64,000 nt of DNA from Pseudoxanthomonas sacheonensis (GTDB lineage: Bacteria > Pseudomonadota > Gammaproteobacteria > Xanthomonadales > Xanthomonadaceae): contig NZ_PDWS01000020.1 of the NCBI RefSeq assembly GCF_010093305.1, positions 1 to 64,000 of the forward strand. Reading direction: 5' to 3'. The notes beneath the pieces are model-generated. The model saw only the letters and a program-made list of their open reading frames with translations. It was not told where the DNA came from and searched no databases. Position numbers and translations under genes: made by a program. Shown here piece after piece: positions 1 to 64,000 of the stretch. Position 1 is the first letter of the stretch; each line of letters starts with the position of its first letter.

Positions 1-39
1 GGCATGTCCGGCGGCGGCGGTGCCTCGGGGAGCTGGTGA
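1..39 (+). CDS. C-terminal end of a Gly/Ser-rich protein, probably TPM domain (partial)
   Basis: Only the last 12 codons and a TGA are in the window. They encode a Gly/Ser-rich tail ending GGGGASGSW. Such tails are typical of the membrane-anchored TPM-domain (YgcG-like) proteins that often precede a second, shorter TPM protein, which is what follows here. The stop overlaps the next start as TGATG, so the two genes are translationally coupled. The identity rests on the tail and the neighbour only. Confidence 0.5.
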   Translation, partial: GMSGGGGASGSW

Positions 40-530
40 TGCGACTTCTCCGCCATGTCTTCGCGCGCTCGGCGCGCCACCTGTTTCCGGAGGACAGCCT
101 GCACCGGATCGCCGATGCGATCGCCGCGGGCGAACTGCAGCACCGCGGCGAAATCCTGTTCGCGGTCGAATCGGAACTTTCTCCCGGCATGGTGCTGCGC
201 GGCGTACAGGCGCGCGCCCGCGCGGAGGCCGCCTTCGCGCGCTTGCGCGCCTGGGATACCGAAGCCAACAACGGCGTGCTGATCTATCTGCTGCTGGCCG
301 ATCACCGCATCGAGATCGTGGCCGACCGCGGCCTGAACGGCCTGGTCAGTGCCGAACAATGGCGCGGCGTCTGCCTGCTGATGGAGGAACGCATGCAGGC
401 CGGCGAGCCGGAGCAGGCGGTGGTCCGGGGTATCGAGGCGGTATCGGACCTGCTGGCCGAGCATTTCCCCCAGATCGACGGCACGCCGGATCGCGACGAA
501 CTGCCCAACCGGCCGCTGATCCTGGATTGA
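39..530 (+). CDS. TPM-domain protein (TLP18.3/Psb32/MOLO-1 family)
   Basis: About 163 residues with no clear signal peptide. A basic N-terminus is followed by a TPM-like fold: RIADAIAAGE near residue 25, GEILFAVES, then NNGVLIYLLLADHRIEIVADRGL near residues 80-100, which is characteristic of the family. TPM proteins are poorly characterised and often sit with LemA and a longer TPM partner; the upstream fragment here fits that pairing. The ATG at 39 overlaps the previous stop (a GTG at 36 is also in frame). Molecular function is unknown, with envelope-associated phosphatase-like or scaffold roles proposed for relatives. Confidence 0.75.
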   Translation: MRLLRHVFARSARHLFPEDSLHRIADAIAAGELQHRGEILFAVESELSPGMVLRGVQARARAEAAFARLRAWDTEANNGVLIYLLLADHRIEIVADRGLNGLVSAEQWRGVCLLMEERMQAGEPEQAVVRGIEAVSDLLAEHFPQIDGTPDRDELPNRPLILD

Positions 531-541
531 CGGCTGTTGTC

Positions 542-624
542 CTGTAGGAGCGGGCCCTGCCCGCGACGCTCTCGCTTGGCAGGCATCATGCGAAGAGCGT
601 CGCGGGCAGGGCCCGCTCCTACAG
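542..624. repeat. REP-like palindrome, family A copy 1
   Basis: 29-base perfect inverted arms at 542-570 and 596-624 around a 25-base centre. The arm core (gtaggagcgggccctgcccg) recurs at 17545-17618 and 34117-34189. The element lies between the TPM gene and lgt and could act as a terminator or mRNA-stabilising hairpin. Confidence 0.9.
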
Positions 625-685
625 GCCGGGCGCTGGCTGCGGTACTCGGGCAAAATAGGGTCTTGCCCAACCCTTCGCAGGCCAC

Positions 686-1588
686 ATGACCTACCTCCAC
701 CAGATCGACCCGATCGCGCTTTCTCTCGGCCCGCTCAAGATCCACTGGTATGGACTGATGTACCTGCTGGCCTTCGTCAGCGCATGGTGGCTGGGGCGCC
801 AGCGCATCCGCGCTGGCCGCTTGCCGGGCGTGGACATGAACGGACTGTCGGATCTGGCCTTCTACGGCATGCTGGGCGTGGTGCTGGGCGGACGCATCGG
901 TTACATCCTGTTCTATTCGTTCGGTGCGTTCCTCGACAACCCCTTGATGATCTTCAAGGTGTGGGAAGGCGGCATGAGTTTCCACGGCGGCCTGTTGGGC
1001 GTGATGGCCGCGGCGCTGTGGTGGACGCGCAAGCAGAAGATGCATTTCTTCGACACCATGGATTTCGTGGCGCCGCTGGTGCCGGCCGGGTTGGGCTTCG
1101 GGCGCATCGGCAATTTCATCGGCGCCGAGCTGTGGGGCAAGTACACGCAAGCCGGCTGGGGAGTGATTTTCCCCAGCACCGATCCCAATGTGCTCAAGCT
1201 CGGATTGGACGCTGCGCAGCTGCAGGCCCAATACGCCGCCGGCGCCCTGGACAGATTCGCACGCCATCCCTCGCAGCTTTATCAGGCGTTCCTGGAGGGC
1301 CTGGTGATGTTCTGCGTGCTGTGGTGGTATTCGCGCAAGCCGCGTCCGCGCTATGCGGTCTCGGGAATGTTCGCGCTGCTCTACGGTGTGTTCCGTTTCC
1401 TGGTGGAATTCGTGCGCGTGCCGGATGAGGGCATCGGTTATCTTGCTTTCGGTTGGCTGACGATGGGCCAGTTGCTGAGCCTGCCGTTGATCGCGCTGGG
1501 CCTGTTCCTGTTCTGGCTGTCGCGCCGTTCTCCCGTTCTGCAACCGGTCGTTCCCACTGGGGCGCATGAAGGACAGAAGCAAGCATGA
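686..1588 (+). CDS. lgt: Prolipoprotein diacylglyceryl transferase
   Basis: 300 residues, the usual Lgt length. This inner-membrane enzyme moves diacylglycerol from phosphatidylglycerol to the lipobox cysteine of prolipoproteins, the first step of lipoprotein maturation. The sequence shows the family signatures HGGLLGV (about residue 110), the Lgt signature [15 protein letters not shown] (about residues 138-152), [13 protein letters not shown] and several hydrophobic membrane segments. Several lipoproteins nearby (2331, 3525, 19354, 61676) would be substrates. The stop overlaps the thyA start as ATGA, the same lgt-thyA order as in many gammaproteobacteria. Confidence 0.97.
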
Positions 1589-2379
1589 AGCAATATCTGG
1601 ATCTGCTGCGGCACGTGCTTGAGCAGGGTACGGAAAAATCGGACCGCACCGGCACCGGCACCCGCAGCGTGTTCGGCTGGCAGATGCGCTTCGACCTCAA
1701 CCAAGGTTTTCCGCTGGTCACCACCAAGAAGCTGCATCTGCGCTCCATCGTGCATGAGCTGCTGTGGTTCCTGAAGGGCGAAACCAATATCGCCTACCTG
1801 AAGGAAAACAAGGTCGGCATCTGGGACGAGTGGGCCGATGAAAACGGCGAGCTGGGCCCGGTCTACGGCAAGCAATGGCGCCGCTGGGCCACCGCCGAGG
1901 GCGGCGAGATCGACCAGATCAAATGGGTGGTGGAGGAGATCAAGCGCAATCCCGATTCGCGTCGCCTGATCGTTTCGGCATGGAACGTGGCCGACCTGCC
2001 GAAGATGGCGCTGATGCCGTGCCACACGCTGTTCCAGTTCTACGTGGTGGAAGGCAAGCTCAGTTGCCAGCTGTACCAGCGCAGCGGCGACATCTTTCTG
2101 GGCGTGCCGTTCAATATCGCCAGTTATGCGCTGCTCACGCACATGGTGGCACAGTCGTGCGGGCTTGGAGTGGGTGATTTCGTGCACACTCTGGGCGATG
2201 CGCATTTGTACTCCAACCATTACGAGCAGGCGCGTGAGCAGTTGGCCCGCCAGCCGCAGTCTTTGCCGGCATTGCGGCTCAACGAAGAAATCACGGATCT
2301 GTTTGCGTTCGACTATAAGGATATTGAGATATGCGATTACAACCCGCTGCCGGCCATCAAAGCACCCGTCGCAGTCTGA
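1585..2379 (+). CDS. thyA: Thymidylate synthase
   Basis: 264 residues, identical in length to E. coli ThyA. It converts dUMP to dTMP using methylene-tetrahydrofolate and releases dihydrofolate. Visible motifs are the catalytic cysteine in [12 protein letters not shown] (about residue 146), the RRLIVSAWN arginine/phosphate loop, [18 protein letters not shown] for dUMP binding, and the C-terminal APVAV. It begins inside the last codon of lgt and its 3' end overlaps the next lipoprotein gene by 49 bases. folA, which recycles the dihydrofolate product, follows two genes later. Confidence 0.98.
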
Positions 2380-2948
2380 TCGCGGCGCTGGTGCTGATTG
2401 CGCTGGCCTCGCTCGGTTGCCAGCGGCATGCGGAAAAGAGCGCTTCCGTCGCCGCGCAAGATAGCGCGTCGCAAGCCGCGGGCACTGCGTGCAGGAGTGG
2501 CGATGCGGCGCAAGCCGCGCGGGACTTCTATTCCAGAGTCATGGCCGATGCTTCCAGCGGTCTGCCCTCCAGCGAAAGCATGGTCAAGCTGGCGCCGTTG
2601 ATGACTTCATCGATGCGCGCTGCAGTGGAGAAGGCCCGCGTCCGCCAGCAGGCGTTCATCGTCGCCCATCCGGACGAGAAACCCGATTTCATCGAAGGCA
2701 GCCTGTTCACCAGCTTGTTCGAAGGTCCAAGCGCTCTGGAGTCGGCGTCCGCGGTCGCCAACGGCGACGGTGCGGTCGTCGAGGTGGGATTCGTGCATAG
2801 CGAAACCGGATCGGAGGCTTTCCGCTGGAAGGACCAGGCGCTGCTGCGCTGCGAACAAGGGCGCTGGCGCCTGGATGACGTTCGCTACGGCGGCGATTGG
2901 GATTTCGCATCCAAAGGACAGCTCAAGCAGGCGCTGGAATCCGAATGA
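2331..2948 (+). CDS. Putative lipoprotein, DUF3828-like
   Basis: 205 residues. The N-terminus has a twin-Arg n-region, a hydrophobic stretch and a lipobox ending LASLGC at about residue 30, so it is probably anchored in the envelope after processing by Lgt. The mature part contains [15 protein letters not shown] and a globular domain resembling DUF3828, for which no function is known. The start overlaps the end of thyA by 49 bases and the stop overlaps folA as ATGA, so it is part of the lgt-thyA-folA transcript. Its placement inside a folate operon is probably positional rather than functional. Confidence 0.75.
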
Positions 2949-3448
2949 CCCGGCCTGCGGTCGTATTGGTGGCGGCGCTGGATCGCAATCATGCGATCGG
3001 CAAGGGCAACGACCTGCCCTGGCGGTTGCCCGACGACCTGAAGCGCTTCAAAGCGCTGACCTTGGGCAAGCCGGTGCTGATGGGGCGCAAGACCGCGCAA
3101 TCGCTGGGGCGCGCGTTGCCGGGCAGGACCAACCTGGTGCTGACCCGGTCGGGGCAGACGCCTTTCGACGGCATGCGGGCGGTGGGATCGATCGAAGGTG
3201 CGGTGCAAGTTGCAGGCGATGAATCGGCGACCGAGTTGTGCGTCATCGGAGGCGGGGAGATATACGCTTTGACGCTGCCGTTCGCCGACCGGTTGGATCT
3301 GACCCACGTCGAAACGGTAGTGGAGGATGCGGATGCGTTCTTCCCGACGTTCGATGCATCGGAATGGAACGTGGTGTCGCGCCAGGCACACGCGGCGGAC
3401 GAGCGCCACGCGTTCGCGTTCGAGTTCGTGGACTACGTCCGCAAATAG
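2945..3448 (+). CDS. folA: Dihydrofolate reductase
   Basis: About 167 residues, normal for bacterial DHFR. It reduces dihydrofolate to tetrahydrofolate with NADPH, completing the cycle with thyA upstream. Family features are AALDRNHAIGKGNDLPWRLPDDLKRF near the N-terminus (substrate and Met20-loop region, catalytic Asp in PDD), GRKTAQSLGRALPGR for the cofactor and CVIGGGEIY. An ATG at 2945 that overlaps the preceding stop as ATGA is preferred to an in-frame ATG at 2897, because the extra 16 residues lie inside the upstream gene and match nothing in DHFRs. Confidence 0.97.
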   Translation: MTRPAVVLVAALDRNHAIGKGNDLPWRLPDDLKRFKALTLGKPVLMGRKTAQSLGRALPGRTNLVLTRSGQTPFDGMRAVGSIEGAVQVAGDESATELCVIGGGEIYALTLPFADRLDLTHVETVVEDADAFFPTFDASEWNVVSRQAHAADERHAFAFEFVDYVRK

Positions 3449-3455
3449 CTGCGAG

Positions 3456-3527
3456 TAGGTCGGGGCTACGCCCCCGACGCACGGAAACTGCGGGCTGCAC
3501 GTACGTCGGGGGCGTAGCCCCGACCTA
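3456..3527. repeat. REP-like palindrome, family B copy 1
   Basis: 24-base inverted arms at 3456-3479 and 3504-3527 (taggtcggggctacgccccc type), between the convergent folA and DUF1287 genes. The TAG stop of the reverse-strand gene (3525-3527) is the outer end of the right arm. A second copy sits at 57527-57589. Confidence 0.9.
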
Positions 3528-4169
3528 CAGACCGCTCAGCACCGGCCGGTAATGCCCGATCACCGCGTGCCGAAACAGAATGTCGTCTTCCTGCGTGCCG
3601 TTGCCGATGTTGTGGATGACCAGCGGCGTGCCGTCCGCGGCTTTGCGGTCGGATACGATGCCGATATGCAACAAACCGCTGCCGTTGAGCTTCCAGGCGG
3701 CGATATCGCCAGGCGCGTAGTCGGCCGCATTGGCGGTGATCGTCCGCGACCACCCTACGCGTTCGAACCAGCGCATCTGGTTGGGCACGCGGCGGTGATC
3801 GATGCTGCGGTTGGGTGCTTGCAAGCCCCATTGCTGCGGATAGTCGGCGAAGTGCGCGCGCATGTCCTGATGGATCGACTGCTGCAGGTCCAAGCCGCCG
3901 GCACGCAGCGCACGCACGATTACATCGGTGCATACGCCGCGCTCGGCGGGCACGTCGCCGCCGGGGTAGGGCATTTCGACATAGGCCGGATCGTATAGAA
4001 GCGTCACGCCGATCTGCCGGCGCGCTGCGGCCACCAACGGAGGCGACGCCGCCGGGACCGCGGCGGCGGCGACGGGCGCAGACTCGGCTTGCGGTTGTTC
4101 TGGCGGCGAAGGACGGCAAGCGGCGAGCAGCGCGAGCGACACCATCGCACCGACGCGAAGCGGCTTCAT
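3525..4169 (-). CDS. DUF1287 domain lipoprotein
   Basis: 214 residues. The N-terminus has a hydrophobic segment and a lipobox LLAAC at about residue 18, then an Ala/Pro linker and a DUF1287 domain. Recognisable blocks are YDPAYVEMPYPGGDVPAERGVCTDVIVRALR (Cys in CTD at about residue 80), QQWGLQAPNRSIDHRRVPN and HIGIVSDRK, resembling a papain-like Cys/His arrangement. DUF1287 proteins have no established substrate; a cell-wall amidase-like role is conceivable. The ATG overlaps the apaH stop as ATGA. The stop codon falls inside a palindromic repeat, so the last residues may have been set by the repeat. Confidence 0.8.
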   Translation of the reverse strand: MKPLRVGAMVSLALLAACRPSPPEQPQAESAPVAAAAVPAASPPLVAAARRQIGVTLLYDPAYVEMPYPGGDVPAERGVCTDVIVRALRAGGLDLQQSIHQDMRAHFADYPQQWGLQAPNRSIDHRRVPNQMRWFERVGWSRTITANAADYAPGDIAAWKLNGSGLLHIGIVSDRKAADGTPLVIHNIGNGTQEDDILFRHAVIGHYRPVLSGL

Positions 4170-4999
4170 GCCGGCGGCGGCACGTCCCGCCCGGCCACCT
4201 GCACCAGCCGCAGTTCGTCGGTGTCCAGCTGCAAGGCGGTCAGTTTGCCGCCCCATACGGCGCCGGTATCGATGGCGTGCACACCGTGGCCGATCATCAG
4301 GCCCAACGTGGACCAATGCCCGCATACGATCTTCAGGTCGCGCTGGGCGCGGCCCGGCACTTCGTACCAGGGGTACAGGCCTTGGGCCTGGGTGCCCGGG
4401 CCACCTTTTTCCTCGATGGCCATGCGCCCCCGCGGCGTGCAGTAACGCATGCGGGTGAGCACATTGATGATGGCGCGCGAACGGTCGTAGCCGCCCAGCT
4501 GCGGCGACCAGTTGGGCTTGTCGCCGTACATGTTGCGGAACAGCTTGCGGTAACCGTCGCCATGCAACTGCTTTTCGACTTCCCGCGCATGCTTTTCGGC
4601 CAGTGCGGTGGTCCATTTCGGCGCCAGGCCGGCATGGACCATCATCCAGCCCAGTTCGCGGTCCACGTGGGCCAGCTCCTGCATGCGCAGCCAGGCGAGC
4701 AGCTCGTCGCGATCGTCGGCCAATACGATCCGTTGCAGGTCGGTGTTGACCTTGCGTTGCTCGTCGGGCGTGCGTTCGCCTATGGCCAGCAGCGAAAGAT
4801 CGTGGTTGCCCAGCACCACCACGCTGTTGGCGCGCAGCGAATGCACCAGGCGCAGGGTTTCCAGCGACTGGCCGCCGCGGTTGACCAGATCGCCGCAGAA
4901 CCACAGTTTGTCCACGGCCGGATCGAAACGCAGGCGTTCCAGCAGGCGCTGGGTGGCGTCGTAGCAGCCTTGCAGGTCGCCGATGGCCCAGACGCTCAC
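4166..4999 (-). CDS. apaH: Symmetrical bis(5'-nucleosyl)-tetraphosphatase
   Basis: 277 residues. It hydrolyses Ap4A symmetrically to two ADP. The metallophosphatase blocks are all present: AIGDLQGCYD, CGDLVNRG, VVLGNHD and, near the C-terminus, CGHWSTLGL. A GTG at 4999 is taken as start: it lies 10 bases after the apaG stop with GAGGAAC before it, and the protein then begins directly with VSVWAIGDLQGCYD as in homologues. Longer reading frames run through apaG. apaG-apaH coupling is conserved in gammaproteobacteria. Confidence 0.95.
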   Translation of the reverse strand: MSVWAIGDLQGCYDATQRLLERLRFDPAVDKLWFCGDLVNRGGQSLETLRLVHSLRANSVVVLGNHDLSLLAIGERTPDEQRKVNTDLQRIVLADDRDELLAWLRMQELAHVDRELGWMMVHAGLAPKWTTALAEKHAREVEKQLHGDGYRKLFRNMYGDKPNWSPQLGGYDRSRAIINVLTRMRYCTPRGRMAIEEKGGPGTQAQGLYPWYEVPGRAQRDLKIVCGHWSTLGLMIGHGVHAIDTGAVWGGKLTALQLDTDELRLVQVAGRDVPPPA

Positions 5000-5009
5000 G
5001 CGGCGTTCC

Positions 5010-5396
5010 TCAATGCACCGTACGCGGAACGGACAGGGTGAAGGCCGCGATGGGCGCGTCGAAGCGGGTGCCGTCGTCGGCGAGCATGTCGTAGCTTCCC
5101 TGCATGGTGCCCAGCGCGGTTTCCAGGACCGCACCGGAGGTGTATTCGAAATCGTCGCCGGGACGCAGCCAGGGTTGTTCGCCGACCACGCCTTCCCCGC
5201 GCACTTCCTGGATCTTGCCGTTGGCGTCGGTGATGATCCAGTGGCGCCCCAGCAGGCGCGCCGGCACCTTGCCGCGGTTGCGGATATGGATGGTGTAGGA
5301 GAAAACGAAGCGCCCGTCCTCGGGTACGGACTGGTCGTCGAGGAAGCGGGTGGCTACGTCGATGGCGATGGCGTAGTCGGAAGGGCTCATGCCCAC
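5010..5396 (-). CDS. apaG: Co2+/Mg2+ efflux protein ApaG
   Basis: About 128 residues, normal for ApaG, a small all-beta (FnIII-like) protein of uncertain function, historically linked to metal efflux. Visible family blocks are [31 protein letters not shown] (about residues 47-76), [24 protein letters not shown] and MQGSYDM. It lies just after rsmA and 10 bases before apaH in the usual rsmA-apaG-apaH order. Starting at the second Met (5390) is equally possible. Confidence 0.95.
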
Positions 5397-5411
5397 AGTG
5401 TATGCAAAAAA

Positions 5412-5487
5412 CGGGAATGGGGAATCGGGAATGGGGAATGGATAAAGCGGAAAAGGAGTTTTGCCGACTCCCTATTCCCTATTCCCC
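5412..5487. repeat. Palindromic repeat, family D copy 1
   Basis: A tandem ggaatggggaatcggga block (5412-5441) is complemented by a cctattccctattcccc block (5467-5487). A related element lies at 63301-63378 next to prs. The right arm overlaps the rsmA stop codon (TAG at 5472-5474), so the repeat encodes the last residues of RsmA. Confidence 0.8.
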
Positions 5488-6260
5488 GCCCCATTGGCCA
5501 GACGCACGAAGCCCTCTACTTCCACCTGCTCTGCGCGCGCATCGGCGCGCAGTCCCGCGGCTTCGATCTGCTCGGTGGTGCACGTGCCCATCAGTGCGTT
5601 GCGCAAGGTCTTGCGCCGCTGGCCGAACGCGGCGCGGACCACTTCGGCGAACCATTTGGGATCGTTCACGCCGATGGTCTCCGGCGCGCGCGGTATCAAC
5701 CGAACCACCGCCGAATCCACCTTCGGCGGTGGCCGGAAGGCCGCGGGCGGCACATCGAACAGCGGCGTGACCGCGCAATAGGCTTGCAGCATGACGCTGA
5801 GGCGGCCGTAGACCTTGCTGCCCGGTCCGGCGGCCATGCGGTCCACCACCTCTTTCTGCAGCATGAAGTGCATGTCGCGCACCGCCGCCGCATGGTCCAG
5901 CGCATGGAACAGGATCGGCGAGGACAGGTTGTAGGGCAGGTTGCCGACCAGGCGCAGTTTTTCCTCGCCGGCCATGCGGGTGAAGTCCACTTCCAGCACG
6001 TCCTTGTGGATCACGGTCAGCTGGCCCACGCCATGGGCGGCCTGCGACAACGGAACCACCAGGTCGCGGTCGAATTCGATGGCGGTCAGCTGGCCATGCC
6101 TGCGCAGCAGGGGCAGGGTGATCGCGCCCTGGCCGGGGCCGATTTCCACCAGCCGGTCGCCCGGCTGCGGGTTCACCGCCAGCACGATCATTTCGATCAT
6201 GCCGCGGTCGGTCAGGAAGTGTTGGCCCAGGGATTTCTTGGGCGGCGCCTTGAAATTCAT
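5472..6260 (-). CDS. rsmA: 16S rRNA dimethyladenosine transferase
   Basis: 262 residues, standard for RsmA/KsgA, which dimethylates two adjacent adenosines in helix 45 of 16S rRNA late in 30S assembly. Visible motifs are KKSLGQHFLTDRGMI at the N-terminus, the SAM-binding VEIGPGQGAIT (about residue 39), and the catalytic LVGNLPYNLSSPIL (about residues 105-118). The start overlaps the pdxA stop as ATGA. The extreme C-terminus (GAGNRE) and the stop codon lie in a palindromic repeat, so this tail probably differs from relatives. Confidence 0.97.
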   Translation of the reverse strand: MNFKAPPKKSLGQHFLTDRGMIEMIVLAVNPQPGDRLVEIGPGQGAITLPLLRRHGQLTAIEFDRDLVVPLSQAAHGVGQLTVIHKDVLEVDFTRMAGEEKLRLVGNLPYNLSSPILFHALDHAAAVRDMHFMLQKEVVDRMAAGPGSKVYGRLSVMLQAYCAVTPLFDVPPAAFRPPPKVDSAVVRLIPRAPETIGVNDPKWFAEVVRAAFGQRRKTLRNALMGTCTTEQIEAAGLRADARAEQVEVEGFVRLANGAGNRE

Positions 6261-7237
6261 CCGGCGAGTTTACGTTGCGCGGCGATGCGCGCGCAGGTTT
6301 CCACTGCGGCGAACAGGCTGGAGGGATCGGCGACGCCCTTGCCTGCAAGGTCCAGCGCGGTGCCATGGTCCACCGCGACGCGCGGGTAGGGCAGGCCCAG
6401 GGTCAGGTTCACCGCGCGCTCGAAACCGCTGTACTTGAGTACCGGAAGGCCCTGGTCGTGGTACATCGCCAGCACCGCGTCGAAGCCGGCCAGTTTCTTC
6501 GGCAGGAAGGCGGTATCGGCAGGCAGCGGGCCCACCAGGCGCATGCCCTCATTGCGCAGTGTCTCCAGCACCGGTTCGATCACTTCGATTTCTTCGCGGC
6601 CCAGATGCCCGGCTTCGCCCGCGTGCGGGTTCAGCCCCAGCACGGCGATGACCGGTCGCGCGATTCCGAAATCGTCGCGCAGCGCCTGTTCGGTGATGCG
6701 CAACACCCGTTCCAGCGTGCGCGCGTCGATGGCATCGGCCACCGCACGCAGCGGCAGATGGGTAGTGGCCAGGGCCACGCGCACGATGTCGTTGGCCAGC
6801 ATCATCACCACGCTGCGGCCAGCGCGTTCGGCCAGCAGCTCGGTAGTGCCGGTATAGGCGATGCCGCCGGCGTTGATCGCGGCCTTGTGCACCGGTCCGG
6901 TGACCAGTCCCTCCAGTTCCCCGCGCAGGCAGGCGTCGGAAGCGGCATTCAGCGCATCGATCACCGCGCGCGCGTTGTCGGGCGCGGTGCTGCCGAAACG
7001 GTTGGCGACGGCATTGGGAACCGGATGCAGGCGCAGATCGCCGGGAAGGCTCGCCGCATCGCCCGCTTCAAGCAGGCGCAGCGGCAGATCCAGGGCGCGC
7101 GCGGCGGCTTGCAAGGTGTCCGCGTCGCCGAAGGCCAGCAGCGTGCAATCCGAGCGCGGCTGCTGCGCCAGGCGCACGCACAATTCCGGACCGATGCCGG
7201 CCGGCTCGCCCGGAACCAGCGCGAGCCCGGGTTTCAC
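6257..7237 (-). CDS. pdxA: 4-hydroxythreonine-4-phosphate dehydrogenase
   Basis: 326 residues. It oxidises 4-phosphohydroxy-L-threonine in the DXP-dependent route to pyridoxal phosphate. Family signatures are LALVPGEPAGIGPEL at the N-terminus, GPVHKAAINAGGIAYTGTTE, LGLNPHAGEAGHLG with metal-binding His (about residue 205) and AMYHDQGLPVLKY with another (about residue 260). It directly abuts surA upstream (ATG at 7237, surA stop from 7240 to 7238) and overlaps rsmA downstream, the widespread surA-pdxA-rsmA-apaG-apaH order. Confidence 0.97.
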   Translation of the reverse strand: MKPGLALVPGEPAGIGPELCVRLAQQPRSDCTLLAFGDADTLQAAARALDLPLRLLEAGDAASLPGDLRLHPVPNAVANRFGSTAPDNARAVIDALNAASDACLRGELEGLVTGPVHKAAINAGGIAYTGTTELLAERAGRSVVMMLANDIVRVALATTHLPLRAVADAIDARTLERVLRITEQALRDDFGIARPVIAVLGLNPHAGEAGHLGREEIEVIEPVLETLRNEGMRLVGPLPADTAFLPKKLAGFDAVLAMYHDQGLPVLKYSGFERAVNLTLGLPYPRVAVDHGTALDLAGKGVADPSSLFAAVETCARIAAQRKLAG

Positions 7238-8590
7238 TCAGCCGCCGCTGGCGGGAGCCGGGGCCGGGGTTTCGCCGTCGCCCTTGCCGTTGCGGACATT
7301 GACGTAGGCTTCGCCACGCAGTTCCTGCAGGTAACGGTTGTATTCGTCTTCCAGCTTGCGGCGACCGATGGTCTCGCGAACCTGGGCGCGCTGGGTGGCG
7401 CTGGTCACGTCGGTCTGGCGCTGGCCGATGCGCTGCACGATGTGCCAGCCCGCCTCGGTGCGGAACGGCGCCGAAACGCCGCCATCGGCGGTGCCGGTGA
7501 TTTCCTTGCCGAAGGCCGGCCCGAACGCGTTAGCCTCGAACCAGCCCAGATCGCCGCCTTCGCTCTTGCTGTTGGCGTCTTCGGAGGATTCCTTGGCGAC
7601 CTCGACGAAGTCGGCGCCGCCGGCGATGCGCGCGCGCAAGGTATCGATCTTGGCCTTGGCCGCAGCGGCGTCCTGCACCGGCGTAACGCGGACCAGGATG
7701 TGCCGGGCGTGGTATTCGGTGACGGTCTTGGCTGCGGCCTGGCTGCCGTCGCGCACTTCCACCAGCTTCAGCAGCTGGAAGCCGCTGGGGCCGCGGATCG
7801 GACCGACCACCTGACCCGGGCTCATGGTCTTCAGCATCTGGGCGAAGGCGCCCGGAATCTCGTCCAGGCTGCGCCAGCCCAGGTCGCCGCCTTCCAGGGC
7901 GTTGGGGCTGTCCGAGTAGCGCACGGCGGCGGCGGGGAAATCGAGTTCGTTCCTGTCGACCAGGCCTTTGACGCCTTCGATCTTCTTCTGTCCGGTGGCG
8001 ATCTGCTCGGCGGTGGCGCCCTCGGGCAGGCCGACCAGGATGTGGGCAAGATGGTATTGCGTGTTGTTGGCCTGCGCGGCGATGGCCGCATCGACCTCGG
8101 CTTCGCTGACCTGGATACGGCTCTGGCCGAAGCTCTGGCGCAGGCGCTGCACGGTGATCTCGTCGCGGACCGAGCTGCGGAAGTCTGCGAAGGGAACGCC
8201 TTCTCCCGCCAGTCGCTGGCGCAGCGCCTCGACCGACACGCCGTTCTGCTGGGCGACGGCGGCGACGGCATTGTTCAACTCGTCGTCGCTGACCCGGATA
8301 CCGGTTTCGGCGGCGCGCGCGACCTGCAGGCGCACCAGTACCAGGCGTTCCAGCACCTGGCGCTCCAGCACTTCGCGCGGCGGCAGCTGCCCGGGCTGGT
8401 TGGCGTATTGCGCGGTGACGTTCTTCACTGCGCGGTCGAGCTCGCTCTGCAGGATCACGTCTTCATTGACCACCGCGGCGATACGGTCCAGCGGTTGCAG
8501 GTTCTGGGCGGCCACGGGCGTGGACGCCAACAGCGCGGCAAGCACGCCGGCGAGGAGCAGTCGGATAGTCATAGTCTTCATGGGGTTCAT
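7238..8590 (-). CDS. surA: Periplasmic chaperone and peptidyl-prolyl isomerase SurA
   Basis: About 450 residues with a Sec signal peptide ending near AQN. SurA escorts unfolded outer-membrane proteins, including LptD encoded just upstream, to the BAM complex. After the signal come the N-terminal chaperone domain (LDRIAAVVNEDVILQSELD), then two parvulin domains starting at YHLAHILVGLPEG (about residue 183) and YHARHILVRVTP (about residue 295), each with a GGDLGW motif, then a short C-terminal helix. The ATG at 8590 overlaps the lptD stop; in-frame ATGs at 8581 and 8572 are alternatives. Confidence 0.95.
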   Translation of the reverse strand: MNPMKTMTIRLLLAGVLAALLASTPVAAQNLQPLDRIAAVVNEDVILQSELDRAVKNVTAQYANQPGQLPPREVLERQVLERLVLVRLQVARAAETGIRVSDDELNNAVAAVAQQNGVSVEALRQRLAGEGVPFADFRSSVRDEITVQRLRQSFGQSRIQVSEAEVDAAIAAQANNTQYHLAHILVGLPEGATAEQIATGQKKIEGVKGLVDRNELDFPAAAVRYSDSPNALEGGDLGWRSLDEIPGAFAQMLKTMSPGQVVGPIRGPSGFQLLKLVEVRDGSQAAAKTVTEYHARHILVRVTPVQDAAAAKAKIDTLRARIAGGADFVEVAKESSEDANSKSEGGDLGWFEANAFGPAFGKEITGTADGGVSAPFRTEAGWHIVQRIGQRQTDVTSATQRAQVRETIGRRKLEDEYNRYLQELRGEAYVNVRNGKGDGETPAPAPASGG

Positions 8591-11034
8591 TCCGGTCCGG
8601 AATCGTTGTCGTCGGGGTCCGGCGTAGTGTTGCTTGGCGGGACGAGATAGAGGTCGTCGCGGTAGTAGCCGAGAATAGCACGGCGCAAGGTGCGCTCCGT
8701 GTTCTGACCGGCCGAGCCGAGACCCTTGAGTACGAACTCGACCTGGAACGCGTTGTTGAGGTCGCCTTCGCGGTTGCGCACGTAGCGGCGCACGACCGCG
8801 CGTACGGCCAGGCAGCAGCTGTCCCATTGCACGCCGGCCAGGGCTTCCAGCGGCTTCTTGTCCAGGATCGAGTAGTAATAGCGGCCGACCACGCTCCAGG
8901 TGGGCGTGATGGGGTAAAGGAACGAGAAATCCGCCTGTTCGAGCAGATCGGCGCCATTGGAGACGTTGCGGCGGTAACGGTAGCCGAGGTTGACCACGCC
9001 GTCGTCGGGCAGCAGATAGCGCGCGCGCAGGCTGGCCAGATCTTCGCGCCGGAACTTGGGATTCCATTGGTAGGAAGCGCCGATGGTCCAGCGATCGGTC
9101 GGTGCGTAGTTGAGGTCGGCGACCCAGGCGGATTTTCCGCTTTCCACCGGCAGCTCGCCGGGAGCGGTGACCCGCGATTCGTCGAAATAGAAGATCTGGC
9201 CCAGGCTCGCGGAAAGCTTCTCGTGGCCATCGGCCTGACGGAGCAGGCGGCTGGTCAAGGCCAGGGTCAGCTGGTTGGCGTCGGTCTGGCGGTCCGGGCC
9301 GGTGTAGCGGTTGTCGCGGAACAGCTGGCCCCAGCTGAAAGTGAAGGGACGCGTGTCGAAGATCGGGATGCCGTCCTGGTCGCGGTACGGGGCATTCAGA
9401 TAGAACAGGCGCGGCTCCAGCGTATGCAGGTAGCGCTCGCCCTTGATCTCGGTGTCGCGGTCGAAGAACAAGCCGGCATCCAGCGATGCGATCGGCAGGC
9501 TGCGCGATGGGCTGGTGTCGGTGAAACGGGGGTCGGCGCTGAATTCCTCGTCCAGCTTGTAGCTGGTATAGCGCCAGGCCAGCGTGGGCGTGATGTACCA
9601 GGAGGCGCCTTGCAGGGGCATCGACACGAAAGGCTTGAGGTCCAGGCGGCTGCCGCCCGGCGTGGTGTTCAGGCCGTTGGCGTCGAGCACCTGGTTGTGC
9701 TGGAAGCGGACGGCCTCCGCATCGATGCCAGCGGTGAACCAGCGCCCGAACGGCTGTTCCCAATTGAAGTAGACGCGCGGCAGGCGGTTGTAGGGCAGGG
9801 AGCCTTCGGTCAGCGTGTAGTCCGACAGTTGCCAGACATCGGCCATGGCGCCGGCCGTCCAATAACGGCCACGGCCGTAGAGTCCGAGCGTGCTGACCAG
9901 CGAAGTGGCCGACACTCCATAGAGCGAGTTGGCGAAATCCTCGACGTAACGCGAATCGCTGACCCAAGCCAGGTCGGCGCGCGCCTGCCATTCGCTGTTG
10001 AGGTTGTGCGAACCGCTGTAGCGGAACATGCCGCGATTCTTGCTGCGCAAGGGGTCGCCGTAGATGTCGACCTCGGTGCCGTTGGCGTAGTCGCGCTCGC
10101 GGTCCTTGACCAGATCGTCGGTCGGCATCCAGTTGAGGTCGAACGTGCCGCGCCCGCCTTCGTACAGATAGCGGAACTGCCCGCCCAGCGAAACGCCGCG
10201 GTCGCTCATGTAGCGCGGGATGATGGTGGCGTCGTAATTCGGCGCCAGATTCAGGTAGATCGGCTGGCGGTAATCGAAGCCGTTGCGTCCGGACATGCCG
10301 ACGGCCGGATACAGCAGGCCGGTATGGCGGCGGTCGTCGATAGGGAACTTGATCCACGGAACGTACAGCACCGGCACTTTGCCGATGCGGATGGTGGCGT
10401 CGCGGGCCACGCCCCAGCCTTCGTCGGTGTCCACATCGATACGGTTGGAGCGGAGTTCCCACACGCGCTGCTGGGGATCGCAGGTGGAATAGGTGGAGCC
10501 GTTCAAGCGGCCCTTGGCGCCGGTGAGGTCGATGCTTTCGGCGCCGCCGTTGCCGCGGCGCGAGACCAGCTGGTACTGCACGTCCTCGATTTCGTGGGTG
10601 TCGGTGTTCTGGTCGCCGTGCGCACGCGCGGCGATCACGCGCATGGTGCTGTCCTGGTAGCGCACGTTGCCATCGGCGACGTAGGTGTCGGTTTCCTGGT
10701 CGTACTTCAGGTTGTCGGCATTGAGGAACTGGTCGCCGCGACGCAATACGACGTTGCCTTCATAGGCCATGTTCACGTCGGTGCCGGTCTGGCGGTCGCC
10801 TTCGATGGCGGTTGGCTGAGTGGCTCGTTGTTCTCTGGCCTCGGCGGCGGTCGTGCCGGGCTTGGGCGCTTCGGCCTGGTCGAACGCCGGTATAGCGTCG
10901 ATGATCGGGCAAAGATCCCAGTTGTCGGGTTTGTCCTCGGCCAGCGCCGGCAGGCACAAAGCGATACTGAACGGCAGCGGGAGCAGGCGGAGGGCTGGGC
11001 GCACGCGGTGTATGGCTCGTCTGGAGAAGGTCAA
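8587..11034 (-). CDS. lptD: LPS-assembly protein LptD
   Basis: 815 residues with a signal peptide cleaved near ALAED. LptD is the outer-membrane beta-barrel that inserts lipopolysaccharide at the cell surface, plugged by LptE. The N-terminal periplasmic part carries an LptA-like jellyroll (AYEGNVVLRRGDQFLNADNLKYDQE, about residues 90-115). The disulfide cysteines are visible: WDLC near the N-terminus, TCDPQQ, and the adjacent pair QWDSCC near the C-terminus, matching the E. coli inter-domain pattern. surA, pdxA and rsmA follow, as in most gammaproteobacteria. Confidence 0.96.
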   Translation of the reverse strand: MTFSRRAIHRVRPALRLLPLPFSIALCLPALAEDKPDNWDLCPIIDAIPAFDQAEAPKPGTTAAEAREQRATQPTAIEGDRQTGTDVNMAYEGNVVLRRGDQFLNADNLKYDQETDTYVADGNVRYQDSTMRVIAARAHGDQNTDTHEIEDVQYQLVSRRGNGGAESIDLTGAKGRLNGSTYSTCDPQQRVWELRSNRIDVDTDEGWGVARDATIRIGKVPVLYVPWIKFPIDDRRHTGLLYPAVGMSGRNGFDYRQPIYLNLAPNYDATIIPRYMSDRGVSLGGQFRYLYEGGRGTFDLNWMPTDDLVKDRERDYANGTEVDIYGDPLRSKNRGMFRYSGSHNLNSEWQARADLAWVSDSRYVEDFANSLYGVSATSLVSTLGLYGRGRYWTAGAMADVWQLSDYTLTEGSLPYNRLPRVYFNWEQPFGRWFTAGIDAEAVRFQHNQVLDANGLNTTPGGSRLDLKPFVSMPLQGASWYITPTLAWRYTSYKLDEEFSADPRFTDTSPSRSLPIASLDAGLFFDRDTEIKGERYLHTLEPRLFYLNAPYRDQDGIPIFDTRPFTFSWGQLFRDNRYTGPDRQTDANQLTLALTSRLLRQADGHEKLSASLGQIFYFDESRVTAPGELPVESGKSAWVADLNYAPTDRWTIGASYQWNPKFRREDLASLRARYLLPDDGVVNLGYRYRRNVSNGADLLEQADFSFLYPITPTWSVVGRYYYSILDKKPLEALAGVQWDSCCLAVRAVVRRYVRNREGDLNNAFQVEFVLKGLGSAGQNTERTLRRAILGYYRDDLYLVPPSNTTPDPDDNDSGPE

Positions 11035-11141
11035 AAGCGGCCGCTAGCTTGCCGTATCCCCAGCATACGGGCAATGAAAGCCCCGGTCGGGTTTCGGGCG
11101 AGGTTCATCATGCGCACCGGGCGGACGGCCGCCGCCCGGCG

Positions 11142-12050
11142 TCAGCGCAGCTCGTTCACGTGGGCCACGCTGCATTCGCGCAGCGCTTCCAGGTCGTAGC
11201 CCCCTTCCAGCAAAGACACGATCCGGCCCGAGGCGTGGCGATCGGCGATGGCCCGCAATTGCCGGGTCAGCCAGGCGAAATCCTCGGTCTCCAGCATCAG
11301 GTCGGCCAGCGGATCGCGCATGTGCGCGTCGAACCCGGCCGAGATCAGCAGCAGCTGCGGACGGAAGTCGTCCAGAACCGGCAACAGGGTGTCCGCCCAT
11401 ACGTTGCGGAACCGGAAGCCGCCGGTCCCCGGCGGCAGCAAGGCGTTGAAGACATTGCCGACGCCGCGTTCGCGCGGGGTGCCGCTGTTGGGATAGATGC
11501 CCGACTCGTGGGTGCTGAAATAATCGACCCGCGGCTCCTCGTAGAAGATGGCCTGCGTGCCGTTGCCGTGGTGCACGTCGAAATCGACGATGGCCACGCG
11601 CTCCAGTCCGTGCCGGTCGCAGGCATGGGCAGCCGCCACCGCAACGTTGTTGAGCAGGCAGAAACCCATGGCGTTGTCGCCCGTGGCGTGGTGGCCGGGC
11701 GGGCGGACCGCGCAGAACGCGGTCCGGCTGTCGCCCAGCATGACCGCATCCACCGCCGCCACCGCGGCTCCGGCGGCGCGCAGCGCGGCGGCGCGCGACT
11801 CCGGACAGGCCACCGTATCCGGGTCCAGCATGCGGTAACCGCTGAAATCGCTGTCCAGCACCTCGCGCAGCAACGCCTCGCTATGCACGCGCCGCAAGTC
11901 GCCGAGCTTGGCCAGCGGCGCTTCGCGCCAGTCCAGATCGCCGTGTTCGGCGCGCAGTCCGGCCAGCACCGCTTCCAGCCGGGCCGGCCGCTCCGGATGT
12001 TCCGGGCCGGGGTCGTGGGCCAGGCAGGCGGGGTGGGTGTAGATGATCAT
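11142..12050 (-). CDS. Histone deacetylase-family hydrolase (acetylpolyamine amidohydrolase-like)
   Basis: 302 residues covering a complete zinc-dependent deacetylase fold. Visible motifs are RPPGHHATGDNAMGFCLLNN (tandem catalytic His, about residue 135), IVDFDVHHGNGTQ (metal Asp/His), SAGFDAHMRDPLADL (second metal Asp) and LLEGGYD. Bacterial members deacetylate acetylated polyamines, short-chain amides or lysines; the substrate cannot be read from the sequence. It lies 31 bases after the cobalamin adenosyltransferase gene on the same strand, so the two may share a transcript, but no functional link is known. Confidence 0.88.
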   Translation of the reverse strand: MIIYTHPACLAHDPGPEHPERPARLEAVLAGLRAEHGDLDWREAPLAKLGDLRRVHSEALLREVLDSDFSGYRMLDPDTVACPESRAAALRAAGAAVAAVDAVMLGDSRTAFCAVRPPGHHATGDNAMGFCLLNNVAVAAAHACDRHGLERVAIVDFDVHHGNGTQAIFYEEPRVDYFSTHESGIYPNSGTPRERGVGNVFNALLPPGTGGFRFRNVWADTLLPVLDDFRPQLLLISAGFDAHMRDPLADLMLETEDFAWLTRQLRAIADRHASGRIVSLLEGGYDLEALRECSVAHVNELR

Positions 12051-12081
12051 GTTGCTGGACGAAGTGCTGAGGCGAGTCGGC

Positions 12082-12636
12082 TCAAGCGTGCCGGCGTTCG
12101 TGGTTCCAGAGCACTTCTCCCTGGCCGTCGGCCCGGGCCAGCACCCGCGCCAGCACGAACAGCAGGTCCGAGAGCCGGTTGAGATAGCGGATGGCTTCCG
12201 GCCGCACGGCGTCGTGCCGCGCCAGGGTCACGGTCTCGCGTTCGGCGCGGCGCACGATGGTGCGCGCCAGGTGACAGCGCGCAGCGGCTTCGCCACCGGC
12301 CGGCAGGATGAAATCCTTCAGCGGGGGCAGGGCTTCGTTGTACCGGTCCAACTGGCGTTCCAGCACGTCCACGTCTTCGGCATTGATCGCCGCGTGCCCG
12401 GGAATGCAGAGTTCGCCGCCCAGGTCGAACAGCTGGTGCTGCACGGTGGTCAGCAGCGCACGGATATCGTCCGGCACCTGCGCCGCAAGAACCACGCCGA
12501 TGCTGGAATTGGCTTCGTCCACGGTGCCATAGGCATTGACCCGCGCCGAATCCTTGCCGACCCGGGTGCCGTCTCCGAGACCGGTCGTGCCGTCGTCGCC
12601 GGTGCGGGTGTAGATCTTGGACAGGCGGTTACCCAC
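12082..12636 (-). CDS. Cob(I)yrinic acid a,c-diamide adenosyltransferase, PduO type
   Basis: 184 residues. It adenosylates cob(I)alamin to adenosylcobalamin using ATP. The PduO-type fold is recognised from KIYTRTGDDGTTGLGDGTRVGK at the N-terminus (ATP binding), VNAYGTVDEANSSIG, AAARCHLARTIVRRAER (about residue 130) and RYLNRLSDLLFVLAR near the C-terminus. The apparent start is GTG at 12636. It lies 18 bases after a probable cobalamin transporter gene, which supports a salvage role; no de novo corrin synthesis genes are in the window. Confidence 0.93.
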   Translation of the reverse strand: MGNRLSKIYTRTGDDGTTGLGDGTRVGKDSARVNAYGTVDEANSSIGVVLAAQVPDDIRALLTTVQHQLFDLGGELCIPGHAAINAEDVDVLERQLDRYNEALPPLKDFILPAGGEAAARCHLARTIVRRAERETVTLARHDAVRPEAIRYLNRLSDLLFVLARVLARADGQGEVLWNHERRHA

Positions 12637-12654
12637 GAGGCACCTGTGCGCGGC

Positions 12655-13269
12655 TCAGCGCGGCGCTTTGGCCCGCGCCCGCAGACGCGCTGCCTGGGTC
12701 ACGCCGACATGGACGATGACCGCCAGGCCGGCATAGATCGCCGTGGTGCGCAGGTAGGGGACGAACCAGTCGCTGTAGTTCTTCCACCAGCCGGCGAAGC
12801 TCGGGTCGGCGACGCTGTCGCTGATCCAGTAGAAGCTGCCCTGGCTCAGCAGATGGCAGAGCACCACCGAGCCGAACAGGCTTGCGGCCAGCACCGCCAG
12901 CACCTTGCCGTTGCTTTCAGCGCCTTCGGTCGAGGCGTAGTAGCGGCGCACCAGCAGGCCGCCGAACCAGAGGGCGAAGTAAGCCGGGATGAGGAACCAG
13001 TATGCCGCCGACATGCAGTAATGGGCGAAGAAATCCATGCCCTGGCCGCTGATCACCACGTAGTCCGCCAGCACCGCCAGCGCCATGAACACGGGGAACG
13101 CCCAGCGCGTCCAGCCGCGCAGGTAGAAACCGCCCAGGAAGAACGCGGCCCAGGAGGCATCCGGGATCGGGCCCAGATGGGTCAGGGAAGCGGGCAGGTT
13201 CAGCCGCGTCGCCAGCAACAACGAGGCGATCAGGGTGAAGACGATGGCGCGCTGGGTCGTGGTGTTCAT
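12655..13269 (-). CDS. btuM: Probable BtuM-type cobalamin transporter (membrane protein)
   Basis: 204 residues, with about five or six hydrophobic segments and little soluble sequence. Blocks such as DASWAAFFLGGFYLRG, FPVFMALAVLADYVVI, FFAHYCMSAAYWFLIPAYFALWFGG and SFYWISD resemble the BtuM family, solitary ECF S-components reported to bind and decyanate cobalamin through a conserved cysteine; Cys85 here lies in the equivalent region. The gene is immediately upstream of a cobalamin adenosyltransferase, a typical BtuM neighbour. The ATG at 13269 is chosen because the upstream extension has no membrane character and overlaps the divergent ubiH promoter region. There is no room for a cobalamin riboswitch in the 71-base gap to ubiH. 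Confidence 0.65.
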   Translation of the reverse strand: MNTTTQRAIVFTLIASLLLATRLNLPASLTHLGPIPDASWAAFFLGGFYLRGWTRWAFPVFMALAVLADYVVISGQGMDFFAHYCMSAAYWFLIPAYFALWFGGLLVRRYYASTEGAESNGKVLAVLAASLFGSVVLCHLLSQGSFYWISDSVADPSFAGWWKNYSDWFVPYLRTTAIYAGLAVIVHVGVTQAARLRARAKAPR

Positions 13270-13340
13270 GGAAGGCCTGTCCGGGAAGCTCAGCCGCCAT
13301 TCTAACGGAGAGCCCGTCGCAGCGGGCTTATCATAGGGAC

Positions 13341-14552
13341 ATGACCGAAAAACACGATGTATTCGCACACGACGTACTCATCGTCGGCGGCGGCCTGGTC
13401 GGCGCCAGCCTGGCCATCGCATTGGATCGCCTGGGGCTGGACATCGGCCTGGTGGAAGCCACGCCGGCGGGCGTCATGCCGGCGGTGTTCGACCAGCGCA
13501 ACCTCAGTTTCGCCGGCGCCACGGTCAACGCATTGACCGCGCTGGGCGTGATGGCGAAGCTGCGCGCGCCCACCGGCCCGATCCGGCGCATCCATGTCAG
13601 CCGCCAGGGCGACTTCGGCAGAACCCGGCTGGAAGCGGCCGATTACGGCCGCGAAGCTTTCGGGCAGGTCGTGGTGGCGCGCGATTTCGGCGAGGCATTG
13701 GAAGCGCGGCTGTCGGAACTGGAGCGGCTCACGCGGTACCGGCCCGCCCGCTTCGTCGGTCTGGGCGGTTCGCAGCAAGAATCGCGCAGCTTGCGCATCG
13801 CCGACGCACAGGGCGAGCGCGAACTCCGCGCGCGCCTGCTGGTCGCTGCCGACGGCACGCGCAGCGGCCTGCGCGAAGCTCTGGGCATCGCCGCCAGCGA
13901 ACACGATTACCGGCAGACCCTGTTCGTCGCCCGCATGCGCGCCGAACAGGCGCCGGACGGCACCGCCTACGAGCGTTTCGGCGAACACGGCCCGACCGCG
14001 CTGCTGCCGCGTGGCGACCGCCATTTCGGCGTGGTGCATGGCGTAGCCAACGAACAGGCGGAAGAAGTCGCAGCGCTCGATGACGCAGCGTGGATGGAGC
14101 GTATCCAGCGGGCATTCGGCTGGCGCGTGGGACGTTTCCTCGCCACCGGCGAACGCAGCGTCTATCCCATCGTCAAAGTGGTGGCCGAGCGCACGACCGC
14201 CGCGCGCGCGGTGCTGCTGGGCAATGCCGCGCAGACCATCCATCCGATCGGCGCGCAGGGCTTCAACCTGGGCCTGCGCGATGCCCTGACTCTGGCCGAG
14301 TTGATCGAACATGCGCCCGACCCGGGCGCAACCGCATTGCTGGACCGCTATGCGCAACGACGCAGCGAGGATCGACGACGCACGCTGGAATTTTCCGATG
14401 GCCTGGCGCGCGTCACCGGCAACGCGTCACCACTGCTGCGGCCACTGCGCAGCTTGGGTTTGCTGGCGGCCGATAATTCGGTCGCATTGCAGTCGATGCT
14501 GGTGGGCGGGGCGATGGGGTTCCGTGGCGAAGTGCCGGAGTTGTGCCGATGA
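13341..14552 (+). CDS. ubiH: 2-octaprenyl-6-methoxyphenol hydroxylase (UbiH)
   Basis: 403 residues, a class A FAD monooxygenase of ubiquinone biosynthesis. The Rossmann motif VLIVGGGLVGASLAIAL starts near residue 13. APTGPIRRIHVSRQGDFG (about residue 75) is typical of UbiH. The DG motif is LLVAADGTRSGLR (about residue 172), and VLLGNAAQTIHPIGAQGFNLGLRDAL near residue 295 is the second FAD-binding signature. It is followed on the same strand by a paralogue at 14764, with an inserted palindromic repeat between them. It is divergent from the cobalamin genes. Confidence 0.93.
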   Translation: MTEKHDVFAHDVLIVGGGLVGASLAIALDRLGLDIGLVEATPAGVMPAVFDQRNLSFAGATVNALTALGVMAKLRAPTGPIRRIHVSRQGDFGRTRLEAADYGREAFGQVVVARDFGEALEARLSELERLTRYRPARFVGLGGSQQESRSLRIADAQGERELRARLLVAADGTRSGLREALGIAASEHDYRQTLFVARMRAEQAPDGTAYERFGEHGPTALLPRGDRHFGVVHGVANEQAEEVAALDDAAWMERIQRAFGWRVGRFLATGERSVYPIVKVVAERTTAARAVLLGNAAQTIHPIGAQGFNLGLRDALTLAELIEHAPDPGATALLDRYAQRRSEDRRRTLEFSDGLARVTGNASPLLRPLRSLGLLAADNSVALQSMLVGGAMGFRGEVPELCR

Positions 14553-14566
14553 GTTTTCATGGAGTG

Positions 14567-14732
14567 CGCGAAGAGCAAATCCCCCCTGCCCCCCTTTTTC
14601 AAAGGGAGAGTGGTCATGTCTTCTGCAAGAAGATGTGTAAGCCGATCCCTCTGCCGGGGTCAATCAGAATTGAAAGCGTCCGGGCTGTTCCCCCCTTTGA
14701 AAAAGGGGGGCAGGGGGGATTTGCTCTTCGCG
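14567..14732. repeat. Inverted repeat, family E (long-armed)
   Basis: About 40-base arms at 14567-14606 and 14691-14732 (type gaagagcaaatcccccctgc and its complement, with C-rich and G-rich runs), separated by about 85 bases. It lies between the two hydroxylase genes and ends about 30 bases before the second start. The long arms and spacer resemble a non-autonomous MITE-like unit more than a simple terminator. No transposase is encoded. Confidence 0.85.
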
Positions 14733-14763
14733 CGTCGGTAGGAAACCTCGAAAAGGCGCATCC

Positions 14764-15954
14764 ATGAGCCGCCGCGGTCTTGATGTAGCCGTAGTCGGCG
14801 GCGGCGTGGTGGGTGCGGCCTGTGCACTGTCGCTTGCCAAGCTGGGCCTGGAAGTCGCACTGGTCGAAGGGCGCGAACCTGCGCATTGGTCCGCCGGTAC
14901 GCCGGACCTGCGCGTCTATGCTTTCGCGCCGGACAATGCGGCGCTGTTCGACAACCTGGGAGTCTGGGATTCCGTGCGCGGCGCGCGTGCGCAAGCCTAT
15001 CGCCGGATGCGGGTATGGGATGCGTCGGGCGGCGGCGAGTTGTCGTTCGACGCCGACCTGCTGGGCCGCGACCAGTTGGGCTGGATCGTCGAGAACAACC
15101 TGCTGACCGATCGCCTGTGGGCGGCGCTGCCGGCGGCGGGCGTGCGGCTGCATTGCCCTGCGCGGGTCGAGTCGATGGAGCAGGATGGCGCTTCGACCGG
15201 AACCGGCGGCGTGCGTCTGCGGTTGGACGACGGCACGCGCCTGGAGACGCGGCTCGCCATTGCCGCCGACGGCGCCGATTCCACGTTGCGCCAGCTGGCG
15301 GGCCTGCAGGTGTCCGCGCACGATTACCGGCAGCGCGGCGTGGTGGCTTTCGTCGAAACCGGAAAATCCCACGAACAGACCGCATGGCAGCGGTTCCTGC
15401 CAAGCGGTCCGCTCGCTTTCCTGCCGTTCGTGGAGGGGCGCAGCTCCATCGTCTGGACGCTGCCGAACGAAGAAGCCGATCGCGTATTGGCGCTGCAGGA
15501 CGATGCCTTCGACCGCGAACTGACCCGCGCCTTCGAAGCGCGGCTGGGCGAAGTGCATGCGGTCTCCCGCCGCGCCGCCTTCCCTCTGCGTCGCCAGCTG
15601 GCCGACGCCTATGTTTCCGGCAAAGTGCTGCTGATGGGCGATGCGGCGCATGTGGTGCATCCGCTGGCCGGGCAGGGCGTCAACCTGGGTTTGCGCGACG
15701 TGGCCAGGCTGCGGAACGCCATCGCCGATGCGCAGTCGCGGCGCGCGGACTGGTCCTCGCCGCACCGCCTCGCACGCTGGGCGCGCGAGTGCCGCAGCGA
15801 GAATGCGGCCGCGGCCTACGCGTTCGACGGCATCAACCAGGCGTTCTCGAACGACGATATGCACGCCACGCTGTTGCGCGGGTTCGCATTGGGAATGGCA
15901 GGGAAACTGCCGCCGCTGGCGGCGCTGTTCTGGCGCAAGGCTTCGGGGTTGTAG
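14764..15954 (+). CDS. UbiH/UbiF/VisC-family ubiquinone hydroxylase
   Basis: 396 residues, paralogous to the preceding gene. FAD motifs are VAVVGGGVVGAACALSLAKLGL (residue 7), the DG motif IAADGADSTLRQLAG (about residue 168) and VLLMGDAAHVVHPLAGQGVNLGLRDVARL (about residue 288), the last being the standard Ubi hydroxylase signature. It probably hydroxylates another ring position in ubiquinone synthesis (UbiI or UbiF type); the exact position cannot be assigned by eye. Confidence 0.9.
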   Translation: MSRRGLDVAVVGGGVVGAACALSLAKLGLEVALVEGREPAHWSAGTPDLRVYAFAPDNAALFDNLGVWDSVRGARAQAYRRMRVWDASGGGELSFDADLLGRDQLGWIVENNLLTDRLWAALPAAGVRLHCPARVESMEQDGASTGTGGVRLRLDDGTRLETRLAIAADGADSTLRQLAGLQVSAHDYRQRGVVAFVETGKSHEQTAWQRFLPSGPLAFLPFVEGRSSIVWTLPNEEADRVLALQDDAFDRELTRAFEARLGEVHAVSRRAAFPLRRQLADAYVSGKVLLMGDAAHVVHPLAGQGVNLGLRDVARLRNAIADAQSRRADWSSPHRLARWARECRSENAAAAYAFDGINQAFSNDDMHATLLRGFALGMAGKLPPLAALFWRKASGL

Positions 15955-16024
15955 CTTTTGCCTTCTTCACCTCCGACTGGAGGGGAGGATTGAGGAGGGG
16001 CGTTCTTCGCGTCAAATCTTCAAT

Positions 16025-16114
16025 CGTCATCCCCGCGAAGGCGGGGATCCAGGGACTTTAAGCTTTACGCGACAAAAGCCAAGTCGCTGGGTCCCCGCCT
16101 TCGCGGGGATGACG
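16025..16114. repeat. Inverted repeat, family C copy 1
   Basis: 26-base arms at 16025-16050 and 16089-16114 (cgtcatccccgcgaaggcgg type) with internal hairpins in each arm. It lies between the convergent hydroxylase and 240-residue genes. Related elements are at 19822-19902, 30536-30667 (variant core), 38260-38285 and 39828-39847. Confidence 0.9.
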
Positions 16115-16161
16115 GTCGAGTTATTGCCGGGCGCTGAAAGTCGTTAGCTCGAAATAAGCCG

Positions 16162-16884
16162 TCAACCTGGAATGAAGGGAAACACGATCTTCAACAACCC
16201 CTTCAACCCGCCTTCGGCGGTACTCGCGATCGCCTTCGCCCCCAGGCTGTTGAGCGCATTGCGCACTTCCTGCCAGCGCAATTTGGTCACGTCCTTCTTC
16301 AACAGGTCGGCGACTTCTTCGGCAGCGGGCGCCAGCCTGTTCAACTGGTCGGCGATGGCCTTGGGATCGGGCTGCAGGTAGCCCCATTTCTCGGCGATCT
16401 TGAGCAGAGTGTCGAAACGCACCGCCACCACGTCGCGGTTGCGTTCGTAGACCGGCAGCGCGCCTACGTCGAGGATGGCCTGCTCGAATTGCTGCTGGTC
16501 GTCCGGGTGCTCTATGCGGACCGCCAGGAAACCTTCCTTCTTGCTGCGCTCGCTGACGTGCTTGGCGCCGGAACGCAGGTTGTCTTCGGTCAGCACGCTG
16601 GCCACGATCCGTTGCAGGGCCGCATCGCTTTCCTCCGGCACCAGCGCCCGCCAGCGCGCGTAGCCGTCGCGGCGCAACGCCTTGACCTTGGCCGGAGTCA
16701 CCCGCAGGCGCAATGCGGCGGCGGCATTGGAATCGCTGCGCTGGATGGCGCCGTCGCGTTCAAGCAGCACGAAGATCAGCAGCTCCAGATCGCGTTTGGT
16801 CAGCGACTGGAAACCCTGCAGCAGGGTCAGTCGCAGGAATTCGTTGGCGAACCCGGCGGGGTCCTTGAGTTCGATGGGTTGCAT
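16162..16884 (-). CDS. Uncharacterised 240-residue protein
   Basis: No family recognised. The N-terminal third (FANEFLRLTLLQGFQ, SLTKRDLELLIFVLLERDGAI, then LRLRVTPAKVKALRRDGYARW) is helical and looks like a winged-helix or HTH segment. A central part (GAKHVSERSKKEGFLAVRIEHPDD, VAVRFDTLLKIAEKWG) is mixed. The C-terminus (GGLKGLLKIVFPFIPG) is amphipathic or hydrophobic and could touch the membrane. No signal peptide. The ATG at 16884 is chosen because upstream sequence is low-complexity GC-rich reading. It is last in a run with the 111-residue coiled-coil membrane protein 80 bases upstream, suggesting the two work together. Function unknown. Confidence 0.7.
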   Translation of the reverse strand: MQPIELKDPAGFANEFLRLTLLQGFQSLTKRDLELLIFVLLERDGAIQRSDSNAAAALRLRVTPAKVKALRRDGYARWRALVPEESDAALQRIVASVLTEDNLRSGAKHVSERSKKEGFLAVRIEHPDDQQQFEQAILDVGALPVYERNRDVVAVRFDTLLKIAEKWGYLQPDPKAIADQLNRLAPAAEEVADLLKKDVTKLRWQEVRNALNSLGAKAIASTAEGGLKGLLKIVFPFIPG

Positions 16885-16964
16885 GGCCGCTGTCCTCTTC
16901 AGGGGAGTAGCTTGCCACGGTGGCGTTGCAGGGAATGAGATCCCGGCGGCGCCAGCGGCACCGC

Positions 16965-17300
16965 TCAGCGCGCCAGTGCGTAGGCGGCGAGGGCAAAAGC
17001 CAGAATTGCGACGGTGGTCGCGATCAAGGTCAGCTGGCTGGCGCGGCGCAATCGGCGCTCCGCCTGATCGGCGCCCACCTGCAGGACTTCGATGGTCTTC
17101 TGCATGTCGGTGGCCAGCTTCTTGATCGAGTCCGCATTCTGCGTCGCCGCATCCTGCAGCTGGGCGATCTGCTCGCCGATCAAATCCATTCGCGGCTGGT
17201 GGCTGTTGTCCACCTGCGGCGTGCGGGTGAACAAAGGGCGCGCCATGCGGATGATTTCGGGCAACGAGGACGCGGCGATGGTGATCCAGGTCGCGGCCAT
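16965..17300 (-). CDS. Small coiled-coil, C-terminally membrane-anchored protein
   Basis: 111 residues, unknown family. A short hydrophobic or amphipathic N-terminus is followed by a polar helical region (residues about 35-85: DLIGEQIAQLQDAATQNADS, then LATDMQKTIEVLQ) with coiled-coil character, and a single C-terminal transmembrane segment (LTLIATTVAILAFALAAYAL). This is a tail-anchored topology. The start is three bases after the stop of the upstream PhnA-like gene, implying translational coupling. The architecture suggests a membrane tether or oligomerising partner for the 240-residue protein encoded next. No function can be assigned. Confidence 0.75.
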   Translation of the reverse strand: MAATWITIAASSLPEIIRMARPLFTRTPQVDNSHQPRMDLIGEQIAQLQDAATQNADSIKKLATDMQKTIEVLQVGADQAERRLRRASQLTLIATTVAILAFALAAYALAR

Positions 17301-17303
17301 GGC

Positions 17304-17516
17304 TCAGGCCTTTTTGAGGAAGCAGGTCTTCAGCACCAGATCCTTGATCTTCTCGACCTTGCATTCGATCTCTTCCTCGTCGTCGGTCAGGCGGATGCCT
17401 TTGATCAGCGTGCCGCGCTTGATCGTCAGCGAAGTGCCCTTGACCTTGAGGTCCTTGATGACGGTGACCGAATCGCCGTCGCTGAGCGGAGTGCCGTTGC
17501 TGTCTTTTACGTTCAT
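17304..17516 (-). CDS. PhnA/YjdM C-terminal domain protein, lacking the zinc ribbon
   Basis: 70 residues matching the C-terminal domain of YjdM/PhnA: VKDSNGTPLSDGDSVTVIKDLKVKG, KRGTLIKGIRL and the end LKTCFLKKA. Full-length YjdM is about 110 residues with an N-terminal zinc ribbon, which is absent here. Despite the historical name, PhnA proteins have no proven role in phosphonate use. The start has a good AAGGAAC ribosome-binding site. It is first in a tight three-gene run with two uncharacterised genes. Confidence 0.85.
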   Translation of the reverse strand: MNVKDSNGTPLSDGDSVTVIKDLKVKGTSLTIKRGTLIKGIRLTDDEEEIECKVEKIKDLVLKTCFLKKA

Positions 17517-17544
17517 AGCGGTTCCTTCGTAAGGTGCATTGCCA

Positions 17545-17618
17545 TTGTAGGAGCGGGCCCTGCCCGCGACGAAGCTCTACCGGTCAGGCTCGGTCGCGGG
17601 CAGGGCCCGCTCCTACAA
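17545..17618. repeat. REP-like palindrome, family A copy 2
   Basis: 26-base perfect inverted arms at 17545-17570 and 17593-17618 with a 22-base centre. Arms match those at 542-624 and 34117-34189. It sits just downstream of rlmM and upstream of the PhnA-like gene. Confidence 0.9.
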
Positions 17619-17626
17619 GGAAGGCG

Positions 17627-18673
17627 TCATCGTGTTGCGGTGGCGAAGACGGTGATTTCCTCGCGGTCATGATAAAGCTGCTTGGCGCGAATGGTCACCG
17701 GCCTTTCGGATTGTTCGGCGAAAAGATCCAGGCACAAGCGCGTCTCGTCCCAGCGTTTCTTCATCGGCAGCTTCAGATTGAAGACCGCATGCCTGCACCA
17801 GCCTTCGCGGAACCAGGTGGCCATGCGTTCGGCCACGCGCCTGGGTTGCTCCACCATGTCGCAGACCATCCAGTCCAGCGATTGCGAAGGCTTCCATTGG
17901 AAACCGTCCGCGCGCAGGTGTTCCACCAGTCCGCTGTCCATCACGTTCTGGCGCAGAGGGCCGTTGTCCACGCTGATCACGCGCAGGTGATGGCGGGTGA
18001 GGATCCAGGTCCAGCCGCCCGGCGCGGCGCCCAGGTCGGCGGCGGTCATACCCGCTTTCAGCAGCGTTTCGCGCTCCTGTGGGTCGAGTAGCGTCAGCAG
18101 GGCTTCTTCGAGTTTCAAGGCCGAACGCGAAGGGGCGTCCGAGAGGAGTTTCAGGCGAGGGATGCCCAGCGGCCAAGGGGAACTGTCTTGAGGATCGGCA
18201 ATAGCCAGGAAGGCATGGTCGCCGTCCACGAAGACGACGTGCAATCGGGGAAGCCGCGGATTTTCCTTGTCCGCCATCAGACCGGCTTTGCGCAATGCCG
18301 GACGCAACGCATTGCCGAAGCTGCGCGCCAATCCGGCCAATGGTTTGGCGACATCCGAATCGGGATGCTCGACCCACAGATCGCCGAAGCGGGATTGGCC
18401 CGCCAGCGCAGCGAGCATGGGAGCGATGCGGTCCTTCGGGTCGAGCCCGCGCAGTTCGGCGATCAACCGCAGTTTCTGCCGCGCATAGATCAGTTCGCGC
18501 CATGGCAACGCTTCCGAAAGCGCCGCGCCGTCGTCGCAGACGAAGACCACGTGGGCGCTGTTGCGTTCGGTGCGCGCATAGCCGGGATGGCCGGCGAGGG
18601 TGGCGCGCTGGGTCAGCTCCGCAGCCAGCTCGGGCTCGAAACCTTGTCGGCAATAGCAGAGGAGGCCGATCAT
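17627..18673 (-). CDS. rlmM: 23S rRNA (cytidine-2498-2'-O)-methyltransferase
   Basis: 348 residues. It 2'-O-methylates C2498 of 23S rRNA in the peptidyl-transferase region. The protein starts with the RlmM-type LLCYCRQGFEPELAAELTQR. A THUMP-like region follows, then the Rossmann SAM motif AADLGAAPGGWTWIL (about residue 212) and the catalytic-region blocks DWMVCDMVEQPRRVA (about residue 262) and AVFNLKLPMKKRWDE (about residue 289, Lys of the K-D-K-E tetrad). It is monocistronic between two palindromic repeats. Confidence 0.93.
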   Translation of the reverse strand: MIGLLCYCRQGFEPELAAELTQRATLAGHPGYARTERNSAHVVFVCDDGAALSEALPWRELIYARQKLRLIAELRGLDPKDRIAPMLAALAGQSRFGDLWVEHPDSDVAKPLAGLARSFGNALRPALRKAGLMADKENPRLPRLHVVFVDGDHAFLAIADPQDSSPWPLGIPRLKLLSDAPSRSALKLEEALLTLLDPQERETLLKAGMTAADLGAAPGGWTWILTRHHLRVISVDNGPLRQNVMDSGLVEHLRADGFQWKPSQSLDWMVCDMVEQPRRVAERMATWFREGWCRHAVFNLKLPMKKRWDETRLCLDLFAEQSERPVTIRAKQLYHDREEITVFATATR

Positions 18674-18683
18674 GAGCGATGCG

Positions 18684-18777
18684 CCGTAGGAGCGACGTGA
18701 GTCGCGAAGGGTACTATTGAGAATTCAATCGCCGGCAATTGGCCGGCGATCAATTCGCGACTCACGTCGCTCCTACG
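18684..18777. repeat. Inverted repeat, family F with nested palindrome
   Basis: 23-base arms at 18684-18706 and 18755-18777 (cgtaggagcgacgtgagtcg type). Between them a second palindrome (gaattcaatcgccggc and its near complement, about 18719-18755) is nested. It lies between the rlmM start and the deaminase stop, in the short promoter region of rlmM. Confidence 0.88.
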
Positions 18778-18790
18778 CAGGTAGATTGCG

Positions 18791-19354
18791 TCAATAACGG
18801 TCGCCGCCGCGTTCGCCGTAGCTGCGCAGGACTTCGCGCGCCGCATCGCGGTTGAGGTCGCGGACCACTTCGATGCCGCGTTTGTTCAATTCGCCTATCC
18901 AGTCGGCCGGAAGCGGGCCTTCGTCGAATTCGGTCAGCTCCATCACGTCTTCGGCGCGTGCGCCGATCAGCAGACGGTCGATGCCGGCCCACACTGTGGC
19001 GCCGTAGCACTGGCAGCAGGGTTGCGACGAAGTGGCCAGCGTCACCGTTCCGCCCACGCGTTCGTTGAGGCGCGCGGTCTGCAGGCGTTGCTGGGCCAGC
19101 ATGTAGGCCATGTTTTCGGCATGGGCCAGCGAAGTGTTCTGCGGCAGCACGCGATTGACGCCGACCGAGATGATGCGGTCGTCCGGTCCGAAGACCACGG
19201 CGCCGAAGGGCCCGCCGGTGTTCGCATCGATATTGATGCGCGAGAGCTCGATGGCCAGCGCCACCTTACCGGCATCGCTGGGGTAAACCAGCGATGCGTC
19301 GACGGTTTCGTGCACCCAGGCGGGCAGGGTCAGATGGACTTGCGCGTAGAGCAT
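18791..19354 (-). CDS. Cytidine/deoxycytidylate deaminase-family nucleoside deaminase
   Basis: 187 residues with the zinc-deaminase signature: HAENMAY (zinc His, catalytic Glu; about residue 81) and SSQPCCQCYGATVWAGIDRL (two zinc Cys, about residue 117). The N-terminal IELSRINIDANTGGPFGAVVFGPDD supplies the substrate-pocket region seen in guanine and nucleoside deaminases. The substrate is not assignable. The ATG at 19354 overlaps the stop of the upstream lipoprotein gene as TGATG, so it is coupled to it. Confidence 0.88.
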   Translation of the reverse strand: MLYAQVHLTLPAWVHETVDASLVYPSDAGKVALAIELSRINIDANTGGPFGAVVFGPDDRIISVGVNRVLPQNTSLAHAENMAYMLAQQRLQTARLNERVGGTVTLATSSQPCCQCYGATVWAGIDRLLIGARAEDVMELTEFDEGPLPADWIGELNKRGIEVVRDLNRDAAREVLRSYGERGGDRY

Positions 19355-19788
19355 CACTGGACCTGCGGCGCCGTACCGCCGGCGGGCGCGCATCGGCCGT
19401 TGTCGCATTGGCAGGCGCTGATCTCGGCGAAGCCGCAGACGCTCATCATTCCCTTGGCGGCGCAAGCGGCCTGCACGGCTGCAGGATCGGTCGGACTGTC
19501 CTTGTTGACGCAGGCGGGCATCGCCCCGCAGCAGTTGCCGACGTTCTTCACCGCGCAGTCGGCGCTGGTCTTGCAGGAAGTGTCGATGGTCACTTCCGCG
19601 CGCACTGGACGTGGCGGAGTAGGCGAAGACATCGGTGGCGCGGATGGCGGCGCGGGTGGGGCCGGCGGCGGTGGCGGCGTGGAGCCTGCAAGGTTGCCGG
19701 TAGCCGGTTCGGTGGCTGTAGGGGCTGCGCAGGAAGTCAGCGAAAGCGCGATGGTTAGCGAGATCAGTATTGAGGCGATGAGGCGCAT
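19354..19788 (-). CDS. Cys-rich putative lipoprotein
   Basis: 144 residues. Signal sequence MRLIASILISLTIALSLTSC ends in a lipobox (SLTSC). Then a long Pro/Ala/Ser linker (about residues 35-60) and a compact Cys-rich module with about ten cysteines (TSCKTSADCAVKN, NCCGAMPAC, SACQCDNGRC), presumably disulfide-bonded in the envelope. A perfect AGGAGATACGCC leader precedes the ATG at 19788; the longer frame upstream is within a palindromic repeat and is not expected to be translated. Family not recognised. Translation is coupled to the downstream deaminase. Confidence 0.75.
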   Translation of the reverse strand: MRLIASILISLTIALSLTSCAAPTATEPATGNLAGSTPPPPPAPPAPPSAPPMSSPTPPRPVRAEVTIDTSCKTSADCAVKNVGNCCGAMPACVNKDSPTDPAAVQAACAAKGMMSVCGFAEISACQCDNGRCAPAGGTAPQVQ

Positions 19789-19821
19789 GGCGTATCTCCT
19801 GTAATCAGATAAATCAGTCGC

Positions 19822-19902
19822 CGTCCCCGCGAAAGCGGGGATCCGGCGACTCAAGGCTCTGAAAGGCAAAGGCACTGGGTCCCCGCCTTCGCGGGGATGA
19901 CG
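19822..19902. repeat. Inverted repeat, family C copy 2
   Basis: Arms at 19822-19844 and about 19877-19902 with the same ccgcgaaagcggggatcc/ccgccttcgcggggatgacg sequences as 16025-16114. It lies between glnS and the lipoprotein gene. Confidence 0.88.
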
Positions 19903-19933
19903 GTCGTTTTTCTGGTGCGGCCGTACACCAACA

Positions 19934-21703
<1,770 letters not shown>

Positions 21704-21828
21704 GCGGTGAGGGAGCCTTGCGTTCGGGGTCACAGTTTAGCCGACGCGCCCGTGCACTTCCTGCGGGCAGGCCATGGTTTTGGCCGCAACTGGGGTTACT
21801 CTGGGCCCGGTGTCCGGGGGGAGCCGCC

Positions 21829-22092
21829 GTGCAAGTCGTTTATCGCGCAAACAACCTGATCGAGGCCCACCTGGCCAAACATGCGCTGGAAGGCCTGGAT
21901 ATTCCGGCGTTCATTTTTGGCGAATCCCTGCTGGGAGGCGCGGGCGAGCTGCCGCTGTTCGGCGTCTTGCGGGTCTGCGTTCCGGATTCCCACATCGATG
22001 AGGCGATGGCCTGCCTGAAGGAGTTGCCGCTGGCGCAGGAGTGCGGCAGCCATGGCGAAGGAGATCCGGATGCGCTGCCTGCCACGGCATAG
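21829..22092 (+). CDS. DUF2007 family small protein
   Basis: 87 residues forming a single DUF2007 (putative signal-transducing) domain: VVYRANNLIEAHLAKHALEGLDIPAFIFGE, then ELPLFGVLRVCVPDSHIDEAMACLKEL. The fold is ferredoxin-like and the function unknown. The start is a GTG at 21829 preceded by GGGGGGAG; upstream in-frame codons lie in the glnS promoter region. The 3' end overlaps the diguanylate cyclase gene by 23 bases, suggesting co-translation. Confidence 0.85.
   Translation: MQVVYRANNLIEAHLAKHALEGLDIPAFIFGESLLGGAGELPLFGVLRVCVPDSHIDEAMACLKELPLAQECGSHGEGDPDALPATA
22058..22063 (+). promoter_or_regulatory. Ribosome-binding site fixing the diguanylate cyclase start
   Basis: AAGGAG lies six bases before the ATG at 22070, inside the DUF2007 gene. 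An in-frame ATG at 22052 has a worse-spaced GGAG. This decides for 22070. Confidence 0.7.
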
Positions 22093-24313
22093 CGGTTCGT
22101 GCTTGCGCGCCGTGCGGAGCCCGGGCCCGTGGTGGCTGGCATGGGGCCTTCTGCTCCTGTCGCTGACCCTGGCTTGGGAAGGCATTGCGCAGGCCCGAAG
22201 CCCGGTGGCGCAGCCTCTGGAAATTCCGGTCGCCCTGGAGTTGCTGGATGCGCAACCGCGCGCCCACCTCAGCCTGGACGGGCAAGGCGTGGTGCTTCCG
22301 CCGGAAGGAAGTCCGGCGCGGTTCCGGTTGCGCTTCGATCTGCCCGGCCGCGGGCCGGAGGAGTCCCCCTGGCAGCTCAGATTCAACCGGGTCGAGCTGA
22401 AGGAGTTGCGGCTGCAGGCTCCCGGCTGGCGCCCGCCGGCGCAGGATTTCTTCCACCCCCAGCCCCACGATGGGCTGCTGCCGATGGCCTTTTCGCAAAC
22501 GCTTCCTGCCGAATGGCGCGGACCGGTCAGCGTCGAGGTGACCGCCAGTAGCGAGTTGGCGCGTACCTTGCGCCCGCAGGTCGTGCGCATGCCGCTGGGA
22601 GCCGAGCAGGACAAAAGGGAACTGGCCGTCGCGGTCGCGTTGTACGCCTGCATGCTGGTGCTGGCCATCGTCGCGATATCGCTTTGCCTGGGTGCGCGCG
22701 AGCTCGCGTTCCTGAGCTTCCTGGCCTTCGTCAGCACCTCGTTCCTGTTGATGCTGGTGGTCAACGGGCATGCCTACACGGTTCCCTTCCTGGCCTGGCT
22801 GAAGCCGCTGGGCGGGCAGGGCACCAATATCGCCATGCTGCTGGTGAGCGCATCCGGAATCTGCACGGCGCGCGATTTCGCGGGCCGGCGTCCTGACAAT
22901 TTCTGGCTGCGCTGGGTTCCCGTCGCCGGCGCATCGGCGATGGCCGCCCTGGCCGCGGCTGGTTTGTGCGGCTTCGCGTTCGCTCCGACGACCATGCAGA
23001 CGCTGGTGATCATCGGCTGGGCGGCGGCGGCCGCGCTTGCGATGGTCGCCTTCTTCGCCGCCATCCTGCGCAAGGCGTGGCTGGGCTGGCCGCTGCTGAC
23101 CGCACTGATCGTGCTCGGCATCAGTTGCACGATGTTCGAGCTGAGCGTGCGTGGAATGGCGCATCCGTTCTGGGGCCGTTCCGGCTACCAGATCGGGCTG
23201 GTGCTGGTGGCGGTGGTGCTGGTGGTAGCGTTGATCGGCCGCATCGCCGATTTCCGCCTCAAGCACGAGCAGGAGCGCACGGCCCGCAAGGCCAGCGAAC
23301 AGCGGCTGTTGCAGCAGCAGGCTTATACCAATCTGGCCGGTCTGCTGCGCAAGCGCCTGCGTGAAGTCGCTCCCAAGGACATGGAGTGGTACGCGGTCCA
23401 GATGGCGATGGAAAGCCTGCTGCCCTGGCTGCAGTTGAATTCGGCCACCATCGTCCTTTCCCGTCCGGGCTACGACCAGACCCGGATCACCGAGCCGGTC
23501 ACCCATACCTCGCGCATATCCGCGTTGATCGACGTCAACGATGCGACGCTGCGCGCGGTGGCGCAGCGCAAGTTGCCGATGACCGAGCTGATCATGAATC
23601 CGGTGCCGGGAAGCGCGCAGCCGCGTGCGGCGAGCATGGTCTATGCGGCGGTGCCGCTGACCACGGGCAAGGGCGACGTGGGCGTGGCCCTGCTGGAGCG
23701 GGTGGGTCCGCAGGCGTTCAGCGCGGAAGAGCTCGCATTGGCCGAACAGTTCGGGCACCTGGTATTGCAGCAGACCGCCGAAGCCCGCGAGACGCATAAA
23801 CTGCGCCGCTCCGCCGAGCTGGACGCATTGACCGGCGTGCTCAACCGCAATGCCATCGACCTGGCGCTGAGCCATGCTTTCATCGAAGCGCACAAACAGG
23901 ACCAGACCCTGGCGTTGCTGTTCATCGACGTGGACGCTTTCAAACTGGTCAACGACACCTATGGCCATGCCTGCGGCGATCAATGCCTCAGGCATCTGGC
24001 GCAGGTCCTGATCCATACCTTGCGGCCGGGCGATCTGCTGGGACGGTACGGCGGCGAGGAATTCCTGGTGCTGCTGCCCGGTCCGAAGGAGGGGCAGGCG
24101 TGGGAAATCGGCGAGCGGATCCGCCTGCAGATCGAGGAGTCGACGGTGGACTGGCAGGGCCAGCCAGTGAAACTGACGGTCAGCGTGGGCGTGGCGATGC
24201 GTCTTGCCCACGAACAGACTGCGGCCGCCGCGCTGGAAAGAGCGGACCGCGCGCTTTACGCGGCCAAGCGCGAGGGCCGCAACCGGGTGGTTCTGGCAGC
24301 CCGGAATCCTTGA
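22070..24313 (+). CDS. Membrane diguanylate cyclase with 7TMR-DISM-like sensor
   Basis: 747 residues. A signal peptide or first membrane helix is followed by a periplasmic domain (about 50-180), seven hydrophobic helices (about 185-390, 7TMR-DISM-like), a coiled coil and GAF-like region (about 395-570), then a GGDEF domain. The domain has DALTGVLNRNAID, FIDVDAFKLVNDTYGH and an intact GGEEF at about residue 661. An RxxD product-inhibition site (RPGD) lies five residues before it, so the enzyme should be active in making c-di-GMP and feedback-controlled. The trigger ligand is unknown. It overlaps the DUF2007 gene. Confidence 0.92.
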   Translation: MRCLPRHSGSCLRAVRSPGPWWLAWGLLLLSLTLAWEGIAQARSPVAQPLEIPVALELLDAQPRAHLSLDGQGVVLPPEGSPARFRLRFDLPGRGPEESPWQLRFNRVELKELRLQAPGWRPPAQDFFHPQPHDGLLPMAFSQTLPAEWRGPVSVEVTASSELARTLRPQVVRMPLGAEQDKRELAVAVALYACMLVLAIVAISLCLGARELAFLSFLAFVSTSFLLMLVVNGHAYTVPFLAWLKPLGGQGTNIAMLLVSASGICTARDFAGRRPDNFWLRWVPVAGASAMAALAAAGLCGFAFAPTTMQTLVIIGWAAAAALAMVAFFAAILRKAWLGWPLLTALIVLGISCTMFELSVRGMAHPFWGRSGYQIGLVLVAVVLVVALIGRIADFRLKHEQERTARKASEQRLLQQQAYTNLAGLLRKRLREVAPKDMEWYAVQMAMESLLPWLQLNSATIVLSRPGYDQTRITEPVTHTSRISALIDVNDATLRAVAQRKLPMTELIMNPVPGSAQPRAASMVYAAVPLTTGKGDVGVALLERVGPQAFSAEELALAEQFGHLVLQQTAEARETHKLRRSAELDALTGVLNRNAIDLALSHAFIEAHKQDQTLALLFIDVDAFKLVNDTYGHACGDQCLRHLAQVLIHTLRPGDLLGRYGGEEFLVLLPGPKEGQAWEIGERIRLQIEESTVDWQGQPVKLTVSVGVAMRLAHEQTAAAALERADRALYAAKREGRNRVVLAARNP

Positions 24314-24354
24314 AACAAGTACTCGATGCGAGCGCCCGAAGGCCGCAATGCTCT

Positions 24355-24395
24355 TCGTCTTTGTAGAGCCGAGCTTGCTCGGCTCTACAAAGACG
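24355..24395. terminator. Bidirectional terminator-like hairpin, family G copy 1
   Basis: Near-perfect palindrome: cgtctttgtagagccgagc pairs with gctcggctctacaaagacg around a two- or three-base loop. It sits between the convergent cyclase and exported-protein genes. A longer relative is at 43537-43609. Confidence 0.75.
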
Positions 24396-24425
24396 AGAGC
24401 GAAAGCGCCTGCTCTTGCGCGTGGA

Positions 24426-25067
24426 TCAAAGCCGCGTGATGCCGCACACGTAGACCACTTCGCAGGCGCCGCCGCCGGTGTCTTCGCGAGTGGTCGAACT
24501 GCGCCAGCGCCAGCCGTCAGGAGCCCTGGCTTCCACCAGCCAGCCATCGATGCGCACGCTGTCGCCCTTGCCGACATGGGCAAGCGCGTCGGCCACCGCA
24601 TCGCTGGCCGGAATCATGTGCATGTTGGCGCTGTTCTGCGCGATTTCTCCGGGCGGTAACGGGGGCTGGTCTTCCCAACGGTAGTTGTACCAGCGCGAGG
24701 ACTGGCTGATGTCCAACTGCGACAACACGGCTTCGTCGCGCATGGTTTTCCAGCCCAGCGCCAGATCGGTGGGCGAAAGATCGGCCTCCCGCCCCAGGCT
24801 GTAGTCCTCGCGCGACAGCACCCGCGCCTCGATGCTGAAACCCGCCAAGGGCTGAAGCGTCGCGGCGTTCAATGCGAATGGCGGCATCGAAGCGGGCACG
24901 TCGCTCTGCAGCGGCGCCTCGCCTGCGTTCACCAGAGGCGGCAGCGGACATCCGGCGGTGGTGGATACACCGCCGGGTGCGCTCACTTTGCGTGGCGAGT
25001 GCGAGGAATACCACCAGCCCAGCGCGCCCAGCACCAGGCAGGCGATCAGGAAGTTGCGCAGGTTCAC
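24426..25067 (-). CDS. Putative exported or membrane-anchored protein
   Basis: 213 residues. One N-terminal hydrophobic segment ([17 protein letters not shown]) serves as uncleaved anchor or signal, followed by a soluble periplasmic part. Notable stretches are [34 protein letters not shown] and WYNYRWED. Two C-terminal cysteines ([12 protein letters not shown]) could form a disulfide. No family recognised. It starts with GTG at 25067, overlapping the transaldolase stop as GTGA, so it is translationally coupled to tal. Confidence 0.65.
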
Positions 25068-26032
25068 GCGGTGGCGGACAGTCGTTCGGCGATGGTCTGG
25101 CGCAAACCCACCAGATCCTTGGCGAACGCGGCGATGCCGTCGCGCAGTTTTTCGGTCGCCATGGGATCGTCCGCCAGGTCCCTGGCGAAGCGCGTCGCGT
25201 CGATAGGCGTATCGGCATTGGTTTCCGGCTTGGCGGGCGAAAGCTTGCGCGGCAGTTCGCCGGTTTCCGCTTCCAGTTTCTCCAGCAGGTCCGGCGAAAT
25301 GGTCAGGCGGTCGCAACCGGCCAGCGCTTCGATCTGCGCAGTGGAACGGAACGAGGCGCCCATCACCACCGTCGGCGATCCGCGGCGCTTGAATTCATCG
25401 TAGACGCCGCGCACGAACACCACGCCCGGGTCCGCATCGATGTTCGCCGGCGCTTCGCCGCGCGCCACGTACCAGTCCAGGATGCGGCCCACGAACGGCG
25501 AAATAAGGAACGCGCCCGCTTCCGAACAGGCCAGGGCCTGGGTGCGGTTGAAGATCAGGGTCAGGTTGCAGTCGATGCCGTCGCGCTGCAGCCGGCGCGC
25601 CGCTTCCACGCCTTCCCAGGTGGCGGCGACCTTGATCAGGATGCGTTCGCGGCCGATGCCGCGCGCGGCGTACATGTCGATGAATTTGTGCGCTTTCTTC
25701 ACCGTGGCTTCGGTGTCGTGGGCCAGATCGGCGTCCACTTCCGTCGACACGCGACCCGGGACCAGCCCGGCCAGGGCCGAACCCACCGCGATGGTCAGCC
25801 GGTCGGCCACTTCTTCGACCAGCGCTTGCCTGTCGTCCGATTGCGTGCGCGCCCAGGCCAGTTCTTTCTCGATGGCGTCCGCGTAGACCGGCAGGTCCAG
25901 CGCCTTGCGCACCAGGGTGGGGTTGGTGGTGCAGTCGACCGGGCGCAGACGCTTGACCGCATCGAAGTCGCCGGTATCGGCGACCACGACGGAAAGCTCG
26001 CGGAGTTGTTGCAGTTTCGATGCGGAGGTCAT
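25064..26032 (-). CDS. tal: Transaldolase
   Basis: 322 residues, TalB type. It transfers a dihydroxyacetone unit in the non-oxidative pentose phosphate pathway. N-terminal [23 protein letters not shown] and [12 protein letters not shown] are typical; the Schiff-base lysine is in [16 protein letters not shown] (about residue 134). [25 protein letters not shown] and [11 protein letters not shown] complete the barrel. The ATG at 26032 matches homologues. It lies 29 bases downstream of oxyR on the same strand. Confidence 0.97.
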
Positions 26033-26061
26033 GGTGCTTTTGGTTGTCCTGATAGGGGGAT

Positions 26062-27027
26062 TCAGTGGCGTTTGCCGGCAGGTTTCCTGCCCGGAGGCAG
26101 GGGCGGCTGCAGGCCGATTTCGGGAGTGGGCGAGAACAGTTCCGCCGGCAGTTCGGAGAATACCTTCGACAGCTCCAGCAGGAACCCGGCCATCGCCGAA
26201 CTCCTGCGCCATAGCATCGCAATCTGGCGGCTGGGATGCGAGTCGCTGAAGCCTAGCAAATGTATGTTCTGTGATCGGGCCACGGGCGGTTTGATCGCCA
26301 ACGTGGGCAACAGGGTGATGCCCACGTTGGCGGCGACCATCTGCCGCAGCGTTTCCAGGCTGGTGGCGCGGAATTCGGATTTCTCGTTCGCGCCCGACAG
26401 CCGGCAGACTTCCAGCGCCTGCTCGCGCAGGCAATGGCCGTCTTCCAGCAGCAGCAGCTTCTGATTGGAGAGTTCGCCCAGGCTCAGCGAATCGAGTCGG
26501 GCCAGCGGATGGTTCTCCGGCACCGCCAGCAGGAACGGTTCCTCGAACAGGAACTCGCTGTGCAGCTGATCGTCGTGCACGGGCAGCGCCAGCAGCGCTG
26601 CATCCAGTTTTCCTTCGTGCAGGCGCGACAGCAGCACGTCGCTCTTCTCTTCCACCAGCAGCAGTTCCAGGTTGGGGAACCGCTCGCGTATGCGCGGAAT
26701 GACGTGCGGCAGCAGATAGGGTCCGAGCGTGGGGAAGATGCCCAGCCGCACCGTGCCGGCTTCCGGGTCCTGGCTGCGGCGCGCGGCTTCCTTCATCTGC
26801 TCCACTTCGGCGACGATGCGGCGCGCGCGTTCGGCGGCATCGCGGCCCGCGGGCGTCAGCATGACCTTGCGCGGCGCGCGTTCCACCAGCGACACGCCAA
26901 GTTCCTCTTCCAGCTTCCTGATCTGGGTGGACAGCGTGGGCTGGCTGACGAAGCACGCCGCCGCCGCGCGGCCGAAGTGCTTGTGGTCGGCGAGAGCCAG
27001 CAGGTACTTGAGGTCGCGGAGGTTCAT
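26062..27027 (-). CDS. oxyR: Hydrogen peroxide-inducible transcriptional regulator OxyR
   Basis: 321 residues, LysR family. The N-terminal winged helix ([37 protein letters not shown] in segments) binds DNA; the C-terminal domain senses peroxide. The redox pair is at Cys199 and Cys208 in the block [14 protein letters not shown], the same numbering as E. coli OxyR. It lies downstream of ahpC and ahpF, as in Xanthomonas, so it probably controls them. The C-terminal tail ([14 protein letters not shown]) is a basic, Pro-rich extension. Confidence 0.96.
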
Positions 27028-27049
27028 TGGGGAAGAGTAGCTTTTCCTT

Positions 27050-27182
27050 CCCCCTCCGGGGGAAGGTGCCCGGAGGGCGGATGAGGGAATGGGTTGTCAG
27101 CTTGTAACGGACTTTCCGTGGGTTGGAATTCTCCCTCCCTCATCCGGCGCTTCGCGCCACCTTCTCCCGGCGGGAGAAGGGA
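27050..27182. repeat. Inverted repeat between oxyR and ahpF
   Basis: Left block ccccctccgggggaaggtgc and right block ccttctcccggcgggagaag, with complementary gatgagggaa and ctccctcatc between them. The same style of element recurs at 47608-47746 and 52247-52444 (family H). It separates oxyR from ahpF and may attenuate or stabilise the transcript. Confidence 0.75.
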
Positions 27183-27190
27183 GCAAAAGC

Positions 27191-28789
27191 TCACGCCGCC
27201 TGCGCTTCCGCTTCCTCGACAGGTGCGGAAGTCCGGATCAGGTGATCGAACGCGCTCAGCGCGGCCTTGGAACCTTCGCCCATCGCGATCACGATCTGCT
27301 TGTACGGCACCGTGGTCACATCGCCGGCGGCGAACACGCCGGGCAGCGAAGTCTGACCGCGTTCGTCGACGATGATCTCGCCGCGCGGGGACAAGTCGAT
27401 CGTGCCCTTCAGCCATTCGGTATTCGGCAGCAGGCCTATCTGCACGAACACGCCTTCCAACGCCAGCGCGTGCTTCACATTGTTGCCGCGGTCCTCGTAG
27501 ACCAGGCCGTTGACCTTCTGGCCGTCGCCGGTGACTTCGGTGGTCATGGCCGAGGTGACGACCTTGACGTTGGGCAGGCTGCGCAGCTTGCGTTGCAGCA
27601 CCTCGTCGGCGCGCAGCTGGTGGTCGAATTCGATCAGGGTGACGTGGCTGACGATGCCGGCCAGGTCGATGGCCGCTTCCACGCCGGAGTTGCCGCCGCC
27701 GATCACCGCCACGCGCTTGCCCTTGAACAGCGGGCCGTCGCAGTGCGGGCAGTAGGCCACGCCCTTGTTGCGGTATTCGTTCTCGCCGGGCACGTTCATC
27801 TGCCGCCAGCGCGCGCCGGTGGTCAGGATCACGGTCTTGCCTTTCAGCGAGGCGCCGTTGGCCAGCTGGATTTCGATCAGTTCATCGCCGCGCACCAGTT
27901 TCTCGGCGCGCTGCAGGTTCATGATGTCCACCTCGTACTGGCGCACGTGCTGTTCGAGCTGCGCGGCCATCTTCGGGCCTTCGGTTTCCTGCACCGAGAT
28001 GAAGTTCTCGATGTCCATGGTGTCCAGCACCTGGCCGCCGAAGCGTTCGGCCACCACGCCGGTGCGGATGCCCTTGCGCGCGGCATAGATGGCCGCCGCC
28101 GCGCCGGCCGGGCCGCCGCCGACGATCAGCACGTCGAAGGGCGCCTTGGCCGCGAGCTTCTTCGCATCGCGCGCAGTCGCGCCGGTGTCCAGCTTGGCGA
28201 CGATCTCTTCCACTTCCATGCGGCCCTGGCCGAAGACTTCGCCGTTGAGGTAGACGGTGGGCACCGCCATCACCTGGCGCGCTTCGACTTCCTGCTGGAA
28301 CAGCGCGCCGTCGATGGCGACGTGGTGGATATTGGGGTTCAGCACCGCCATCAGGTTCAGCGCCTGCACCACATCGGGGCAGTTCTGGCAGCTGAGCGAG
28401 AAATAGGTCTCGAACTTGAGCACGCCGCCAGGGCCCGGGCCTTCCAGGCTCTTGATCTGTTCGATCACGTCCTGCGCCGCGCGCGAGGGATGGCCGCCGA
28501 CCTGCAGCAGCGCCAGCACCAGCGAAGTGAATTCGTGGCCCATCGGAATGCCCGCGAAGCGCAGATGGATGTCGTGGCCAGGGCTGTTCAGGGCGAAGGA
28601 GGGCGTATGCGCATCGGCATCGCGGCGTTCGGTCAGGCTGATCTTGTCGGAGAGCAGGACCAGCTCGCCGAGCAGTTCCTCCATCTCGCGGGATTTTTCG
28701 CTGTCGTCCAGCGACGCCACGATTTCGATCGGGCGCGTCACCTTCTGGAGGTAGGCCTGCAACTGGGTTTTCAGATCGGCATCAAGCAT
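27191..28789 (-). CDS. ahpF: Alkyl hydroperoxide reductase subunit F
   Basis: 532 residues. This FAD/NADH-dependent disulfide reductase recycles AhpC. The N-terminal tandem thioredoxin-like domain carries CQNCPDV (about residue 128). The thioredoxin-reductase-like part has [21 protein letters not shown] (about residue 217), the active CPHCDGPLF (about residue 343) and [19 protein letters not shown] for NADH. It lies between ahpC and oxyR, with a stable hairpin in the ahpC-ahpF gap. Confidence 0.97.
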
Positions 28790-28819
28790 GGAGTACTCGC
28801 GTATTGGTTCCGATTAAAG

Positions 28820-28843
28820 CCCTCCCCCGCGTACGGGGGAGGG
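28820..28843. repeat. Stable hairpin in the ahpC-ahpF gap
   Basis: Ten-base perfect stem (28820-28829 with 28834-28843), C-rich then G-rich, with a CGTA loop, between ahpC and ahpF. No U-run follows, so it is more likely an attenuator or 3'-end stabiliser of ahpC mRNA than a full terminator. Confidence 0.75.
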
Positions 28844-28898
28844 GATCGCCTCTTTGGGGGAGGAGTGTTGTTGTGGAGCGTTGTTGCGAAGCCAGCGT

Positions 28899-29462
28899 TC
28901 AGATCTTGCCGACCAGGTCCAGCGACGGGGCCAAGGTCTTTTCGCCTTCCTTCCACTTGGCCGGGCACACTTCGCCCGGGTGGCTGGCGACGTAGCGGGC
29001 GGCCTTGAGCTTGCGCAAGGTTTCGCTGATGTCGCGGGCGATGGCGTTGTCGTGGATTTCCGCGGTCTTGATCACGCCTTCGGGATTGATGATGAAGGTG
29101 CCGCGCAGGGCCAGGCCTTCCTCGTCGATGTGCACGTCGAACGCGCGGGTCAGCTGGTGGGTCGGGTCGCCGACCAGCGGGAACTGCGCCTTGCCCACGG
29201 CCGGCGAAGTCTCGTGCCAGACCTTGTGCGAGAAATGCGTGTCGGTGGTGACGACGTAGACCTCGGCTCCGGCGTTCTGGAACTCGGCGTAATGGGTGGC
29301 GGCGTCTTCGACCTCGGTGGGGCAGTTGAAGGTGAAAGCGGCCGGCATGAAGATCAGCACGGACCAGTTGCCTTTCAGATCGGCGTCGGAAACCTGGATG
29401 AACTTGCCGTTGTGGAAGGCATTGGCGGTGAAGGGCTTCACTTGGGTATTGATCAGGGACAT
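28899..29462 (-). CDS. ahpC: Alkyl hydroperoxide reductase subunit C (peroxiredoxin)
   Basis: 187 residues, a typical 2-Cys peroxiredoxin that reduces H2O2 and organic hydroperoxides. The peroxidatic cysteine is in AFTFNCPTEVED (about residue 47) and the resolving one in GEVCPAKWKEG (about residue 166). SLINTQVKPFTANAFHNGKF at the N-terminus is characteristic of AhpC. It is the promoter-proximal gene of an ahpC-ahpF-oxyR group; the upstream AT-rich region carries OxyR-like motifs. Confidence 0.98.
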   Translation of the reverse strand: MSLINTQVKPFTANAFHNGKFIQVSDADLKGNWSVLIFMPAAFTFNCPTEVEDAATHYAEFQNAGAEVYVVTTDTHFSHKVWHETSPAVGKAQFPLVGDPTHQLTRAFDVHIDEEGLALRGTFIINPEGVIKTAEIHDNAIARDISETLRKLKAARYVASHPGEVCPAKWKEGEKTLAPSLDLVGKI

Positions 29463-29487
29463 CTATGCTTCCTTCGTTGGTGGGGTG

Positions 29488-29570
29488 ATTGATAGGTGCT
29501 GTGAATATTAGTGCCGATCGATTGATATCTCTAATCGATTAATGGCATTATATTGATAGGTAGTGACTAT
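29488..29570 (-). promoter_or_regulatory. Probable OxyR-responsive promoter region of ahpC
   Basis: AT-rich gap between divergent ahpC and prmC. ATTGATA occurs three times, at 29488, 29521 and 29552, spaced 33 and 31 bases (about three helical turns). The last is part of ATAG-N7-CTAT (29556-29570), the OxyR half-site format. A palindrome ATCGATT-N9-AATCGAT spans 29517-29539. Adjacency to ahpC and oxyR supports OxyR binding; this is inference. Confidence 0.6.
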
Positions 29571-29631
29571 TGAATGACTGCGGCCTTCCTACCCGGTCAG
29601 GGCGCTATACCCGCAGGTCCCACCCGCTACG

Positions 29632-30474
29632 ATGTCGCCGATGGATACGAGCCCGCCCCGACTGGATGCAGTTTTGCGCCAGGCCAGTGAACGCATCGAG
29701 ATGGTCGATGCCAGGCCCTTGCTCGCCCATGCGCTGGACAAGCCGGTGTCCTGGCTGTACGCGCATGGCGACGAAACCGTCGAGGCATCCGCGTTGCGGC
29801 GCTTCCAGGCGCTGCTCGAGGCGCGCGAATCGGGCCGGCCGGTCGCCTATCTCACCGGCCGGCGCGGTTTCTGGACGCTCGATCTCGCGGTCACGGCCGA
29901 CACGCTGATCCCACGCCCGGAGACCGAGCTGCTGGTCGAACTGGCATTGCGGCGGCTGCCGGTCGCGCTTCCGTTGCGGGTCGCCGATCTGGGCACCGGC
30001 AGCGGCGCCATTGCGCTTGCGATCGCCAAGGAGCGTCCGCAATGCAGCGTCGTCGCCACTGACGCCAGCGCGGCGGCCTTGCAGGTCGCGCGCGGCAACG
30101 CCCACGACCACGCGATCGCCAACGTGCAGTTCCGCGAGGGAAGCTGGTTTGCGCCGCTGACAGGCGAACGCTTCGATCTCATCGCCAGCAATCCGCCGTA
30201 CATCGCCGAGGGCGACGCGCATCTTGCGCAAGGCGATCTGCGGTTCGAGCCGGCGGCCGCGTTGTCTTCGGGCAGCGACGGGTTGGACGACATCCGCGAA
30301 CTGGTTCGCGGTGCCGACGATTTCCTTCAGGCCGGCGGCTGGTTGTTGCTGGAACACGGCGTCGATCAGGGTGCGGCGATCCGGCGACTGTTTGCAGCGG
30401 CGGGATTTGTCGAAATAGCGACCGAGCGCGACCTCGAGTCGCGCGATAGAGTGACGTTGGGGCGTCGGCCGTGA
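29632..30474 (+). CDS. prmC: Peptide chain release factor N5-glutamine methyltransferase
   Basis: About 280 residues. It methylates the GGQ glutamine of RF1 and RF2. The N-terminal substrate-binding helical domain ([22 protein letters not shown]) precedes [27 protein letters not shown], the SAM motif [18 protein letters not shown] (about residue 122) and the catalytic [11 protein letters not shown] (about residue 186). A start at 29632 or 29641 is possible. prmC often follows prfA, but here prfA is some 28 kb away with hemA. Confidence 0.94.
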
Positions 30475-30777
30475 TGCGGAGCATGGCAAGGACCGCAATG
30501 TCCATCGTTATGCCGGAGCTCTAATCCTTGCGATCGTCATCCCAGCGAAAGCTGGGATCCATCTTGATCTTGTTTTTCGTCGTAAAGCCTTGAAGCAAGA
30601 GCAAAGTCAAAATGGATGACCAGCCATTCGGCTGTTGAGGAGCACTTCCAGCTTTCGCTGGGATGACCTCATGAGTGGCGGGGTTCGCATGCGAAGTGCG
30701 ACCCGCGCCTGCCGTCGAAACAACGAAGCAATCGCCCCTGCGCTAAACTTCGCGCTCCCAGATCGCAGGTCACACCC
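30475..30777. other. Intergenic region prmC-pip with inverted repeat
   Basis: 303 bases without a gene. It holds an 18-base inverted repeat at 30536-30553 and 30650-30667 (gtcatcccagcgaaagct type, variant of family C) spaced by about 96 bases. The left arm continues with gggatccatcttgatcttg, a string also present at 38278-38298. The last 100 bases before pip presumably hold its promoter; no clear boxes seen. Confidence 0.8.
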
Positions 30778-31722
30778 ATGCGTCAGCTCTACCCGGAAAT
30801 CGAACCCTTCGACACCGGTACGCTCAAGGTCGACGAACGCCACACGCTCTACTACGAACAGTGCGGCAATCCGCATGGCAAGCCGGTGGTGCTGCTGCAC
30901 GGCGGCCCGGGCGGCGGCTGCAGCCCGAAGATGCGGCGTTTCCACGACCCGGCCAAATACCGCATCGTGCTGTTCGACCAGCGCGGTTCCGGCCGCTCCA
31001 CGCCGCATGCGGATCTGGTGGACAACACCACTTGGCACCTGGTCGCGGACATTGAACGGCTGCGCGAAAAACTCGGCATCGACTGGTGGCAGGTATTCGG
31101 CGGCAGCTGGGGTTCCACCCTGGCGCTGGCCTACGCGCAGAAACATCCGCAGCGGGTGACCGAACTGGTCCTGCGCGGCATCTTCATGCTGCGGCGCTGG
31201 GAGCTGGAATGGTTCTACCAGGAAGGCTGCTCGCGCCTGTTCCCCGATGCATGGGAGCACTTCCTGGAGCCGATTCCGGCGGTGGAGCGTCACGATCTGA
31301 TCTCTTCCTTCCACCGCCGCCTGACCAGCGAAGACGAAGCCACCCGCCTGGCTGCGGCCCGCGCGTGGAGCGTATGGGAAGGCGCTACCAGTTTCCTGCG
31401 CGTGGACCAGGATTTCATCAGCGGACACCAAGACGCCGCCTTCGCGCTGGCCTTCGCCCGCATCGAGAACCATTACTTCGTCAACGGCGGTTTCTTCGAA
31501 GTGGAGGACCAGTTGCTGCGCGACGCGTACAGGATCGCCGACATCCCGGGCGTGATCGTGCACGGCCGCTACGACGTGGTCTGCCCGATGGCCAACGCCT
31601 GGGACTTGCACAAGGCCTGGCCGAAAGCGCAGCTGGTGATCTCGCCGACGGCGGGGCACTCGGCGTTCGAAGCAGAGCATGTGGATGCGCTGGTGACCGC
31701 CACCGACAAATTCGCTTTGTAG
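30778..31722 (+). CDS. pip: Proline iminopeptidase (prolyl aminopeptidase), S33 family
   Basis: 314 residues, alpha/beta-hydrolase. It removes N-terminal proline from peptides in the cytoplasm. The signature blocks are LLHGGPGGGCSP (oxyanion loop, about residue 38), LFDQRGSGRSTPH, the nucleophile elbow VFGGSWGSTLALAYAQ (Ser near residue 110), and the late VHGRYDVVCPMANAWDL and AGHSAFE for the Asp and His. The TAG stop is also the start of the palindrome at 31719. Confidence 0.96.
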   Translation: MRQLYPEIEPFDTGTLKVDERHTLYYEQCGNPHGKPVVLLHGGPGGGCSPKMRRFHDPAKYRIVLFDQRGSGRSTPHADLVDNTTWHLVADIERLREKLGIDWWQVFGGSWGSTLALAYAQKHPQRVTELVLRGIFMLRRWELEWFYQEGCSRLFPDAWEHFLEPIPAVERHDLISSFHRRLTSEDEATRLAAARAWSVWEGATSFLRVDQDFISGHQDAAFALAFARIENHYFVNGGFFEVEDQLLRDAYRIADIPGVIVHGRYDVVCPMANAWDLHKAWPKAQLVISPTAGHSAFEAEHVDALVTATDKFAL

Positions 31723-31813
31723 GAGCTGCGCAAGCTGCGACCGGAATCTTTCCGGTCGCAAGAGGCAGCAACCGGCAGCCCATCTTCACAGTCGCAGCTT
31801 ACGCAGCTCCTGC
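31719..31813. repeat. Inverted repeat, family J
   Basis: 23-base arms at 31719-31741 and 31791-31813 (gtaggagctgcgcaagctgc type, one mismatch). It lies between convergent genes. The left arm contains the pip stop codon, and the right arm encodes the C-terminal ELRKLRL of the transglutaminase-like gene. Confidence 0.88.
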
Positions 31814-32652
31814 GTGGCGGTGGGTTCGCGAGGAATCAACGCTTCCACGAAGGTTTCCTCCGACCACACCTCGAACTTCTCCAGCGTATTCGGCCCGAAG
31901 GTGTTGCTGATCGCCACGTCGGCCGCATCGCGTCCGCGCGCGATCAGCACGCGGCCGATACGCGGGAAGTTGTGGCGTGCGTCGAAGGTGTACCACTGGC
32001 CGTCGAGGAAAGTTTCGAACCAGGCCGAGAAATCCATCGGCGCCGTGCTGGGCGGCACGCCGAAATCGCCGATGTAACCGGTGCAGTAGCGCGCCGGGAT
32101 GTTCATGCAGCGGCAGAGCGCCACTGCCGAATGAGCGAAATCGCGGCACACGCCGCGCCCTTCTTGCAATGCTTGCGCGGCGCCTTTGGTGGCGTTGGCG
32201 AACTCGTAGCCGAACTGGATGCGATTGTGCACGTAGTCGCAGATGGCCTGCACGCGCGCCCAGCCGGTGGGCGTATGGCCGAACAGATCCCAGGCTTGCT
32301 CGGCGAGCTTGTCGGTCTCGCAGTAGCGGCTGCCCAGCAGGTAGACCAGGGTTTCATCCGGCAATTGATAGACCGGAATCTGCTGCGCGTCGGGGACCAC
32401 CGCATCGGTCCAGCCAGTGTCGCGCACCACGACATCCGAGGACACGGTGAAGGACCCGGCCGGCGAAACCAGCCGCGTGCAGAGATTGCCGAAGCCGTCG
32501 TGGTACTGCTGCAGCGGAACGGCCGGCGAAGTCTGCAGTTCCTTGGCGATGGCGATGTCCGTGCGCCGCGAATCGTGCACGTTCAAGGTCAGCAGCATCG
32601 GCGTCGGTTCGGGGAAGCGGTGGGTGATTTCGAAACCGAGGCGTATCAGCAC
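31786..32652 (-). CDS. Transglutaminase-like (cysteine protease fold) protein
   Basis: 288 residues. A beta-rich N-terminal domain opens with LIRLGFEITHRFPEPTPMLLTLNVH as in this family, followed by a transglutaminase core: GRGVCRDFAHSAVALCRCMNIPARYC (catalytic Cys about residue 171) and YTFDARHNFPRIGRVLIARGRDAADVA (His/Asp region). Members are predicted amide or peptide hydrolases of unknown substrate. A GTG at 32652 with GGAG seven bases before it gives the family N-terminus. The last residues fall in a palindromic repeat. Confidence 0.88.
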   Translation of the reverse strand: MLIRLGFEITHRFPEPTPMLLTLNVHDSRRTDIAIAKELQTSPAVPLQQYHDGFGNLCTRLVSPAGSFTVSSDVVVRDTGWTDAVVPDAQQIPVYQLPDETLVYLLGSRYCETDKLAEQAWDLFGHTPTGWARVQAICDYVHNRIQFGYEFANATKGAAQALQEGRGVCRDFAHSAVALCRCMNIPARYCTGYIGDFGVPPSTAPMDFSAWFETFLDGQWYTFDARHNFPRIGRVLIARGRDAADVAISNTFGPNTLEKFEVWSEETFVEALIPREPTATQELRKLRL

Positions 32653-32761
32653 GGGAAACTCCGGGGCATGGAGCCGCCGGCACTGCATCGCACCGTGCAG
32701 GTGCAACGGGCGGAATAGCGGTGCTGGAAGCGTGGGGTAGCACCGTTGTAGCAGAAGCGGA

Positions 32762-33541
32762 TCAGCCGTGCGTCAAATCCGGCAACAGTGCAGGCAGAAT
32801 CCGGGCCAGCCGCTCGGCCCATTCTTCCTGTCCCGCTGCATCGTCAATCAGGTCCTGCCGGATTTCCAGCTCCACGTGCAATAGCCCGCGCTGCTCGCCA
32901 TGCACCGGAACGGCGAAGTCGCTGGTGTCGCTGACCGCGTACGGTTCGTTGTCGCCGACTACCAGTCCCGCCTCCGCACGCAGCGCGTCGCGCAAGGCAT
33001 GGGCCAGGCGCGCATCGCGGTGATAGAGCACGCCTGTATGCCAGGGCCGCACGAAGCCTGCGAACACAGGGGTGAAGCTGTGCAGCGAGACCAGCACCGG
33101 TGCGGGTGACTCTTCGCTGCGGCGATCCAGTTCCTGGGTGATACGCGCGTGATAGGGCGCGAAGATCTCCAACGCGCGTGCGGTCCTGGCGTCGTCGTCC
33201 AAGCTTTCATTACCGGGAATTGTGGTCCCATCGCTGACCGCGACTATCGAGCCGGGCGCTTCCAGCGGACGGTTGCAGTCGATCACCAGCCGCGAATAGG
33301 TCTGCAGGATGGCGAAGGCGTCGAGCTTTTCCGAGAGGCGTTCGGCCAGGCCGGCGATGCCGATGTCCCAGCCGATATGGCGATCGAGTTCGGCCTGCGT
33401 CAGGCCCATATCGCCCAGGCGCGCGGGGATTTTTTGTCCGGCATGGTCGGCGATCAGTACGAAAGGGGAATCGCCATGTTCGCGATGCACGGTGAAGGGG
33501 GCCGGATCGTCCGCGCCCAGCAACGTCGCCAGGCTATCCAC
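32762..33541 (-). CDS. N-formylglutamate amidohydrolase family protein
   Basis: 259 residues. Family blocks are SPFVLIADHAGQKIPARLG (about residue 26), DRHIGWDIGIAGLAERLS, YSRLVIDCNRPL and LVSLHSFTPVFAG (metal/catalytic region, about residue 150), then HVELEIRQDLI. HutG-type members hydrolyse N-formylglutamate; no histidine-degradation genes are nearby, so the substrate may differ. The start overlaps the 3' end of the Nudix gene by 8 bases. Confidence 0.85.
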   Translation of the reverse strand: MDSLATLLGADDPAPFTVHREHGDSPFVLIADHAGQKIPARLGDMGLTQAELDRHIGWDIGIAGLAERLSEKLDAFAILQTYSRLVIDCNRPLEAPGSIVAVSDGTTIPGNESLDDDARTARALEIFAPYHARITQELDRRSEESPAPVLVSLHSFTPVFAGFVRPWHTGVLYHRDARLAHALRDALRAEAGLVVGDNEPYAVSDTSDFAVPVHGEQRGLLHVELEIRQDLIDDAAGQEEWAERLARILPALLPDLTHG

Positions 33542-34085
33542 GCGGCGCGCCGTCCAGGTGATGGTCGATCATCCACAAACCGGCCCACAGTTTGGCGTCC
33601 AGTTCGTAGCCTTCGGCCATTTTGCGCACCAGCCACGCGGCGGCCTGTTTGCGCGGGATCTCGTGGACGGTGATGTTCTCGTCGCCATCGCCGCCCCCCG
33701 CGCCGACCCGGGTCAGGCCGGTGGCGCGGACGAAGGCGATCTTTTCGCTGGCCATGCCCGAAGAGGTCGGACCGATCATCAGTACTTCCGCGTGCGCGGC
33801 GGTCCAGCCGGTTTCCTCTTCCAGCTCGCGGACCGCCGATATCTCGATGGATTCGTCGGCATGGATGTCGCCCACCAGTCCGGCCGGCATCTCGATGGTC
33901 GCCGCCTGCAGCGGCACGCGGAATTGTTCGACGAACAGCACCTTGTCCTCCGGCGTCACCGCGATGATGATCGCGGCCAGTCCGGTGGCGTGGGTGCGTT
34001 CCACGTATTCCCATGTGCCGCGCTCCAACATGCGCAGGTATTTGCCTTCGTAGACGGTCTTGGGGGATGCGGTCTTGTCGTTCAT
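33534..34085 (-). CDS. Nudix hydrolase (ADP-ribose pyrophosphatase-like)
   Basis: 183 residues. The Nudix box is complete: a glycine five residues before the first Glu (GDIHADESIEISAVRELEEETG, about residues 72-93) with the REx2EExG metal-binding core. Flanking EQFRVPLQAATIEMPAGLVGD resembles ADP-sugar pyrophosphatases (NudF type). It probably clears ADP-ribose or related nucleotides. Overlaps the amidohydrolase gene downstream. Confidence 0.9.
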   Translation of the reverse strand: MNDKTASPKTVYEGKYLRMLERGTWEYVERTHATGLAAIIIAVTPEDKVLFVEQFRVPLQAATIEMPAGLVGDIHADESIEISAVRELEEETGWTAAHAEVLMIGPTSSGMASEKIAFVRATGLTRVGAGGGDGDENITVHEIPRKQAAAWLVRKMAEGYELDAKLWAGLWMIDHHLDGAPRG

Positions 34086-34116
34086 GCGTACATGCTAACG
34101 GGAAGATAAGAACCGA

Positions 34117-34189
34117 TGTAGGAGCGGGCCCTGCCCGCGACGAAGCTTCACTGGGAAAGCCCCGGTCGCGGGCAGGGCCCGCTCCTACA
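34117..34189. repeat. REP-like palindrome, family A copy 3
   Basis: 25-base perfect arms at 34117-34141 and 34165-34189, the same as at 542 and 17545. The right arm contains the TAG stop (34185-34187) of the exonuclease gene. It lies upstream of the Nudix gene. Confidence 0.9.
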
Positions 34190-35108
34190 AGGCATTGTCG
34201 GCAAGGCCGGCGGCGGCGCGCAGCCGCCGGCGCGTCATCGGGCCGAAGCGCAGCGATTCGGAAAGCGCATCGAGCATGCCGGCGTCGACGCTGGCGCGGA
34301 CGAAGTCCGGTTCCGCGCCGTCCACCGGCGCATCCAGCGCGATGGTCGACAGTTGCCGCCACAGCAGCGCATGTTCGCGTTGCTCGCGCAGGCGCACGGC
34401 CATCTGCGCCGCGCCGCGCAGGCGCAGGAAGGCTACCTCGTCGATACGCGCAAGCAGAACGTCCAGGCTGCCGAAATGCGCCAGCAGGATCGCCGCCGAC
34501 TTGGCGCCGATGCCGGTGACGCCGGGAATGTTGTCGACCGCATCGCCGGTGAGCGCCAGGTAGTCCGCGATCTGGGCGGCTTCCACGCCATGGCGCGCCT
34601 TCACCCCGGCCATGCCCCAGCGCTGCCCGCGGGCGAAATCCCACTGCTCGTCGGATTCCATCAGCAATTGCGACATGTCCTTGTCGGCCGACACGATGAC
34701 CCCGCGGAAGCCGCGCGGCCGGGCGAAGTGCAGCGCGCTGCCGATCAGGTCGTCGGCCTCGTATTCGCTATGCGCCAGCACGTTCAGGCCCAGTGCGGCG
34801 CACAGCGCCTTGCAGTGGGTGAACTGGCGCTTGAGTTCTTCCGGCGCAGGGTCGCGGTTGGCCTTGTAGGCCGGATACAGCTTGTTGCGGAAACAGCTGT
34901 CCAGCGCTTCGTCGAAAGCGATGGCGATGTTCTGCGGACGCTCCTGTTCCAGCAGTTCCAGCACGAAGCGCGCGAAGCCATGCACCGCATTGGTCGGCCA
35001 GCCATCGGCATCGTGGAACTGGTCGGGCATGGAATGCCAGGCGCGGAACACGTACAGGCTGGCGTCCACCAGATACAGGGGCTTGGGCGCGACCATTGCT
35101 TCAGGCAT
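34185..35108 (-). CDS. 5'-3' exonuclease / flap endonuclease-like protein
   Basis: 307 residues, equivalent to the 5' nuclease domain of DNA polymerase I as a free protein (Xni/ExoIX-like). Visible: LYLVDASLYVFRAWH at the N-terminus, NAVHGFARFVLELL, AFDEALDSCFRNKLYPAYKANRD (acidic metal ligands and arch lysines), EADDLIG, SADKDMSQLL and the helix-three-turn-helix DNIPGVTGIGAKSAAILL (about residue 196). It would process flaps or RNA primers. The start overlaps the nitroreductase stop by 8 bases. The stop codon lies in a palindrome. Confidence 0.9.
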   Translation of the reverse strand: MPEAMVAPKPLYLVDASLYVFRAWHSMPDQFHDADGWPTNAVHGFARFVLELLEQERPQNIAIAFDEALDSCFRNKLYPAYKANRDPAPEELKRQFTHCKALCAALGLNVLAHSEYEADDLIGSALHFARPRGFRGVIVSADKDMSQLLMESDEQWDFARGQRWGMAGVKARHGVEAAQIADYLALTGDAVDNIPGVTGIGAKSAAILLAHFGSLDVLLARIDEVAFLRLRGAAQMAVRLREQREHALLWRQLSTIALDAPVDGAEPDFVRASVDAGMLDALSESLRFGPMTRRRLRAAAGLADNAL

Positions 35109-35706
35109 GGTTCGACGTGCTCACCACCGACGGTGGCTGCCAGTCGCTCAGCAAGGCCGCGACCTGTGGGCGCTCGCGCTCGGGCACATCCAGCTTGGGT
35201 GTGCCGATATGGATGAAACCGACGACCTTTTCGTTTTCCCGCAGGCCCAGGGTCCGTCCGATCGCTTCGTCGTAGGCGGCCCAACCGGTCAGCCATTGCG
35301 CGCCGAAACCGAGCGCCTGCGCCGACTGCAGCAGCGCGAAGCAGACGCAACCGGCGCTGAGCAGTTGCTCCTGCTCTGGCACCTTGTGATCCGGGGTGAG
35401 CCGCGCTATCACGGCGATGATCAGCGGCGCATGGGAAAAGCGCATGCGTTCCTTCTCGATGGCCGCCGCAGGCGCCTGCGGATCGCGCTGCAGGGTGCGT
35501 GCGACCAGCGCTTCGCCCAGCGCATGGCGGGCCAGGCCCTGTATGCGAAGCAAGCGGAAGGGCACCAGCTTGCCGTGATCGGGCACCCGCACCGCGGCCC
35601 GCAGCATGCGCGTCAAGGTGGCGTCGTCGGGACCGGGCTCGGTCAGCTGTTTGGAGGGGACGGAAAGGCGGCTATCGAGGAATTGCAATGGGTTCGGGGT
35701 GGTCAT
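35101..35706 (-). CDS. Nitroreductase-family protein
   Basis: 201 residues of the FMN-dependent nitroreductase fold: LDSRLSVPSKQLTEPGPDD at the N-terminus, RVPDHGKLVPFRLLRIQG (FMN contact), LLSAGCVCFALLQSAQALGFGAQWLTGW and GFIHIGTP near the C-terminus. It resembles YdjA-type reductases. The physiological substrate is unknown. It is the first gene of an exonuclease-Nudix-amidohydrolase-transglutaminase group on this strand and is divergent from the DUF1631 gene. Confidence 0.9.
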   Translation of the reverse strand: MTTPNPLQFLDSRLSVPSKQLTEPGPDDATLTRMLRAAVRVPDHGKLVPFRLLRIQGLARHALGEALVARTLQRDPQAPAAAIEKERMRFSHAPLIIAVIARLTPDHKVPEQEQLLSAGCVCFALLQSAQALGFGAQWLTGWAAYDEAIGRTLGLRENEKVVGFIHIGTPKLDVPERERPQVAALLSDWQPPSVVSTSNHA

Positions 35707-35869
35707 GGGGGCTAGTTTAGCGTTTCATGCATGTTGCACGGCATCAAAGTGCCTAACGGGTCACGGTTGCCGCAGACCGCGATTCCCTAAGCTGTGCGGG
35801 TGGGACTAGGAGTTCCGATCCTGTCCAGCCCCCGACACAAATCGCCTGCCAAGGCGGGGAACCTTGAGC

Positions 35870-38170
35870 ATGTCCAGCAGCACTCACAACGCCGAGCATT
35901 ACAGGCGCGATTCGCGGTTGCTGGAGCAAGCGCGCGTCACCGTGGTGCCTCCGCTGGTGGATACCTTCGCCGTGGCCCTTGGCCGCTTCGACGACGCCTT
36001 GTTCGATCGCGCCGAACGCGCCGGCCATTCGCAGATGGCGTTTCTGGATGCGATGCGCGAACTGCGCCGCCGCCGGGATGAAATCATCCGTCGTTTCCGT
36101 ACGCATCTCGAGAAAGCCTGGCGATCGCTGGAGGCCGGCGAGCCGCTTTCGATGGAAAGCGCGCTGGCCGAACCCAGCTCTGGGCTGAGCCTGATTTCCG
36201 ACCAGGAGCTGGAGTCGCGGCTGGCCGCACGCAACCTGGCCAGCGTGATCATGCGCGATTGCAAGCCGGTGCTGCAGCGCCTGGACCGCCGGCTGGGATG
36301 GATCGCCGGCAACCTGGTGCTGGACAACGACCACAACCCCATCGGCCCGGAACATATCGGCGTCGCCATCCACGAAGCCTTCGCTACCTGCGAGCTTTCG
36401 CTGGAAGTGCGCCTGGTGGTCATCAAATTGTGCGAGCGCGACCTGGTGCCCGGCATCGGCCGTATCTACGAAGCGCTTGATCAACGACTCGTGCAATCGG
36501 GGGTGATGCCCGAGATGCCTGCTACCCGTTCGCCCGCCCGGCCGGCGCAGCGCGCGCCGGAGATGACCCGCGAGATGGAGCGGGAGGCGATGGCCGAGGA
36601 AGACGAAGCCAGCGCACCTGCCTGGGCCGCGCGGTTCACCCACCGCATGGCGGGCATGAAAGGCGGCATGCAGGCGTCCATGGGGCATGGCAGTTTCGGC
36701 GATGGCCCTTCCGGCTACGCCGGTGGGGCGCAGGGCGTGCTGCTGGAGGCTTTGCACCACTTGCTGCAGGAATCGCGGGGCAATCGCGAGGTCGCCGAAC
36801 CCGCGCGCGCTTCCTCCGGCGGGGACAACCGTCCGCTGTCGCAGCGCGAAATGCTGTCGGTGCTTTCCCTGCTGCAAAGCACGCCCAGCGCAACGCTGCG
36901 CGCGGCCATCGGCGATACCGGCGAATCGTTGGCCCAGCGCTTGAAGAGCGAAGTGCTCAGCGGCGCCACGCAACTGGGCGTGGATCCTTCGACCGCGCGC
37001 CTGGCGCCGGTGGACGAGGACGCCATCGATCTGGTCGGCATGCTTTTCGACGTGATGCTGGACGAGCGCGATCTGGAAGGCCGCCCGCGCGAGCTGATCG
37101 GCCGGCTGGTGGTTCCTTTCGTCAAGGTCGCGTTGCTGGATCGGCGCATGTTCGTGCAGAAGACCCACCCGGCGCGGCGCTTGCTCAATGTGTTGGCCGA
37201 GGCTTGCGAAGGCAACAACGGCGAGAGCGCGGCCGAGCGCACCCTGATGACCAAGGTCGAGGAAGTGGTGGACCGCCTGACCGCCGAGTTCAACGAGAAC
37301 CTCGCCATTTTCCTGACCCTGGAAGAGGAATTCCGCGATTTCCTGGGCCAGCACAAGCGCCGCATCGAGATCGCCGAACGCCGCGCCGCGGAAATACAGA
37401 GCGGCCAGGAACGCCTGGAAAGTGCGCGCGTGCGCATGGCGCAAGAGCTGTCCGCCCGCCTGGACGGCCGCCATGTGCCGCAGGCCATCGACGATTTCAT
37501 GCGCCAGCCCTGGGCCCACCACGTCACCATGACCGTGCTGCGCGAAGGCGAGGACGGCGATGGTTTGCGCGATGCGCTGGCCCTGGCCGACGGATTGATG
37601 GAGGAGCTCACCGAAGCGCAGCGCCAGATCATCGGCAAGCCGTGGCTGCAAAGCTGGCGGCCTTCGCTGCAGAAGGTGTTCGCCAGCGTGGGCATGAATC
37701 CCGATGCCGCCAGTTCCGCGGTCGATGCGCTGCACGACACTTTGCAGGCGGTGGCGGCTTCGCGCCCGGACCTGGAAAGACAGCTTCCCGAGCTGCCGCA
37801 GGTCGCGCTGCCGAAGGTGGCGGAGGACGATTCGGTTTCCATCCAGTTGGTCGGAGGCACCGATACGCTGGATTTCGACAGCACCGACGCAGACCATTTC
37901 CGCTCGCTGGCGATCGGCACGTGGCTTGACTTCGTGGACAAGGACAACAAGGTGCAGGCCGGCAAGCTGTCGTGGGTCAGCCCGATTTCTTCGCGCCTGC
38001 TGTTCGTCAATCGCCGCGGGGTGCGTTTCTGCGTGGCCTCGCCGGAAGAGCTGGCGATGATGGTGCGCATGGGGCGGCTGCGCACGCATGAGGAAGAGGA
38101 TGCGTTCGATAGCGCTATGCAGGGCGTGATCGAGCGGTTGGACCCGGAAAAGGCGGCCGTCGGCGCCTGA
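35870..38170 (+). CDS. DUF1631 family protein
   Basis: 766 residues, soluble, rich in acidic helices. The family blocks are in place: LSLISDQELESRLAARNLAS (about residue 105), GPEHIGVAIHEAF, LDERDLEGRPRELIGRLVVPFVKVALLDRRMF (about residue 405) and HPARRLLNVLAEACEGN. The C-terminal 100 residues (FRSLAIGTWLDFVDKDNKVQAGKLSWVSP) form a PilZ-like beta unit. DUF1631 proteins are sometimes mis-annotated as thymidine phosphorylase; no such motif is present. A PilZ-like end would suggest c-di-GMP-linked control, which is inference. ATG at 35870; an in-frame TTG lies six bases earlier. Confidence 0.88.
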   Translation: MSSSTHNAEHYRRDSRLLEQARVTVVPPLVDTFAVALGRFDDALFDRAERAGHSQMAFLDAMRELRRRRDEIIRRFRTHLEKAWRSLEAGEPLSMESALAEPSSGLSLISDQELESRLAARNLASVIMRDCKPVLQRLDRRLGWIAGNLVLDNDHNPIGPEHIGVAIHEAFATCELSLEVRLVVIKLCERDLVPGIGRIYEALDQRLVQSGVMPEMPATRSPARPAQRAPEMTREMEREAMAEEDEASAPAWAARFTHRMAGMKGGMQASMGHGSFGDGPSGYAGGAQGVLLEALHHLLQESRGNREVAEPARASSGGDNRPLSQREMLSVLSLLQSTPSATLRAAIGDTGESLAQRLKSEVLSGATQLGVDPSTARLAPVDEDAIDLVGMLFDVMLDERDLEGRPRELIGRLVVPFVKVALLDRRMFVQKTHPARRLLNVLAEACEGNNGESAAERTLMTKVEEVVDRLTAEFNENLAIFLTLEEEFRDFLGQHKRRIEIAERRAAEIQSGQERLESARVRMAQELSARLDGRHVPQAIDDFMRQPWAHHVTMTVLREGEDGDGLRDALALADGLMEELTEAQRQIIGKPWLQSWRPSLQKVFASVGMNPDAASSAVDALHDTLQAVAASRPDLERQLPELPQVALPKVAEDDSVSIQLVGGTDTLDFDSTDADHFRSLAIGTWLDFVDKDNKVQAGKLSWVSPISSRLLFVNRRGVRFCVASPEELAMMVRMGRLRTHEEEDAFDSAMQGVIERLDPEKAAVGA

Positions 38171-38674
38171 TTTCCGCTCGCCTTCGTCTCAGATTCTCAT
38201 GAATCGTCATCCTCGCTAAGGCGGGACCCGGCGACCTACGCACAAGCCGGAAAGAATCGGACGTCATCCCAGCGAAAGCTGGGATCCATCTTGATCTTGC
38301 TTTTTTGCTTTACTGTCTCAGAAGCAGATCAAAAGCGTTTCGCGCTTTGCGCGAGTCACTTTTCTTTGAACGGCAAAGAAAAGTAACCAAAAGAAAGCCG
38401 CCCCCGTATCAAGTACGGGGCAGGCTCTAACGTCGCGCCCGGCGATGAAGCCACCGGGTCCGCAAGCAGGCCGGGAATTTCCGTAAGGCGCATCCTGCGC
38501 CTCCGGAAACGGCGCACATCCCTGTGCGCCGCCCCTGCGGGGTTGATCCCGGCCCGCTTGCCGCGCCTCACGGGGGTGGTTGAGCCAAAGCCAAAGCCCC
38601 CTTTCCCGCAAATCGGCCTTCTTCCCCGCGCTTTGCTAGCATCGGCAGTCTGGAATCGGACCGGTGAGGGGAAC
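38171..38674. other. 504-base intergenic region with dispersed, multi-hairpin repeat element
   Basis: No convincing gene. Right after DUF1631 come family C-like pieces (38211-38230, 38260-38298). From about 38341 follows a stretch with aacggcaaagaaaagtaacc and then four hairpins: 38402-38420 (ccccgta stem), 38478-38509 (outer tttccg/cggaaa with inner ggcgca/tgcgcc), 38511-38530 (ggcgcac stem) and 38532-38542 (cccc/gggg). Compact hairpins in a row suggest a structured RNA or a mobile repeat. The final 70 bases precede pntA. Confidence 0.75.
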
Positions 38675-39769
38675 ATGGCGATTGAAGTGCTGGTGTTGAA
38701 GGAGTCGGCGGCGGGTGAGCGTCGCGTGGCCGCCACTCCGGAAACGGTGAAGAAGCTGGTGGCTGCCGGCGCCAGCATCAAGGTCGAACCCGGTGCTGGA
38801 CTCGGCGCCGGTTTCGTCGATCAGGCTTATCTCGATGCGGGTGCCCAGCTGGCGACGGCCGATACGCCGGCGCAGGCCGATCTGGTGCTTTGCGTGCAAT
38901 CGCCCGATCCTGCGGCCATCGGACAATTGAAGCAGGGTGCGACCCTGGTCGGCATGCTGCAGCCGCAAGCCGACGCGGCACGCGGCGAGGCGCTCAAGGC
39001 GCGCGGCATTCTTTCGTTTCCGCTGGAAAAGCTGCCGCGCACCACGCGCGCGCAGGCGATGGACGTGCTCAGCTCGCAAGCCGGCATGGCGGGCTACAAG
39101 GCGGTGTTGATCGCCGCGCAGCTGGCGCCGCGCTTCTTCCCCATGCTGACCACCGCGGCCGGCACCATCCGTCCGTCCAAGGTCTTGATCGTCGGCGCCG
39201 GCGTGGCCGGCCTGCAGGCCATCGCCACCAGCAAGCGCCTGGGCGCGCAGGTGGAGGGCTTCGACGTGCGCCCGGAAACGCGCGAACAGATCGAATCGCT
39301 GGGCGGCAAGTTCCTGGACCTGGGCGTCAGCGCGGCGGGCGAGGGCGGCTATGCGCGCCAGCTCACCGACGAGGAGCGTGCCGAACAGCAACGCCGCCTG
39401 GCCGAGCACCTGAAGGGCATCGACGTGGTGGTGTGCACCGCCGCCGTGCCAGGGCGTCCTGCGCCGAAGATCATCACCATGCCGATGGTGGAGGCGATGA
39501 AGCCCGGCAGTGTGATCGTGGATCTGGCTGCCGAAACGGGCGGCAACTGCGAAGCGACCCGGCCGGGGGAAACCATCGCGCACAACGGGGTGACCGTCGC
39601 CGGTCCGCTCAATTTGGCCAGCATGGGCGCGGTGCACGCCAGCGAGATGTATTCGCGCAACGTGTTCAATTTCGTTTCCTTGTTCGTCAAGGAGGGCGCG
39701 ATCGATTTCGACTGGAACGATGAGCTGCTCGCGAAGACGCGGTGGCCGGAAGCGGTTGCGGCGGCATGA
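38675..39769 (+). CDS. pntAA: NAD(P) transhydrogenase subunit alpha part 1
   Basis: 364 residues. This is the soluble NAD(H)-binding domain I of the proton-translocating transhydrogenase, which makes NADPH from NADH using the proton gradient. Visible: EVLVLKESAAGERRVAATPETVKKL, PRTTRAQAMDVLSSQAGMAGYKAVL (about residues 120-145), the nucleotide fold VLIVGAGVAGLQAIATSKRLGAQV (about residue 170) and VIVDLAAETGGNCE. It is a three-subunit type (PntAA, PntAB, PntB), but alpha-2 and beta are 2 kb further on behind a reverse-strand block. Confidence 0.95.
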   Translation: MAIEVLVLKESAAGERRVAATPETVKKLVAAGASIKVEPGAGLGAGFVDQAYLDAGAQLATADTPAQADLVLCVQSPDPAAIGQLKQGATLVGMLQPQADAARGEALKARGILSFPLEKLPRTTRAQAMDVLSSQAGMAGYKAVLIAAQLAPRFFPMLTTAAGTIRPSKVLIVGAGVAGLQAIATSKRLGAQVEGFDVRPETREQIESLGGKFLDLGVSAAGEGGYARQLTDEERAEQQRRLAEHLKGIDVVVCTAAVPGRPAPKIITMPMVEAMKPGSVIVDLAAETGGNCEATRPGETIAHNGVTVAGPLNLASMGAVHASEMYSRNVFNFVSLFVKEGAIDFDWNDELLAKTRWPEAVAAA

Positions 39770-39827
39770 AAATAAGTTGAAAGCGGGAAGCGGATTCGCG
39801 GCCCAATCGTAATAATCCAGGCCGTCA

Positions 39828-39847
39828 TCCCGGCTTTCGCCGGGATA
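39828..39847. terminator. Hairpin between convergent pntAA and DUF3106 genes
   Basis: Eight-base perfect stem (atcccggc / gccgggat) with TTTC loop. It is related to the family C core and placed to end transcripts from both sides; no strong T-run. Confidence 0.55.
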
Positions 39848-39941
39848 ACGACCCTTGATACGGGTGTATCCGTAGCCCAGCGGAACTATCCGGCCGATGG
39901 TGCCGCAAGCCGGCTCTGCAGCTGAAGCCATCGGCTTGGAC

Positions 39942-40385
39942 TCATCGAGGCGGCAAGGGCGGCAACGGCTCCTTCGGCGCATTCTTCTGTATCCACACGC
40001 GACGCTGTTCCGGCGTCATGTTCTTCCAGTCCTCGCGCAATTTCCTGCGCTGCTCCGGCGGCAGGTCCTTCATGCGTATGAACAGCACGCGCGCCTCTTC
40101 GCGCTGGCGGGGGTTCATGCCCTCGTAACGGCGCATGCCCTTGCGCGCCTGCTGGCGCTGCTCGGGCGTCATGCTCTTCCAGCGTTGCGCGTGCTCCAGC
40201 ATGCGCGGGCGGTCGTCGGGATCGCTGTTCCAGCGCTCGCGCACCGGTGCGATCAACGCATCGCGCTGCTGCGGGGTCAATTTGTCCCAGTCTGGCAGCG
40301 GCTGCGCAGGTGCCGATTGCGCCAGCGCGTTGCCGGCCAGCAACAGCAGGCCAAGCGCGAGGGAACGGGGAAGAACGGTCTTCAT
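39942..40385 (-). CDS. DUF3106 periplasmic protein
   Basis: 147 residues with a Sec signal peptide (LALGLLLLAGNALAQ). The mature protein repeats a degenerate unit with M/LTPxQR: KLTPQQRDALI, SMTPEQRQQARKGM, MNPRQREEARVLF, LPPEQRRKLRED and MTPEQRRVWI, the DUF3106 pattern. A role as periplasmic sensor or chaperone partner for sigma regulation is possible from its position after a sigma/anti-sigma pair, but no function is proven. The start lies 4 bases downstream of the upstream gene's stop. Confidence 0.85.
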   Translation of the reverse strand: MKTVLPRSLALGLLLLAGNALAQSAPAQPLPDWDKLTPQQRDALIAPVRERWNSDPDDRPRMLEHAQRWKSMTPEQRQQARKGMRRYEGMNPRQREEARVLFIRMKDLPPEQRRKLREDWKNMTPEQRRVWIQKNAPKEPLPPLPPR

Positions 40386-40389
40386 GCGG

Positions 40390-40761
40390 TTACTCCATCG
40401 CCAGCGGCTCGGCTTCGGAAGAAGCCAGCCACATGTACAGGTCGGGGCTTTCGTCCAGCGCGGCGACGCTGTCGCCATACTCATCGTCGTTGTCCACGGC
40501 CGCGACTATGGGTTGCGCCGTCGGCACGGTGCCCGAGCGCGGCAGGAACTGCACGCCCAAGGCCACTGCCAGCACTGCGGAGAATGCCGTAGCAGCGGCC
40601 CAGCGCCAGACGTGCTCGCGCTTGGGTGCGGTTTGCGCGGCATGTCGCGCTACGCGCAGCCGGGCCAGCGTCTGCGGCGAAACCTGCGCGACGGCGGCCG
40701 CATGCAATTGGCGCATGTCGCGGTCGAATTCGTTGTTGCGTTCTTCGATTCCCGGGTTCAT
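40390..40761 (-). CDS. Putative anti-sigma factor (single transmembrane helix)
   Basis: 123 residues. A cytoplasmic N-terminal half (residues 1-50, helical, with LHAAAVAQVSPQTLARLRVAR) is followed by one membrane helix (WRWAAATAFSAVLAVALGVQFL, about residues 52-75) and an acidic periplasmic tail ending SEAEPLAME. This topology, plus an ATGA overlap with the sigma-factor gene upstream, fits an anti-sigma factor. No zinc HxxxCxxC motif is seen. Annotation relies on context. Confidence 0.65.
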   Translation of the reverse strand: MNPGIEERNNEFDRDMRQLHAAAVAQVSPQTLARLRVARHAAQTAPKREHVWRWAAATAFSAVLAVALGVQFLPRSGTVPTAQPIVAAVDNDDEYGDSVAALDESPDLYMWLASSEAEPLAME

Positions 40762-41336
40762 CGGAAATCCTCCAGTTGTTTCTGCAAAGCGTCGCGCGCG
40801 CGCGACAGATGGGTCTTGACCGAGCCTTCCGAACAGCCCATGGCCTGGGCCGTATCGGCCACGTCCAGTTCTTCCAGCACGCGCAAGGTGAAAGCTTCGC
40901 GCTGGCGCGCCGGCAGCTTGCGCAGGGCCAGGGTCAGCTTGGCATAGGCTTCGCGCTGGTCATGGGCTTGCGAAGGTCCGGCGGCGGAGTCGGCCCAGTC
41001 GATCAGGCTTTCCTCGCCGCGTTCGTTGGCCGGAGCGAACAAGCGCAGGCGGAAATTGCCGCGCCGTTGCACGTCCACGATCTTGCGCCGCAGGATGCTC
41101 CAGAACAACGGGGTCCATTCGGCGGCGGGACGCTCGCGGTAGCCTAGCATCTTCATCATCGCGTCCTGCACCGCATCCAGTGCGTCGTCGCGGCTGCGCA
41201 GGCCGGCTTCGGCGAAGCGGAACGCACGGGTGCCGATACCGGCCAGGAACAGTTCCAGCGTCGCCGCAGGCGGACGCGCGGCGTTCCCGGTCTGCTGGTC
41301 GAAGCCAGCCTGGCTGATGTCGGCACTCACCAGCAC
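40758..41336 (-). CDS. ECF-type RNA polymerase sigma factor
   Basis: 192 residues. Region 2 is visible as AFRFAEAGLRSRDDALDAVQDAMMKMLGYRER and LFWSILRRKIVDVQRR. Region 4 is PARQREAFTLRVLEELDVADTAQAMGCSEGSVKTHLSRARDALQKQL (about residues 140-188), giving a helix-turn-helix for the -35 element. It likely directs a small envelope-linked regulon including itself, the anti-sigma and DUF3106 genes. The start appears to be GTG at 41336. Confidence 0.9.
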   Translation of the reverse strand: MLVSADISQAGFDQQTGNAARPPAATLELFLAGIGTRAFRFAEAGLRSRDDALDAVQDAMMKMLGYRERPAAEWTPLFWSILRRKIVDVQRRGNFRLRLFAPANERGEESLIDWADSAAGPSQAHDQREAYAKLTLALRKLPARQREAFTLRVLEELDVADTAQAMGCSEGSVKTHLSRARDALQKQLEDFR

Positions 41337-41339
41337 AGC

Positions 41340-41675
41340 TTAGTGCCTGTGGTCCCAATGGCGGTCGAAGCGGTCGCCGCGACGGTCCAGACGGTTGTCG
41401 GCGCGCTGTCCCTTGCGGTCCAGCCGGCGGTCCACATGATCGCCGCGCGCTGTCAGGCGATCGGCCGCGCGCGCATGGCCGTGGTTATCGGCCCAGGCAG
41501 CGCGCTGGTCATAGCGGGTTTCTATCCGGTCGCCTTTGAGGTCGAGCCGCTGTTCCACCCGGTCGCCCCGGCGGTCCAGGCGATGGTCGACACGGTCGCC
41601 GAGGTCGCGGGCGGAAGCGGTGCCGGCGATGCCCAGCAGCAATGCGGCGAACAACAGCACGGGTTTGCATTTCAT
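41340..41675 (-). CDS. Secreted hendecad-repeat protein (GDRVxxRLDxx)
   Basis: 111 residues: a signal peptide (KPVLLFAALLLGIAGTASA) then a mature part made almost only of 11-residue units: GDRVDHRLDRR, GDRVEQRLDLK, GDRIETRYDQR, an irregular Ala/His-rich stretch, then GDHVDRRLDRK, GQRADNRLDRR and GDRFDRHWDHRH. It is extremely rich in Arg, Asp and His. An 11-residue period favours a long amphipathic or hendecad helix. Function and family unknown; charge suggests interaction with LPS, metals or polymers. It lies 4 bases upstream of the sigma gene. Confidence 0.7.
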   Translation of the reverse strand: MKCKPVLLFAALLLGIAGTASARDLGDRVDHRLDRRGDRVEQRLDLKGDRIETRYDQRAAWADNHGHARAADRLTARGDHVDRRLDRKGQRADNRLDRRGDRFDRHWDHRH

Positions 41676-41803
41676 CGCGTCGTCCTTGGTGTGGTGGGTT
41701 CGGGGAAGGAAACGCTGTTCCCGGCGAACGGTTGACCTTGCTGCCAACGGATTCAGGGGCCGGTTATGATGCGGGCGGGGCGCAGTGCCCGAGGAGAGAG
41801 TGG

Positions 41804-42115
41804 ATGAGCGACGGTTTCGTGGCCCTGTACATCTTCATGCTGGCGGCCATCGCCGGTCACGTGATCATCTCGCGGGTGCCGGTGATCCTGCATACCCCGC
41901 TGATGTCGGGCTCCAACTTCATCCACGGCATCGTGCTGATCGGCGCCATGATCGTGCTGGGCCATGCCGACACCACCCTGGAAAAAGTGATCGGCTTCGT
42001 CGCCGTGCTGCTGGGCGCGGGCAACGCCGCCGGCGGCTACGTGGTCACCGAGCGCATGCTGGACATGTTCAAGTCCTCCAAGAAACCGGCCGGCAAGCCG
42101 GGGGCGCAGCCATGA
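41804..42115 (+). CDS. pntAB: NAD(P) transhydrogenase subunit alpha part 2
   Basis: 103 residues, the small membrane subunit of the three-part transhydrogenase: FVALYIFMLAAIAGHVIISRVP, TPLMSGSNFIHGIVLIGAM and a third helix ending before the basic tail KSSKKPAGKPGAQP. It forms part of the proton channel with PntB. The start ATG at 41804 is preceded by GAGGAGAGAG. The stop overlaps pntB as ATGA. It is 2 kb from pntAA. Confidence 0.93.
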   Translation: MSDGFVALYIFMLAAIAGHVIISRVPVILHTPLMSGSNFIHGIVLIGAMIVLGHADTTLEKVIGFVAVLLGAGNAAGGYVVTERMLDMFKSSKKPAGKPGAQP

Positions 42116-43530
42116 GCCCAGCCATGAGCTTGATCACACCAGAGGTGCTGGCGACCTTCGTCAAACTGAGCTACCTGGTCGCAGCCATGCTGTTCCTGCT
42201 GGGCCTGCAGCGCATGGCCTCGCCGATGACCGCGCGCAGCGGCATCCGCTGGGCAGGGCTGGGCATGCTGATCGCCACCGCCGCCACCTTCCTGCTGCCC
42301 GAGCTGCACAACCATCTGCTGATCTTCACCGCAGTAGCCATCGGCACCGCGGCGGCATGGATCTCGGCCAATCGCGTGGCCATCACCGACATGCCGCAGA
42401 TGGTGGCGCTGTACAACGGCATGGGCGGCGGCTCGGCGGCGGCGATCGGCGCGGTGGAACTGCTGCGCTATTCGTCCATGGGCGGCTCGCCTTCACGGGT
42501 GACCCTGGTGCTGGCGGTGGTGGGCGCGCTGATCGGCGCGGTGTCGCTGTCGGGTTCCATCATCGCCTGGGCCAAACTCGATGGGCGCATGGACAAGCGC
42601 TACACGTTCGCGGGCCAGCAGTGGTTCAACGCGCTGGTCGCGCTGGCGGCGGTGGTGCTGGGCGTCATGGCAATCTGGACGCTGGGCACGCCGTGGATCA
42701 TCGCTTTCTTCATCGTCGCGCTGGCGCTGGGCATCCTGATGACCCTGCCCATCGGCGGCGCCGACATGCCGGTGGTGATCTCGCTGTACAACGCGTTCAC
42801 CGGCCTGGCCGTGGCCTTCGAAGGTTATGTGCTGGGCATCGAAACCCTGATCATCGCCGGCATGATGGTCGGCGCGGCCGGCATCCTGCTGACGCGGCTG
42901 ATGGCCAAGGCCATGAACCGCCCCATCAGCGGCGTGCTGTTCTCCAGCTTCGGTCCCGGCAGCGGCGAAATGCAGGAAATCAGCGGCTCGCAGAAGCCCA
43001 TCGAAGCCGGCGACGTGGCGGCGATGATGGCCTTCGCCGAACGCGTGGTGATCGTGCCCGGCTACGGCCTGGCCGTGGCCCAGGCGCAGCACAAGATCTG
43101 GGAGCTGGCGCAGCGGTTGATGGAGCGCGGGGTGAAGGTGAAGTTCGCCATCCATCCGGTCGCCGGGCGCATGCCGGGGCACATGAACGTGCTGTTGGCC
43201 GAAGCCGGCGTGCCCTACGACCTGATCGCCGACATGGACGACATCAATCCCGAATTCCCCAACACCGACGTGTCGCTGGTGATCGGCGCCAACGACGTGG
43301 TCAATCCGGTGGCCAAGACCGATCCGGCCTCGCCCATCTACGGCATGCCCATTCTGGACGTGGTCGATTCCAAGAACACCATCGTCATCAAGCGGGGCAA
43401 GGGCACCGGTTTCGCCGGCATCGAAAACGCGCTGTTCTATGCCGACAACACGCGCATGCTGTATGGCGACGGCGCGGAAATGGCCAGCGCGTTGGTGAGC
43501 GAACTCAAGGCGCTTGATGGCGGCCATTAG
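42112..43530 (+). CDS. pntB: NAD(P) transhydrogenase subunit beta
   Basis: About 472 residues: nine or so membrane helices in the first 270 residues (YLVAAMLFLLGLQRMASP, ALYNGMGGGSAAAIGAVELL), then the NADP(H)-binding domain III with VVIVPGYGLAVAQAQHK (about residue 303), FAIHPVAGRMPGHMNVLLAEAG, IGANDVVNPVAKTDP and the end GIENALFYADNTRMLYGD. It couples proton entry to hydride transfer with PntAA/AB. The first ATG overlaps pntAB; the second in-frame ATG is at 42124. Confidence 0.96.
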   Translation: MSPAMSLITPEVLATFVKLSYLVAAMLFLLGLQRMASPMTARSGIRWAGLGMLIATAATFLLPELHNHLLIFTAVAIGTAAAWISANRVAITDMPQMVALYNGMGGGSAAAIGAVELLRYSSMGGSPSRVTLVLAVVGALIGAVSLSGSIIAWAKLDGRMDKRYTFAGQQWFNALVALAAVVLGVMAIWTLGTPWIIAFFIVALALGILMTLPIGGADMPVVISLYNAFTGLAVAFEGYVLGIETLIIAGMMVGAAGILLTRLMAKAMNRPISGVLFSSFGPGSGEMQEISGSQKPIEAGDVAAMMAFAERVVIVPGYGLAVAQAQHKIWELAQRLMERGVKVKFAIHPVAGRMPGHMNVLLAEAGVPYDLIADMDDINPEFPNTDVSLVIGANDVVNPVAKTDPASPIYGMPILDVVDSKNTIVIKRGKGTGFAGIENALFYADNTRMLYGDGAEMASALVSELKALDGGH

Positions 43531-43536
43531 CCCGCC

Positions 43537-43609
43537 TTGTAGAGCCGAGCTTGCTCGGCTGCCCTTCGCGGCGATCCAGAAAAGCGGCCGAGCAAGCTCG
43601 GCTCTACAA
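43537..43609. terminator. Inverted repeat after pntB, family G copy 2
   Basis: 23-base arms at 43537-43559 and 43587-43609 (ttgtagagccgagcttgctc type). It lies between convergent pntB and a membrane-protein gene; probably acts as a terminator in both directions. Confidence 0.75.
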
Positions 43610-43622
43610 AGCGTCGGAAATT

Positions 43623-44042
43623 TCAGCGCGCGGCTACGGCCGCTACCACCAGCGCCACCGACATCCACACGCGGTCCACCATGTGATTGGCCAAACCGGC
43701 CAGCGTCCAGGCGTAGTCCATACCCAGCTTGAGCGCTGAATCCCATGGGTTCAGTCCCATGGAGAAACCGATCTGCGTGGCCGCGACGCCCCAATTGGCC
43801 AGCACCAGGATAGCTACCGTCGCCAGTACTGCCAGCAGCGTGCGTGCCGCGCCGCGCGGCATTCCGCCCAGCCGCAGCATCACGGCGGCATCCAGCGCTC
43901 CCAGCACGGCCATCCAGCCGCAGGTCCTGCCGGTGTACACCGACAACATGATCCAGACCACGGTGAAGCAGAGTCCCCCCAGGAGCAGCATCACCGGGGC
44001 CAGCCAGCGTGCGGGGCGTGTGTTGGGTTGGGCTTCTTGCAT
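43623..44042 (-). CDS. Small integral membrane protein, unknown
   Basis: 139 residues with about four hydrophobic helices (LAPVMLLLGGLCFTVVWIML, VLGALDAAVMLRLGG, TLLAVLATVAILVLANWG, VWMSVALVVAAVAAR) and a short polar N-terminus. No family recognised. ATG at 44042 follows sequence lacking coding character. It lies between convergent pntB and divergent sufT; no context clue to function. Confidence 0.65.
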   Translation of the reverse strand: MQEAQPNTRPARWLAPVMLLLGGLCFTVVWIMLSVYTGRTCGWMAVLGALDAAVMLRLGGMPRGAARTLLAVLATVAILVLANWGVAATQIGFSMGLNPWDSALKLGMDYAWTLAGLANHMVDRVWMSVALVVAAVAAR

Positions 44043-44256
44043 CGGGGCTCCGTGGTGACGGCATAGGATACGGGTCGCCGCGCAGGAGCGTGAGGAAAAA
44101 GCGCCGCATCGTCGGCACCGCAATGGCGGCCATCCGCGGTTTGTCCGCTCCGGAACACTCCGTTGCCCTCACCAGATCGCCTCGCCCCGCTGCGCAGCGG
44201 GCAGGCGGGCTAAAATGACGGCTTGCGCCAGCCCGCGCGGCCCCCATCTGGTTGTC

Positions 44257-44808
44257 ATGTACTCCCGTAGCAGCGAACCGGTCCAATTCGAGCGCGATTG
44301 CGCCGCCGTCCTGGTGCCCCAAGGCGACAGCGTCACTTTGCCGGCGGGCAGTTTCGGCTACATCACCCAGGCGCTGGGCGGCAGCTATACGGTGTTCGTG
44401 GAAGGCAACCTGTTCCGCATCGCGGGGGTGGACGGCGACGCCATAGGCAAGGAGCCGGCCGAATCGCTGAGCCTGCCCGAGAACGCCAGCGACGAAGAGG
44501 TGGAGCAGCTGGTCTGGAAACAGCTGCGCACCTGCTTCGATCCGGAGATCCCGTTCAATATCGTGGACCTGGGCCTGGTTTACGAAGCCAACCTGCGCCA
44601 TCGCGGCGACGGCCAGCGCGAAGTGGAGGTCAAGATGACCCTGACCGCCCCCGGCTGCGGCATGGGCGAGATCCTGGTCGACGACGTGCGCAACAAGCTC
44701 GAGCTCATCCCCACCGTGGCCGAGGCCGATGTCGAACTGGTCTTCGACCCGCCGTGGGGCCGGCACATGATGTCGGAAGCGGCCAAGCTGGAAACGGGAA
44801 TGCTTTGA
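44257..44808 (+). CDS. sufT: Fe-S cluster assembly protein SufT (DUF59/MIP18-like)
   Basis: 183 residues. The N-terminal SufT-specific part (AAVLVPQGDSVTLPAGSFGYITQALGG, VFVEGNLFRIAGVDGDAIGK) is followed by a DUF59 domain with RTCFDPEIPFNIVDLGLVYE (about residue 90) and MTLTAPGCGMGEILVDDVR, whose Cys is typical of MIP18-like Fe-S carriers. It assists maturation of Fe-S proteins. No other suf gene is in the window. ATG at 44257 gives the family N-terminus; an upstream ATG at 44215 is less likely. Confidence 0.9.
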   Translation: MYSRSSEPVQFERDCAAVLVPQGDSVTLPAGSFGYITQALGGSYTVFVEGNLFRIAGVDGDAIGKEPAESLSLPENASDEEVEQLVWKQLRTCFDPEIPFNIVDLGLVYEANLRHRGDGQREVEVKMTLTAPGCGMGEILVDDVRNKLELIPTVAEADVELVFDPPWGRHMMSEAAKLETGML

Positions 44809-45157
44809 GGCTCGCCCAACAGCTTTGACAGGCCCCGGGCCGCGCAATGCGGCTCCGTGACGCAGCATGCAAACGGTTCCATTACCGGACTCTGCTCACA
44901 CGGCCTTCACGCCGCAAGGCCGGTTAGTAACATTTGAAACCGGTTACCGTCACATTTAGAGATATCTGCGCTCGATTCGGTGAGATTCCTCACCGGAATG
45001 TCTTGTGCGCATACCGTACGCCCGGTTAGGTTCGGCTCAGGATGCGCTTTCGGCGTATCCCACCAGCGGAAACGGCCGTACCCACCCTTGCTCCAAGCCA
45101 CGGCCGTTCCCGAAGCAGCCGCGTTAGCGGCACCACTCACTTGTAGAGGGAACTTCA
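44809..45157. promoter_or_regulatory. Upstream regulatory region of the secreted subtilase gene
   Basis: 349 bases without a gene. A possible sigma-70 promoter is TTGAAA (44934-44939) with a 17-base spacer to TAGAGA (44957-44962). A perfect 7-base hairpin cggtgag-ATTC-ctcaccg spans 44978-44995. CGTCACATT occurs at 44948-44956; a similar CGTCACATT lies upstream of the chitinase gene (54841). The long leader of about 190 bases is typical for exoenzymes. Confidence 0.45.
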
Positions 45158-47509
45158 ATGTCAGATGTCTCAAAGCGTCGTCTGCGTATGCATGTGCTGG
45201 CCAGCGCCACCGCTATCGCAATCTCCTCGATGTGCGCGTTGCCCGCCATGGCGGCAGGCCGCGTTGATGTCAGCGGGCTGCATTCTCCCGAGCAGAACAG
45301 CTTCGACCGGTTCATCGTCAAATACCGCGACGGCAGCACCGAGCGCGTCAGCGCGGCGTCGCTGGACAGCGCGCTGCGATCGGCGACCCGCGCCGTTCCT
45401 GCCAAGGCGGGCCGCGCTCTGGAAGTAAGGCAGCTGCGCCGCCTGGCGGTAGGCGCCGATGTCGTGCGTTCGGACCGCAAACTGGACCGGGTGGAAGCCG
45501 AATCGCTGATGCGTCAGTTGGCCAGCAACCCCAACGTGGAATACATCGAAGTCGACAAACTCAACAAACCTTTCTTGACCCCCAACGACACCAATTACAG
45601 CCAGCAGTGGGGCTACCAGGACTCCGACGCCGGCATCCGCGCCAACGAAGCCTGGGACGTCACCAGCGGCGCCGGCTCCGTAGTCGCGGTGCTCGACACC
45701 GGCATCACCAACCATAGCGACCTCAACGCCAACATCCTGCCGGGTTACGACTTCATCATCGACACCACCGTGTCCAACGACGGCAACGGCCGCGACAGCG
45801 ATCCCAGCGATCCGGGTGACTGGGTCACCGCCAACCAGTGCGGCGGCGTGCATGCCGCGCAGAACTCCAGCTGGCACGGCACCCACGTGGCCGGCACGGT
45901 CGCGGCGGTGACCAACAACGCCAAGGGCGTGGCGGGCGTGGCCTACAGCGCCAAAGTCGTTCCCGTGCGCGTGCTGGGCACCTGCGGCGGTTACGACTCC
46001 GACATCGCCGACGCCATCACCTGGGCCTCCGGCGGTACGGTCAGCGGCGTTCCGGCCAATGCCAACCCGGCCGAAGTGATCAACCTCAGCCTGGGCGGTT
46101 CCGGCGCCTGCGGTTCGACCACGCAGACGGCGATCAATGGCGCGGTCGGCCGCGGCACCACCCTGGTCATAGCGGCGGGCAACGACAACACCAACGTGTC
46201 CAACGCTTCGCCGGCCAATTGCGCCAACGTGGTGGCGGTGGGTTCGATCACCAGCACCGGCGCGCGTTCGAGCTTCTCCAACTACGGCGCGGGCGTGGAT
46301 ATCGCCGCTCCGGGTTCGACCATCATGTCCACGCTCAACACCGGCACCACCACACCGGGTTCGGAAACCTACGCCAATTACAGCGGCACCTCGATGGCGA
46401 CTCCGCACGTGGCCGGCGTGGTGGCGTTGATCCAGGCCGTCTCGGCCACGCCGAAAACCCCGGCGCAGGTCGAAGCGTTGCTGAAGAGTTCGGCGCGTCC
46501 GTTCCCGTCCACGCCCTCGCAGCCGATCGGCGCCGGTATCGCCGACGCCAAGGCGGCGGTGGATGCGGCCGGCGGTGGCGGTGGCAACGTCAATCCGGTG
46601 GCCAACTTCACCTCCTCGGCCAGCGGGCTTACCGTCAGCTTCACCGACACTTCCACCGACAGCGACGGCACCATCGCTTCGCGCAGCTGGAATTTCGGCG
46701 ACGGCACCACTTCCACGGCCACCAACCCCAGCAAGACCTACTCGGCCGCAGGTACCTACACCGTCACCCTGACGGTGACCGACAACGGCGGCGCCACCAA
46801 CACCAAGACCAGTTCGGTCACGGTGAGCTCGGGCGGTGGTGGTACCGTGCTGCAGAACGGCGTGCCGGTAACCGGCCTGGCGGCAGCGGCGGGCGCATCG
46901 TTGAACTACACCATCGTAGTGCCGGCCGGCGCCAGCAATCTCAACATCGCCACTTCCGGCGGAACCGGCGATGCCGACCTGTACGTCAAGTCGGGCAGCG
47001 CGCCCACCGACACGGTCTACGACTGCCGTCCGTACAAGTCCGGCAACGCCGAGACCTGCACCTTCGCCACGCCGACCGCAGGCACGTACTACGTCCGCCT
47101 GAAGGCTTACTCGGCCTTCTCCGGCGTCAGTCTGACCGGCAGCTACACCACCGGCGGCGGTGGCGGCACGCAGACCTACACCAACGGCACCGATGTGGCC
47201 ATCGGCGACAACACCACGGTCAACAGCCCCATCACCGTCTCCGGCCGCAGCGGCAGCGGACTGGCCAGCACTTCGGTGGCGGTGAATATCGTGCACACCT
47301 ACATCGGCGATCTGAAGGTGGATCTGGTGGCTCCCGATGGCAGCGTGTACGTGCTTCACAACCGCAGCGGCGGCAGCGCCGACAACATCAACTCGACCTA
47401 CACGGTGAACCTGTCGAGCGAAGCATTGAACGGCACCTGGAACCTGCGCGTGAACGACAACGCCGGTGGCGATACCGGCTACATCAACAGTTGGAGCGTC
47501 ACCTTCTGA
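45158..47509 (+). CDS. Secreted subtilisin-like serine protease (S8) with PKD, PPC and P domains
   Basis: 783 residues. Signal peptide (AIAISSMCALPAMA), inhibitor-type propeptide (about 40-135, ending with NVEYIEVDKL), then the S8 catalytic domain: Asp in VVAVLDTGITNHSDL (about residue 180), His in HGTHVAGTVAAV (about residue 242), Asn region LVIAAGN, Ser in SGTSMATPHVAG (about residue 412). After a Gly linker come a PKD domain (FTDTSTDSDGTIASRSWNFGDG), a PPC domain (GTGDADLYVKSG, TYYVRLKAYS) and a C-terminal P domain (VAVNIVHTYIGDLKVDLVAPDG). It is likely exported by type II secretion. A strong terminator follows directly. Confidence 0.95.
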   Translation: MSDVSKRRLRMHVLASATAIAISSMCALPAMAAGRVDVSGLHSPEQNSFDRFIVKYRDGSTERVSAASLDSALRSATRAVPAKAGRALEVRQLRRLAVGADVVRSDRKLDRVEAESLMRQLASNPNVEYIEVDKLNKPFLTPNDTNYSQQWGYQDSDAGIRANEAWDVTSGAGSVVAVLDTGITNHSDLNANILPGYDFIIDTTVSNDGNGRDSDPSDPGDWVTANQCGGVHAAQNSSWHGTHVAGTVAAVTNNAKGVAGVAYSAKVVPVRVLGTCGGYDSDIADAITWASGGTVSGVPANANPAEVINLSLGGSGACGSTTQTAINGAVGRGTTLVIAAGNDNTNVSNASPANCANVVAVGSITSTGARSSFSNYGAGVDIAAPGSTIMSTLNTGTTTPGSETYANYSGTSMATPHVAGVVALIQAVSATPKTPAQVEALLKSSARPFPSTPSQPIGAGIADAKAAVDAAGGGGGNVNPVANFTSSASGLTVSFTDTSTDSDGTIASRSWNFGDGTTSTATNPSKTYSAAGTYTVTLTVTDNGGATNTKTSSVTVSSGGGGTVLQNGVPVTGLAAAAGASLNYTIVVPAGASNLNIATSGGTGDADLYVKSGSAPTDTVYDCRPYKSGNAETCTFATPTAGTYYVRLKAYSAFSGVSLTGSYTTGGGGGTQTYTNGTDVAIGDNTTVNSPITVSGRSGSGLASTSVAVNIVHTYIGDLKVDLVAPDGSVYVLHNRSGGSADNINSTYTVNLSSEALNGTWNLRVNDNAGGDTGYINSWSVTF

Positions 47510-47534
47510 TCGAAGGCCGCCAGGAAGGCGAGTG

Positions 47535-47565
47535 GAAACCCCGGCGCGAGCCGGGGTTTCTTTTT
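47535..47565 (+). terminator. Rho-independent terminator of the subtilase gene
   Basis: Perfect ten-base stem gaaaccccgg / ccggggtttc with a cgcgag loop, followed by a T-run, 25 bases after the stop codon. Confidence 0.95.
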
Positions 47566-47607
47566 GTCTGCGGGAGGAGTCTTTTCTGTTGCCATTGATG
47601 TTGTTCC

Positions 47608-47746
47608 TCTCCCCTTGTGGGAGAGGATGCCCGAAGGGCAGGAGAGGGGAGCGTGAGCGCAGCGAGCGTGCTTTGTTTCCGTCTCCGGGGTGCTAAGTAC
47701 AAGCCGGAAGATCAAAAGCAGACCCTCTCCCGCAAGGGGAGAGGGG
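47608..47746. repeat. Inverted repeat, family H copy
   Basis: ctctccccttgtgggagagg on the left and ccctctcccgcaaggggaga on the right, with aagggcaggagaggggagcg between. Similar ctcccgcaagcgggag pieces occur at 27050-27182 and 52247-52444. Between convergent genes. Confidence 0.75.
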
Positions 47747-47803
47747 AAAGAAGTTGCGGCATCCCCTACTAAATCAAGATGTTCTCGCTTTATTCTTGAC
47801 GCA

Positions 47804-48292
47804 TCAATCCGCAGCTTCGAAACGATTGGCGGAAACGTTCTTGCGCACCTTGGCCGGGTCCCAGATGCGCCCGTTCATGGCGATGTAGACGCCAGCGGGC
47901 AACGACTGCACTGCGCCCACCGCGCAACCGATGTTGAATTCGGCGTCGGAGCCGCGGAAGCGCGCGGGGTTCAGCGCGCCGGTCAGCACGATCGTCTTGC
48001 CTTCGATGCTGGACAGCACCTTGGCGGTGGCGACCATGCTGTCGGTGCCGTGGGTGATCAACACGTGCCGCGCGGACTGCGCGGCGATGGTGTCGCGCAC
48101 CAGTTCGCGGTCGGCGTCGCTGATGTGCAGCGAATCCTTGCGGATGATGGGGATCACATTGAAGCGGAACGCCACCCCCAACTCCTGCAGGATGCGGCCG
48201 ATCTGCGGATCGCCCACCTGGAAGTCGGACTTGTCGTCGAAGTAGATCTTGTCGATGGTGCCACCGGTGGTGACGATCAGCAGTTCTTCCAT
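47804..48292 (-). CDS. Single-domain L-asparaginase-like protein
   Basis: 162 residues, only the N-terminal domain of an L-asparaginase: LLIVTTGGTIDKIYFDD (first catalytic Thr, residues 5-10), VIPIIRKDSLHISDADRELV and VLITHGTDSMVATAKVL (second Thr/Asp, about residue 80), then IVLTGALNPARFRGSDAEFN. The C-terminal domain that completes the tetrameric enzyme is missing, so asparaginase activity is doubtful. Similar short proteins are common in Xanthomonadaceae. The start is 5 bases after the preceding gene's stop. Confidence 0.85.
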   Translation of the reverse strand: MEELLIVTTGGTIDKIYFDDKSDFQVGDPQIGRILQELGVAFRFNVIPIIRKDSLHISDADRELVRDTIAAQSARHVLITHGTDSMVATAKVLSSIEGKTIVLTGALNPARFRGSDAEFNIGCAVGAVQSLPAGVYIAMNGRIWDPAKVRKNVSANRFEAAD

Positions 48293-48297
48293 TTCGC

Positions 48298-49028
48298 TTA
48301 CTCCTGCGCGCTCCCGGCCGTTCCGGCCGCGCTCGCTTCTTCGGGTGTGGTGAGGCGGTAGTCGCCGTAGAGTTCGCACAACTGCAACCATTCGCGGCTG
48401 TGCGGAGGCATGACTCGGCGCGCGCCCTCGATGCTGCGGCTGAAAGTACAGCGCGCCGGCGCATTTTCTTCTTCGCTGTCGAGGTCGGCGCCCACTTCGA
48501 CCATGAAATCCATGTCGTCGTAGTCCAGCGTGCCGGTGCGCCCGTGCAGGCGGTAGGCATGGTATTCCCACGAACAGCAACTGGCGCGGCCGGCCTCGAC
48601 CAGATAGCCGTCGATCACCGACAGTTCGGAATAGCCGCCACTGAAGAAAAGTTCCAGTTTCCCTGTGCTGCGATCGATGCGGTAAAGCTCGCCTTCGCAG
48701 TTCGGCCCGGCGCCGCACATGCCACGCACCTCGACTTCGTGATAGCCGTCGCCGTCGATATCGACCAGGCTGGCGCTGCCCATGGTCGTGTACTCGGTCT
48801 CCACTTCCACGGTTTTCTGGTCGGTCCGGCCGTCCCTGGTTCGGGCGCGCATCAGGTAGCTGCGGATTCCCTCTTTGTCGCATACCGTGGCTACCGACAG
48901 CGTCGATCGGTCCGCGTTGGTAGCCACCTGTTCGGCGACCGGTTCGCAGTTCTCGTCGGCGCGGACCTGCGGGGCGAAAATCAACAGGGCAAGGACCGCC
49001 AGAACAGCGGGAACGCGCGCAGAAGCGA

Positions 49029-49032
<4 letters not shown>
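48298..49032 (-). CDS. Putative secreted protein with calcium-like DxDGDG motif
   Basis: 244 residues. Signal peptide ends after PQVRA. The mature part has SLVDIDGDGYHEVEVRGMCG (about residue 90), an FG-GAP/EF-hand-like calcium motif, then ELYRIDRSTGKLELFFSGGY and several cysteines (CGAGPNC, CCSWE) suited to disulfides. No enzyme motif. The ATG overlaps the DUF2069 stop as ATGA. Function unknown. Confidence 0.65.
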
Positions 49033-49999
<967 letters not shown>

Positions 50000-50048
50000 C
50001 TAGTATCGGCGATGTCGCCGGCTCCGCGCATCGGGTAACCTTCCGGCA

Positions 50049-51329
50049 ATGGAACCATTGGATTCGTTGAACCGTTGGAGCGAACGCATGCGTGATCGCG
50101 CGCGGGCCGGCACTTTCGCCCGCTTCCTGGCCCGGCGCTTCCTCGACGACCGCCTATTCCAGGCCGCCGCCGCGCTGGCCTACACCACGATTTTTGCGCT
50201 GGTGCCGCTGGCAATGGTGGTGTTCGGAGTGCTGTCCGCATTTCCCGTGTTCGATGAATGGAGCAAGCAGCTCACCGACTATGTTTTTTCCAACTTCGTA
50301 CCTAGTGCCGCAAGTTCGGTGTCAGGGTACATCGAGGAGTACTCGGCCAACGCAAAAAAGCTGACTGTCACTGGCGTAATCGCTCTGGTCATATCGCTGT
50401 TGATCACCTTGAACAGCGTGGAAACCACCTTCAACCATATCTGGCGTGTGGGCAGTTCGCGCCCCCGATTGGGGCGCTTCCTTGTGTACTGGACAGTGCT
50501 CACTCTGGGCGCAATGGTGGCGGCCGCCTCTCTGGCGATTTCCGCTCGCTTCTTCGCACTACCTGTCTTCGCCACCACTACCGGCTATGTACTGCAGACC
50601 TTGAGCGTCAGTCTGGCGCCGGTATTGATCGAACTCGGTGCCATCACGGCTATCTATCGTGTCGTACCCCATCGCACCATTAAGCTCCGCTATGCCTTGG
50701 CCGGTGGCCTGGTGGCCACACTGCTGTTGGAGCTGATTAAGTGGGGGTTAGGGATTTATCTGGGCAGTTTCGATTCTTACGAGAAGATCTACGGAGCCGT
50801 CGCCGTCGCACCCATCCTGCTGCTGCTATGGATATATCTTTGCTGGGTCGCGATCCTGCTCGGCGCTTCTTTCGCCTCGGCCATATCGGCGTTCCGCTAT
50901 CAGCCGGCGTCCATGCGGCTGCCGCTGGGATACGAGTTCTACGCATTGCTCCGCCTGCTCGGGCGCTTCGACGAAGCGCGCGCGGAGGGGCGGGGCCTGC
51001 ACAGCGACCAGATACTGGAGATGGAGCCCATCCTCACCGATTCCCTGGCGCAGCAGCTTCTGTGCCAGTTGGGCGACATCAATCTGCTGCGTCGCGACGA
51101 ACAGGGCGAGTGGCTGCTGGCGCGCGATCTGGACGACATGACCCTGGCCGAGCTGTACGAGGCCTGCCAGCTGCGCGTTCCGGTGGCCGAGGCGCGCCTG
51201 CCTTGCCACGACGACCAGTTGGGTATCGCGGCCAGGAACGCTCTGGACGAACTGCGCGTTCCCCTGCGCGTACTGTTGAAGCGCAGGGTCAGCGATCTCT
51301 ATGCGAACGAAGGCGATAGCGGAGCGTAA
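50049..51329 (+). CDS. YihY-family (UPF0761) inner membrane protein
   Basis: 426 residues. Six membrane helices of the YihY/BrkB family: FLDDRLFQAAAALAYTTIFALVPLAMVVFGVLSAFP (about residues 35-70), NSVETTFNHIWRV, VYWTVLTLGAMVAAASLA, LIELGAITAIYRVVPHR and LLWIYLCWVAILLGASFAS. An extra cytoplasmic C-terminal part (about 285-426) resembles a winged helix. Formerly mislabelled ribonuclease BN. Codons from about 50280 to 50830 use more A/T at third positions than the rest of the gene. Confidence 0.9.
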   Translation: MEPLDSLNRWSERMRDRARAGTFARFLARRFLDDRLFQAAAALAYTTIFALVPLAMVVFGVLSAFPVFDEWSKQLTDYVFSNFVPSAASSVSGYIEEYSANAKKLTVTGVIALVISLLITLNSVETTFNHIWRVGSSRPRLGRFLVYWTVLTLGAMVAAASLAISARFFALPVFATTTGYVLQTLSVSLAPVLIELGAITAIYRVVPHRTIKLRYALAGGLVATLLLELIKWGLGIYLGSFDSYEKIYGAVAVAPILLLLWIYLCWVAILLGASFASAISAFRYQPASMRLPLGYEFYALLRLLGRFDEARAEGRGLHSDQILEMEPILTDSLAQQLLCQLGDINLLRRDEQGEWLLARDLDDMTLAELYEACQLRVPVAEARLPCHDDQLGIAARNALDELRVPLRVLLKRRVSDLYANEGDSGA

Positions 51330-51354
51330 AATCCAGGCCATGGAATCCGGAACC

Positions 51355-51927
<573 letters not shown>

Positions 51928-51931
51928 TGTC

Positions 51932-52198
51932 ATGCCGGCGTCGCGGTTCTGGGTGAGCGGCAAGGTGCAGGGAGTCTTCTTCCGTGCCTCCACTCGCCAG
52001 CAGGCGTTGCGCCTGGGCCTGTCCGGCAGTGCGCGCAACCTTGTCGACGGGCGGGTGGAAGTGATCGCCGCGGGCGATGAGGAGTCGCTGGAAACGCTGT
52101 CGCGCTGGCTGCACGAAGGCCCTCCTGCAGCGGATGTTGTGGAGGTCGTGCGAGAGGACTGGGAAGGGCCGGTGGCACCGGGTTTCCGCGTCGCCTGA
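51932..52198 (+). CDS. acyP: Acylphosphatase
   Basis: 88 residues. It hydrolyses acyl phosphates. Signature VSGKVQGVFFRASTRQQALRLGLSGSARNLVDGRVEVIAAG: substrate-binding Arg in VFFRA (about residue 18) and catalytic Asn in ARNLVDG (about residue 36). Follows the TlpA-like gene closely. Confidence 0.95.
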   Translation: MPASRFWVSGKVQGVFFRASTRQQALRLGLSGSARNLVDGRVEVIAAGDEESLETLSRWLHEGPPAADVVEVVREDWEGPVAPGFRVA

Positions 52199-52530
52199 GT
52201 GGCGATGGCTTCAAAAATGTTTGGATTTCTGGGCGGAACACAGTTGGAGCCCCTCTCCTGCTTGCGGGAGAGGGTGCCGAAGGCGGGTGAGGGCATATCG
52301 GAGCCAATTAACTGGGTATCCGACCTCACGACGAGTGTGGGATTGGACTCCCTCGCCAGACGCACCACTGGCAACACCGACACGGCGGCTTCGCTCGCAC
52401 CCTCATCCGGCCTGTCGGCCACCTTCTCCCGCAAGCGGGAGAAGGACGCGACTGATGGATTTTTGCGACTGCTCAAAAAAACAGGGCGCTCTTTAGGCGC
52501 CCTGTTCCTATTCCGTGTTCCTAACCAGAA
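52199..52530. other. Intergenic region with inverted repeat (family H) between acyP and chitinase
   Basis: 332 bases without a gene. Left block cccctctcctgcttgcggga (about 52250) pairs with cttctcccgcaagcgggaga (about 52424-52443), some 170 bases apart, with ggcgggtgagggc and accctcatccggcc also complementary. The chitinase terminator lies at its right end. It looks like a composite of REP units. Confidence 0.7.
52480..52506 (-). terminator. Rho-independent terminator of the chitinase gene
   Basis: Ten-base perfect stem aacagggcgc / gcgccctgtt; on the forward strand it is preceded by a run of A, so on the reverse strand it ends in U. Lies 25 bases after the chitinase stop. Confidence 0.93.
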
Positions 52531-54591
52531 CTATTGCAATCCGTTGCCTACCGTCTTGGCCAATGTGCCCTGCGCATCGTCGCCGCTGAATTCCCAGAAG
52601 AAAGCGCCGCCCAGGTTCTGCGCTTTCACATAGTTCATCTTCTCGGTGACCATCGCCGGCGTGTCGTAGCTCCAGAAGGTGTTGCCGTCGTACTTCCAGG
52701 TCGCGCGCGCATTGGCGTCGGTGTAGATCGTGCCCGGACGGTCCTTGAGCACCTTGTAGTCCTCGTTGCCCGCTTCGTAGGTGCCAGGCGCCGCGCTGCC
52801 GGTCTGGTACAGGCCGTTGTTGACGTTGGGCACATTGGTCCAGCCGCGGCCGTAGAAGCCGATGCCCAGGTTCAACTTGCTTGCGGGCACGCCGCGGGCC
52901 AGGAAGGCCTCGATCGCATCGTTGCTGTTGTAGAACTTCACATCGCCGGTGGAAGGGTCGTTGGGCGAAGCGAACAGCGCCGAATGATGGTTGGTCCTCG
53001 GTTCCCAGGTGCCGTGGAAGTCGTAGCTCATCACATTGATGAAATCCAGGTGCTGCGCGTATTGCCCGGGGTCGGTGGCTGCGATCTTGTCGACGCCAGC
53101 GCCCGAAGCGATGGTCAGCAACAGGCCGGGACGCACCAGGTTGAGCTGGCGGCGGAACTCGGCCAGCAAGGCGGTGAAGTTGGCGCGGTCTTCGGCGCCG
53201 CCGCAGGAGAGGCCGCAGGCATTGGGGTATTCCCAGTCGATATCGATGCCGTCGAACACACCGGCTGCCGCACCCGTGCCGCCTGCGTTATCGGTGACGG
53301 GCAGGTTGCCGCGGATGTAGGCATTGACGCAGGAGGTCACGAAGGCCACGCGATTCTCCGGACGCGCCGCACTTGCGAACCCGCGCGACCAGGTCCAGCC
53401 GCCCAGCGAGATCAGCACCTTGATGTTGGGGTACTTGGCCTTGAGCTGCTTGAGCTGGTTCCAGTTGCCGCGCAGCGGCTGGTCCCAGGTATCGGCGACG
53501 CCGCTGACGCTTTCGGCCGCGCCGAAGGCCTTGGTGTAGTCGGCGAACGCATCGCCGCCCGCGCCGGTGGACTCGTTGGAAGGAATGGTCAGGCCGACTT
53601 CGCAGACGTTGTTGCGCACGTTGCCGAAGGCGTAGTTGATGTGGGTCAGCTTGGCCGCCGAACCGCTGGTGTCGATGTTCTTGACCCGGTAGTTGCGCCC
53701 GTAGATGCCCCATTGCACGAAATACCCCAGCACGCGCTTGTTGCCGCCGCCACCGCCGGGGCTGGTGGTCGCGCTGATCTGTGCGCTTTGCGCCGAAGCG
53801 TTGCCTGCGTTGTCGCGCGCGCGAACACGATAGGTGTAGGCGGTGGCCGCGGACAGGCCGCTGTCGGTATAGCCCGGGCTGGTGGAAGACCCGACCAGGC
53901 TGCCGTTGCGGTAAACATCGTATCCGGCCACGCCGCTGCCGCCGGCGTTGTCGGTCGAAGCGGTCCACGTCAGGTTGACGCTTGAAGAGGTCACCGACGG
54001 AGCAGCCAGGCCAGCAGGCACGCTGGGCGCAGTGGTGTCGGGCGAAGTCACCGGATTGACCGTGATATTGGCCAGCGCGGACGTACCGGTGGCGCCGGCG
54101 TTGTCGGTGGCCACGGCCTTGATCGCGTAGTTTCCAGCGGCAACATTGCTCCAGCTGACGCTGTACGGAGAGCTTGTGTCCACGCCCAGCGAGGTAGTGC
54201 CGCGGAAGAACTGCACCTGCGCCACAGTGCCGTCGCTATCGGCGGCATTGGCCGAAACGGTGATCGAAGCGCCTGCGGTATAGGTCGCGTTGTTGGCCGG
54301 GGAAGTCAGTGAGACGGTCGGCGATTGGTTGGTGCCGCCGGTGCTGCATGTACCCAGATCCAGGTACCAACCGCAACTGGGGCAATGGGTGGGCGGCGCG
54401 TTCCAGATGGCGATCTGCGCTTGATAGAGCTTGCCCTGGTAAACCAGCTTGTCGCCGGGGTTGTAGATGGTGGCTGCGTTCCATTCGGCCACTCCCGTGC
54501 AACTGACGCTTTGCGCCTGCGCCTGTGCAGGCGCTATCCAGGCCGCCAGCAGACAGCCGGACAGCAGGGCTTTCATCACTCTAGTGCTCAT
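52531..54591 (-). CDS. Secreted GH18 chitinase with chitin-binding, Ig-like and FnIII modules
   Basis: 686 residues. Signal peptide ends after APAQAQA. Then a CBM5/12-type module (WNAATIYNPGDKLVYQGKLYQAQ), an Ig-like domain (VSLTSPANNATYTAGASITVSANAADSDG, VQFFRGTTSLG), an FnIII domain (SVNLTWTASTDNAGGSGVAGYDVYRNG), a Gly linker and the GH18 barrel (about 290-686). Catalytic DGIDIDWEYP has the DxxDxDxE pattern with the general acid Glu. FINVMSYDFHGTWE and the final FFWEFSGDD are typical. It degrades chitin outside the cell, fitting a predatory or fungus-degrading lifestyle. Confidence 0.96.
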   Translation of the reverse strand: MSTRVMKALLSGCLLAAWIAPAQAQAQSVSCTGVAEWNAATIYNPGDKLVYQGKLYQAQIAIWNAPPTHCPSCGWYLDLGTCSTGGTNQSPTVSLTSPANNATYTAGASITVSANAADSDGTVAQVQFFRGTTSLGVDTSSPYSVSWSNVAAGNYAIKAVATDNAGATGTSALANITVNPVTSPDTTAPSVPAGLAAPSVTSSSVNLTWTASTDNAGGSGVAGYDVYRNGSLVGSSTSPGYTDSGLSAATAYTYRVRARDNAGNASAQSAQISATTSPGGGGGNKRVLGYFVQWGIYGRNYRVKNIDTSGSAAKLTHINYAFGNVRNNVCEVGLTIPSNESTGAGGDAFADYTKAFGAAESVSGVADTWDQPLRGNWNQLKQLKAKYPNIKVLISLGGWTWSRGFASAARPENRVAFVTSCVNAYIRGNLPVTDNAGGTGAAAGVFDGIDIDWEYPNACGLSCGGAEDRANFTALLAEFRRQLNLVRPGLLLTIASGAGVDKIAATDPGQYAQHLDFINVMSYDFHGTWEPRTNHHSALFASPNDPSTGDVKFYNSNDAIEAFLARGVPASKLNLGIGFYGRGWTNVPNVNNGLYQTGSAAPGTYEAGNEDYKVLKDRPGTIYTDANARATWKYDGNTFWSYDTPAMVTEKMNYVKAQNLGGAFFWEFSGDDAQGTLAKTVGNGLQ

Positions 54592-55147
54592 GGTGCGTTC
54601 TCCAGATACCTGACGGTGAGGATCGACGCAGACGCGCAACGGCGTCTGCGATTCGCTTGCGCGCGGCGATACGGCTGCGGCGCGTTTGTTCCCTCAGGCA
54701 AGAACCACAAGAGTGTCGCTGGATGCCGCAAGCCCGTGAACGGTGCGCCCGCATACGGTGTGCGGCGCTGTCGGGCGGGTCCGACACTGGTGGGCAACGT
54801 CAGTGGTGTCAAGGCACCGCATGCTGATATTGCAGTCATCGTCACATTAAGAAATGCAGTGCTTCCTGTGCATGTCCGCACAATTCGGAATCGATGCTGC
54901 GTACGCGCCACGATCTGTCCTTGTGTTGTCCCTTGCAGACAGTGAAAGGACACGAATTGACTGGATGAAATCCACCCTGGCGCAACTCAAGGACGCATTC
55001 AGCCAAACCAGGGCTCACGCCTGCAAACAACCACGGCCGGCAACCGTGGGAGCGGCGTCCCGCCGCGAGCTTCTGGACAGCTTGGGAAGAGGCGAAGAGC
55101 TCGCGGCGGGACGCCGCTCCCACGGTCACTTCTGAACGCGTGGCCGG
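54592..55147. promoter_or_regulatory. Chitinase upstream region with REP-like palindrome
   Basis: 556 bases, the largest gene-free stretch. Includes a 28-base inverted repeat (55044-55071 and 55098-55125, ccgtgggagcggcgtcccgc type) next to ppk2. In the AT-richer middle, TCACA at 54843-54847 is preceded at six bases by TGCAG, a 7 of 10 match to the Clp/CRP consensus TGTGA-N6-TCACA. No credible gene is seen; short open frames have no coding bias. Confidence 0.5.
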
Positions 55148-55930
55148 TCAATCGTCGGCGTCGAACGCTGCGATCGGTTTGATCACGCTGAAGCGTTCCT
55201 TCAACGGCTTGCTCTTCAACGCCGGAAAATCCAGCTGCGCATCCGGCACCTGCGTGTCCGGCAACCGATGCAGCAGGTCGCTGATCAGGGTAAGCCGTCC
55301 CCGTCGCTGATCGTTGAAATCGACCAGCGTCCAAGGGGCGTGCCGGGTGTGCGTGGCCTTCAACATGGCTTCGCGCGCCTTGGTGTAGTCCGCATACTTC
55401 GCCTGCGCCTGGACATCGATGGGCGACAGCTTCCAACGCTTGAGCGGATCCTCCCGGCGTTCGGCGAAACGTTCCTCCTGTTCGGACTGGTCCACTGTCA
55501 GCCAGTACTTGAACAGCAGGATGCCGTCGTCGACCAGGAGCTGTTCGAAAACCGGCGCCTGCTTCAGGAAAGCCCGGTACTGGCCGTCATCGCAGAAACC
55601 CATCACCCTCTCGACGCCGGCGCGGTTGTACCAGCTGCGATCCAGCAACAGAATCTCGCCCGCCGCAGGCAGATACGGCACATACCGCTGGAAATACCAT
55701 TGCGTGTTTTCCCTCTCGCTGGGCTTGCCCAGCGCCACGACGTGGCATTGGCGCGGATTGAGGTGCTCGGAGATCGCATTGATGACGCCGCCCTTGCCGG
55801 CGGTGTCGCGGCCTTCGACCACCACCACCACGCGTTTGCCGGAGTGCTGCAGCCAGCGCGACATGTCCACCAGTTCAAGCTGCAACGGCTCGAGCAGCTT
55901 CTCGTATTCCTTGCGCTTGAGCTTTTTCAT
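55148..55930 (-). CDS. ppk2: Polyphosphate kinase 2
   Basis: 260 residues, PPK2 class I. It phosphorylates nucleoside diphosphates using polyphosphate. Walker A is VVVEGRDTAGKGGVINAISEHL (about residue 34), lid region RENTQWYFQRYVPYLPAAGE, Walker B LLLDRSWYNRAGVERVMGFC (about residue 95). LDRRREDPLKRWKLSPID-like segment ERREDPLKRWKLSPIDVQA follows. The start overlaps the next gene's stop as ATGA. Confidence 0.95.
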   Translation of the reverse strand: MKKLKRKEYEKLLEPLQLELVDMSRWLQHSGKRVVVVVEGRDTAGKGGVINAISEHLNPRQCHVVALGKPSERENTQWYFQRYVPYLPAAGEILLLDRSWYNRAGVERVMGFCDDGQYRAFLKQAPVFEQLLVDDGILLFKYWLTVDQSEQEERFAERREDPLKRWKLSPIDVQAQAKYADYTKAREAMLKATHTRHAPWTLVDFNDQRRGRLTLISDLLHRLPDTQVPDAQLDFPALKSKPLKERFSVIKPIAAFDADD

Positions 55931-56274
55931 TTCCTCGTTTTCCTGCGGCCGACGGCGTGGGTGTCGGCCATGGTGCGGGCTACTTCCAGCAATGCGCCCT
56001 GTTGGCGGGTGTTGAGCGCGCGGTAGGCCGCCAGAAGATCGTGCTCGCCCTTGGTCCGAGCCGGATCGAAGGTGCTGGCCAGTTCCGACAGCAACGCGCC
56101 GGCGGGCACGCCGAAGGTGCGCGCCAAGGCGTTGATCTGCTCCTTGCCCGGAAGCTTGTCGCCGTTCAGCCAGGCTTTTACCGTGGCCACGCCCGCACGC
56201 GGAATCGCCGTGGCGATGTCGGTAGCGGTGAGGCCGCTGGCCTTGGCCAGCAGTTGCAGCGTGTTGAGCGGCAT
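55927..56274 (-). CDS. HTH (XRE-like) DNA-binding protein
   Basis: 115 residues. The N-terminal 65 residues form a helix-turn-helix: LLAKASGLTATDIATAIPRAGVATVKAWLNGDKLPGKEQINALARTFGVP, close to Cro/C1 type. The rest (EHDLLAAYRALNTRQQGALLEVARTMADT) is helical and ends in a basic KTRK tail. Downstream ppk2 is translationally coupled and could be its target or partner. Specific role unknown. Confidence 0.8.
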   Translation of the reverse strand: MPLNTLQLLAKASGLTATDIATAIPRAGVATVKAWLNGDKLPGKEQINALARTFGVPAGALLSELASTFDPARTKGEHDLLAAYRALNTRQQGALLEVARTMADTHAVGRRKTRK

Positions 56275-56278
56275 GCGT

Positions 56279-56797
56279 TCACTCCTTCAAACGGGGGCGC
56301 AGGGTGGCCAGGTTGCAGGGCTTGGTGCGTGCGTCCAGCTGTGCGCGGATGATCCTTTCCCAGGCGGTTCTGCAGGCCGAAGTCGAGCCAGGCAGACAGA
56401 ACACGAACGTGCCGTTGGCCAGGCCCGCGAACGCGCGCGACTGCAACGACGAAGTGCCGATTTCATCGAAGCTGATCGCGCGGAACAGTTCACCGAAGCC
56501 CGGCATTTCCTTGTCCAGCAGCGGCAGCAGCGCCTCGGGGGTGGAGTCGCGGCCGGTGAAGCCGGTGCCGCCGGTGACCAGCACGCCGTCCACGCCGTCG
56601 TCGGCGATCCATTTCGAAACCAGCGCGCGGAGCCGGTAACGGTCGTCAGGCAGCAGCGCGCGTTCGGCCAGGCGGTGGCCTTCTTCTTCGAGCGCAGCCA
56701 CCAGATAGTCGCCCGACTTGTCGTCGGCCAGGGTGCGTGAATCGGAAACGGTCAGCACGCAGAGTCGCAGGGGAATCAGGTCGGGTTTGGCGGTCAT
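56279..56797 (-). CDS. moaB: Molybdenum cofactor biosynthesis protein B
   Basis: 172 residues. MoaB/Mog family that adenylates molybdopterin. Blocks: LCVLTVSDSRTLADDKSGDYLVAALEEEGH (N-terminus), VLVTGGTGFTGRDSTPEALLPLLD (about residue 72) and the C-terminal FCLPGSTSACRTAWERII. Only molybdenum cofactor gene in the window. The HTH gene lies 4 bases downstream. Confidence 0.95.
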   Translation of the reverse strand: MTAKPDLIPLRLCVLTVSDSRTLADDKSGDYLVAALEEEGHRLAERALLPDDRYRLRALVSKWIADDGVDGVLVTGGTGFTGRDSTPEALLPLLDKEMPGFGELFRAISFDEIGTSSLQSRAFAGLANGTFVFCLPGSTSACRTAWERIIRAQLDARTKPCNLATLRPRLKE

Positions 56798-56882
56798 GTT
56801 GCGAAGCCTAACCTATGAGGGCAGCGAACCAGTAATTCGTCAGCGGCGAGTCTGGGATGCCGCTCGTGGTAAACCCCGGATA

Positions 56883-56986
56883 CCGTTTGTGGTGAGCCTG
56901 TCGAACCACGCTCTTCGCAAGATAAAGATTCGGAAGGAATCGCTTTCTGCTCCAAAAGCGTGGTTCGACAGGCTCACCACGAACGG
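56883..56986. repeat. Inverted repeat, family K
   Basis: 29-base arms at 56883-56911 and 56958-56986 (gtggtgagcctgtcgaacca type, one or two mismatches), about 46 bases apart, between moaB and the GNAT gene. Confidence 0.9.
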
Positions 56987-57062
56987 TTTGTTTGCATCCT
57001 TGTTTGCAGAGTGACCGCGGGCATGTCGGGCATATGGATATGAGTCGGCGGCTTGCCGGAAA

Positions 57063-57515
57063 CTAATCCTGCAGATGCAACCGAAAACGCAGCGTGCCCT
57101 CGTAAGGCTCCCAACCCATGTGCCGGTACAGCGACTGGGCGCTGCGGTTGTCCGGGTCGGTTTCCAGTTCCAGCCGGATCGCGCCGTCGGCCCGGGCGAA
57201 ATCGGCGGCTGCCTGCAGCAACGCGCGGGCGATGCCCTTGCGACGGGCCGAGGCATGCACGTAAAGGTCGTTGAGAATCCAGGAGCGCGCGGCGCGCACG
57301 GAAGAGAATGAGGGAAACAACTGGGTGAACGCGACCGACTTGCCGTCGAGTTCGGCCCGCAGGATCACCGACTGCCCATGTTGCAAGCGTTCGCCTATGA
57401 AGCGGCGAGCCAGCGCCGGATCGGAGGGTTGCTGGTAGAAGGTGCGGTAGAGATCGAACAATGGCGCGATCGCATCCGCATCGTCCACCGTAGCGCGCCG
57501 AATCGCGATACCCAT
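57063..57515 (-). CDS. GNAT-family N-acetyltransferase
   Basis: 150 residues. N-terminal IAIRRATVDDADAIAPLFDLYRTFY, acetyl-CoA pyrophosphate loop in LYVHASARRKGIARALLQAA (R/QxxGxG/A type, about residue 95) and ELETDPDNRSAQSLYRHMGWEPYEG. Acceptor substrate unknown. Family B repeat is 10 bases upstream of its start. Confidence 0.9.
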   Translation of the reverse strand: MGIAIRRATVDDADAIAPLFDLYRTFYQQPSDPALARRFIGERLQHGQSVILRAELDGKSVAFTQLFPSFSSVRAARSWILNDLYVHASARRKGIARALLQAAADFARADGAIRLELETDPDNRSAQSLYRHMGWEPYEGTLRFRLHLQD

Positions 57516-57526
57516 GCATTCCCCAG

Positions 57527-57589
57527 TAGGTCGGGGCTACGCCCCCGACGCAAGCGGTCCCTGGAGTCGGGGGCGTAGGCCCGACTTAC
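57527..57589. repeat. REP-like palindrome, family B copy 2
   Basis: Arms at 57527-57550 and 57566-57589 (taggtcggggctacgccccc type, a mismatch or two), as at 3456-3527. The TAA stop of prfA (57586-57588) lies inside the right arm. Confidence 0.88.
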
Positions 57590-58671
57590 GCGGTCTCGGT
57601 CAAGCGGGCCAGTTCGTCGGCCTGGTGTTCGCGGCTCAGGCGTTCCAGCAATTCGTCCAGGTTGCCCTGGATGATGTTGGGCAGATCGTACAGCGTGAGG
57701 CCTTCCACGCGATGATCGGTGATGCGTCCCTGCGGGAAATTGTAGGTGCGGATGCGCTGGCTGCGGTCGCCGCTGCCGACCTGCAGCTTGCGCGATTCGG
57801 CCTGGGCCGCGGCCTGCTTGCTGCGCTCGGCTTCCAGCAGCTGCGCCTTCAGCCGCTTCATCGCATGTTCGCGGTTGGCGTGCTGCGAGCGCGCGGTCTG
57901 GTTCTCCACCACCAGGCCGCTGGGAATATGGGTGATGCGGATCGCCGATTCGGTCTTGTTGACGTGCTGGCCGCCGGCGCCGGAAGAGCGGAAGGTGTCC
58001 ACCTTCAGGTCGGCCGGATTGATCACGACCTCTTCCACTGCGTCGTCGTCGGGAATGATGGCTACCGTCGCCGCGGAAGTATGGATGCGGCCTTGCGATT
58101 CGGTTTCCGGCACGCGCTGCACGCGGTGGGTGCCGGATTCGAACTTGAAACGCGAGAACGCTCCGCGCCCGCTGATCTTGGCCACGATCTCCTTGTAGCC
58201 GCCGTGCTCGCCGGGACTTTCGGATTCCACTTCCACTTTCCAGCCCTGGCGTTCCGCATAGCGCGCGTACATGCGGAACAGATCGCCGGCGAAGATCGCC
58301 GCTTCGTCACCGCCGGTGCCCGCGCGCACTTCCAGGAACAGATCGGCGTCGTCGCGCGGATCCTTGGGCACCAGCAGCAGGGAAAGTTCGTCTTCCAGCC
58401 GCACCAGGCGCGCTTGCGCGTCGGTGATTTCCTCTTCGGCCAGTTCGCGCATTTCCGGATCGTTGCGCAGGGCTTCGGCCGCAGCGAGGTCGCGTTTGGC
58501 GTTGGCTTCTTCTGCCAGCGCGACGGTTACCGGTTCCAGCTGCGAGAACTCTCGCGAGTATTTGCGGAAACGCTCGTTGTCGGCGACCACGCCCGGGTCG
58601 GACAACAGTCGTTCGAGTTCTTCGCGGCGTTCGGCCAGCGCTTCGAGTTTACGGCGCAGGGTCGGCGTCAT
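57586..58671 (-). CDS. prfA: Peptide chain release factor 1
   Basis: 361 residues. It ends translation at UAA and UAG. The GGQ motif is in [19 protein letters not shown] (about residue 236); [27 protein letters not shown] and [40 protein letters not shown] are family blocks. Start ATG at 58671 matches homologues and overlaps the hemA 3' end by 23 bases. Its own stop codon lies in a palindrome. Confidence 0.97.
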
Positions 58672-59929
58672 TTTCTTTCTTGAGGTGGGAATAGGGCGCC
58701 TGCGCCGGGAACAGCTTGTCCGCGGCGTGCGCCAGATCAGCATCGCCGGACAGGGCCGCCTCGCGCAGGGCGGCGGTCGGCGGATGCAGCAGGCGATTGG
58801 TCAGGGTGTGGGCCAGGAAGTCGAGCACTTCTTCGGCATCGCGGCCGTTGGCCAGTTGCTGGCGGGCCTTGGCCAGCACGTCTTCGCGCGCGGCGTCGCC
58901 GTGCGCGCGCAGGCGCTTGAGGGGTTCCTGGCGTGAACTGGCGTGCAGGTTCTCGATGTAACGCGCGACCTGCAGTTCGATGATCGCCTCGGCGGCTTCG
59001 GCGGCCTCGCGGCGGCTGCGGCGGTTGTCTTCCACCGCGCGCTCCAGGTCATCGACGGTATAGAGGTAGGCGTCGTCCAGTTCGGCCACGCCGGGCTGGA
59101 TGTCGCGCGGCACCGCCAGGTCGAACAGCAGCATCGGCTTGTGCTTGCGCCGGGCCAGCGCCGCGGCCACTTGCGCATGCGTGAGGATGGGTTCGCGGCT
59201 GGCGGTCGCGGAGAACACCACGTCGGCTTCGGCCAGATGCCTGTCCAGTTCCGTGAGCGGCAGGGCATAGCCGCCATGGCGCGTGGCCAGATCCTGCGCG
59301 TGCGAGAGAGTGCGGTTGGCGATCAGCAGTCGGCGCACCTTGCCTTCGCTCAGGTGGCGGGCGGCCAGTTCGATGGTTTCGCCGGCGCCGATCAGCAGCA
59401 CAGTGGATTCGTCCAGACGCGCGAACGAGTTCTGCGCCAGCCTCACCGCGGTGGAGGCCACCGAAACCGGATTGGCGCCTACGCGGGTATCGGTGCGCGC
59501 ACGCTTGGCCACGGCGAAAGTCTGCTGGAACAGGCGGTCCAGGACGTTGCCCAGCGCGCCATTCTCGCGTGCGGTCACCCAGGCTTCCTTCACCTGGCCC
59601 AGGATCTGCGGCTCGCCCAGGACCATCGAATCCAGCCCGGTTGCCACCCGGAACAGATGGCGCACAGCGTCCGCGTCGCTGTGCCGGTACAGATAGCCGT
59701 CCAGGCCCTCGGCATGCGTAGTCAGCCAGTCGCTGAGCGTCCGGTCATTGTCGGCGATGGCGTACAGCTCGGTGCGGTTGCAGGTGGACAGGACCGCGGC
59801 TTCGGACACGTCGGGCAGCGCGCGCAGGGAAGACAGGGCCGCAGGCAGGGCGGCCGCGTCGAACGCGACGCGCTCGCGCAGGCCGACCGGCGCGGTCTGG
59901 TGATTGAGTCCGAGTACCCACAACGTCAT
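58649..59929 (-). CDS. hemA: Glutamyl-tRNA reductase
   Basis: 426 residues. It reduces Glu-tRNA to glutamate-1-semialdehyde, the first step of C5-pathway tetrapyrrole synthesis. N-terminus [21 protein letters not shown], catalytic Cys in [13 protein letters not shown] (about residue 49), [25 protein letters not shown]-binding [16 protein letters not shown] (about residue 183). Followed by prfA in the common hemA-prfA order. Divergent from the TPR-protein gene. Confidence 0.97.
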
Positions 59930-59996
59930 CGTTCAGGTGCTTGCGCTAAGCTTCTGGCCATTCGAAGGTCGCCATTTTACGGCCCGGCTCGCTTAC

Positions 59997-61679
59997 ATGC
60001 CCGCAATGATTCGTATCACCGTCGGCGTATTGCTGTTCCTGTTGCTGGCGCCGCCTCTGCTGGCCGCCCCCGCAGTCCGGAAACCACCGCCGGGGAAGCC
60101 GTCTCCGGATGCGCTGACCCCGGTGCTGGCGGGCGAATTCGCCTTGCAGGCCGGCCAGCTGCCCGATGCTTCCCGCTGGTATCTGCAGGCCGCCCAGGCC
60201 GACGACGACGCCGGCCTGGCCGAGCGCGCCACCCGGATCGCCCTGCTGGCCAACGACGACGCCAGCGCGACCCGGGCGTTGAAGCTCTGGCGCCAGCGCG
60301 CGCCGCAGTCGCTGGCCATGCGCGCCGCCGAGGCCGCCTTGGCCCTGCGCAAGAACGATGCCCCCAGCGCCCAGCGCGAACTGGACGCGCTGCTGCGCGA
60401 CAAGGACGACATGGGCTGGCGCTATGCGCTGACGGTGCTGGGCAGCGGCGGCCGCGATCCGGCTTTGTCGGCGCGGCTGCTGGACGGTTTGGTCGACACC
60501 GGCGCCATCCCTGCGAAACTGCAGGCATGGCTGGCATTCGGCGGATTGGCGCAATCGCTGGAACAGCCGAAGCTGGCCGAGCGCATCGTGGGCGAAGCGG
60601 TGAAGCGCTTTCCGAGCGAGCCCCGCGTCGCCTTGCTGCATGCCAGCCAGCTTCGCCAGGCCGGCGATACCGAGCAGGCGCGCAAGATACTGGCCGGATT
60701 GTCGAACGCCGCCGTGCTGGCGCCGGAACTGCGGCTGGCCATCGCCGTGGAATACGACGCGCTGGGCGACCCGGCGCAGGCGGCGGCCACCTTGGCCCGC
60801 GGCCCGCAGGACAACCAGACTTACGGTCTGCGCGCCTCGCTGCTGGCCAAGGCCGAAGACAACATGACGCTGACCGTGCTTTACGACGAGTTGCGCAAGG
60901 ACGCCAGCAAACCGGACCCCGAACGCCGCTTGCTGATAGGCCAGATCGCGCAATTCCTCAAGCGCCCGCAGGAAGCGCTGGAGTGGTACCGCAGCGTGCC
61001 TGGCGGTCCGCAGCGTACCGAAGCGCGTCTGCGTATCGCCAACGCTTTGTTCGAGTTGGGCCGCAAGGAAGAAGCCTTCGCCGACGCGCGCGCGCTGCAG
61101 AGCGACGCCGGCGCCGACGATGAGGCACGGCGCGGCGCCTATCTGCTGGAAGCGGAATTGAAGCAAAAAGACGATGACGATGCGGGCGAACTGGACGTGC
61201 TGGCGCGTGGGCTCGCCGCCTATCCGGACGACAATGCGCTGCTGTATGCGCGCGGCCTCGCCTGGGAGCGGCGCGACCGAATCGACCGCGCCGAAGCCGA
61301 TCTGCGCAAGATCCTGGTCACCGATCCGGAGAACGTCGCCGCGCTCAACGCGCTCGGCTATACCCTGGCCGATCGCACCACGCGCTATCAGGAGGCGCTG
61401 GAGCTGATCGACCGCGCGCGCGCCGCCGAACCCGACGAAGCCGCGATCATCGACAGCTACGGCTGGGTGCTCTACCGCCTGGGCCGCAATGACGAGGCGC
61501 TGGTCGAACTGCGCCGCGCTTTCACTCTGCAGAAGGACGCGGAAATCGCGGCGCACATAGCCGAGGTGCTGTGGTTCACCGGCAAACAGGAGGAAGCGCG
61601 CAAGTTCTTCGAGGAGTCGCGCAAGCTGGACGCCGAGAACCGCTCGCTGCAGCGGGCGCTGGAGAAGACCGGCGCATGA
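59997..61679 (+). CDS. TPR-repeat periplasmic or membrane-bound protein
   Basis: 560 residues. A signal peptide (ITVGVLLFLLLAPPLLAAPA), then helical repeats throughout: AGEFALQAGQLPDASRWYLQAA, LRIANALFELGRKEEAFADARALQ and, at the C-terminus, clear TPRs (YARGLAWERRDRIDRAEADLRKILVTDPENVAALNALGYTLAD, DSYGWVLYRLGRNDEALVELRRAF, EVLWFTGKQEEARKFFEESRKL). Genes of this type are often immediately upstream of lolB, as here (ATGA overlap). Likely an envelope scaffold; exact role unknown. ATG at 59997 or 60006. Confidence 0.88.
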   Translation: MPAMIRITVGVLLFLLLAPPLLAAPAVRKPPPGKPSPDALTPVLAGEFALQAGQLPDASRWYLQAAQADDDAGLAERATRIALLANDDASATRALKLWRQRAPQSLAMRAAEAALALRKNDAPSAQRELDALLRDKDDMGWRYALTVLGSGGRDPALSARLLDGLVDTGAIPAKLQAWLAFGGLAQSLEQPKLAERIVGEAVKRFPSEPRVALLHASQLRQAGDTEQARKILAGLSNAAVLAPELRLAIAVEYDALGDPAQAAATLARGPQDNQTYGLRASLLAKAEDNMTLTVLYDELRKDASKPDPERRLLIGQIAQFLKRPQEALEWYRSVPGGPQRTEARLRIANALFELGRKEEAFADARALQSDAGADDEARRGAYLLEAELKQKDDDDAGELDVLARGLAAYPDDNALLYARGLAWERRDRIDRAEADLRKILVTDPENVAALNALGYTLADRTTRYQEALELIDRARAAEPDEAAIIDSYGWVLYRLGRNDEALVELRRAFTLQKDAEIAAHIAEVLWFTGKQEEARKFFEESRKLDAENRSLQRALEKTGA

Positions 61680-62332
61680 TTTCCCTGGCGCGTTTCACTG
61701 CCGTGGCCGTGTCCTCGCTGCTGCTGGCCGCCTGCGCGACGCGGGCGCCGCAGGCCTCGCTGCCGCCGCCGTTGTCCGCACCCGCGGAGATACAAGCCGC
61801 CGAAAATGCCCAGGCCCAGCGCGCGGCCTGGCTGAACGGGCACCCGCAGTGGTCTTTCGAAGGTCGCGTGGCCATCAACAACGCTGGCAAGGGCGGCAGC
61901 GGCAGGATCGACTGGCGGCAGGACGGGCCTCGTTATGTGGTTTCGCTGAGCGCTCCTGTGACCCGGCAGAGCTGGCGGCTGACCGGCGACACGCATTCGG
62001 AAGCCGGGCGGCTGGAAGGTCTGGAGGGCGGCCCGCGCGAGGGCGAGGACGCCGAAGCCCTGCTGCTGGAAGCCACCGGCTGGGACATACCGGTCAACGC
62101 GCTGGCGCGCTGGGCCCAGGGCCTCTCCGCTGAGGGCATGCCGACCGAGAACCAGGCCTTTTCCACCGAGGGCCGTTTGCAGACGATCGAGCAAGCCGGC
62201 TGGCGCATCGACTACCGGGAGTGGTTCGACGCCGTGGACCAGCAGCCGCAGCTGCCGCGCAGGATCGAGGCGCAGCGCGACCGGGCGACGGTCCGGCTGA
62301 TCGTGGACAGCTGGGATTTCAGCCCGCAATGA
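61676..62332 (+). CDS. lolB: Outer membrane lipoprotein LolB
   Basis: 218 residues. Receives lipoproteins from LolA and inserts them in the outer membrane. Lipobox LLLAACAT (Cys about residue 20); [26 protein letters not shown] (about 58-84), [36 protein letters not shown] and the end [10 protein letters not shown] are LolB features. ATGA overlaps on both sides tie it to the TPR gene and ispE. Confidence 0.93.
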
Positions 62333-63201
62333 GTCCGTTCGCCGTGGAACAAGGCTGGTCCGAATGGCCGGCGCCCGCCAAATTGAACCTGTTCCTGCAG
62401 ATCACCGGCCGCCGGCAGGACGGCTACCACCGGCTTCAGACCGTATTCCGGCTGCTGGACTGGGGCGACACCCTCCATCTGCGCGTTCGTGGCGATAGCG
62501 TGGTCGTCCGGCACGGCGAGTCGGCTAAAGGCGTCGCCGAGGCGGACGATCTGGCGGTGAGGGCCGCTAGATTGCTGCAATCGGAAGCTAAAACCATCCA
62601 AGGTGCGGACATCTCCGTCGAAAAGCGCATCCCTGCAGGCGGAGGTTTCGGCGGGGGATCCTCCGATGCCGCCACCGTCCTGGTTGGCCTGAACCATCTG
62701 TGGGGGCTGAACTTGAGCCTGGATCGGTTGGCCGCCCTTGGGTTGCAACTGGGCGCCGACGTTCCGGTCTTCGTGCGCGGTGAGAATGCCTGGGCAGAAG
62801 GGGTGGGCGAGGAACTGACCCCGATCCGGCTTCCTTCTGCCTGGTACGTGCTGGCCGACCCCGGGATTCATGTGCCCACCAGGGACTTGTTCCAAGCCCC
62901 TGATTTGACGCGCAATGCTGCACCCGCGAAAATAGCCGACTTCGTTTCGGGAAATTCGCTCGGCAATGCGTTCGAGCCGGTCCTGCGTCGTCGCGAACCC
63001 GCCATAGAGGCCGTGTTCGCGACGCTCTCGCGGATCGGCACGCCACGCCTCACCGGGTCCGGCAGCGGTTGTTTCGTGGAATTCAGTGATCGCGCTTCTG
63101 CCGAAGCGGCGCTTGCCGGATTGCCGGAAGGATTGCGCGCGTGGATCGCGGCGGGCGTGGACCGCTCGCCGTTGCACGTTTCCCTGGCGAAGTCGTTTTA
63201 G
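62329..63201 (+). CDS. ispE: 4-diphosphocytidyl-2-C-methyl-D-erythritol kinase
   Basis: 290 residues, GHMP kinase of the MEP isoprenoid pathway. [33 protein letters not shown] at the N-terminus, ATP loop [22 protein letters not shown] (about residues 99-120), [19 protein letters not shown] and the late [14 protein letters not shown]. Coupled to lolB by ATGA; tRNA-Gln and prs follow, as in most gammaproteobacteria. Confidence 0.96.
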
Positions 63202-63215
63202 ACAGCTTTGAACAC

Positions 63216-63293
63216 TGGGGCGTCGCCAAGAGGCCTAAGGCACCGGGTTTTGATCCCGGCATTTCGTAGGTTCGAATCCTACCGCCCCAGCCA
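63216..63293 (+). tRNA. tRNA-Gln (anticodon TTG)
   Basis: Acceptor stem TGGGGCG (63216-63222) pairs with CGCCCCA (63283-63289), followed by G and an encoded CCA. Anticodon stem CCGGG/CCCGG encloses the loop TTTTGAT with anticodon TTG at 63250-63252. T-loop GTTCGAATC is present. Located between ispE and prs, its usual place. Charged by the GlnS encoded at 19934. Confidence 0.96.
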
Positions 63294-63300
63294 CTAATTC

Positions 63301-63378
63301 GGGAATGGGGAATAGGGAACAGGAAATCGTTCAAGCCAAGCGCTTTTCCGATTCCCCATTCTCCATTCCCGATTCCCC
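63301..63378. repeat. Palindromic repeat, family D copy 2
   Basis: gggaatggggaatagggaac on the left pairs with attccccattctccattccc on the right. Same family as 5412-5487. It occupies the leader between tRNA-Gln and prs. Confidence 0.82.
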
Positions 63379-63394
63379 TTAACCGGACTTCGAC

Positions 63395-64000
63395 ATGCAA
63401 GACGAACGCAACCTGCTTGTCTTTTCCGGCAACGCCAACCAGCCGTTGGCCACCAGCATCTGCCGCGAGCTCGGCATACGCCAGGGCAAGGCGATGGTGT
63501 CGCGTTTCTCGGACGGCGAAGTGCAGGTGGAGATCGAGGAGAACGTGCGCCGGCAGGAAGTGTTCGTGATCCAGCCGACCTGCGCGCCGACCGCGGAAAA
63601 CCTGATGGAGCTGCTGGTGCTGATCGACGCGCTGAAGCGCGCATCGGCGGCCAGCGTCACCGCGGTGGTGCCGTATTTCGGCTATTCGCGGCAGGACCGT
63701 CGCCTGCGTTCGTCGCGGGTGCCGATCACCGCCAAGGTGGCGGCGAAGATGTTCACCGCCGTCAACGCGGACCGGGTGCTGACCGTGGACCTGCATGCGG
63801 ACCAGATCCAGGGTTTCTTCGATATCCCGGTCGACAACGTATACGCGTCGCCGTTGCTGCTCGCCGACATCTGGCGCGCCTACGGCACGGAAAACCTGAT
63901 CGTGGTGTCGCCGGACGTCGGCGGCGTGGTGCGTGCGCGGGCCGTGGCCAAGCGCCTGGACGACGCCGACCTGGCCATCATCGACAAGCGCCGTCCGCGC
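63395..64000 (+). CDS. prs: Ribose-phosphate pyrophosphokinase (partial, runs off the end)
   Basis: 202 codons are in the window, in frame to the last base. It makes PRPP from ribose-5-phosphate and ATP. Visible: [48 protein letters not shown] (about residues 38-62), [13 protein letters not shown] (Mg-ATP loop, about residue 92), [20 protein letters not shown] and [19 protein letters not shown]. The C-terminal third, including the PRPP loop, is missing. Confidence 0.97.

Follow-up and report, generated by a model that had tools for sequence, protein, structure and literature searches.

Between the DUF1631 gene and the next gene downstream, which encodes both AlaDh/PNT domains, the Pseudoxanthomonas sacheonensis DNA analyzed here (64,000 nucleotides, referred to as the window) holds a structured element that we take, with a probability of about 0.6, to be a non-autonomous dispersed DNA cassette spreading or recombining between intergenic sites, the conserved property being its single-strand fold. 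Its copies are repeated, mosaic, nearly always intergenic and covarying; they are absent from the same site in some relatives, and they are exchanged and sometimes inverted. The family is real and apparently undescribed; it falls within the known kind of structured intergenic repeats that are dispersed in genomes, and its pseudoknot core is unusual. Exact-string and topical searches of the open-access literature found no earlier description of the element.

An earlier note on this DNA had described four perfect hairpins in a stretch that no gene explains. All four stems (38402-38420, 38478-38509, 38511-38530 and 38532-38542) are present at exactly the coordinates given, and the element does sit between two genes (Table 1). 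The observation was correct but understated, an additional AT-rich hairpin (P1) and an enclosing stem (H5) having been overlooked. One of the four hairpins, at 38402-38420 (CCCCGTA/TACGGGG), belongs to a separate 24-nt insertion, and the A-rich motif that the note had pointed out consists of the 3' arm of P1 and the strand after P1. Folding of the 244 nt from 38331 to 38574 gave a z score of -7.1 as RNA and of -9.2 as DNA relative to dinucleotide shuffles, with 0 of 200 shuffles equaling the value in each case. An open frame on the minus strand (38318-38611) overlaps the element; hypothetical proteins annotated over such copies, of which this frame is an example, may be spurious.

Table 1. Features of the element and its neighbors (positions in the window)
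Feature	Position	Strand	Remark
DUF1631 gene (PF07793)	35864-38170	+	Upstream neighbor of the element
CGTC-headed palindromic repeat, REP-like	38205-38230	+	Outer neighbor in the mosaic; read directly; resembles the CGTC/dRS3 class as given in the available part of PMC3733652
Second CGTC-headed palindromic repeat	38262-38288	+	Adjoins the cassette; same module beside several other copies
T-rich low-complexity stretch, CTTGATCTTGC type	38289-38330	+	5' side of the core
Hairpin H1, TCGCGC-TTT-GCGCGA	38340-38354	+	
Hairpin P1, 11 bp, AT-rich, ACTTTTCTTTG-AACGG-CAAAGAAAAGT	38358-38384	+	Overlooked in the earlier note
A-rich strand AAAAGAAA	38389-38396	+	Mirrors the P1 purine arm; possible triple-helix third strand; covariation with P1
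Pseudoknot P2, 3' side, GCCG	38397-38400	+	Pairs with P1 loop 38371-38374; register and shuffle tests
Inserted 24-nt micro-hairpin CCGTATCAAGTACGGGGCAGGCTC	38404-38427	+	Missing here in 16 of 20 aligned copies
3' multi-hairpin domain, 47 modeled base pairs	38430-38574	+	Alignment and covariance model
Hairpin H4	38438-38458	+	Covariation
Long stem H5, 14 bp (38462-38475 with 38548-38561)	38462-38561	+	Encloses H6, H7 and H8
Hairpin H6, TTTCCG..CGGAAA	38478-38509	+	Read directly; covariation
Hairpin H7, GGCGCACA..TGTGCGCC	38510-38531	+	Read directly; covariation
Hairpin H8, CCCC/GGGG	38532-38542	+	Read directly; covariation
CAAAGC low-complexity tail	38575-38606	+	After the core; two units in the window
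Gene with both AlaDh/PNT domains	start 38675	+	Downstream neighbor; pntA site

We considered whether the low-complexity arms, namely, the T-rich stretch and the 3' tail, pair as an outer stem. Because the pairing score of arms from the same copy (8.18) equaled that obtained when copies were swapped (8.24), this idea was rejected, the two arms showing no copy-specific complementarity. The CAAAGC hexanucleotide tail behaves as a variable-number repeat; the same-site copy of the sister genome (L265) has seven units versus the two of the window. Outside the Xanthomonadales, an H1-like hairpin upstream of P1 was weak, with a mean stem of 4.5 versus 3.9 in shuffles.

A genome-wide search for copies, which the earlier note had proposed as a check, returned 41 matches to 38300-38640 in the own genome, 20 of them long and 21 of 27 to 32 nt. 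The long matches include the window itself, and the other 19 are 73 to 93% identical to it, one being truncated. The short matches represent the 24-nt insertion CCGTATCAAGTACGGGGCAGGCTC and not the A-rich motif. At the place that it occupies in the window, the insertion is found in 4 of 20 aligned copies (19 own and one from a relative), two of which (L017 and L020) hold a variant in the H6 loop too, and in 8 of 10 places inspected the micro-hairpin lies directly after GCCC in a hairpin loop of another repeat. CCGTATCAAGTACGGGGCAGGCTC is a mobile palindrome that lands in loops of other palindromes; besides the window, its insertions were seen at L017, L020, L034, L035, L047-L051, L053 and L055. 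Other small hairpins (the TTGACCAGCCATTCGGCTGTTGAAAGC type and CCCTTCGACAAGCTCAGGGCATG) are inserted in or beside H1 and P1 in relatives (L265, L266, L267 and L113) and in one own copy (L020).

The 3' domain was detected with a covariance model in 36 of the 38 genomes of the genus Pseudoxanthomonas, and in 22 of 151 genomes and 12 of 64 genera of the order. A first alignment of 38430-38574 comprised 18 copies, one from a relative and 17 from the own genome; of the 20 own long matches, the truncated copy and the two with a second insertion were left out. Across the 47 named pairs, 97.3% of the cells pair in these copies, and 16 pairs change on both sides; double-sided changes amounted to 73 cells, compared to 21.6 after shuffling and at most 11 in slid controls. 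Scanning 90 sequence sources with the covariance model yielded 138 matches, giving 129 distinct rows; each of the 47 pairs shows a double-sided change in at least one row, with 1059 double-sided cells against 283.8 in shuffled and at most 154 in slid controls. The description of the stretch as structured is thus upheld by very strong covariation, and covarying pairs among copies, whose absence had been set beforehand as a possible refutation, are present.

The kind of pairing that is tolerated bears on whether the fold is one of RNA or of DNA. For these counts, three of the 138 matches were dropped as opposite-strand matches to the same palindromes, leaving 126 distinct rows, in which G-U accounts for 1.3% of the cells of the 3' domain (72 of 5631) and A-C for 1.8% (102). 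RNase P RNA of the same order, a single RNA family that served as our yardstick (25 of 30 loci, folded by RNAalifold), has 9.2% G-U (220 of 2389) and 0.33% A-C (8). G-U cells are thus about seven times rarer than in this one yardstick family, which does not fit the G-U tolerance expected of a functional RNA, and over the whole 3' domain they are not commoner than A-C cells. Hints as to the strand conflict: A-C exceeded G-U in the first 20 copies, pointing to the minus strand, P2 points to the plus strand, and the larger set has no clear preference. From the rarity of G-U relative to RNase P RNA we infer that pairing is kept in DNA and not in RNA. Complementarity would then be preserved in DNA either by selection on the folded DNA strand or by template switching or conversion between the arms.

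The P1 hairpin, the A-rich strand and the P2 pseudoknot constitute a second, more widely distributed module. When the species-genome collection was searched for exact matches to ACTTTYCTTTGN{4,8}CAAAGRAAAGTAACCAA, at least 118 stretches were found; among the matches listed are Xanthomonas, Stenotrophomonas, Lysobacter, Dyella, Luteimonas, Frateuria, Burkholderia, Silvimonas, Methylomonas, Halopseudomonas, Psychromonas, Aggregatibacter and Actinobacillus. Also among the matches listed are MAGs labeled Desulfobacterales, Desulfuromonadales, Selenomonadales and Ruminococcus; since MAG labels can be wrong, there is less certainty about the spread of the module outside Proteobacteria. The statement of the earlier note that the A-rich motif is dispersed in many proteobacterial genomes was borne out, its exact form being uncommon: the module pattern was present in 10 of the 398 genomes and 8 of the 212 genera of a phylum sample, with no reversed control pattern among the matches listed. 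A looser search matched 19 plasmid or chromid records, and seven Paraburkholderia plasmid or chromid records held at least 38 to 40 places each. Because four of the five records examined for gene context were almost unannotated, that of Pasteurella multocida alone was counted. In the P. multocida record (L336), the module begins 7 nt past the dapF stop codon, in sense orientation, ahead of the DUF484-xerC gene pair. A phage-borne element was also considered and rejected, as 50,697 phage records gave no match to 38340-38402 at an E value of 0.01 and the viral_contigs collection gave no exact match of the module pattern.

We analyzed pairing within the module in 114 distinct instances from the collected loci. 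The P1 loop can form at least four Watson-Crick pairs with the bases that follow the A-rich strand (P2) in 53 of 76 distinct cases, while 300 shuffles of loops among instances gave a mean of 18 and a maximum of 28. For the 67 instances with 6-nt loops, 229 of 335 positions pair in the fixed register, compared with 122, 81 and 101 when the register is slid by -1, +1 and +2, respectively. Read in mirror order, the A-rich strand has the sequence of the P1 purine arm, and the two vary in step (TTTCTCTT with AAAGAGAA, TTTTTCTTT with AAAAAGAAA). This mirror relation is perfect in 15 of 22 distinct non-standard combinations (mean of 4.8 and maximum of 10 in 1000 shuffles) and in 21 of 33 of all distinct combinations. 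A triple helix in an H-type pseudoknot would require such a mirror strand, and the A-rich strand is a possible third strand of a triple helix with P1; viewed from the minus strand, this third strand would consist of pyrimidines and run parallel to the purine arm. Covariation thus shows the stems of the 3' domain, the P2 pseudoknot and the mirroring of P1 by the A-rich strand. In 19 of the 33 instances from outside the Xanthomonadales, the 220 nt that follow the module fold better than shuffles, with z scores of at most -2, versus 3 of 33 control stretches; in the four Burkholderia instances these 220 nt do not fold better than shuffles.

The behavior of the element at given sites was followed in relatives. 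The stretch upstream of pntA was fetched from 20 of the remaining 37 Pseudoxanthomonas genomes, and 16 of the 20 were read (L270, L280, L282 and L284 were left out); the element is present in three (L265, L266 and L267) and absent in 13, one of these element-free sites (L276) having a different upstream gene. In the sister species, a close relative in the same genus (G045), 20 copies were compared together with their flanks. All 18 single own loci (the window, L016-L025 and L027-L033) are matched by a copy at the corresponding site of the sister species; L026, a paired locus that the flanks did not resolve, stands outside this count. Among the 17 loci with a measurable core, the same-site copy was the best match at 5, while a copy from another site was better at 12. 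The window core, for instance, is 93.8% identical to the sister copy at its own site and 98.0% identical to the copy of another site. A tree built from the 34 cores contains three well-supported forks that unite copies of different sites and one that unites same-site copies; same-site sister pairs number four in total, and support is weak for 14 of the 31 inner branches. Moreover, 4 of the 17 cassettes (L021, L029, L031 and L032) are inverted relative to flanks that are 91 to 96% identical, and at the inverted loci the neighboring repeat modules had switched sides together with the cassette. Because the best match often lies at another site and because cassettes are inverted, we conclude that the sites persist and that their occupants change both place and orientation. 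Conversion between copies would not by itself turn a cassette around; an inversion between the repeats on its flanks, or a new insertion at a favored site, would. The mobile repeat considered in the earlier note is therefore supported, given the 20 long matches in the own genome, the presence or absence at the same site, and the exchange and inversion between the two sister species.

With regard to the hallmarks of a MITE (terminal inverted repeats and target-site duplication), no target duplication and no clean empty site or insertion boundary was seen at the pntA site or at three sites with a copy only in the sister species, and the flanking arms, as described above, lack copy-specific complementarity. 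At these sister-only sites (L328, L330 and L332 versus L340-L342), the own intergenic stretch differs along its full length, and one of these sites has a 684-nt stretch in its place; it looks as if entire intergenic regions had been rewritten.

Gene context was scored at 55 loci with a gene caller trained on the whole window (84% of which was covered), leaving out 10 paired and 10 edge cases. Only 1 of 56 instances lies inside a predicted ORF. The own genome gave 11 tandem loci in sense and 1 in antisense, with 3 convergent and 2 divergent; loci of the genus or order gave 6 sense, 1 antisense, 2 convergent and 2 divergent, and other named Xanthomonadales gave 5 sense, 9 antisense, 11 convergent and 2 divergent. 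For all scored Xanthomonadales, this amounts to 22 sense versus 11 antisense (binomial P = 0.08). A codon model from the window placed the own loci at 8 sense, 1 antisense, 6 convergent, 1 divergent and 3 unclear. A caller self-trained on each short locus counted 5 sense and 6 antisense among own loci and 25 and 21 among exact-scan loci; these counts were disregarded, since loci of this length are too short to train a caller. The bias toward sense, as seen with the codon-model and window-trained callers, is confined to the own genus.

These data allow the competing explanations to be weighed. A structured RNA, i.e., a 3'-UTR element or small RNA in which a triple-helix pseudoknot and hairpins stabilize, process or regulate transcripts, would account for the strong covariation of the 3' domain, for P2 and the mirror strand, for the sense bias in the own genus and for the sense placement of the P. 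multocida module just after dapF. We nevertheless regard it as unlikely, in view of the deficit of G-U relative to RNase P RNA, the lack of a sense bias in the other named Xanthomonadales (5 to 9) and the inversion of 4 of 17 cassettes in the sister species. Nor does the element match a known Rfam family: at gathering score, the sole match of Rfam 15 in the window was a tRNA (63216-63290), and relaxed thresholds gave no meaningful weak match. The RNA that the earlier note had suggested is thus not favored over DNA, G-U pairs being rare, the sense bias being limited to the own genus and cassettes being flipped in the sister species. That the hairpins act singly, as a repeated transcription terminator or mRNA-end protector, is improbable. 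The element is intergenic, its hairpins are stable and 16 of the 55 scored loci lie between convergent genes, but a simple consensus scan of 37500-39600 for intrinsic terminators (a GC-rich hairpin followed by a T run) found one such site versus 1.6 in shuffles, and a terminator needs no pseudoknot, mirror strand or closed multi-stem domain, yet these covary. A promoter scan gave nothing above chance.

A further explanation, which we find very improbable, takes the element for a REP/BIME derivative that the host's RAYT transposases mobilize. In the GTAG REP/RAYT system, the transposase gene is flanked by two inverted repeat copies, according to the available part of PMC2817692. The own genome has eight Y1_Tnp matches, seven of them above the cut-off; four of the genes (L232-L235) are flanked by classical GTAG REPs (GTAGGAGCGGC type) in inverted pairs, which lie no more than about 250 nt away on either side, and REP-like CGTC modules adjoin many copies of the element. 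However, the P1 core, allowing up to two mismatches, occurs at none of the eight Y1_Tnp loci within about 1.5 kb on each side, and the aligned cores start with AAAAGCGTTTCGCGC and have no GTAG head, so that in this genome a RAYT-flanked GTAG REP is disfavored.

As far as the available parts of PMC2817692 and PMC3733652 go, the element resembles GTAG REPs and BIMEs in being dispersed, palindromic and extragenic, often in inverted pairs and with compensatory changes in stems, but differs in that its core measures about 220 nt and combines several stems with a pseudoknot, where those repeats form a single hairpin of 20 to 40 nt, as well as in lacking a GTAG head and in not lying beside the transposase genes of its own genome. 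CGTC repeats, to which the dRS3 of Neisseria belongs, have no dedicated transposase according to the accessible portion of PMC3733652. With these and with the Neisseria mosaic intergenic regions as described there, the element shares the interleaving of repeats into a mosaic, and many copies have CGTC repeats beside them; several loci show a fixed succession of CGTC repeat, CCTCCCTTGC-type module, core and micro-hairpin. The likeness to the Neisseria mosaic element is one of layout and not of shared sequence. A CGTC REP of the dRS3 type was rejected, since the core itself, beside which two CGTC repeats lie (at 38205 and 38262), does not start with CGTC, being also larger and differently built than the CGTC REPs in that part of the source. 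Like ERIC and RU-1, RU-2 and RU-3, the element is a non-coding intergenic repeat of a kind of 100 to 250 nt regarded as mobile, but it is set apart from them, as described in the available part of PMC2759123, by a pseudoknot module found in many bacterial families. Stem-loop families are also treated in the accessible part of PMC2267715.

Telomerase RNA contains a triple-helix pseudoknot, in which the loop strand of an H-type pseudoknot matches the stem base for base. The element shares this relation of loop strand and stem but, unlike telomerase RNA, has few G-U pairs and many copies per genome, and it is known here as DNA sequence alone. That pseudoknots with a matching loop strand are known mainly from RNA counts against a DNA cassette, as do the G-U cells at the four central positions of P2, which outnumber A-C cells by 10 to 3 (partly from related rows), the excess of G-U (1.5%) over A-C (0.8%) when the local hairpins of the 3' domain are taken by themselves, the predominance of sense among tandem copies of the own genus (11 to 1, and 6 to 1 in genus and order), and the use of a single RNA family as yardstick for G-U. 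No mobilizing enzyme and no target duplication or clean empty site was found, which likewise argues against it.

If the element is nonetheless a DNA cassette, a trans-acting enzyme may handle the folded single DNA strand, either extruded or exposed on the lagging strand, and the form recognized would be the hairpins together with a triplex-braced pseudoknot. Alternatively, template switching and recombination between arms and copies may keep correcting the palindromes. Effects on the mRNA ends of neighboring genes are possible and would be secondary. More speculatively, and doubtful in our estimation, the copies could represent an unrecognized class of mobile elements across several phyla, whose mobile form would be a single DNA strand with a triplex-braced pseudoknot and a multi-hairpin body, recognized by shape and not by sequence, and which would exchange and invert cassettes between fixed intergenic sites. 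Dispersed palindromic repeats were already known; here, cassettes within one genus are swapped and inverted between fixed sites, and a non-coding repeat retains a pseudoknot and a third strand matching base for base in distant bacteria despite sequence change. Were the fold one of DNA, this would point to an enzyme or process acting on folded single-stranded DNA; were it one of RNA, it would define a large RNA class that is not listed in Rfam 15.

Other arrangements of repeats were seen in the window and in relatives. Pairs of GTAG REPs are scattered through the window (near 544, 17547, 18686, 31719, 34118 and 55046). Inverted pairs of the element itself are frequent in relatives (L036-L046 and L094-L101), with the 3' ends facing each other in several genomes of the own genus and the 5' ends facing each other across about 325 nt in another genus. 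Finally, short forms of the 3' domain (L102-L105) occur in two genomes from a single other genus of the order and are closed by long, near-perfect terminal inverted repeats, the sequence of which differs between the genomes while complementarity is kept.
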